Below are positions 1-28,988 of a DNA stretch of 28,988 nucleotides, in pieces. The notes under the pieces are model-generated. The model had not been told where the DNA came from and did not search any database. It saw nothing but the letters and a program-made list of their open reading frames with translations. A program made the position numbers and the translations under genes. The DNA comes from a virus. Each line of letters opens with the position of its first letter. Within the stretch, counting starts at the first letter, position 1. Location of the stretch: the IMG/VR virus record IMGVR_UViG_3300032214_000142, positions 1-28,988 of that record. One strand, given 5' to 3'.

Positions 1-123
1 AACGGGCATCATCACTGCTGCCTGCCCGTCCTCATTAACGATTCCTATGTGCTCGCCGTTCTCTACACGACTCATAAGTTCATCAAATCTTTCTTGAAAC
101 TCTTCCACAGTGAAAACTTCCAT
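1..123 (-). CDS. Phd/YefM-like antitoxin-type protein, N-terminal part only
   Basis: The gene starts at ATG 123 and runs off the left edge, so only 41 codons are visible (MEVFTVEEFQERFDEL onward). The start pattern, a short beta-strand, an EEF-type helix, then a V-E-N-G-E-H-I-G-I turn and a strand rich in V and M, matches the DNA-binding N-terminal half of Phd/YefM antitoxins. Such proteins repress their own promoter and neutralise a partner toxin. Free-standing relatives without a visible toxin are, from memory, common in marine T4-like phages. No toxin gene lies upstream, and the downstream side is outside the window. Twelve bases separate it from the preceding gene, so it is probably in the same early transcript from the promoter at 373-401. 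The family call is by eye, and a stand-alone regulator is an equal possibility. Confidence 0.6.
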   Translation of the reverse strand, partial: MEVFTVEEFQERFDELMSRVENGEHIGIVNEDGQAAVMMPV

Positions 124-135
124 GGTGTTTGATAT

Positions 136-345
136 TTAGTTGTTGTCTTGACCATAAACTGCAAGGTCAGCATACTCAATCTGCTCAGGGTCCAGTTGTG
201 CGGTGACCACTTCCAGAACGTTCATAAATTCTTCAATAGTCTCACACTCTACCAGACGCTCGCTGCCCTGATCGCTGAGAAGCAGGAAGGTGCGAGTGCA
301 GAGATCAATCACAATGCCTTGAACGGTCTCTTGTGCGGTGCTCAT
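136..345 (-). CDS. Small conserved phage protein of unknown function (69 aa)
   Basis: An acidic 69-residue protein beginning MSTAQETVQGIV, with strand-like segments and an E-C-E-T-I-E-E-F-M helix. No family or catalytic motif is recognised. The longest reading would start at ATG 384, but that codon lies inside the -10 to spacer region of a perfect sigma70-type promoter (373-401). The transcript should begin near 366, so ATG 345 is chosen. No strong Shine-Dalgarno sequence precedes it. It is the first gene of an early unit that continues into the Phd/YefM-like gene. This suggests an early, host-takeover type of role, but that is inference from the promoter only. Confidence 0.6.
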   Translation of the reverse strand: MSTAQETVQGIVIDLCTRTFLLLSDQGSERLVECETIEEFMNVLEVVTAQLDPEQIEYADLAVYGQDNN

Positions 346-372
346 TGGGTGGGTTTTGTTGTTTACCCCCAT

Positions 373-401
373 ATTATAGGGCATCTGGGGGCGGGTGTCA
401 A
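373..401 (-). promoter_or_regulatory. Perfect sigma70-type early promoter
   Basis: On the minus strand TTGACA (396-401) and TATAAT (373-378) are separated by exactly 17 bases, which is the full bacterial consensus. Transcription would start near 366 and run left into the 136-345 gene and the Phd/YefM-like gene. T4-like phages use such host-type promoters for early genes. Confidence 0.85.
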
Positions 402-416
402 GGGGTTAGGACTAAT

Positions 417-424
417 TATAAATA
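417..424 (+). promoter_or_regulatory. T4-type late promoter TATAAATA
   Basis: An exact TATAAATA octamer lies 22 bases ahead of the ATG at 447. This is the sequence recognised by the gp55 late sigma factor in T4 and its relatives. It points away from the early promoter at 373-401, so a late and an early promoter sit back to back within about 50 bases. Confidence 0.75.
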
Positions 425-446
425 TCAAGAATCATTTGTAAAATGT

Positions 447-764
447 ATGAGCAGCACTTTTACTTGGTCTATAACAAATTTGATGAGAGAACTTAATGAT
501 GGATATGTTTACAATGCGTCATATACTTTAACTTGTAGTGAGGTTGATGGTAATGGTCTTACAAGAGAATTTATTCACGGTGGAAGTGTAAATTTTTCTA
601 GACCAGAATCGTTAATATCCTATGAAAATTTAACAGAAGAACTTGTAATTGAATGGATTGAATCAGAACTTGGTGATGAACTTACATCTATCAAAGCAGA
701 TTTAGAACAAAAATTGAATGAAGTTATAAATCCAACCAAAGCATCTGGATTACCCTGGTCTTAA
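447..764 (+). CDS. Small phage protein of unknown function (105 aa; DUF7936-like)
   Basis: The protein starts MSSTFTWSITNLMREL and ends KASGLPWS. The shape, a T-W-x-I strand, a D-G-Y-V segment, a beta-rich middle, a LTEELVIEWI helix and a C-terminal G-L-P-W, resembles what I remember as DUF7936, a family of small proteins in marine myophages with no known job. ATG 447 is chosen because it lies just behind the late promoter at 417-424; upstream in-frame codons from 333 would read through promoter DNA. It is the only plus-strand gene in the left two thirds of the window, and its 3' end overlaps the convergent lectin gene by four bases. Late expression suggests a structural or assembly role, which is inference. 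Confidence 0.6.
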   Translation: MSSTFTWSITNLMRELNDGYVYNASYTLTCSEVDGNGLTREFIHGGSVNFSRPESLISYENLTEELVIEWIESELGDELTSIKADLEQKLNEVINPTKASGLPWS

Positions 765-1603
765 AATCCATAGGTTGCTTTTGTACTATTGTAAAGAGTA
801 GTAACTTCACTATTACTAAGTTTACGGTTATAAAACCAACATTCACCTAATCTTCCCTGAAAACCTCTACCAGTATTTTCAGGATCACTACCATAGTAAA
901 ATTTATTATTACTGGCAATAGTTTGAGCAGTATGTGTAAATGTTCTGGTGTTAGTGCTAAGTGTGCTACTAGTTCCTCTATAAAAAATTACTTCTGTAGA
1001 ATCAAGCGTCAGACCTACCAAATACCAAGTATTTGCATCTAATGTAAGTGTAGTATTATATCCCCACGTATTTGATGCATTATTATTCCAAAAATAACCA
1101 ATTCTGCCTAAACTACCTGTTGATTGTATTTCCAATCCAAATTGAGTACCACTTCCATATCTATTCTCTAATCCACCCTGAATTGTTGTTCCAGAAGTTT
1201 GATATAACCAGAAAAGAATAGATGCTGCTGCATAAGAACCGTTGGGTTTAGCAGCATCGGCAACTTCCCAATGATTGTTATTAGATGTTGTAAAGTACGA
1301 TGGCGTTCCACTTGTATAAGTAGGACTACCAACCTTAATCATATAATTATTGCCTGTTGCATCGGCAGTGTAAGAATCATTCCAGTTACCAGTTCCGGAA
1401 TAACTAGAAGGTTTCCAGTTTGCAATCAAACCATTAGTTGTTGGTGGAGTACTTTTTCCATAAAAATCAGCAATACTAATGGTTCCACTAATGGGAATTC
1501 CTGTAGTTATGCCATAATATTCATCTATACCAATTGGATTTGAACCTCCAAACTCATTTTGGATGTCTAAAAGCGAAATTGGTCCAGAAGATTGTAAGGT
1601 CAT
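761..1603 (-). CDS. LamG/concanavalin-like lectin tail protein (280 aa)
   Basis: Residues 1-50 carry a phage tail-fibre motif, with I-S-L-L-D-I-Q-N-E-F-G-G, then E-Y-Y-G and a second S-I-A-D-F-Y-G-K-S. The rest (about 60-280) is a jelly-roll type LamG/concanavalin fold: a W-E-V-A-D opening strand, S-I-L-F-W-L-Y, a T-W-Y-L-V-G-L-T-L-D strand, and the closing G-R-L-G-E-C-W-F-Y-N-R-K-L-S-N-S-E-V that is typical of these domains. Such domains bind sugars, so a role in adsorption to host surface glycans is likely. The start overlaps the stop of the preceding S74 fibre gene by four bases (ATGA), implying translational coupling. No enzymatic residues are evident. Sugar specificity cannot be read from the sequence. 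Confidence 0.75.
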   Translation of the reverse strand: MTLQSSGPISLLDIQNEFGGSNPIGIDEYYGITTGIPISGTISIADFYGKSTPPTTNGLIANWKPSSYSGTGNWNDSYTADATGNNYMIKVGSPTYTSGTPSYFTTSNNNHWEVADAAKPNGSYAAASILFWLYQTSGTTIQGGLENRYGSGTQFGLEIQSTGSLGRIGYFWNNNASNTWGYNTTLTLDANTWYLVGLTLDSTEVIFYRGTSSTLSTNTRTFTHTAQTIASNNKFYYGSDPENTGRGFQGRLGECWFYNRKLSNSEVTTLYNSTKATYGF

Positions 1604-2598
1604 ATTTTATCTTCGATTATATCTTTTAATTCTTCAATTTGTTTTTGCTGTTCTTTAATTGCTTCAATCAAGAGTGGAATGATTAATTCATATCTAACTG
1701 CTTTATAACCATCTTCTCTAGTTACAACTGCCTCTGGTAAAACTTTCTCAATCTCTTGTGCAATAACACCTATATCATTTTTTCTAACAAAATATCCATC
1801 CTCACCACCTTTTTGAGCAATATATTCATCTTTCCAATCAAAATTAACACCATTAATTTCCAGTAACTTATTAATAGGATCATTAATAGGTCTTATATTA
1901 GTTTTTAACTTAACGTCTGAAGAGTAAAAAGCAGTAACATTGTTTGTTGCTCTAATTTCTCCAGTGGTCCCAGATGCTGGAGTTCCAACTCCAAGAGAAT
2001 CTATTTGAACACTTCCACTTAAATTAGAGGGACCTTGAGCACCTTGAGCTCCAGCGGTTCCTTGTGCACCTTGAGCACCGGTGGCACCCTGTGCGCCAGT
2101 AGATCCTTGAGATCCTGCAGTACCTTGAGCACCTTGAGCGCCTGTGGAACCAGCACCACCAGAAGATCCTTGAGCACCTTGGGCACCTGTAGTTCCAGTT
2201 CCACCAGAAGTTCCTTGTGCACCTTGTGCTCCTGTTGAACCTTGAGCACCAGTAGATCCTTGAGAACCTGATGTACCCTGTGCGCCAGTAGATCCTTGAG
2301 AACCTTGAGCACCAGTTGAACCAACACCACCAGTAGATCCTTGAGCACCAGTAGATCCTTGAGAACCTGATGTACCCTGATTACCAGTCGCTCCTTGAGC
2401 ACCAGTTGAACCAACACCACCAGAAGATCCCTGAGCACCTTGAGATCCTTGTGCACCAGTAGAACCCTGTGCACCTGTTGATCCTTGCGATCCTAAAGTT
2501 CCTTGTCTAACCCATGAAGTTCCATCCCATATCCATCTAGTATTACCTGATGTAAAAATATCATTTACTAATGGACTATCTGGAAAGTTAAGTGCCAT
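1600..2598 (-). CDS. Collagen-like tail fibre with C-terminal S74 self-cleaving chaperone (332 aa)
   Basis: Three parts are visible. Residues 1-35 are the module shared by four genes here (MALNFPDSP, then W-I-W-D-G-T-S-W). About residues 36-195 are uninterrupted Gly-X-Y triplets, mostly GAQ, GST and GTS. From about 226 comes a Peptidase_S74 intramolecular chaperone: S-S-D-V-K-L-K-T-N-I, then V-N-F-D-W, a D-I-G-V-I-A-Q-E-I-E-K-V-L-P-E-A-V segment and a coiled C-terminus. S227 and K232 are spaced like the Ser-Lys dyad that releases this domain in endosialidase-type fibres after trimer folding. The mature fibre would thus lose its last 106 or so residues. The unusual upstream sequence AATAAATA directly abuts the ATG, with no Shine-Dalgarno sequence. 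A late promoter lies at 2628-2635. Confidence 0.85.
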   Translation of the reverse strand: MALNFPDSPLVNDIFTSGNTRWIWDGTSWVRQGTLGSQGSTGAQGSTGAQGSQGAQGSSGGVGSTGAQGATGNQGTSGSQGSTGAQGSTGGVGSTGAQGSQGSTGAQGTSGSQGSTGAQGSTGAQGAQGTSGGTGTTGAQGAQGSSGGAGSTGAQGAQGTAGSQGSTGAQGATGAQGAQGTAGAQGAQGPSNLSGSVQIDSLGVGTPASGTTGEIRATNNVTAFYSSDVKLKTNIRPINDPINKLLEINGVNFDWKDEYIAQKGGEDGYFVRKNDIGVIAQEIEKVLPEAVVTREDGYKAVRYELIIPLLIEAIKEQQKQIEELKDIIEDKI

Positions 2599-2627
2599 TA
2601 TTTATTTGCATTTCCCTCACATCTCAC

Positions 2628-2635
2628 TATTTATT
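2628..2635 (-). promoter_or_regulatory. Late promoter-like AATAAATA
   Basis: AATAAATA on the minus strand, 29 bases ahead of the fibre ATG at 2598, overlapping the stop codon of the upstream gene. It matches the NATAAATA late promoter pattern. A second AATAAATA at 2599-2606 touches the ATG and is less likely to act as a promoter for this gene. Confidence 0.55.
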
Positions 2636-3113
2636 CTGGTTTAATTGGCCAAGCAGGATCATTTAAATCTAAAACTAGTGGTTTAGGATTTGTTATACTT
2701 TCTGGCAAATCTCTAAGCTCTTGACGATATTCTTTCCATTCATTTTTTTTCTCTTCGGATAATGGAGAATCTGGCATTTGAGACCAATCGCTCTCACCTA
2801 ACTTACTATTTCTAACAATTCTCAATTCTTGTAAGTAGTCCCTCTCCAGTTCTCTAGCAATCTCAAGTTCTTCTTGTTCTCTTTGCAGTCTTGTTTCAAT
2901 ATTTCTGTAAGTAGTAATTGCTTGTTCAAAGATTCCCAGTTCTTCAATTCTTTTATTTAACGGATCATCCTTATATTCAATTTCTCCCCAAGTACTATAC
3001 CATTGGATAGCATGAATATTTGATGGAATCCATTGAATATCTTCTTGATTGCAAGATAAAAAGATACCATCAATTCCGATTACATTATCAGAAGGTATAA
3101 TTGTAAGTCTCAT
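2631..3113 (-). CDS. Tail fibre assembly chaperone-like protein (160 aa)
   Basis: The N-terminal 50 residues (MRLTIIPSDN, then I-H-A-I-Q-W-Y and G-E-I-E-Y-K) are shared with the small protein at 8476-8751. Residues 55-105 form a charged coiled coil. The C-terminal part has S-D-W-S-Q-M-P-D-S-P-L, W-K-E-Y-R-Q-E-L-R-D and a final W-P, the pattern of Phage_tail_APC (PF16778) tail assembly chaperones found beside fibre genes. It lies directly behind the collar-domain fibre gene (3130-4701), 16 bases downstream and in the same direction, as fibre chaperones such as T4 gp38 do. Its client is probably that fibre. Whether it stays in the virion is unknown. Confidence 0.65.
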   Translation of the reverse strand: MRLTIIPSDNVIGIDGIFLSCNQEDIQWIPSNIHAIQWYSTWGEIEYKDDPLNKRIEELGIFEQAITTYRNIETRLQREQEELEIARELERDYLQELRIVRNSKLGESDWSQMPDSPLSEEKKNEWKEYRQELRDLPESITNPKPLVLDLNDPAWPIKPE

Positions 3114-3129
3114 TTGGTTTCTTCTCTAA

Positions 3130-4701
3130 TTAGTTTTTGGTACAAAGTATAATATCTATATATTGAACATCAAAGTCCATTGCCGTTCCAGAGAATGATG
3201 CAGATCCACTCCATGATGGGTTTGTAAATGTGTGACTGTGAGCATTCATTGAAACGGAACCAGACCAGGATGGATTAGTAAATCCGTGACCGTGAGCACC
3301 ACTTCCACCAGTAGCATCTGTAAAAAGACGATCACTACTATATCCAGAACCATATCGTACAGGTACATCAGGTCCCCCAACATCAGGTGGAATCATAGAC
3401 AATCTGTGACTATGAGATGGCATCTCCGAAGTGGACAGAGTGTGGTTGCTTACACCACCACCAAAGTTAGAACCAGAAACCGATCCTGTTACTGTCGTAT
3501 TAGCGATTGAACCTCCAGAAGTAGAACCAGAAACACTTACAGATCCTGCTGGAGTTCTTGAAGCAAATACAGCACTAAAAGTGCCACCGGTACCACCAGC
3601 AACTCCACCAGTTCCACTTACAACTCTCAATGCTTTATTGTTTTGTGTTGTAACTTTTGTCCATCCAGTTGGTGCATTTGCTTGATAGAGCAAAAATACA
3701 GATCCAGAAGGTATTACGTCGGATGGCGAACCTATTGCACCTTGAGCACCTGTAGGTCCAGTTGCACCAAGAGTTCCTGATGCACCTTGAGCACCTGTGG
3801 CACCTTGAGCACCAGAAGCGCCTTGAGCACCTGTGGCACCTTGAGCACCTGTAGAACCTGCACCACCAGAAGCGCCTTGAGCACCGGTAGCACCTTGTGC
3901 ACCTTGTGCTCCAGCAGAACCTTGTGCACCAGTGGCACCTTGTGCGCCAGTAGTTCCTTGTGCCCCTGCTGTACCTTGAGCACCTGTTGCTCCAGTAGCA
4001 CCTTGTGCACCAGTAGAACCTTGAGCACCTTGTGCTCCAGTATCTCCCTTATCACCCGTTCTTGCGAATGTAATAATTACATCAAGGTTATTAGTAAATG
4101 ATGTTGTAATACCCGAAACATAAGAAATAGGTACTGCAAAATAATTCGTATATTCAGTATGAAGTCCTACTATTGAAAATAATCCAAAATATGCGGTATT
4201 TCCTTTTTCTGCAATTGTAAAGTGTCCTTTAATGTTAGAAGTTGAATCATCAATTGTTTGAAGATAACTTGTAACATCTACATTATTATCGTCATCATTA
4301 TGGATATAAAGATAACTTGCTGTAGTGATACCAACTTGATTGAGTCTTAACTTACCTTGTGTTGGATCAGCATCTATGGTTGAACTATCAAACGTATAAT
4401 CAAAAGCAGCACCGCCAAAGTTTCCATCAGAACCTTGAGCACCAATCGCTCCTTGAGATCCTGTTGAACCTTGCGCTCCTGTTGAACCTTGTGCTCCTGC
4501 TGCACCTTGTGCTCCTGGTGAACCTTGAGATCCAGTGGATCCTTGTGCACCCGCAGCACCTTGAGCGCCAGTGGAACCTTGAAATCCTTGTGCTCCTGCA
4601 GAAACTACACGGGTCCAGGAATAACCACTCCAAATCCACTTAGTTCCATTTTCTTCATGTATTTGGTCTAATGATGGACTATTTGGAAAGTTAAGTGCCA
4701 T
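3130..4701 (-). CDS. Collagen-like tail fibre with C-terminal collar/receptor-binding domain (523 aa)
   Basis: Residues 1-35 are the shared fibre module ([17 protein letters not shown]). Gly-X-Y triplets follow (about 36-90), then a compact 125-residue beta-rich insert, then a second long Gly-X-Y stretch to about 330. The C-terminal domain begins [18 protein letters not shown], the opening of phage tail collar domains, and ends [12 protein letters not shown]. It holds three H-x-H motifs (S-H-S-H, A-H-G-H, A-H-S-H), like the iron-binding G-x-H-x-H motifs of T4 gp37 and related tips. This is probably a trimeric receptor-binding fibre. The last 180 residues are paralogous to the end of the 8772-11240 protein. 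Late promoter at 4717-4724. Confidence 0.85.
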
Positions 4702-4716
4702 TATCTACTTTTGAAC

Positions 4717-4724
4717 TATTTATT
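4717..4724 (-). promoter_or_regulatory. Late promoter-like AATAAATA
   Basis: AATAAATA on the minus strand, 15 bases ahead of the fibre ATG at 4701, in a true intergenic gap. It matches the NATAAATA late pattern and would drive the fibre and chaperone genes to its left. Confidence 0.6.
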
Positions 4725-4729
4725 TTAAA

Positions 4730-4846
4730 TTAAATTAATCCCAAAATTTCTTTAATTTCTTCAGGTGTTAATCCCGATCTTTTTAATTTTTCCATTGGAG
4801 ATACATTTGATATCAACTGAGAAGAAATATATTCTTCTTGTTTATT
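4730..4846 (-). pseudogene. Remnant of a duplicated fibre-associated gene (C-terminal 38 codons)
   Basis: In the 160-base gap between the fibre gene and the lectin gene, 101 bases (4748-4848) are identical to 6437-6537, the 3' part of the small gene at 6416-6658. In frame the copy keeps the last 38 codons, ending E-I-L-G-L-I instead of E-L-L-G-L-T-S, but a stop codon at 4847-4849 precedes it and the N-terminal half is gone. The only in-frame ATG left (4795) would give a 21-residue peptide. Perfect identity says the duplication is recent or kept uniform by recombination. Confidence 0.75.
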
Positions 4847-4860
4847 TTAAATTAACATAA

Positions 4861-5667
4861 TCATAATCCAGCACCAGCACTATAAATTTGAGAAATCTCA
4901 TTCGTATCTATTATTCTACCATATTCCATATATTTAAATAATCTCCCAGACCATCTATTATGAGTTGAAACATCTCCCCCCTGTGGAACTGCACCCCAAT
5001 ATACTGTTTGAGATGTTGCTGTATTAAAAACGGCAGCATTAGTAATGGTTTCTTGAAAGACGTTATCGACATATAATGAATAATTATTACTACTTCTAGT
5101 AATTGAGATATTATAAAGTGTATTCAAAGAATAAACATATGCAAAATCACAAAGTAAAGATGCACTACCAGGAACATCTCCAACAAAAACCTCATATAAC
5201 TTAAGTCTATTATCTTTAAAAATCCAACATATTCCACCTTCGGATGAGTTTTCTGCACATAAAAAACCTTCAAATCTACCAGATGAACTAGCATTAAGTT
5301 TTATCCACCAAGACCAAGTAAAATCACCAGTTGATGGTGGTACAGCGTTGAGTGGATGGGACATTATCCCAGAAAAAACAAGTCCAGGATCCGCCCCACT
5401 AGATTCATAATATTGATTATTTGAAAAATCAACATACTTAAATCCTAGACCACTATCCGTTTGAATTGTTGGTGTGAAGTTATATCCACCGAAACTACCA
5501 CCGAATAAAATTCCTCTTCCACTATTTGAAAAATCAACAAGATTTCTAACTATAGTAGAATTATCTATCCCTCTTGGATGTGTTAAATTAAAATATACTC
5601 TTAAATTAAGAGTAGGAACATCATATAAGTATCTATTGTCCAATAAAAATTGTTGTGGGTGAGACAT
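4861..5667 (-). CDS. LamG-like lectin tail protein (268 aa)
   Basis: About residues 70-260 fit a LamG/concanavalin jelly roll: F-T-W-S-W-W-I-K-L-N-A-S for the core strand, L-Y-N-I-S-I-T-R followed by Y-S-L-Y-V-D-N-V-F-Q-E-T, and the closing S-G-R-L-F-K-Y-M-E-Y-G-R-I-I-D-T-N-E-I-S-Q-I-Y. The last is the usual final strand and helix of phage LamG domains. The N-terminal 70 residues differ from the lectin at 761-1603 and have no recognised motif. The start overlaps the stop of the collagen-like fibre upstream by one base (TAATG), so the two are coupled. Probably a sugar-binding virion protein used in adsorption. Ligand unknown. Confidence 0.7.
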   Translation of the reverse strand: MSHPQQFLLDNRYLYDVPTLNLRVYFNLTHPRGIDNSTIVRNLVDFSNSGRGILFGGSFGGYNFTPTIQTDSGLGFKYVDFSNNQYYESSGADPGLVFSGIMSHPLNAVPPSTGDFTWSWWIKLNASSSGRFEGFLCAENSSEGGICWIFKDNRLKLYEVFVGDVPGSASLLCDFAYVYSLNTLYNISITRSSNNYSLYVDNVFQETITNAAVFNTATSQTVYWGAVPQGGDVSTHNRWSGRLFKYMEYGRIIDTNEISQIYSAGAGL

Positions 5668-6377
5668 TATGCCAATCCACCACCACTAATAATAAAAGTA
5701 TTTGATGCTATACATACAACAGTAGCGATTCCTCTCTGGAGAAGAGTTCTATTACCTGTTGTAGATGAACCTACAAGATACATAGTTACACCTGATCCCT
5801 GAGCGATTGTTCTAGATGATGTTGAATTATTTGCAACAGTTATTGCATCTCCAGTGTTAAAAACACCTGATGGAACAGTAATGGTTCCAGCAGTAAATAC
5901 AACTATTTTATTATTATCTGAAGCAACCAAAGTATAATTAGTTGATTGATTATTTACAGTAAGACTGCCAGCAGCACCTTGAGCACCTGTTGAACCTTGG
6001 GCTCCCGTAGATCCTTGAGCACCAGCAGAACCTTGAGCACCCGTAGATCCTTGAGCACCACTAGCACCCTGAGACCCAGCAGTTCCTTGAGCACCTGAAC
6101 CAGCAGCACCCTGAGCACCTTGTGCTCCTGTAGATCCTTGAGCACCTATATCACCTTGTGCACCTGTAGCACCAGTAGATCCTTGAACACCTTGAGCTCC
6201 AGCAGTTCCTTGAGCACCTTGTGCTCCTGTTGAACCTTGAGCACCATCTGCTCCTTGAACACCTTGTGCACCAGGATCTGGTATCCTCTGCCAAACAGTT
6301 CCATCCCACTGCCATCTTCTTCCAGCAGCAACATAATATTGATTTAAAGAAGGACTATTCGGAAAATCTAAAGGCAC
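5667..6377 (-). CDS. Short collagen-like tail fibre, GTG start (236 aa)
   Basis: Residues 1-38 are the shared module ([19 protein letters not shown]). Residues 40-138 are Gly-X-Y triplets with a single break at G-S-G-A-Q. The C-terminal 98 residues form a small beta-rich tip with [31 protein letters not shown] and the end S-G-G-G-L-A. That is a tip I recognise from many marine phage fibres, with no known ligand. The start codon is GTG: the homologous proteins begin M-x-L-x-F-P at this point and no ATG is available. A CATAAATA late promoter (6394-6401) sits 16 bases upstream. It is coupled to the lectin gene at 4861-5667. Confidence 0.8.
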
Positions 6378-6393
6378 TGTATGCTTTTTTGAT

Positions 6394-6401
6394 TATTTAT
6401 G
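6394..6401 (-). promoter_or_regulatory. Late promoter-like CATAAATA
   Basis: CATAAATA on the minus strand, in the 38-base gap ahead of the GTG-start fibre gene at 6377. The match to NATAAATA and the position support a late promoter for the fibre/lectin pair. Confidence 0.55.
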
Positions 6402-6415
6402 TGGTAGGTTAAATT

Positions 6416-6658
6416 TTAGGAGGTTAATCCTAAAAGTTCTTTAATTTCTTCAGGTGTTAATCCCGATCTTTTTAATTTTTCCATTGGAGATACATTTGAT
6501 ATCAACTGAGAAGAAATATATTCTTCTTGTTTATTTTTAATTAGTTCAATCGCATTTTCTTCAGATAAAAGTATATAATCTTCTGGAATAAGGTGGTCTT
6601 GCGATCCATCTAAATCATATGCAAATATTTGATTATCTGGAGATAGATAGTGTTTCAT
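6416..6658 (-). CDS. Small fibre-associated protein, probable assembly factor (80 aa)
   Basis: The protein begins MKHYLSPDNQIFAYDLDG and ends with S-P-M-E-K-L-K-R-S-G-L-T-P-E-E-I-K-E-L-L-G. A short beta hairpin followed by a charged helix and this terminal motif is common in small proteins beside phage fibre genes, including assembly chaperones. The start at 6658 is chosen because it overlaps the stop of the preceding fibre gene (TAA at 6655-6657). A longer reading from 6700 would lie wholly inside that gene. Its 3' 101 bases are duplicated exactly at 4748-4848. Probable client: the fibre encoded at 6655-7485. Function is inferred from position and shape only. Confidence 0.55.
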   Translation of the reverse strand: MKHYLSPDNQIFAYDLDGSQDHLIPEDYILLSEENAIELIKNKQEEYISSQLISNVSPMEKLKRSGLTPEEIKELLGLTS

Positions 6659-7485
6659 CTTAATTCGTAAAAATAAATTAAAGTTGCACCTGTATTCCAA
6701 TCGATTCGATATGTGGATCCATTAGGCACAATCATATTTACAAGAGGGGCATTACCTCCATTAAATCCGGGACTATAAGTAGGAGCAGGGCCAGCAATAT
6801 AATTAGTCCAAAAACTAACTGCGTTATATCCAGCAGGAACTCTAGATCCGTTAACATAAGCAATTAAATTTGGATATTGAGTAGGAGTGATTTGAACATA
6901 CTCGCTATTTTGAGTGTCCCAATCTAAAGGATATCTTCCAATAACATCCACTAAAACCACAATTGGTTTTCCCGTGCTATTTGTATATGTAACGCCACTA
7001 GAACGACTTCCAGAAACATCAGTCCATGTTTGACCATGACCTAATCCATTTGTAGATGAAGATCCTGCAGTTCCTTGAGCACCTTGAGCACCTGCTGTTC
7101 CTTGTGCTCCCTGTGCACCAGAAGAACCTTGTGCTCCCTGTGCACCAGAAGATCCTTGTGCTCCTGCAGCACCTTGAGCACCTGCTGTTCCTTGTGCTCC
7201 CTGTGCACCAGAAGAACCTTGTGCTCCCTGTGCACCAGAAGATCCTTGTGCTCCTGCAGCACCTTGAGCACCTTGAGATCCTGATGTTCCTTGAGCACCA
7301 GTAGATCCTTGTGCTCCTGCAGCACCTTGAGCACCTTGAGATCCTGATGTTCCTTGAGCACCCTGAGAACCTGTTGGTCCCGGATCTGGTAATTTTAACC
7401 AAGCGATTCCGTCCCATTGCCAAATTGAATTATTAGCAGAGTACGTATCATTTGGAGATGGACTGCTTGGAAAATTAAGAGGCAT
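6655..7485 (-). CDS. Collagen-like tail fibre (276 aa)
   Basis: Residues 1-38 are the shared module (MPLNFPSSP, W-Q-W-D-G-I-A-W). About 40-145 are Gly-X-Y triplets. The last 125 residues form a beta-rich domain beginning G-L-G-H-G-Q-T-W-T-D-V-S, with T-Y-T-N-S-T-G-K-P-I-V-V-L-V-D-V and ending I-Y-F-Y-E-L-R, a tip type I remember from other phage fibres. The DNA of the triplet region contains a perfect 90-base tandem repeat (7081-7260) and a 63-base repeat behind it, so its length is likely to vary by slippage. As in the S74 fibre, AATAAATA directly abuts the ATG. A late promoter lies at 7514-7521. Confidence 0.8.
   Translation of the reverse strand: MPLNFPSSPSPNDTYSANNSIWQWDGIAWLKLPDPGPTGSQGAQGTSGSQGAQGAAGAQGSTGAQGTSGSQGAQGAAGAQGSSGAQGAQGSSGAQGAQGTAGAQGAAGAQGSSGAQGAQGSSGAQGAQGTAGAQGAQGTAGSSSTNGLGHGQTWTDVSGSRSSGVTYTNSTGKPIVVLVDVIGRYPLDWDTQNSEYVQITPTQYPNLIAYVNGSRVPAGYNAVSFWTNYIAGPAPTYSPGFNGGNAPLVNMIVPNGSTYRIDWNTGATLIYFYELR
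7081..7260 (-). repeat. Perfect 90-bp tandem repeat in the collagen-like region
   Basis: Bases 7081-7170 and 7171-7260 are identical by eye, each coding 30 residues (ten Gly-X-Y triplets). A second, 63-base period follows, with copies starting at 7261 and 7324 (the latter incomplete). Both periods are multiples of nine, so gain or loss keeps the frame and the triplet phase. Confidence 0.9.
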
Positions 7486-7513
7486 TATTTATTTTATTTT
7501 CCACTATTTTTAG

Positions 7514-7521
7514 TATTTATT
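7514..7521 (-). promoter_or_regulatory. Late promoter-like AATAAATA
   Basis: AATAAATA on the minus strand, 28 bases ahead of the fibre ATG at 7485, between the oxygenase stop and the fibre gene. Matches the NATAAATA late pattern. Confidence 0.55.
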
Positions 7522-7523
7522 CT

Positions 7524-8120
7524 TCACGCACTATGATCATTCACATAATACCATGTTACAGCAACTCTTTTTTTCCCACTTAAAACTTTCTGACCAGAAT
7601 GTGGGTAGCACCAATTAGAAGGAAAAAATAATCCATATCCTGCACGTGGTTTAAAGGTTTGGTGTGGAAATTTTGTACCACCACCTTCAAATCCATCATT
7701 CAAATAAATAACAACCGATATTTGCCTATGATATTCTGGTGAATTAGGGTTATTTGAAACATCATGATGGAACTTATATTCTTGATTAGGAGAATATTCT
7801 AAAATTTGAATTTGTTCACGATGAGAAGTTGTATGATAACCACCAGGAACAGGATAATATTCAAAAATTGGATTAATTGCTATTACTTGATTTCTATATT
7901 CTATTAAAGATTCATTTATTTTATCATGTAAAAGTTTTGTAACTTCATGATTTTCATCCATATGAGATCCTAAACTTGATCTCACTGATGTATCAATTCT
8001 TGGGTTATTATCAGAACCAAATACTGTGGTTTCATTAAAACTTAAAGTATCGATATAATCATTAACTACCTTAAGATTCTCATCATCAATGACTTTAATG
8101 ACCTTGATCAAATCATTCAT
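7524..8120 (-). CDS. 2-oxoglutarate/Fe(II)-dependent oxygenase, prolyl-4-hydroxylase-like (198 aa)
   Basis: The C-terminal half has the full signature of this superfamily: H118-x-D120 (F-H-H-D-V), the distal His at 174 (W-C-Y-P-H-S-G) and the 2-oxoglutarate-binding basic residue R185 in G-K-K-R-V-A-V-T-W-Y. Between them are I-S-V-V-I-Y-L-N-D-G-F-E-G-G-G-T and G-L-F-F-P-S-N-W, as in prolyl 4-hydroxylase-like members. The enzyme would use O2, iron and 2-oxoglutarate to hydroxylate a substrate. Such genes are frequent in marine T4-like phages, with unproven targets. It sits inside the fibre cassette and overlaps the Cys-rich gene upstream by eight bases, so the fibres are candidate substrates. 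Proline is almost absent from their triplets, so classic collagen proline hydroxylation is doubtful. Confidence 0.85.
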   Translation of the reverse strand: MNDLIKVIKVIDDENLKVVNDYIDTLSFNETTVFGSDNNPRIDTSVRSSLGSHMDENHEVTKLLHDKINESLIEYRNQVIAINPIFEYYPVPGGYHTTSHREQIQILEYSPNQEYKFHHDVSNNPNSPEYHRQISVVIYLNDGFEGGGTKFPHQTFKPRAGYGLFFPSNWCYPHSGQKVLSGKKRVAVTWYYVNDHSA

Positions 8121-8457
8121 CTTTTGCTTCTTCTAAGATATTAATTGGTTGATTTAATGGAGTGATTTGAGCAGGAACAATCTGTTGTTGCAATGCTTCT
8201 CTATATAGTTCTTGATTCTGATGATTTGCTCTTACAACTTCATTCCTGAAACTCTCAACGGCAGCACCAGTCTGATTTGACTTTTGAGCAATTTCAACTG
8301 CCATAAAAGGCATCCAAGTTACTGCACAACCCCATTCATCCACAGGTTCGCCAGTATTTGGATTGGTCCCTCGCATTTGGGTGTACCAAGCACATTTTAA
8401 TCCAATACAATCTTTTTTAATTAAAGGACAAAAATCTCCTGGTTTTAGTTTAGCCAT
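8113..8457 (-). CDS. Four-cysteine protein of unknown function (114 aa)
   Basis: The N-terminal half has four cysteines (C10, C17, C22 and C44) in the context F-C-P-L-I-K-K-D-C, G-L-K-C-A-W-Y and G-C-A-V-T-W-M-P. This suggests a bound zinc or iron-sulphur centre, although no named family fits. The C-terminal half (60-114) is a Q/N-rich helix without cysteines. I remember very similar small proteins in many cyanophages, always hypothetical. The 3' end overlaps the oxygenase start by eight bases, so the two are co-translated and may act together. Iron delivery or redox support to the oxygenase would be one guess, but nothing in the sequence proves it. Confidence 0.6.
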   Translation of the reverse strand: MAKLKPGDFCPLIKKDCIGLKCAWYTQMRGTNPNTGEPVDEWGCAVTWMPFMAVEIAQKSNQTGAAVESFRNEVVRANHQNQELYREALQQQIVPAQITPLNQPINILEEAKDE

Positions 8458-8475
8458 AATTAAAACTATATTATA

Positions 8476-8751
8476 TCACAAAGAATCACTTGTTCCAATA
8501 CCTAAAGAAGATGTTGATAAATTATCCAAATATTCGGATAAAGCATCAAGATAAGGTTGTAAAATAGAATCATCAGTGATAGATTCATTTCTTTGTGGAA
8601 AATCTTCTGTTTCTTTGTACTCTATTTCTCCTTTAGTATCATACCATTGAATTGCATGAATATCAGGATCATTAAAATTCCATTCTGGCAATTTTGCAGA
8701 AACATCATCTTTTCTAATCCACTTATCTTCTGGAATAATTGTTACTCTCAT
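8476..8751 (-). CDS. Small tail fibre assembly-type protein (91 aa)
   Basis: Residues 1-52 (MRVTIIPEDKWI, I-H-A-I-Q-W-Y, G-E-I-E-Y-K) are paralogous to the start of the chaperone-like protein at 2631-3113. The remainder is short, with a D-A-L-S-E-Y-L-D-N-L helix, and lacks that protein's coiled coil and W-x-x-Y-R-x-x-L-R-D end. It follows the large collar-domain fibre gene (8772-11240) by 20 bases, just as its paralogue follows the other collar-domain fibre. A GGGGA Shine-Dalgarno sequence lies 9 bases ahead of the ATG. Probable role: folding or attachment of that fibre, perhaps as a shortened form. Inferred from paralogy and position. Confidence 0.6.
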   Translation of the reverse strand: MRVTIIPEDKWIRKDDVSAKLPEWNFNDPDIHAIQWYDTKGEIEYKETEDFPQRNESITDDSILQPYLDALSEYLDNLSTSSLGIGTSDSL

Positions 8752-8771
8752 TGATTCAATTCCCCTATAAA

Positions 8772-11240
8772 TTAATTTTTAGAACAGAGTATAATATCTA
8801 TATATTGAACGGCAAAATCTAATGCTGTTCCACTAAATGATGCTGTGTTGGCGTGAGTGTGGGATCCTCCACCACCAGTGCCGTTGGTGCTTCCATCAGC
8901 ATTGTAAACCCCAACATTATTAATAAATCCACTAACAGGATTGTCTTCATTTATACCGTTTGTACCTTCAATACCATGAGTGTGTGAAGGAATTTGTGAT
9001 TCAGTCAAGGTAACAGCAGCATTAGTCATTGTAACTGTACCTGCAGGTGTTCTTGAAGTAAACACTGATGTAAATGCTGTTGTACCTCCGGTCCCTCCAC
9101 CAGTTCCACTCACAACTCTCATTGCTTTGTTATTTTGAGATGTAACTTGTGTCCAACCAGTGGGTGCTGCTGCTTGATAAAAAAGCAGTACAGAACCGGA
9201 AGGAATAGCAACAGTTCCGGAAGTTCCTTGTGCTCCAGTAGATCCTTGAGCTCCTGTTGCACCTTGAAAACCTGTGGCACCTGTAGATCCTTGAGCACCT
9301 GTTGCACCTGTAGAACCTTGAGCACCTGTTGTCCCTGTTCCACTAGAACCTTGAGCTCCTTGAGCACCGGTAGATCCTTGTGCTCCAGCAGATCCTTGAG
9401 ATCCAGCAGATCCTTGAGATCCAGCACTTCCTTGTGCTCCAGTAGATCCTTGAGCACCTGCTGCTCCCTGATTACCTGTGGCACCTTGAGCACCAGCAGA
9501 ACCTTGTGCTCCTGCCGAACCTTGAGCACCTGTAGATCCTTGAGCACCTGTAGATCCTTGAGCACCTGTAGATCCTTGTGGTCCAATTGCTTCTGCACCA
9601 TCAATATAAAACTTGTTGGCATAAACTCTGGTTGCACTAATAATACCTGTATTTCCATATGCAGTAATGCCAGTACCAATAAATGCTTGATTGGTAATTC
9701 CATTCAGCGTAATTGAACTCGTACCAACTGTTAGAATGCCAGTAACTCTTGCATCACCATTAACCCATAAAGAAGTTCCAGCAGCACCAACTGCACCAAC
9801 TTCTAGTGTGTATCTTGCATTGGTAGTGCCTACACCAACATTTCCAAGAGTATGGATGCCAGTATTATTTTTTACCCAATATTGTTGATTTGTATTATTT
9901 GCTGATACCCATTGAGCACTACTTCCATCATCATAGTAAACCAACAGATTTCCATTATCACTATTCCACCAAAGATCTCCACTCTGAGGACTAGAGGGTG
10001 CTGTTGGAGATATTTGTACTAGATTATCTCCGGAGTTAGCAGATACCCATTGAGCACTAGTACCATCATTATAATAAACTTTTAAATCTCCAGAGTCACT
10101 TTCCCACCATAAGTCTCCATTCTGAGGTGATATAGGTGGAGTATCTGAAATTGTAACTGATGTTCCTGCTCCTACTCCAGTCCCGCCAGCAATACTAATA
10201 TCAATAATTTTCGTTGAAGGATTATAACTAAAGGTATTTCCAGTTCCAATAAAATTAAGTGCAGTAATAACTCCGGTTGTTACATTAACACCACTCGATT
10301 GAATTCCAATATTAAATCCACCAAGTGCAGTAATAACTCCAACAGCATTAACACCACCAGAGGTAACTGTTATTCCATTTCTAGCAGTTATGATCCCAAT
10401 TGAGTCAATATTGATAACATCTTCATAAATTAATGTTCCACCAATTGTGACATTTCCACTAAATGTAGCGACTCCAACTACATTTAAATTACCAAAAATT
10501 GTTAGGGCATCTGTTGGATTTGTTGTTCCAATTCCAACCCTACTAAGAGTATGAATACCAACTCCCGTTCCAACCCAATAATTAACTAAATCATCAAGAA
10601 TTCCACCAGTGGTATCAATCCACTGCTCACTATTACCGTCATCATAATAGATGTATAAAATACCAGTATCACTCTCCCACCATAAGTCTCCGGTGTTAGA
10701 TCCTGTTGGAGGATTATCTGAGATGGTAACAGTTTCACTTCCACCAGAAGTTTCTACCCACTGATTACTGTTCCCATCTTGATAGTAAAGATAAAGTTCA
10801 CCAACGTCACTATCCCACCAAAGATCTCCTTGTACTGCACCTCCGGGAGGTTCTGTTCCAACAGAAACCCTTGCAGCAGGATCAATTGTAATTGTAGAAA
10901 TACTACCACTTACTGTGGCAGTAACCGCAGCCCCTACAAAATTTAATTTAGTTACACTATTTGCAGTTCCTACAAGAAACCCTTCATCAAAGATACTAAT
11001 ACCGGCAGGTAAAAGATCAGGTTGAATTTGCCAATATCTATCATAAGTTGTACCATTTGGAATGGTAATTAATTGATAATATTCTTCTGCAATTGGAATT
11101 GCTTTTTCACCAGGATATCCTAGATTAGGTTCAACTTCTCCTGGAGAAATATAAAGATGACGATCTGAACTTAGTCCAGAAAATCCAATAACTTTAGATC
11201 GTCCACTTAAATATCTGTTACTTATCTTTCTATCAGACAT
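8772..11240 (-). CDS. Large collagen-like tail fibre/adhesin with collar-type tip (822 aa)
   Basis: Domain order: an N-terminal baseplate-facing region (1-120); two copies of a 40-residue unit G-D-L-W-W-x-S-D-x-G-x-L-x-x-Y-Y-x-D-G (about 125-205); beta-rich shaft repeats of the type G-I-G-T-T-N-P with N-V-V-G-V-A-T-F; two more G-D-L-W-W units (about 360-440); another shaft stretch; Gly-X-Y triplets (about 555-680); and a collar-type tip opening [11 protein letters not shown] and ending [12 protein letters not shown]. The tip has two H-x-H motifs (S-H-T-H twice), likely metal ligands in a trimer. It lacks the M-x-L-x-F-P module of the smaller fibres, so it is probably held differently. It is the best candidate for a main receptor-binding or short-tail-fibre-like protein, and I do not force a gp12 or gp37 name. 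Confidence 0.8.
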
Positions 11241-11241
11241 A

Positions 11242-11901
11242 TTATGCTGTACTATTCTCTAGGATGCTTCCAATAAACTCCATCTGAAGTGGACCAACCA
11301 ATCCACCACTCACATAGGTGTGAGCAATTCCGTTTGCACTTCCAACAGTCGTTGTAAATGTCCTAGAAGTACCTACACTATCAACAATGCTATCAATGAC
11401 AAAAGATCTTTGTGGACTTGGGAAAACTGTTGTCGTAATTCCTGAACCACTTGGGCAGGTCATTGCAATACCCGACATTGTGATTTCACTACCTACCGTG
11501 AAGATATGTGGGTTTTGAGTTGTAACTGTTGCTACTCCAGTTGGTTCGTGATAAACAACATTAGTAATTGTTGATATCCCAGTCTGAACACCAACAATGT
11601 AAAGTCTATCAAGTGTAGTTGCAGTCTTCTCTAAAACTAACCTACCATCAATCAGAATAACTGCATCATTTGGTGGAACTTCTATATTTTTAATAACTCT
11701 AATATCTCTTGTCTGCCCTGTGCTTCTTGATTCTCTTCTATGAATTAAAGTTACCGTTGGATAAGTTCCGACACCAACATTAGATACTTGTGCGTAAAGT
11801 AAAATAGCAGAGGTTCCAGTTGGAACTTCATATATCTTCTGTTCTCCAGGTGCAACAGGAGTAGCAACTGAAAGAAACCTATTGATTGGTGCAACTGCCA
11901 T
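11242..11901 (-). CDS. Beta-rich virion protein, probably baseplate/fibre (219 aa)
   Basis: The protein begins [20 protein letters not shown]. Residues 20-110 look like a small beta-sandwich ([33 protein letters not shown]), a type seen in phage head-decoration and fibre-attachment proteins. About 115-205 is an insert rich in T, V and G with [20 protein letters not shown]. It lies between two large fibre-like genes, one base ahead of the 8772-11240 ATG, so a part linking fibre and baseplate is plausible. No T4 counterpart is recognised. The stop-start spacing implies one transcript with its neighbours. Confidence 0.6.
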
Positions 11902-11910
11902 TTTATTTTA

Positions 11911-14900
11911 TCATCCTCCCAACGCAAGTATCAATGGTGTTAAGTTTGCTTGTATTGCTCTGTTGAAATCTCTTCCAGAAATAGTTGCAGTTGTTTGGTC
12001 AATAGTTAAACCTTGTCCAATTCTAAAGTTTCCTTTTTGATCCGTGCTTGTAAATGGAATTTGACCACCGTTAATAGCAACGACTTCATTTTCAGGAATA
12101 GGAACGCCACCCTGGAAGGGGTTTGATCTATTTATGTCTACACCAGCACCAATGTATTCAAAACTAATGTTGCTAGTAATGATGCGACTAATTCTTCTAA
12201 ACTCAACACTTGTACCAGCACCAACAGAATAAGGGATAAATTCATTAAAAGTAACTGTGGTTAAACCAGCAGTCGTTGGTTCAGTTGCAGTACTTACCGT
12301 ATAATAAATTGGATCCATTATTGCTTCTGCAGTTGCACCACCAGTTCCAGAAATTGTAACAGTTACTGCCTGTGATGGTAAGAAGTTTCTACCACTTGAA
12401 ATAACATCAATTGAACTCACTGTGCCAGCAGCACTTACATTTGCAGAAAGTTCTGCCAAAATTGCTTCTGGACCACCAGGTGATGATATCGTTACATTAG
12501 GTGGAGCAGTTTCACTATATCCAGATCCGCCATTAGTAACCTTAATACTACGTACAGTTCTCAATGGTGCTGTTACAATTCCCGTCGCCCCACCAACATC
12601 ATTGTAATCTGCTAAGTTAATCTTAAAGAATAATGCCTGACCATCAAATGGTTTCCTTACATTATTCAATGCATCTCTTACATTTGTAAAAGTATAAGTA
12701 TCCTCTTCAGCAACAACAGTTGCTCCAGTTGTAATTCCCGTAAATTCTACAGCACCAACACCATTGGCATAAAGACCATAGTTTCCAAATGATGAGTTGG
12801 AGTTTGTAATATCACAAGATCCACCCGTATCACAATAAACACCAATGTTACAGTTAATTGTAAAGATAGAAACTAACTGTGCATATCCATTATTAGTAAT
12901 TGAAACTCCGATGCCATTTTCATTATATTGTGTAAATGAGTCGCAAACCATACACTTAAGGTCTTGACCAAGACTATTAATACCAGTATATGAGGCATTA
13001 ACGTGATTTCCATTAATCTTCATACCGATACTGCCAGTCATAAAGTTTGTGCAGTTACGGATGTATGGAGATCTCCATCTTCCACTTGGACCTTCGTTAG
13101 CGGGACCAGTTCCAATATAACCAGAAGCTGCCTGATTTACTATCTCCAATGGTGGAAAGGCAACAGCGCCACATGCAGTATGGTATATACCTACGGTTGA
13201 TCCTGCAAAGTTCAGGTTTTCAACTAAACAACCTCTTCTAACGTGAAAAACATCTTTAGTCACATTATTAGGAACAACAGTTACTAATCTCAAATCTTGA
13301 CCTGATACACTCACATCAGTTCTTAAACCGATAGGATTATTTTCAAAGTAAACACCGGGACGTACATATATGGTGTCTCCATCCTGTGCGATTGCTGCGG
13401 CAGCACCAATGGTAGCTTTAGCATCTCCCTCTAGAAGACCACTATTACTATCATTACCATCTTTTGTAACGTAAATAATGTTTTGAGTTTGAACTCCAGG
13501 TGGTCTCCAAGAAACACCTGTTCCGACTGATGCAAGTCTATAATCAGTTTTTCCTATGGCAGTGCTACCATTGATATCAATTAAACCTGCATCAAGTTCA
13601 ATATTTCCTTGGAATAAACTGGTTGTTCCTACAGAAAGATTACCATCTACTCTTAATGCATTTGATGATGGATTATATTTAATTCCACTATCAACTCTAA
13701 CTGTTTCTATACCAGTAGACGTTGCATTTTCGACAAATGGTAGATAATAATTTTGATCATTGGTAGTTGCAACTGTTTTAATGAATGTAGATACTCCAGC
13801 AATGTCAGAGAATGTAGCAAATCCTGCTCTATTTGCATTTGTCGCAAATCCTGCTATTGATGCATACGTAGAGATTCCAGCAATGTCCGAGAACGTAGCG
13901 AATCCTGCTCTATTAGAATTTGTAGCGAATCCTGAGATAACTGAAAACGTGGAGATTCCAGCAAAATCTGCAAATGTAGCGAATCCCGCTCTGTTAGAAT
14001 TTGTAGAGAATCCAGATATTACAGAGAATGTTGATATCCCTGCGAAGTCGGAGAATGTAGCAAATCCCGCTCTATTAGAATTAGTTGAAAACCCAGATAC
14101 AATTGAGAACGTAGAGATTCCAGAAAAATCTGCAAATGTAGCGAATCCTGCTCTTTGAGCATTAGTAGCAAAACCTGATATGATTGAAGTAGAAATGGTT
14201 CCTGTAGTAAATCCAGAAACAATCAGTCCAGCATCAACAAATACAGCACTTTCAAATTCTACGGGACCCTGAAAATATGCATTGGTCCCAACTTCTAATC
14301 CATAACTAGGATTTGCAACGTTAATACCAACGTTGACTGTAGTATGAATACCAGATGCATTTTTAGTCCAATGGTCAATAATATCAATGTCAACAATCGA
14401 AGGATTAGATGGATTTACAGATGCGTTAACTAAATCTCCACCAGAACGAGTGCCAATAAAGTTTAATGTTGAGAAAGAAGATGCTCCACCAACATTTGCG
14501 CCTTCATTTTGAACAAAAATAGATTGAAGTTGTGTTGGATTTTGAGCAACCCAACGAATACCAGTAGCGTCACGAGATAGATAATATCCATTTAATCCTG
14601 GATAGTTAGTGGAGTCGAAGATATTGGTTTGAATTCTTACTGCACCACCAATATCAAGTTTTTGATCTGGAAGTGTGCTACCAATACCGATATTTCCAGA
14701 TCTAGCACCTTCAGCAAATCCAACTAGATAATTAATTCCATTTTTATCTGTTAGTTCGAATCTTTTTTGAACGGTAGCAATACCAACTACAAGATTATCA
14801 ATATTTGCATTAGTGGCAGTGGTAATGCCAGATATAAAAACGTTACCAGAAAATGTTGAAAATCCAGTAAAATTTGATGTTCCAGTTACATTTAGATTAT

Positions 14901-15063
14901 TTGCATTAATTGCATTATTAACCTTAATATTATCAAGAACTAAATTATCAGTATCTAAATCAAAATCATAATATAAAGTCCCGTAAATATAAACGTCTTT
15001 GAAGAACTTGGCGTCTTCATTAAAGTACGCTTCCTGACCTGTAACTGTGATATTTTCTGCCAT
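11911..15063 (-). CDS. Large beta-helical tail fibre/baseplate protein (1050 aa)
   Basis: Residues 1-285 are fibre-like shaft modules (V-T-G-T-S-N-F-T-G-F-S-T-F, I-G-I-G-S-T-L-P-D). About 290-420 hold five 27-residue repeats of the form G-F-x-T-N-x-x-R-A-G-F-A-T-F-x-D. From about 528 begins Y-V-T-K-D-G-N-D-S-N-S-G, the DUF1565-type opening of a right-handed parallel beta-helix, running to about 770 with stacked I-x-N-C and V-x-I-x-N-N rungs. The C-terminal 250 residues carry a G-G-S-G-Y-S-E-T-A-P-P motif and a conserved-looking end (F-E-Y-I-G-A-G, F-T-S-T-D-Q-K-G-N-F-R-I-G, T-A-T-I-S-G-R-D-F-N-R). I know this end from cyanophage structural proteins. Polysaccharide binding or hydrolysis by the helix is possible, but no catalytic residues are claimed. 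Confidence 0.75.
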   Translation of the reverse strand: MAENITVTGQEAYFNEDAKFFKDVYIYGTLYYDFDLDTDNLVLDNIKVNNAINANNLNVTGTSNFTGFSTFSGNVFISGITTATNANIDNLVVGIATVQKRFELTDKNGINYLVGFAEGARSGNIGIGSTLPDQKLDIGGAVRIQTNIFDSTNYPGLNGYYLSRDATGIRWVAQNPTQLQSIFVQNEGANVGGASSFSTLNFIGTRSGGDLVNASVNPSNPSIVDIDIIDHWTKNASGIHTTVNVGINVANPSYGLEVGTNAYFQGPVEFESAVFVDAGLIVSGFTTGTISTSIISGFATNAQRAGFATFADFSGISTFSIVSGFSTNSNRAGFATFSDFAGISTFSVISGFSTNSNRAGFATFADFAGISTFSVISGFATNSNRAGFATFSDIAGISTYASIAGFATNANRAGFATFSDIAGVSTFIKTVATTNDQNYYLPFVENATSTGIETVRVDSGIKYNPSSNALRVDGNLSVGTTSLFQGNIELDAGLIDINGSTAIGKTDYRLASVGTGVSWRPPGVQTQNIIYVTKDGNDSNSGLLEGDAKATIGAAAAIAQDGDTIYVRPGVYFENNPIGLRTDVSVSGQDLRLVTVVPNNVTKDVFHVRRGCLVENLNFAGSTVGIYHTACGAVAFPPLEIVNQAASGYIGTGPANEGPSGRWRSPYIRNCTNFMTGSIGMKINGNHVNASYTGINSLGQDLKCMVCDSFTQYNENGIGVSITNNGYAQLVSIFTINCNIGVYCDTGGSCDITNSNSSFGNYGLYANGVGAVEFTGITTGATVVAEEDTYTFTNVRDALNNVRKPFDGQALFFKINLADYNDVGGATGIVTAPLRTVRSIKVTNGGSGYSETAPPNVTISSPGGPEAILAELSANVSAAGTVSSIDVISSGRNFLPSQAVTVTISGTGGATAEAIMDPIYYTVSTATEPTTAGLTTVTFNEFIPYSVGAGTSVEFRRISRIITSNISFEYIGAGVDINRSNPFQGGVPIPENEVVAINGGQIPFTSTDQKGNFRIGQGLTIDQTTATISGRDFNRAIQANLTPLILALGG
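13795..14200 (-). repeat. Five 81-bp repeats in the beta-helical fibre gene
   Basis: R-A-G-F-A-T-F is encoded five times at about 81-base spacing, each unit 27 residues, with scattered silent and Ala/Ser changes. Divergence between units shows they are older than the perfect 90-base repeat at 7081-7260. Confidence 0.8.
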
Positions 15064-15064
15064 C

Positions 15065-15619
15065 TTATGAACCAGGTAGAGCGATGTCTAAAAGTTTTAA
15101 AATAATATCTGTTCCAACAAAAGATCCTTTAAATACTCTGAATAAAAATTGTTTTTCTGGTGGTACTAAATTACCAGTCAATCCATTAATTTCTGCGCCG
15201 TTTCCTTCTATTCTAAAAATATTACCAGCATTTGCTACGATATCATTTCCAGCAGAAAGACTTAAATCTCCACTTGCCTCAATTGTGATATTTGCTCCAG
15301 CAATCTTAATTGTTCCGTTTCTATCGGCAGTGATTGTAACATTACCACGTCTGCTGTGAATTAAAACATCTTCAGATTTATCACCATTAAATTCACCAGC
15401 AACAATTTCAATACTTACATCACTGTTAATTTTTAATTTTCCATTCTGATCAAATCCAATAGATGATTTTTTATCTTGATCAGTAACACCATACATAGTG
15501 TAAACATCAGGACCACCATACCCCATCTGGGGATTGCCAATATCAATCCTGAATGTAGGTCCATAAGACTCTACAAAGTGTCTATACCAGTTTTGCTTTT
15601 CAAGTGGTCTTTCTGCCAT
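15065..15619 (-). CDS. Hub spike protein with gp5/VgrG-like beta-helix (184 aa)
   Basis: After an N-terminal 60 residues (E-K-Q-N-W-Y-R-H-F-V-E-S-Y-G, then Y-G-G-P-D-V-Y-T-M-Y-G-V), about 60-145 are short alternating strands with a period near eight residues: V-S-I-E-I-V-A-G, D-V-L-I-H-S-R-R-G-N-V-T-I-T-A, G-T-I-K-I-A-G-A-N-I-T-I-E-A-S-G-D-L-S-L-S-A-G. This matches the triple-stranded beta-helix that forms the membrane-piercing needle in T4 gp5 and VgrG. The gene sits directly behind the OB-fold hub gene, with stop and start overlapping by one base, so the needle appears to be encoded apart from the hub body. No apical H-x-H tip motif is visible. Confidence 0.65.
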   Translation of the reverse strand: MAERPLEKQNWYRHFVESYGPTFRIDIGNPQMGYGGPDVYTMYGVTDQDKKSSIGFDQNGKLKINSDVSIEIVAGEFNGDKSEDVLIHSRRGNVTITADRNGTIKIAGANITIEASGDLSLSAGNDIVANAGNIFRIEGNGAEINGLTGNLVPPEKQFLFRVFKGSFVGTDIILKLLDIALPGS

Positions 15620-17655
15620 TAGGTAACACAGTCAATAACTTGTTGAACTTCACCTTGGAAATCTGGTCTTGTATCAAGATTTGCAGCAAGAATAGCACCA
15701 GATCCTGTATTTGATTGAACTGTTAATCTTGGAATATCAGTTATATCTTTAATATTTATTGGGGTCACCTTGATGATAGATCCTTGGAAAATTTGTGCCT
15801 GATACGTATTTCCAAGATCATCAGTGACTGTATCACCATCTTCATATCCACTTCCAGGATCAATTACTGTTACATCTGAAACTGTGTATGGAGTAAATTC
15901 GGTGACAGGATAGTTTTCACCTTCAGACACAACATAAACATTATTAACTTGTCCATTCTGAATTGTTGCTCTAGCAATTGCACCATAACCTTGATTGCAA
16001 TTATCAACAACTTCAACAAATGGTGGGAATGTATATCCATTTCCAGGATTGGTTACCTTGACCCCTATCACACTACCCGTCTGCTGACCTGCCTCACCAA
16101 CAACTAATCCAAATAGTGGAATTGCTTCAGCACCAGTTCCACCACCACCAAATATATTAACCGTTGGTGGATTGCAGATAGTTGGTATTCCACCAAAGCA
16201 AGAACCCAAATCGGTTACCATATTGGGATCTGCAATTGCACCAGTAAATAAGTCAAATGAACCCATTAAATCTGAAGCAGCATCAAGTGGAAACTCTGCT
16301 GCCTGAGCAGCGGCAGAAATTGCTTGAGCAGTATTTGCATTTTCTACAATCTTAGATAAATCTGGTTCACTCTGATAGACTGGACCATATCCAATCTTAT
16401 ATTTTTCAGCACCAAATTTATCTTTCTTATTTTTCTTATTGCAACTTGCAAGTCCTACTAATCCAAGTAAAGCATCAATTCCATTTCTGAGAAGATTTTC
16501 TACATTGAAATCTTCAAAGAATTGGAGTATTTTAGAAATACCATCAAGAGCAGATGCTAATCCATCAACAATTTGTCCGACAACACCATTAAAGATTGCA
16601 CCAATAACTTGATCACCCACACACTGAACAAAGTTGAGGACATTATCCGCAACAGATTTTAAAATATCAGCAACAAATCCAGTCAGTTTTCCAACGATTT
16701 GATTAACAATACAAGGAATTAAATCTTGAAGCATCTTAACTGGTTTTGTCATTGCTACTTGGGCAGCAACGCCAGCAAGATGTGCTGCAATAGGATTTAA
16801 AGTAGCAGCAAGAACTTTAGCAAACACATCAGCATAAAGCATATTCAATCCCTGTGCTAGGATTGGAATTAATCTTTCATATAAAGAATTGATCATTCCA
16901 GAAATCATTCCAGAAGCAAGTTCAGTAATCTGTTCTGCTCTTATGTCAATCTCTTGTTTAATCCAGTCCTTAGCATATTGAATTGAATCATTAAAAGCAT
17001 TCCTTAAATTCTTAAGAAAAGAAACAAATCCTTCAATTGCTGCTTTAATTTTATTAATTGTTTTCTTCGATCCACTCTCACCAATTGGGAGTGGAATTGT
17101 TGTTCCAGATGATGCTGAATAATTAGCATTGTTTGCTCTTTGATTAGCATCTGCTGGACTCAATGCTTGTGGAGATTTTTGAGATCCTGCGTTAGCATCA
17201 TTAGATTGATTTGCCCTCAACACCGACTTGGAGGGTTTCTTCATATAATCGGTATAACCAGTAAAGGAACCAAATGCTCCAGGAGTTCCTTTTTCTTTAT
17301 TGTTTGCAGCATAATATGAATTGCCAAAACTGCCCATAATCATTGGGACTTGACCGTTATCCCCGTCTAGGAAAAATCCAATAACGGTATCGCCAGGATT
17401 AAATTTAATTGTTTTAGAAACGTTTGCCGAACCAGTATTGCCAGGTGGCATTAAGACGCCTGCCCAAGGCAAGTCTTCATCAGGAAGTTCAGCAGTGCTA
17501 TATGGGTGATATCCCATAATACGAACTTTATATCTAGTTCCCCAACCAGATCCTGTTACTTGCTTTTCCCAAGCAGCAATAGGTGGAATCTGACCTATCC
17601 ACCAACGGAAACCATCTCTTCCGATAAAATTAGTTTTTAATAGAGAATCTTCCAT
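15619..17655 (-). CDS. 5: gp5-like baseplate hub protein without visible lysozyme (678 aa)
   Basis: Residues 10-130 look like the gp5 N-terminal OB-fold: D-G-F-R-W-W-I-G-Q-I-P, Y-K-V-R-I-M-G-Y-H, L-P-W-A-G-V-L-M-P-P-G, G-D-T-V-I-G-F-F-L-D-G and P-M-I-M-G-S-F-G-N. Residues 195-430 are helical and hydrophobic, unlike T4 gp5. The C-terminal 180 residues contain two G-x-G-Y motifs (P-G-N-G-Y, P-G-S-G-Y) also seen in the 11911-15063 protein. No lysozyme-type glutamate/aspartate core is found between the OB-fold and the end. T4 gp5 is 575 residues with lysozyme and needle in one chain; here those jobs appear to be moved to 18978-20864 and 15065-15619. It lies next to the gp27-like gene, its expected partner. 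The symbol rests on the OB-fold and synteny. Confidence 0.65.
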   Translation of the reverse strand: MEDSLLKTNFIGRDGFRWWIGQIPPIAAWEKQVTGSGWGTRYKVRIMGYHPYSTAELPDEDLPWAGVLMPPGNTGSANVSKTIKFNPGDTVIGFFLDGDNGQVPMIMGSFGNSYYAANNKEKGTPGAFGSFTGYTDYMKKPSKSVLRANQSNDANAGSQKSPQALSPADANQRANNANYSASSGTTIPLPIGESGSKKTINKIKAAIEGFVSFLKNLRNAFNDSIQYAKDWIKQEIDIRAEQITELASGMISGMINSLYERLIPILAQGLNMLYADVFAKVLAATLNPIAAHLAGVAAQVAMTKPVKMLQDLIPCIVNQIVGKLTGFVADILKSVADNVLNFVQCVGDQVIGAIFNGVVGQIVDGLASALDGISKILQFFEDFNVENLLRNGIDALLGLVGLASCNKKNKKDKFGAEKYKIGYGPVYQSEPDLSKIVENANTAQAISAAAQAAEFPLDAASDLMGSFDLFTGAIADPNMVTDLGSCFGGIPTICNPPTVNIFGGGGTGAEAIPLFGLVVGEAGQQTGSVIGVKVTNPGNGYTFPPFVEVVDNCNQGYGAIARATIQNGQVNNVYVVSEGENYPVTEFTPYTVSDVTVIDPGSGYEDGDTVTDDLGNTYQAQIFQGSIIKVTPINIKDITDIPRLTVQSNTGSGAILAANLDTRPDFQGEVQQVIDCVT

Positions 17656-18977
17656 TATTGTGCTTGATTATTTGTACCATACTGACCATAAGTATCTCTC
17701 ACAAGTTTCATAGAAGTAAGAGATATTTCTGAATCAAAGTGATGGCAGAGTTCCTTAATCATATATAGACCGCTTTCTTCTTCGTCATATGTCTTTGCTT
17801 TATCAGCGGTAATTTTAGGAAACTTACATTCAATAATATCACCCGCTTGTAAATTAGTGTTCAGAGGAACAACCATATTTACAATTTGTGTGAATAATAA
17901 ATTATATCTCATAATTGATTGAGACTGATATTTAAATGGATCTGCATTAGGTAAAATAGAAACATCTTTATCCAATGTTCCAATATCAATTACTTGTGTT
18001 AAAATTCTAGATGGTAAGTCACCAAGAGTTAAGTTGGAGTTATTTGTTATTTTAGGAAGTTCTGGTTCTCTTCCTAAGTTCTTAGTTTTTCCAGCATAAT
18101 CATTCAGACTAAACTTTCCTTTACCTGGTAATGTGAACGCACAAGTTAGAGGATTGAAAGCTGCTCTAAAACTTGAATAAGTTCCAAGTCTTAATTTTTC
18201 AAGTAGATTTTGATTTCTTTCAATATTGTAATTTAAAATTCTAAAATCATTGTTCCTTTCAAGATCACTTTGATTAACCTGAATATATTCATAAGTCTGC
18301 TTTGATGGTTGCGTAATTAAACTATCAATAGACTTGAACTTAAATCCTTCCTTGGTCTGATAGAAAAAGAAACCTGCAGTTGCATTTTGGATTTTAGGAA
18401 CTGCTTTTGATGCTAACCAGACTAGGATTGTAAATGGTTTTCTTAAATTACCAATAAATCCATATGTATTGGAAGTCTCATCAAAATCAACTGGTTTATC
18501 GGTTGCCAAATATTTTTCAACAATGTCTTTTACTGATTGGGAAATTGGAAAACTTGTTGGATACTTTTTAGGAACTCTTGTTGTTTCATTAGTAATTGAT
18601 TCTCTTGATACAAGATTTAAAACAAAGAATTCTCTGAGACCTTCTTTAATAATGTTACTTACACTTGAAACATATAAGTAATCCTTTGGATTTGTTGAGA
18701 AGTCTAAACCTTTATTTGTTTTAGAATTTGGAGCAATTTTAATTGAAACTCTCTCACCACCTCTTAATGGTAAACCATCATAGATTGATTGAAGTTTTCC
18801 GTCTTTACCAGTAATTGCATTTCCGGTGCTGGCAACTACAATCTTAGCAGTAATTGTTGGGGAAAATACATCCTCATAGTAATCAATCGATGCTGTACCC
18901 AATCTAATGTCAACGGTTCTTACACCATCATTAGATTCTATAATAAGTTCTTCGTATATTGATCTTTTTGTTGACAT
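17655..18977 (-). CDS. 27: gp27-like baseplate central hub protein (440 aa)
   Basis: The chain is a mixed beta protein opening with I-I-E-S-N-D-G-V-R-T-V-D-I-R-L-G, D-Y-Y-E-D-V-F-S-P-T-I-T-A-K-I, and G-G-E-R-V-S-I-K-I. These are the first tube-like domain of gp27/gpD hubs. A helical stretch (S-Q-S-V-K-D-I-V-E-K-Y-L), F-T-I-L-V-W-L-A-S-K-A and the second tube domain ending G-L-Y-M-I-K-E-L-C-H-H-F follow. Length (T4 gp27 is 391) and location between the OB-fold hub and the hydrolase fit. It would form the trimeric cup linking the tail tube to the spike. Its stop overlaps the next start (TAATG). Assignment rests on fold-like patterns and synteny rather than close identity. Confidence 0.7.
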   Translation of the reverse strand: MSTKRSIYEELIIESNDGVRTVDIRLGTASIDYYEDVFSPTITAKIVVASTGNAITGKDGKLQSIYDGLPLRGGERVSIKIAPNSKTNKGLDFSTNPKDYLYVSSVSNIIKEGLREFFVLNLVSRESITNETTRVPKKYPTSFPISQSVKDIVEKYLATDKPVDFDETSNTYGFIGNLRKPFTILVWLASKAVPKIQNATAGFFFYQTKEGFKFKSIDSLITQPSKQTYEYIQVNQSDLERNNDFRILNYNIERNQNLLEKLRLGTYSSFRAAFNPLTCAFTLPGKGKFSLNDYAGKTKNLGREPELPKITNNSNLTLGDLPSRILTQVIDIGTLDKDVSILPNADPFKYQSQSIMRYNLLFTQIVNMVVPLNTNLQAGDIIECKFPKITADKAKTYDEEESGLYMIKELCHHFDSEISLTSMKLVRDTYGQYGTNNQAQ

Positions 18978-20864
18978 TTATGAATATGCTAGATCGAGTA
19001 ACAGTTTTTGTGTGACAAATCTATTTAAGCTATCATCCACGGAAAGTCCCACATCACCACCACTCATTGGTATAATTGCAGGTTTTCTTTGTGCACTTTG
19101 AGGAAGAGGAACCATTAATACATTATCTTTTTTCTCTCTTTTCAATTCTTTAACATCTCTTCCCTGTTCTACACTAATTTGTGCTGGTGCAGCAGATATT
19201 CTGCCTTTTCCGGGAACTGTAAATGAAGAATAGTTTGGTTTATTGGTTAATAAAATATACGAAACATATGGAGATGGATCACCATCACTTCCACCAGCAG
19301 AACTACCACGTTGTTTAGTATATTCAAAGTGAATATGTGGTCCAGTTGATGCTCCTGTACTACCAACTCTAGCAAAAGATCTCCCAGCAGGTACTTTACC
19401 ATTAGTGATAAAAAATCCAGCACAATGTCCAAATCTTAATTGAACTCCAAGTTCTGGAACCCATACATCAATAACTAATCCATATCCTGAATTGTGATCT
19501 GCTGGATTTTGCCAACCAGCAAACATTACCTCACAATCTACTCTTAAAGCAATACAAGTATTTGCTGGACATTGAATATCAATACCTGCGTGCTTTCTTC
19601 CATTGCCTCTAGGAGCACCCATCACATCACCAATCTGAATATATTGAACACCTCTTCCAATTGAGTCAGTTAAAATGTCATTAGGTCTTAAAGATCCTGT
19701 TCTAGTAATTTTGACTGATTCTTGTTTTTGTCCTGATGAGGGTTTAAAATCTTTAATAAATTTATTATGTTTTTCGTTTCTTTCTCTATAAACACTAGCA
19801 GCAGGTCTTTCCCACTCATCCATCCACCAATATGCTGCCTGTTCTGGAGAAGAAAATTGTGTTTTAAGGTATGCAGGACCTCTATCCTCACCAATAGCAT
19901 ATTTTATTTGACCCTTCCAGTTTGTTTTCCAATCGGGGACATTCTGTAAAAACGCTTGTTTTCTGCCAGCACTTGAATATTGAAACAATCCAATTCCCGG
20001 ACCATCAGGTTGTTTAGAGTCAATTCTAAATCCACTTTCGCCTTTAATATTTGCCAATATACCAAGTGCGTGAATATGAGGAACTCCCAGTTGTCTTAAG
20101 TATGAGTATCCAGCTTGAGGATTTAAAACTTTTCCACCACCAGTAGTTTCTTCTCTTGGAGATGTTGGTTGTTTAGGTGGAGTTGGTTCACCTGGTAAAG
20201 TAGGTTCTGCTTCAGGTCCACGAGTTCCCTCTTCAATTTGAAAGTCAATTGGTTCCGTAAGAATTTTAAGACCATCAAAAACTGAATCTTCCATTCTTCT
20301 GAATGAAGACTGCATCTGTTCCATTGCCTTGGACAGTCTACCCTGAGAATCTGTAAAATCAAGAGAAATTAAATTACGTGTTACTCCATCTAATAATTGC
20401 CCAAATCCAAATAGAAACTGAGTTGTATCACGAATAAACGTTGACATTACCGTTGTAAGTCTCTGAATTCTATTGATTAACTCTTCCCCCAATCGTATAA
20501 TTGTTGGTAAATTAACAAGTGCCCAACCAACTAATAAAGTTCCAATGTAATCTAGTATTCTTCCCAGAAATCCTTTAGTACTATTCATCACGACTTTTCT
20601 GGTTCTGCGAATCGCTCCAGTAACTCCAGATGCTTCAACAATATCTTCTTGCTCTCTTCTTCTTACTGCTTCTTGTCTTTTTTGAAATAAACCTGCTCTA
20701 GTTGAAATTCCTTGTCTTTTAGTTTCATTTCTTCTTGATATTGATTGGGAGAGAGATAATGCCGATCCTTGTGCTCTTTTAATTCCCCTCCCAAGAGAAG
20801 ACACACTTCTCTTAATGTTAGAAACACTAATTGATGACTTATATGCTACAGTAGAATTTGCCAT
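18978..20864 (-). CDS. Tail-tip murein hydrolase: lysozyme-like plus M23 peptidase domains (628 aa)
   Basis: Residues 1-95 are basic and helical. Residues 98-122 form a hydrophobic segment (I-G-T-L-L-V-G-W-A-L-V-N-L), and a helical linker and a P/E/T-rich hinge (about 213-245) follow. About 250-375 match the phage tail lysozyme-type fold with E276 (I-K-G-E-S-G-F) as likely acid and G-P-G-I-G-L-F-Q-Y-S. Residues 410-535 are an M23 zinc endopeptidase with all ligands present: H425-x3-D429 (H-A-G-I-D) and H510-x-H512 (G-P-H-I-H-F-E-Y), with H480 as the further active-site His. Together they would cut both glycan and peptide bonds of host peptidoglycan as DNA enters. It lies between the tape-measure-like gene and gp27-like hub gene, supporting a place at the tube tip. 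Confidence 0.85.
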   Translation of the reverse strand: MANSTVAYKSSISVSNIKRSVSSLGRGIKRAQGSALSLSQSISRRNETKRQGISTRAGLFQKRQEAVRRREQEDIVEASGVTGAIRRTRKVVMNSTKGFLGRILDYIGTLLVGWALVNLPTIIRLGEELINRIQRLTTVMSTFIRDTTQFLFGFGQLLDGVTRNLISLDFTDSQGRLSKAMEQMQSSFRRMEDSVFDGLKILTEPIDFQIEEGTRGPEAEPTLPGEPTPPKQPTSPREETTGGGKVLNPQAGYSYLRQLGVPHIHALGILANIKGESGFRIDSKQPDGPGIGLFQYSSAGRKQAFLQNVPDWKTNWKGQIKYAIGEDRGPAYLKTQFSSPEQAAYWWMDEWERPAASVYRERNEKHNKFIKDFKPSSGQKQESVKITRTGSLRPNDILTDSIGRGVQYIQIGDVMGAPRGNGRKHAGIDIQCPANTCIALRVDCEVMFAGWQNPADHNSGYGLVIDVWVPELGVQLRFGHCAGFFITNGKVPAGRSFARVGSTGASTGPHIHFEYTKQRGSSAGGSDGDPSPYVSYILLTNKPNYSSFTVPGKGRISAAPAQISVEQGRDVKELKREKKDNVLMVPLPQSAQRKPAIIPMSGGDVGLSVDDSLNRFVTQKLLLDLAYS

Positions 20865-20865
20865 C

Positions 20866-22173
20866 TTAGATCACTACGTTATAATGAACTTGTGAGTAAA
20901 GCACATAAAAATTATCTGGATTTGAACTTGCAATTGGTGGAAGATCTGCTATGTTTCCAGTTGCTGTAGGAATACTCTGCTGTTGTTGATTCATTCCAGC
21001 ATCAGTGACTATGACTTGAGTTTGTGATTCTGGTTCTGGTCCAATAGCAGAAGTGTCTGCCTTAGGTGGAGATGAAACTTTTGCCAATGGTTTAGCAACT
21101 ATATCTGCTTTATGAGATTCTTGGGTTTTGTCTTTACCACCACCCATTCCTATCATATTTGACATATCATTAAATGATTTTCCAATATCTAAATTAAAAT
21201 TAAATTGTGAAAGATAACTTTTAGCAGTATCGTATGTTTCTTTACCAAAGTTTGCGGATGGGCTATAAGCGGCAATGCCAGCAGCAACACCGGTCCCAGG
21301 AAGGGGAATTAAAGATCCTAGTCCGAAAGCAGCAGCAGATCCTACCATTCCTGCTCCTGCACCAGTAATTGCTCTTCCTGGTTCTTCTCCACCAGCAATA
21401 TCAAGTCCAGCCATTATTCCACCAATTACCATATTACTGGTAAAATTTAATTTTACACCACTAGGTTTTGATACTGCAGATGGTTTTGTTTTAGGTGGTG
21501 TTTTAGGTGGTGTTTTATCTTTATTAAAAACACCTTTAACTGCGTTTATTAACGCTTGAACAGGTCTTTTGAATAAACCAGAAAATACTGCCTGAGAAAT
21601 TAAAGAACCTGTTCTTAATAAACTTCCTGTTACTGCAGCAAGTCCGAGTTTAATCGATCCAAATATTGCACCAGTTATTGCAAGACCTTTAAGAACACTT
21701 TTACCAATGTCCTGTAATCTTTTCTTATTTCCTTCAGAGTATGCCTTTAATGCTTGTATCCCTTGGTTAAGCAACCATCCAGAAAGAAGAATAGTAAAGA
21801 ACCTCATTAAGTTTCCTAAGGTTCCTTGTGCTTTAGCTCCAACTTTCTGAATTGGTGCTGCTAAAGCACTTTGCATTTTTCTTTCGACTACACTTTCTTT
21901 TCCCTCTCTTAGTCTCTGTTCAGCAAGTTCTCTTTCCTGCTTTGCTTGCTGCTGTTCCTTTAGTCTTTCTAATGCAGAAGATTCTGCCATCAATCCAGAA
22001 ATTCTAGTTAAAGAATTACTGAACTCACTCATCTGAGTGGAAATTCTTACCAACTGAACATTAACTGCATCTAAAGAGGCTTGATTAGACACCAAAACTT
22101 TCATCGTCGTAACATCTTCTTGACTACGACCCATAAAAGTGGTAGGGGAAAGTCCGCCTCTATTTTCAGCCAT
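20866..22173 (-). CDS. Tape-measure-like tail protein (435 aa)
   Basis: Residues 20-105 are a long charged coiled coil (S-A-L-E-R-L-K-E-Q-Q-Q-A-K-Q-E). Residues 119-142 repeat the L-L-x-G-W-x-L-x-N/Q hydrophobic motif of the neighbouring hydrolase. Two glycine-rich hydrophobic stretches (about 158-190 and 248-305) could cross a membrane during injection, and the rest is low-complexity linker. This layout and its place directly after the gp26/gp51 genes fit a tail-length or tube-filling protein, the role of T4 gp29 (590 residues). It is short for that job, so it may share it with the 628-residue neighbour. ATG 22173 overlaps the end of the gp51-like ORF by eight bases, with AAGG as a ribosome site. 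Not similar to T4 gp29 by eye. Confidence 0.55.
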   Translation of the reverse strand: MAENRGGLSPTTFMGRSQEDVTTMKVLVSNQASLDAVNVQLVRISTQMSEFSNSLTRISGLMAESSALERLKEQQQAKQERELAEQRLREGKESVVERKMQSALAAPIQKVGAKAQGTLGNLMRFFTILLSGWLLNQGIQALKAYSEGNKKRLQDIGKSVLKGLAITGAIFGSIKLGLAAVTGSLLRTGSLISQAVFSGLFKRPVQALINAVKGVFNKDKTPPKTPPKTKPSAVSKPSGVKLNFTSNMVIGGIMAGLDIAGGEEPGRAITGAGAGMVGSAAAFGLGSLIPLPGTGVAAGIAAYSPSANFGKETYDTAKSYLSQFNFNLDIGKSFNDMSNMIGMGGGKDKTQESHKADIVAKPLAKVSSPPKADTSAIGPEPESQTQVIVTDAGMNQQQQSIPTATGNIADLPPIASSNPDNFYVLYSQVHYNVVI

Positions 22174-22339
22174 TTAACCTTTCTTTCAGGGTTTCTTCTT
22201 CAATGTATTGTTGGAGAAGAGAAAGATAAACTTCTCTTTCCCAAGGTATCATATTTTCTAGTTCTGTCAATGAGTATTTATGATGCTGCATCAAGGCAAA
22301 ATTTGTTTTATAGTATGACGCAAGATCTTCGTGCGCCAT
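22166..22339 (-). CDS. 51: gp51-like short ORF, likely 3' part of a frameshifted tail chaperone (57 aa)
   Basis: This ORF is too short for most gene finders. It reads MAHEDLASYYKTNFAL, continues through H-K-Y-S-L-T-E-L-E-N-M-I-P-W-E-R-E-V-Y and ends K-E-R-L-N-G. The P-W-E-R-E-V-Y centre is conserved in the small proteins placed after gp26 in cyanophages, which are usually labelled gp51 (from memory), although T4 gp51 is much longer (249). The ATG lies two bases after the gp26 stop and has no clear Shine-Dalgarno sequence. It is in the -1 frame relative to gp26, with the slippery site at 22348-22354. It may therefore be made mainly as the tail of a 298-residue gp26-gp51 fusion. Its last eight bases overlap the next start. 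Confidence 0.7.
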   Translation of the reverse strand: MAHEDLASYYKTNFALMQHHKYSLTELENMIPWEREVYLSLLQQYIEEETLKERLNG

Positions 22340-22354
22340 ACTTACCCGAAAAAA
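22316..22354 (-). promoter_or_regulatory. Candidate -1 programmed frameshift signal
   Basis: On the minus strand the gp26 codons TCT TTT TTC contain the heptamer T TTT TTC (22348-22354), in the correct X XXY YYZ phase. Then come a 9-base spacer (GGGTAAGTA) holding the gp26 stop, and a 7-bp stem TGGCGCA/TGCGTCA with one G-U pair and a 9-base loop (22316-22338). After slipping, the codons CGG GTA AGT lead straight into the ATG of the gp51-like ORF. Confidence 0.6.
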
Positions 22355-23061
22355 GATGCTAATCCTTCCAGCACAACCTCGCTTTCAACTCCAGTATTTG
22401 GATTAGTTATTTTGATAATATGAGATAGTTTAGGCATAGTCTCAAAGAATTTTTCAATATCTTTAAATTGCTTTGACCCTAACTGCTCAAGAAACTCACT
22501 CAACTCTTTCTTAGTGCAATCTGCTGCTGCCCAAGATTCTTCTTCAGAATAAACCTGTTCAATACAAGAGGAAATTAGATCAAACGTATCATCAACATCA
22601 ATTGCTTCTCCAACATTAAAATTACTCTTGACAAACTCATTCATTGATGGATACTTCATCCTAAGGGTTAGATTACCATCTAAGTTAATATCTCTACTAT
22701 GATCTGCACTGGTTTGAACTTTAATATCATCCAGATTAATCACTGTAGGAACTTTAGTTACCTCATCGTCTGGACAAGTAATCAAAACTTCTACTTCTTC
22801 ACCAACAGACTTGCCTCTAATGTTTAAGAAGATATATTCAATATCAAATGTAGAGAGTTCTTCTACTTTCACACCTTTAGTGATAATACAATTTGAAATT
22901 ACTGTTTTAACTGCTTCAGCAATTTGCTTATTATCCTCACTTTCCATTGCAATGATGAGGATTTTTTCTTCCTTAACTAAAAACGGTCTATACTTAATTT
23001 TCTTTTTAGATGAAGGAATTTCCAACTCATACGTTGGCGTAGCAATCTTTGGTAAAGGCAT
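22342..23061 (-). CDS. 26: gp26-like baseplate hub/tail assembly protein (239 aa)
   Basis: The N-terminal half (MPLPKIATPTYELEIPS, K-K-K-I-K-Y-R-P-F-L-V-K-E-E-K-I-L-I-I-A) matches the T4_baseplate family (PF12322) to which T4 gp26 (208 aa) belongs. Residues 78-100 have F-D-I-E-Y-I-F-L-N-I-R-G-K-S-V-G. The C-terminal half is helical. In T4, gp26 is needed for hub assembly. Here its place just ahead of the tape-measure-like gene, and a possible -1 shift at its end, suggest a tail-assembly chaperone role. A CATAAATA late promoter (23088-23095) lies 26 bases upstream and would start a long transcript reaching the hub genes. The last codons TTT TTC GGG TAA are part of the frameshift signal. Confidence 0.8.
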   Translation of the reverse strand: MPLPKIATPTYELEIPSSKKKIKYRPFLVKEEKILIIAMESEDNKQIAEAVKTVISNCIITKGVKVEELSTFDIEYIFLNIRGKSVGEEVEVLITCPDDEVTKVPTVINLDDIKVQTSADHSRDINLDGNLTLRMKYPSMNEFVKSNFNVGEAIDVDDTFDLISSCIEQVYSEEESWAAADCTKKELSEFLEQLGSKQFKDIEKFFETMPKLSHIIKITNPNTGVESEVVLEGLASFFG

Positions 23062-23087
23062 AATAACCCAAAAAATTCAGTTGTGAT

Positions 23088-23095
23088 TATTTATG
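23088..23095 (-). promoter_or_regulatory. Late promoter-like CATAAATA
   Basis: CATAAATA on the minus strand, 26 bases ahead of the gp26 ATG and overlapping the gp54 stop codon. It would launch gp26, gp51 and the tail-core genes as a late transcript. Confidence 0.6.
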
Positions 23096-23891
23096 TGCCA
23101 GGAACACGTCTTGTGAATTCAGAATCATAATAGATTGGAGCATTAGGATTACTTGCATCCTCAGTTCTCTTATATCCAACTCCACTGCCGTGCTTGGCAG
23201 GAACAAATGAAGATGCTTGCCCCTGTGAATTAAGATTAATATTTGGTAACCCAATTTCTAAATTGTTAGAAGTTCCATTGTAGTAACTGAAACTATCAAC
23301 CTTACCAGCAACATACCTATCAAAGTTGAATGTGGCACTTGCTTTTAGAACTTCAGAAGTACCATAGTTTACTGGAATTGAATTCAATGCAACAGGGAAC
23401 ATACCAATGAATGTATATTCTACGCTATTATCATAATCTCTGTCAAATTTAATAATCTTTGTGTAATTTGTCTTATATTCGTCAGGATATCTCATCCTGA
23501 AATAATACCCTTCCCTCAATGGAGATTCTCCAGAACCATTAGCAATAAATTCAATCCAGTGCTCTAGAAACTTGAGTGTCTTATATTCCTTATCAACATA
23601 AAATTCCAATTCAATCTGAGTGAATAATCTAGTGTGTGCCATTTTTTCAGCAACACCCATAAAGTTACCAACAATATCTGCTGTTCCTAAAGAACTTCCT
23701 GGTAGTGAAGCTGAACTACAGAGTAATCCTGCAGTCTCTCCAATGAATTGAAGATCAACGCCTCTACGGGCAAGATAAGACCTCAATAGTCCAGACAAAC
23801 CACCAAATACAACTTGATAATGTGAAGTCTGTGCAAGATTCGTAAAAGTTGGTTTAAAGTCTGATATCCTCTTGGGAGTTGGAGCTGGCAC
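23091..23891 (-). CDS. 54: gp54-like tail tube initiator of the baseplate (266 aa)
   Basis: The chain has the tail-tube fold pattern. A Y-Q-V-V-F-G-G-L strand opens it. C-S-S-A-S-L-P-G-S-S-L-G-T-A-D-I and F-M-G-V-A-E-K-M-A-H-T-R-L-F-T-Q-I-E-L-E-F-Y-V-D follow, then a F-L-E-H-W-I-E-F-I helix and V-E-Y-T-F-I-G-M-F-P-V-A-L-N-S-I-P-V-N-Y. These are shared by gp19-type tube proteins and gp54, which seeds tube polymerisation on gp48. Length (T4 gp54 is 320) and the nearby gp48 support gp54. The start is GTG 23891: an in-frame TAG lies 12 bases upstream and no ATG is available before the conserved region. A TCTAAATA box at 23920-23927 lies 28 bases upstream. Confidence 0.75.
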   Translation of the reverse strand: MPAPTPKRISDFKPTFTNLAQTSHYQVVFGGLSGLLRSYLARRGVDLQFIGETAGLLCSSASLPGSSLGTADIVGNFMGVAEKMAHTRLFTQIELEFYVDKEYKTLKFLEHWIEFIANGSGESPLREGYYFRMRYPDEYKTNYTKIIKFDRDYDNSVEYTFIGMFPVALNSIPVNYGTSEVLKASATFNFDRYVAGKVDSFSYYNGTSNNLEIGLPNINLNSQGQASSFVPAKHGSGVGYKRTEDASNPNAPIYYDSEFTRRVPGT

Positions 23892-23899
23892 TCTAAATA
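23892..23899 (+). promoter_or_regulatory. Late promoter-like TCTAAATA (for gp4)
   Basis: TCTAAATA on the plus strand, 27 bases ahead of the gp4 ATG and abutting the GTG of gp54. It differs from TATAAATA at one base. The same octamer stands at 23920-23927 on the other strand and at 24759-24766 ahead of gp48, which supports it as a used variant. Confidence 0.55.
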
Positions 23900-23919
23900 C
23901 CTATTATGATTCTTTTAGT

Positions 23920-23927
23920 TATTTAGA
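23920..23927 (-). promoter_or_regulatory. Late promoter-like TCTAAATA (for gp54)
   Basis: TCTAAATA on the minus strand, 28 bases ahead of the gp54 GTG start and touching the first base of the gp4 ATG. Together with 23892-23899 it makes a mirror-image divergent pair. Confidence 0.55.
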
Positions 23928-24364
23928 TGTCGTATAAGGGAAAATATCAACCATCTTTTCCATCCAAGTATAAAGGAGACCCAACTAACATCATTTATCG
24001 CTCACTGTGGGAAAGAAAATTCATGGTGTATTGTGATAAAAATGAAAAAATTTTAGAATGGGGAAGTGAAGAAATGTATATCTGGTATCGGTCACCAATA
24101 GATAGTAAACCACATAGATATTTCCCTGATTTTTATATTAAAGTTCAAGAATCAAATGGTAAGATTAAAAAATATTTGATTGAGATTAAACCTAAAAAGC
24201 AGACTGCTCCTCCACCGAAACCACAAAGACAAACTAAAGGATACATTCGTGAAGCATATGAGTATGTTAAAAATCAAGCAAAGTGGGAAGCAGCAAGAGA
24301 GTGGTGTAAAGATAGAGGATATGAATTTAAGGTGCTCACCGAAGACGAACTTGGAATCAAGTAA
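23927..24364 (+). CDS. 4: gp4 head completion protein, PD-(D/E)xK nuclease fold (145 aa)
   Basis: The start MSYKGKYQPSFPSKYKGDP and I-I-Y-R-S-L-W-E-R-K-F match T4 gp4 (150 aa), which completes the DNA-filled head so that tails can attach. The nuclease core of the TnsA-like PD-(D/E)xK type is intact: E29 in W-E-R, D68 in F-P-D-F-Y-I, and E86-x-K88 in L-I-E-I-K-P. A proline/lysine-rich loop (A-P-P-P-K-P) and a helix (Y-V-K-N-Q-A-K-W-E-A-A-R-E-W-C) follow. It presumably trims or processes DNA ends at the portal. Its stop overlaps the next start (TAATG). Late promoter 23892-23899. Confidence 0.9.
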   Translation: MSYKGKYQPSFPSKYKGDPTNIIYRSLWERKFMVYCDKNEKILEWGSEEMYIWYRSPIDSKPHRYFPDFYIKVQESNGKIKKYLIEIKPKKQTAPPPKPQRQTKGYIREAYEYVKNQAKWEAAREWCKDRGYEFKVLTEDELGIK

Positions 24365-24771
24365 TGCCAAGAAAATCACTTAAAGAACGACAGCAGAAAA
24401 AAATTACAGACACTGACAAGAATGTCAATCGTGTCCGTCCAGTTCTTGATGGTTTAATTGGCAATGAAGATCCTGATGATATTATGCTTGAACTTTTACA
24501 GGTAATACAAGAATCTCCTAAAGTTCCTACTCCGGGTAAGTATTATATTTTTGTTTACAATCCAAAGACATCTAACATTGAATATGATCAAAATCCCTTT
24601 GTTGCAGTGACTGAAGTTTTCAAATGGGGATTTAAAGGTATTAATTTTCACTGGGGACAGATACGTCAATACACTTGGGATGAGATACCAGGAAAAATAT
24701 ATGAAGTTTATCAATCAGAAGTAAAAGATTTACAAGCTCTTCCTTTTGCAAATATCCGTCTAAATAGTTAG
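24364..24771 (+). CDS. Conserved phage protein of unknown function next to gp4 (135 aa)
   Basis: The N-terminus is very basic (MPRKSLKERQQKKI), followed by an acidic helix (D-P-D-D-I-M-L-E-L-L-Q-V-I). From residue 56 comes a beta-rich aromatic domain (Y-Y-I-F-V-Y-N-P-K-T, P-F-V-A-V-T-E-V-F-K-W-G-F-K-G-I-N-F-H-W-G, Y-T-W-D-E-I-P-G). I recall the same protein between gp4 and gp48 in cyanophages, without a known function. Translation is coupled to gp4 by the TAATG overlap, and it precedes gp48. A head-tail joining or baseplate role fits the neighbours but is inference. Its last codons contain the TCTAAATA box that serves gp48. Confidence 0.6.
   Translation: MPRKSLKERQQKKITDTDKNVNRVRPVLDGLIGNEDPDDIMLELLQVIQESPKVPTPGKYYIFVYNPKTSNIEYDQNPFVAVTEVFKWGFKGINFHWGQIRQYTWDEIPGKIYEVYQSEVKDLQALPFANIRLNS
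24759..24766 (+). promoter_or_regulatory. Late promoter-like TCTAAATA (for gp48)
   Basis: TCTAAATA on the plus strand, 15 bases ahead of the gp48 ATG at 24782, lying within the last codons of the upstream gene. Third copy of this octamer in a promoter position within 900 bases. Confidence 0.5.
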
Positions 24772-24781
24772 AAAAAGATAA

Positions 24782-25822
24782 ATGCTAGATCCGTCAATAG
24801 GGTTTAATTCTGCAGTTAATGGATATAACTCAACCAGCACTTCTTCTGGTGAGAAAAATACTGCAGAAAAACCGACTGTTGAGAGTCTTAGATATCCTTA
24901 TAATATGAAGATTGATAGGGATACTGATTACTTAGAACTAACAATTGCAGAATATCAACCACCTGGATTTGGAAGTGGAAAGGCTAATGAATTGGTAAGT
25001 AATAATAGCACTATTCTTGGAGGAACTCCTGAAGAACAAAGTAAAAATGCAAATCAATTATTAAGTTTTGGAAATTTACCTACGGGTGGATTAAATACGA
25101 AGAATACAAAATATTATATAATGCTTCCTATTCCCCAAGCAATTAGTGATACAACATCTGTATCCTGGGGACCCGATACATTAGATCCATTATCAGCATT
25201 TGCAGTTGGACTTGGAGATAAACTAATAAAAGAAAATTTTAACTTATCAGAAGTTGGTCGAGACTTAATTAATAAAGCAACCAATTTAGGAATTGATCAG
25301 AAAACAAAAAACGCTATAATCGCCGCTGTTTCTACTAAGGCATATGGAGCACTTGGCGGTAACGTAAGTGTTTCTGGTATTGTAGCAAGGGCATCTGGAA
25401 GAGTTTTCAATCCTAATTTAGAACTCCTCTTCAATGGAGTAAACCTTAGGTCATTTCCATTTACTTTTGACTTTGCACCAAGAAATCAAACAGAAGCAAG
25501 AATAGTTAAAAAAATAATTAGAGCTTTTAAAAAGTCAATGACTGCCAAGTCTAGTTCACAAAATCAATTTGGAGGAGTTTTTATTGGTGCTCCAGATGTT
25601 TTTCAAATAACATACAAGAGAGGAAAGGATCCACATCCATTCCTGAACAAGTTTAAACCAATGGCATTAACTGATATGCAGTTAAACTACACTGGTTCTA
25701 ACACTTATACAACATATGCAGATGGTACACCGGTGCATATCCAGATGAGTTTAACTTTTACTGAACTCAGTCCTGTTTACAATGTTGATTATAAAGAAGA
25801 CGACATCGGAGTAGGTTTCTAA
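24782..25822 (+). CDS. 48: gp48 baseplate tail-tube cap (346 aa)
   Basis: Length is close to T4 gp48 (364). After a variable 30 residues come L-R-Y-P-Y-N-M-K-I-D-R-D-T-D-Y-L and Y-I-M-L-P-I-P-Q-A-I-S-D. A glycine-rich helical middle follows, then the tube-type C-terminal domain with N-P-N-L-E-L-L-F-N-G-V-N-L-R-S-F-P-F-T-F-D-F, A-R-I-V-K-K-I-I-R-A-F-K-K-S-M and P-V-H-I-Q-M-S-L-T-F-T-E-L-S-P-V. The F-x-F-x-F-x-P-R-N segment is the hallmark of gp48 and related cap proteins. The protein sits on the central hub and, with gp54, starts tube growth. It is followed one base later by gp53. Confidence 0.85.
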   Translation: MLDPSIGFNSAVNGYNSTSTSSGEKNTAEKPTVESLRYPYNMKIDRDTDYLELTIAEYQPPGFGSGKANELVSNNSTILGGTPEEQSKNANQLLSFGNLPTGGLNTKNTKYYIMLPIPQAISDTTSVSWGPDTLDPLSAFAVGLGDKLIKENFNLSEVGRDLINKATNLGIDQKTKNAIIAAVSTKAYGALGGNVSVSGIVARASGRVFNPNLELLFNGVNLRSFPFTFDFAPRNQTEARIVKKIIRAFKKSMTAKSSSQNQFGGVFIGAPDVFQITYKRGKDPHPFLNKFKPMALTDMQLNYTGSNTYTTYADGTPVHIQMSLTFTELSPVYNVDYKEDDIGVGF

Positions 25823-25823
25823 A

Positions 25824-26471
25824 ATGTCATACTTCAGAGAATTACCAGACATCTTATATCAGTCACAGTCATCTGATAGAAACTCTTCACGTGACTACGT
25901 AAGAGTTAAAAATCTGTTTAGAAGAGTTAAACTACGTGATGATTTGCAGAATGTCTTTACTCTGTTCAATAAGTATCAGATTAAAGACGGTGCAAGACCT
26001 GATACTGTTGCAGAAGCAAATTATGGAAGTGCCGATTATGATTGGGTTGTCTTACTGACAGCAGGCATTGTTAATGTAACAGACCAATGGCCACTGTCGG
26101 ATAAAGACTTATATCGCTATGTGGAAAATAAGTACGGTAGTGATTTAACTACAGTGCGTTTTTATGAGACTACTGAAGTTAAAGATTCTTCTAATCGTTT
26201 GATTCTTCCAAAAGGAAAAGTGGTAGATTCTAACTTCACAATTCCAAATCCAAGCAATCCAAATGCTAATTTAAATCCTGTAACAGCGATTACTAATTAT
26301 GAATATGAGGTTAGAAAAAATGAAGACAAGAGATCAATTTACTTACTGAAACCAGAGTATCTACAAGTTTATCTCAACGATATGAGAAGAATTATGTATT
26401 ATGAAAAGTCTTCACAGTTCGTGAATAGAAGACTTGCTAAAACTGAAAATACTCGTAATACATTACCATAA
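25824..26471 (+). CDS. 53: gp53 baseplate wedge protein (215 aa)
   Basis: The start MSYFRELPDILYQSQ, the R-V-K-L-R-D-D-L segment, F-N-K-Y-Q-I-K-D-G-A-R-P-D-T-V-A-E-A-N-Y-G and D-Y-D-W-V-V-L-L-T-A-G-I-V-N match gp53 (196 in T4), a LysM-like wedge protein that joins wedges around the hub. The P-D-T-V-A-E-x-x-Y-G stretch is the usual LysM-type helix. The C-terminal R-R-I-M-Y-Y-E-K-S-S segment is also typical. Position after gp48 agrees. Its 3' end overlaps the convergent Mom-like gene by nine bases, and no terminator hairpin is visible there. Confidence 0.88.
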   Translation: MSYFRELPDILYQSQSSDRNSSRDYVRVKNLFRRVKLRDDLQNVFTLFNKYQIKDGARPDTVAEANYGSADYDWVVLLTAGIVNVTDQWPLSDKDLYRYVENKYGSDLTTVRFYETTEVKDSSNRLILPKGKVVDSNFTIPNPSNPNANLNPVTAITNYEYEVRKNEDKRSIYLLKPEYLQVYLNDMRRIMYYEKSSQFVNRRLAKTENTRNTLP

Positions 26472-27050
26472 GAGTTCTAAATTCTTATCAAATATCATCA
26501 CATATCGGTGCTTGCGGGAGCGGTCTTTCCATTCTCCTTCAGCACCTTTAACTTTTCCTCTAGAGTGTTTAGTTCCGTCTGCATAGTAGAAATCTTTCTT
26601 TGGGTCTGAAAGTCCGCAATATTTAAAATTACAAGCGCGATAGATTGTACCATTGTGGAAATCACTATCAGCGTAAGAGATGATTGCTTTAACTTCAGTA
26701 TCCTTCCGTAACTGTCTAATCGATCTTGAAACAAACCAAGAAGTGATATTATGTTCGGTTCGTTGGGTTTCAGGGTGGATGCAAAGTCGTGAAAGTTCAA
26801 ATAATCCTTCTTGCTCATTTCTTTCTAGTCCAAATGCTCCTTGTGCTACTTCAGGAACAGGGAGACCTGTGAAGACACAGACTCCCTGAATACCACCAAT
26901 ATTCAACGGACAAAAGTCATTGTCCTTATATAAACCGTAGTTATATCCACTCTTAAAAGACTTAGAAAAGTCCTTAAGATAATGAAACCGCAGAAGTAAC
27001 TCTGCGGCTTCGGATTTACTTACACGGTCAATGTAGTAATCAGTCTTCAA
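26463..27050 (-). CDS. Mom-like DNA adenine modification protein, TTG start (195 aa)
   Basis: The fold resembles the GNAT-type Mom protein of phage Mu. The motif I-S-Y-A-D-S-D-F-H-N-G-T-I-Y-R-A (124-139) parallels F-A-D-E followed by H-G-G-I-Y-Q-A in Mu Mom, and F-E-L-S-R-L (84-89) parallels its E-L-Q-R-L. Mom converts adenine to a carbamoylmethyl form that blocks many restriction enzymes. This gene probably has the same anti-restriction use, although the exact chemistry is not shown. The start is TTG 27050, overlapping the gp32 stop (TTGA). The conserved opening Y-Y-I-D-R-V-S-K-S-E-A-A-E-L-L begins within five residues, which excludes internal starts. A weak start in overlap suggests low, gp32-coupled expression. 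Confidence 0.8.
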   Translation of the reverse strand: MKTDYYIDRVSKSEAAELLLRFHYLKDFSKSFKSGYNYGLYKDNDFCPLNIGGIQGVCVFTGLPVPEVAQGAFGLERNEQEGLFELSRLCIHPETQRTEHNITSWFVSRSIRQLRKDTEVKAIISYADSDFHNGTIYRACNFKYCGLSDPKKDFYYADGTKHSRGKVKGAEGEWKDRSRKHRYVMIFDKNLELLW

Positions 27051-27970
27051 TCTTCTGCGAGTTTAGCGAAATACGAGAGAGCATCATCATCTTCATCTTC
27101 CACTACCGCAGCACGACGGGTGGGTTGAAGATTGTTGAGTTCAGTGCGGAGGTCTTCATCAAGATCCTTCACAGGACCACGAGAATACTCTTCTTCATCA
27201 GCAACATCAGGGTCCTGATAGCGAGGAGTACCCTTAGAACCAAGCACATAGTCCAGACGCTTCTTCAGTTCATCATAAGACTTAAACTGATCAGCAGCAA
27301 CCAGTTCAGCAAGCGAATACTGCTTCTTCCAGATTGCTTCCATTGCGTCATCGTCGTCCAGAAGAGGAGAAGACGCAGCGAACTCGGAAGAGTCATAGTT
27401 ACGGTAACCAGCAACGTTCTTCGCCTTCAGTTTGAAGTTAGCACCCTGCCAGAAGTCAAACGGATCAATTGCTTCCTCATCTTCAAACTCAGGTTGCATC
27501 GCAGCAGTCAGTTTGTCAAAGATCTTCTTACCGTACTTGAACAGGAACACCTTACCTTCGTTGGAGGGGTTGGCAGGATCCTTCACCACATAGATGTTGC
27601 TCACATAAGTCAGTTTGCGCTTCTGCTTACGTGCCAGTTCTTTACCAGCATCGGTGCCGTTGTTCCACAGTTCAGAGTTCAGTTCGGACACAGGATCCTT
27701 CTGATTCAGAGTGGTAAGACTGTTCTCAATGTACCAACCACCAGGACCTTGGAATGCGTGACTGTAGAGTTTCACGAACGGCAGGTCTTCGCCGTTAGGA
27801 GCAGGCAGGAAACGGATTACGGCATAACCATTACCGCTTTTATCTACATCCAGTTTCCACAGACGGTCATCAGAAGAACCGCTGCTAGTATTCATTTTTT
27901 CTACTTCTTTGACCAGTTTAGCGGTCAGATTACCCAGTTTGGATTGCTTTTTAAGATCCGAAAAGGACAT
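27047..27970 (-). CDS. 32: gp32 single-stranded DNA-binding protein (307 aa)
   Basis: Length equals that of T4 gp32 (301) within a few residues. The N-terminal basic region (K-K-Q-S-K-L-G-N-L-T-A-K-L) serves cooperative self-binding. The DNA-binding core has W-K-L-D-V-D-K-S-G-N-G-Y-A-V-I-R-F-L-P and P-F-V-K-L-Y-S-H-A-F. The C-terminus is strongly acidic (E-D-E-D-D-D) and would contact gp59 and polymerase parts. Unlike T4 gp32 there is no cysteine anywhere, so the zinc site of T4 (one His, three Cys) is missing. The region where it should be reads K-D-P-V-S-E-L. A strong early promoter (28014-28042) and a GAGG ribosome site precede the ATG. Base composition is visibly more GC-rich than the fibre genes. 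Confidence 0.93.
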   Translation of the reverse strand: MSFSDLKKQSKLGNLTAKLVKEVEKMNTSSGSSDDRLWKLDVDKSGNGYAVIRFLPAPNGEDLPFVKLYSHAFQGPGGWYIENSLTTLNQKDPVSELNSELWNNGTDAGKELARKQKRKLTYVSNIYVVKDPANPSNEGKVFLFKYGKKIFDKLTAAMQPEFEDEEAIDPFDFWQGANFKLKAKNVAGYRNYDSSEFAASSPLLDDDDAMEAIWKKQYSLAELVAADQFKSYDELKKRLDYVLGSKGTPRYQDPDVADEEEYSRGPVKDLDEDLRTELNNLQPTRRAAVVEDEDDDALSYFAKLAED

Positions 27971-28013
27971 TTGGATACCTCAGATAGTTTGGATTCGGGG
28001 GATTTACTTAGAT

Positions 28014-28042
28014 AGTATAGCGAAGATTGAGTCACCTGTCAA
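28014..28042 (-). promoter_or_regulatory. Strong sigma70-type promoter for gp32
   Basis: TTGACA (28037-28042), 17-base spacer and TATACT (28014-28019) on the minus strand, 43 bases ahead of the gp32 ATG. The -35 box overlaps the stop region of the upstream DUF1825-like gene. Confidence 0.8.
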
Positions 28043-28364
28043 TGAATTGCTTGAGAGACTCAATGGTCTTGTTCATACTACTGAATAAAACTTGCATATC
28101 AGTCTCTGGTGGGAATCCCATCAGAGCCACTGATTTGCGTAGGTTCTCTTTCATCTCAACCGCTTGTGGGTCATCTGAAAGGGACAACCTAGTATACATC
28201 ACTCTCTGCTTTTCTAGCAAGAGCTCAAGTTTCTCAATGTGTTCCAGTTTGGTCTCACGGGGCATCATACCGAAAGTCAGAATGCTTCCGTAGATTTCCT
28301 CTTGTAACTTGTTGATTTCTCTCAGTTCGTCTTGAATAATATCGGAGTCAAAAAAGCTACTCAT
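28032..28364 (-). CDS. DUF1825-like protein (110 aa)
   Basis: The opening F-F-D-S-D-I-I-Q-D-E-L-R-E-I, G-M-M-P-R-E-T-K-L-E-H-I-E-K-L-E-L-L-L-E-K-Q-R-V-M-Y-T-R and L-S-L-S-D-D-P follow the pattern of DUF1825 (PF08855), small all-helical proteins of cyanobacteria and their phages (F-F-D-S-E-I-V-Q, then R-x-x-K, L-M-E-R-Y-R-I-F, E-L-S-D-D). Function is not known. It lies between gp59 and gp32, overlapping the gp59 stop by eight bases, so it is probably co-expressed with replication genes. T4 carries gp33 near this point with a similar length, but the sequence does not resemble gp33 and that name is not used here. Confidence 0.7.
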   Translation of the reverse strand: MSSFFDSDIIQDELREINKLQEEIYGSILTFGMMPRETKLEHIEKLELLLEKQRVMYTRLSLSDDPQAVEMKENLRKSVALMGFPPETDMQVLFSSMNKTIESLKQFIDR

Positions 28365-28953
28365 CTATGATTTCCCTTAAAATCTTCTTGAATTGGAATA
28401 CATCAATATTTAGAAATGGATTATATTTCTTGATTTTTAAACTTACGGTTTCCCACACTGGGTCCAGAAGTTTCTTATCAAACATCTTCCCGAACAGGAA
28501 TATTTTATCATATATGACTAGGGTTTCTAGGCTAATCTTCCCGCTCAGGAACTTTTTAAGAACGGGTGGATGACCTTTGGAACAGTTCAAGGCATCGTCT
28601 AATTTTGTCTCCGAGAACAATTCGTTGCTTTGTTCTTTGAACAAGTAAGTCAAACTCTGCTGTCTTCGCATCCAATCTGCGTAAGTCCTTTCTCCAGAAC
28701 TGATAATTTCTCCAATCCATAAGTTCTGTGGGTTGTCTGATGCTACAAAGTTTGATACTAGAAAATCTAAAACTTCCTTATCGTTGTATTTGCGACTTGT
28801 CTTCTCAAACCAATATTTGTCCTTGCGTTTGTTGAAGGATGTCATACTGGCACGAGTCTTCGCACCGTACTTAAAGAAGTCGTATTTTGGATTTGTGAAA
28901 TGATTTTTGAGTGACAAATAATGTTGATAGGTTTCAAAAGGCGTCACAATCAT
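28357..28953 (-). CDS. 59: gp59 helicase loader (198 aa)
   Basis: The N-terminal half matches T4 gp59 (217 aa): N-P-K-Y-D-F-F-K-Y-G against G-K-Y-D-V-I-K-Y-N, then K-R-K-D-K-Y-W-F-E-K-T-S-R-K-Y against K-R-R-D-K-Y-F-F-Q-K-L-S-E-K-Y, and L-V-S-N-F-V-A against I-S-N-L-V-A. The C-terminal half has I-S-L-E-T-L-V-I-Y-D-K-I-F and a helical end, also as in gp59. The protein brings the replicative helicase gp41 to gp32-coated forks. It overlaps both the upstream unknown gene (four bases) and the DUF1825-like gene downstream (eight bases), so it is part of a compact replication operon with gp32. Confidence 0.88.
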   Translation of the reverse strand: MIVTPFETYQHYLSLKNHFTNPKYDFFKYGAKTRASMTSFNKRKDKYWFEKTSRKYNDKEVLDFLVSNFVASDNPQNLWIGEIISSGERTYADWMRRQQSLTYLFKEQSNELFSETKLDDALNCSKGHPPVLKKFLSGKISLETLVIYDKIFLFGKMFDKKLLDPVWETVSLKIKKYNPFLNIDVFQFKKILREIIDE

Positions 28954-28988
28954 AAAGGCAATCTTGCTCTTGATGTTTTCTTCATAAA
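28950..28988 (-). CDS. C-terminal end of an upstream gene (12 codons), unidentified
   Basis: Reading in from the right edge on the minus strand, an open frame ends K-K-T-S-R-A-R-L-P-L with TGA overlapping the gp59 ATG (ATGA). The overlap style is the same as in the rest of the operon, so it is likely the end of a real gene. In T4 the gene at this place is 33, but twelve residues are too few to name it, and the basic end is unlike the acidic clamp-binding end of T4 gp33. Confidence 0.4.
   Translation of the reverse strand, partial: FMKKTSRARLPL

Follow-up and report, generated by a model that had tools for sequence, protein, structure and literature searches.

The window analysed here is a stretch of viral DNA of 28,988 nucleotides (IMGVR_UViG_3300032214_000142, positions 1 to 28,988) that carries on its minus strand the tail genes listed in Table 1. 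The gp26 frame ends in GCA TCT TTT TTC GGG TAA, and the junction with the next ORF, called gp51 in relatives, reads TAA GT ATG; the small ORF begins two bases past the gp26 stop, in the −1 frame. Its 57-aa product matches phrog_634, annotated as "baseplate hub assembly catalyst," and also aligns with positions 239–278 of phrog_150, the gp26 profile (E 1.8e-6), an indication that fused members are already part of that profile. The conceptual fusion of gp26 with the −1 extension has 298 aa, and the predicted 0/−1 junction peptide of the window type is ...SFFRVSMAHEDL....

The ORF directly downstream of gp26/51 is a tape measure by annotation in Cr30 and LIS04; in the window, a family search with the 435-aa ORF in this place was without match. 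The 435- and 628-aa ORFs (18978–22173, minus strand) have a common hydrophobic LLxGWxL motif in the N-terminal third and look as if they were a split or duplicated tape measure module; S-PM2 has a single 1167-aa ORF where the window has these two.

Table 1. Coordinates of the gp26/gp51 junction and neighbouring tail genes in the window.
Feature	Position	Strand	Remarks
Tail tube / tube initiator protein, directly upstream of gp26	23091..23891	-	PF23849, phrog_45
gp26, zero-frame short tail assembly chaperone of the TAC-N type	22342..23061	-	239 aa; PF12322 T4_baseplate, phrog_150
Slippery heptamer T TTT TTC, in phase	22348..22354	-	read from sequence
gp26 stop codon TAA	22342..22344	-	lies in heptamer–hairpin spacer
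−1 frame extension, C-terminal domain of predicted long form	22166..22348	-	phrog_634; 60 codons + stop after slip
57-codon ORF within −1 extension (gp51 of relatives)	22166..22339	-	own ATG
Hairpin 5′ arm	22332..22341	-	GTATGGCGCA; also holds ATG annotated as gp51 start
Hairpin loop	22323..22331	-	9 nt; two further pairs possible inside
Hairpin 3′ arm	22313..22322	-	TGCGTCATAC
435-aa ORF, directly downstream, tape measure position	20866..22173	-	by position and hydrophobic stretch only
628-aa ORF, next in tail module	18978..20864	-	tail lysozyme and M23 peptidase domains

Slippery heptamer among relatives

An earlier note on this DNA had proposed a correctly phased T TTT TTC at the end of gp26 and a −1 slip into the 57-codon ORF at its own ATG, giving 298 residues; the heptamer, its phase and the fused product were all confirmed. 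Of 256 related loci with readable junctions, 253 retain an in-phase T TTT TTN (T4, Ackermannviridae-type phages, and Vibrio K444, which have no perfect heptamer or another gene arrangement, were left out of this count), the three exceptions being distant Listeria-phage types whose small ORF is read in a different frame. In tandem gp26/51 relatives of the cyanophage type, gp51 is always in the −1 frame, and the survey found none of this type that lacks the heptamer; apart from the three Listeria-phage loci, the departures that the note had named as contrary evidence, gp51 in other frames or no heptamer, did not appear in this count. The closest 80 viral contigs and the window all have TTTTTTC in phase and the small ORF in −1, while upstream silent sites and the gp26 stop (TAA, TAG, or TGA) vary among them. 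The same arrangement occurs in S-PM2, P-SSM2, S-SSM7, P-HM1, Syn33, Vibrio nt-1, Stenotrophomonas DLP6, Delftia PhiW-14, Aeromonas phiWae14, Pelagibacter Mosig, and Methylophilales Melnitz-2, and with variant heptamers in Sinorhizobium phiM7 and Caulobacter Cr30 (TTTTTTT) and Rhizobium AF3 (TTTTTTG); scans for nt-1-like and Listeria-like relatives yielded two loci each only.

Codon choice at the site is invariant over 166 non-redundant loci: TTT serves as the first Phe codon in all of them (166/166; TTT usage elsewhere is 73%), and the preceding codon always ends in T (166/166), whether it encodes Ser, Asp, Ala, or Asn. Among the other Phe codons of gp26, taken as a control, 366 of 1790 (20%) have the T|TTT context, and among other FF pairs 6 of 164 do; the codon-usage figure of ~1e-60 assumes independent loci and should not be read as a true probability. 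The junctions have, as a programmed −1 frameshift should, an in-phase X XXY YYZ before the zero-frame stop that is conserved beyond codon usage.

More distant loci are organized differently. Listeria phage LIS04 (L103, 3150–3430) and two similar loci (L267, L268) have a distantly related gp26 homologue situated between the tail tube and tape measure genes, with a gp51-like small ORF in the +1/−2 frame after a GAGTTTTTTAGT-like sequence, which suggests a −2 (or +1) shift instead of −1. The Ackermannviridae-type phages Sa157lw (L092) and YC (L098) and Vibrio K444 (L089) have a gp51-like −1 frame after gp26, preceded by an imperfect heptamer (ATT TTC, GCT TTC, and CTT TTT, respectively); since TAATG overlaps occur at the gp26 stop of YC and K444, reinitiation or single-tRNA slippage may be in use at junctions of this type.

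Downstream hairpin and −1 frame coding

The stem downstream of the heptamer comprises 10 bp with one G-U, or 11 bp counting an A-U pair (22342/22312), and is spaced 6 nt from the heptamer (5 nt if that pair is counted); the predicted fold energy is −16.5 kcal/mol (z = −3.6), as good a value being reached in 0/200 shuffles. The earlier description of a 7-bp stem with one G-U, beginning nine bases on and closing a 9-base loop, had the loop and the G-U right and the length and spacing wrong, the 7 bp being the inner part of a 10–11 bp stem that starts 5–6 nt past the heptamer. Over the 42 nearest non-redundant loci (297 codons), silent variability is lowest at the 3′ arm and the slippery site, where it amounts to 0.06 and 0.23 of expectation, respectively, vs. 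0.81 for the whole of gp26; alignment of relatives revealed the pattern that the note had proposed to look for, with heptamer, phase, and stem preserved amid drifting silent sites on either side.

Across 39 distinct junctions, 96.4% of stem cells are paired (26–40% with the partner slid), and stem covariation is 0.121 vs. 0.037 ± 0.009 when shuffled. In 58 sequences, one stem pair appears as U-A (43) or G-C (15) and never as a mismatch; the tree requires at least 8 joint changes of this pair, 4 of them forced by well-supported branches. The pair joins a silent third codon position with the second position of another codon, and selection on the protein cannot account for such a linked silent/non-silent change. 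Stems unrelated in sequence are present in other clades (S-PM2 type, up to 16 bp; GCCTCT...AGAGGC type; P-HM1 type), and their 5′ arms have the same start, 5–6 nt past the heptamer. Stems begin at positions 11–13 from the first base of the heptamer in 88 of 150 cases (controls 12%), and 43% of 178 unique junctions fold better than all control windows of their own gene, the median rank within the gene being the 4.5th percentile. A stem of at least 6 bp is absent in 28 of these 178 junctions and ~40% lie outside the best-folding tenth of their own gene's windows; the stimulator is therefore not uniform. A structure 5–9 nt downstream with compensatory changes is strongly marked in the window's clade and more weakly in some others.

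Conserved coding in the −1 frame is continuous with the heptamer. In 68 of the 166 loci, at least 48 nt of this frame, counted from the first base of the heptamer, are free of ATG, GTG, and TTG, and the start-less stretch still encodes conserved residues (RIALSHnsLENyf..NFALM); lacking a start codon, the beginning of the "gp51" domain in these loci would therefore be reached only by frameshifting. Annotation of gp51 from an internal Met is found in NC_015285, MT647606, and MZ577096 (45, 44, and 47 aa, respectively). In Mosig, Melnitz-2, and Syn33, annotation of this kind truncates the conserved domain; it is probably due to the missing upstream start codon.

T4 homologues and other tail chaperones

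T4 gp51 (249 aa) aligns to the profile of the fusion over 241 columns, across the junction (probability 99, E 1e-18). T4 gp26 aligns to the gp26 part only, its comparison with the C-terminal domain being negative, and PF12322 is matched by both T4 proteins. T4 gp26 thus corresponds to the short form and T4 gp51, end to end, to the putative frameshift product, and T4 therefore uses both forms; unlike in the window, the two are encoded in T4, Thanatos-2, and Aes012 by separate, divergently oriented genes, for which no frameshift is needed. On this sequence evidence, T4 gene 51 (L099, 94–843; also L085 and L086) is a paralogue of gene 26 in fused, long form, duplication and fusion appear to have replaced the frameshift in the T4 lineage, and the small "gp51" appears to be the tail end of a longer version of the chaperone. 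Short and long forms with a common N-terminal part accordingly exist as separate genes in T4 and, by predicted joining of frames, in the window.

In the AlphaFold model of gp26 (pLDDT 85), built from sequences of the window and IMG/VR alone, the top structural matches of residues 1–96 are HK97 gp13 (Z 8.0), Rbstp2171 (8.0), and YqbN (7.2), and the next match has Z 5.0; PMC9603447 treats all three as tail assembly chaperones. The likeness of the modelled domain to its best match, HK97 gp13 (PDB 2OB9; rmsd 4.0 over 84 residues, 10% identity), has a Z of 8, the edge of what the structural aligner counts as meaningful, and gp26, unlike gp13, has an extra C-terminal half. The chaperone fold was found for the N-terminal domain of gp26 only, where the top three matches are such chaperones at Z 7.2–8.0. 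Foldseek with a T4 gp51 model returned nothing meaningful, and VIA-align of the Foldseek list no chaperone; when solved structures were searched by sequence, neither gp26 nor T4 gp51 found a convincing relative. A weak structural likeness to the gp26 chaperone domain (Z 5.0) was observed for ORF19 of a Vibrio cholerae PICI-like element (PDB 5ir0), which, by this model comparison, may be a satellite's mimic of a tail chaperone.

Work by Levin in 1993 and by Xu, Hendrix and Duda in 2004 reportedly described lambda gpG/gpGT and a conserved tail-gene frameshift of tailed phages. As in lambda G/GT, a short and a long chaperone would come from one message through a −1 slip shortly before the short gene ends, and the locus follows a tail tube gene and precedes the putative tape measure position; unlike in lambda, the heptamer is T TTT TTC, a hairpin follows 5–6 nt downstream, the protein belongs to the PF12322 family, and the tail is contractile. 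The lambda analogy had been drawn in the earlier note, and the modelled fold, the gene position, and the separate long and short genes of T4 now back it. Another parallel is the myovirus tail chaperone of the Vandenendeviridae phage Adele, which has a −1 frameshift at a T-rich site (GTTTTT), with the downstream frame open in all relatives (PMC12846349); Adele belongs to another phage family, and hairpin covariation is not among the features reported in the available part of that paper.

Frameshifted tail chaperones are a known kind, and the novelty of this case is limited. For T4-like phages with one short and one long fused gene, the authors of PRFect refer to Vladimirov, Gautam and Davidson (2022), and the cyanophage case may be partly described there. 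The earlier note's suggestion that the case may be undescribed is doubtful, since two papers refer to Vladimirov et al. (2022) on tail chaperones of T4-like phages, and one of the two does so for their poly-T frameshift signals. As far as checked, the present work adds the covarying hairpin with its turnover, the test for start codons, and the wide reach of the survey.

Probable production and meaning of a long form

The reading that we favor, with a probability of roughly 0.9, is that −1 ribosomal frameshifting makes short and long tail assembly chaperones from one message; as sequence evidence, the conserved signal, the covarying hairpin, the start-less −1 coding, and the fused T4 homologue argue for it. 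Most ribosomes would stop at the TAA and yield the short chaperone, gp26 of 239 aa; at T TTT TTC, both tRNA-Phe would re-pair one base back in a tandem slip promoted by the 10–11 bp hairpin, and a minority of ribosomes would continue into the "gp51" frame to make the 298-aa long chaperone. By analogy with lambda GT, the long form should bind the tape measure protein through its C-terminal domain. We infer such binding, as well as slipping at a useful rate and the ratio of the two forms.

Alternatively, gp26 and gp51 could be two proteins, gp51 being made by termination-reinitiation at the ATG two bases past the stop. Some separate translation is possible in the window, where gp51 has its own ATG; an ATG lies 15 nt past the heptamer start in 57 of 166 relatives, and the records of S-PM2, P-SSM2, and S-SSM7 annotate gp51 in this way. 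We nevertheless regard two separate proteins as improbable: the invariant T TTT TTN and the covarying hairpin, which buries the gp51 ATG, are left unexplained, as are the 68 relatives with conserved coding but no start codon and the records forced to an internal Met at the cost of the conserved domain. Less probable still is that RNA polymerase, rather than the ribosome, slips on the T run. The run is of six T, and of seven in some relatives; six T is short for slippage by a bacterial polymerase, the phase fits a tandem tRNA slip in every case, the base 3′ of the run is nearly always C, and the downstream hairpin stands at ribosomal spacing.

Very remote is the explanation that heptamer and stem merely reflect protein constraint (FF, SMAHEDLxSY) or short divergence, with no frameshift. 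The FF residues are indeed conserved family-wide, but protein constraint can fix neither TTT over TTC nor a third-position T in four different preceding amino acids, and it cannot give concerted silent and non-silent change in separate codons; codon choice and the concerted stem changes already contradict it.

For the wider T4-like supergroup (cyanophages and phages of Vibrio, Sinorhizobium, Caulobacter, Stenotrophomonas, Pelagibacter, and Methylophilales), we lean modestly toward a joint reading in which the frameshift is general and probably ancestral, the two-gene state of T4 is derived by duplication and fusion, and cyanophages have no free gp51. This reading, with the same modest preference, includes at least four stimulator hairpins of unrelated sequence at one spacing and a "gp51, baseplate hub assembly catalyst" that is not a free protein. 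Frameshifting at this junction would correct the gp26/gp51 annotation in hundreds of marine phage genomes, explain the odd, tiny gp51, and tie the T4 hub "catalyst" gp51 to the lambda tail chaperone system; it would also provide a well-sampled natural series of frameshift signals in which the heptamer and the spacing are fixed and the stem sequences differ.
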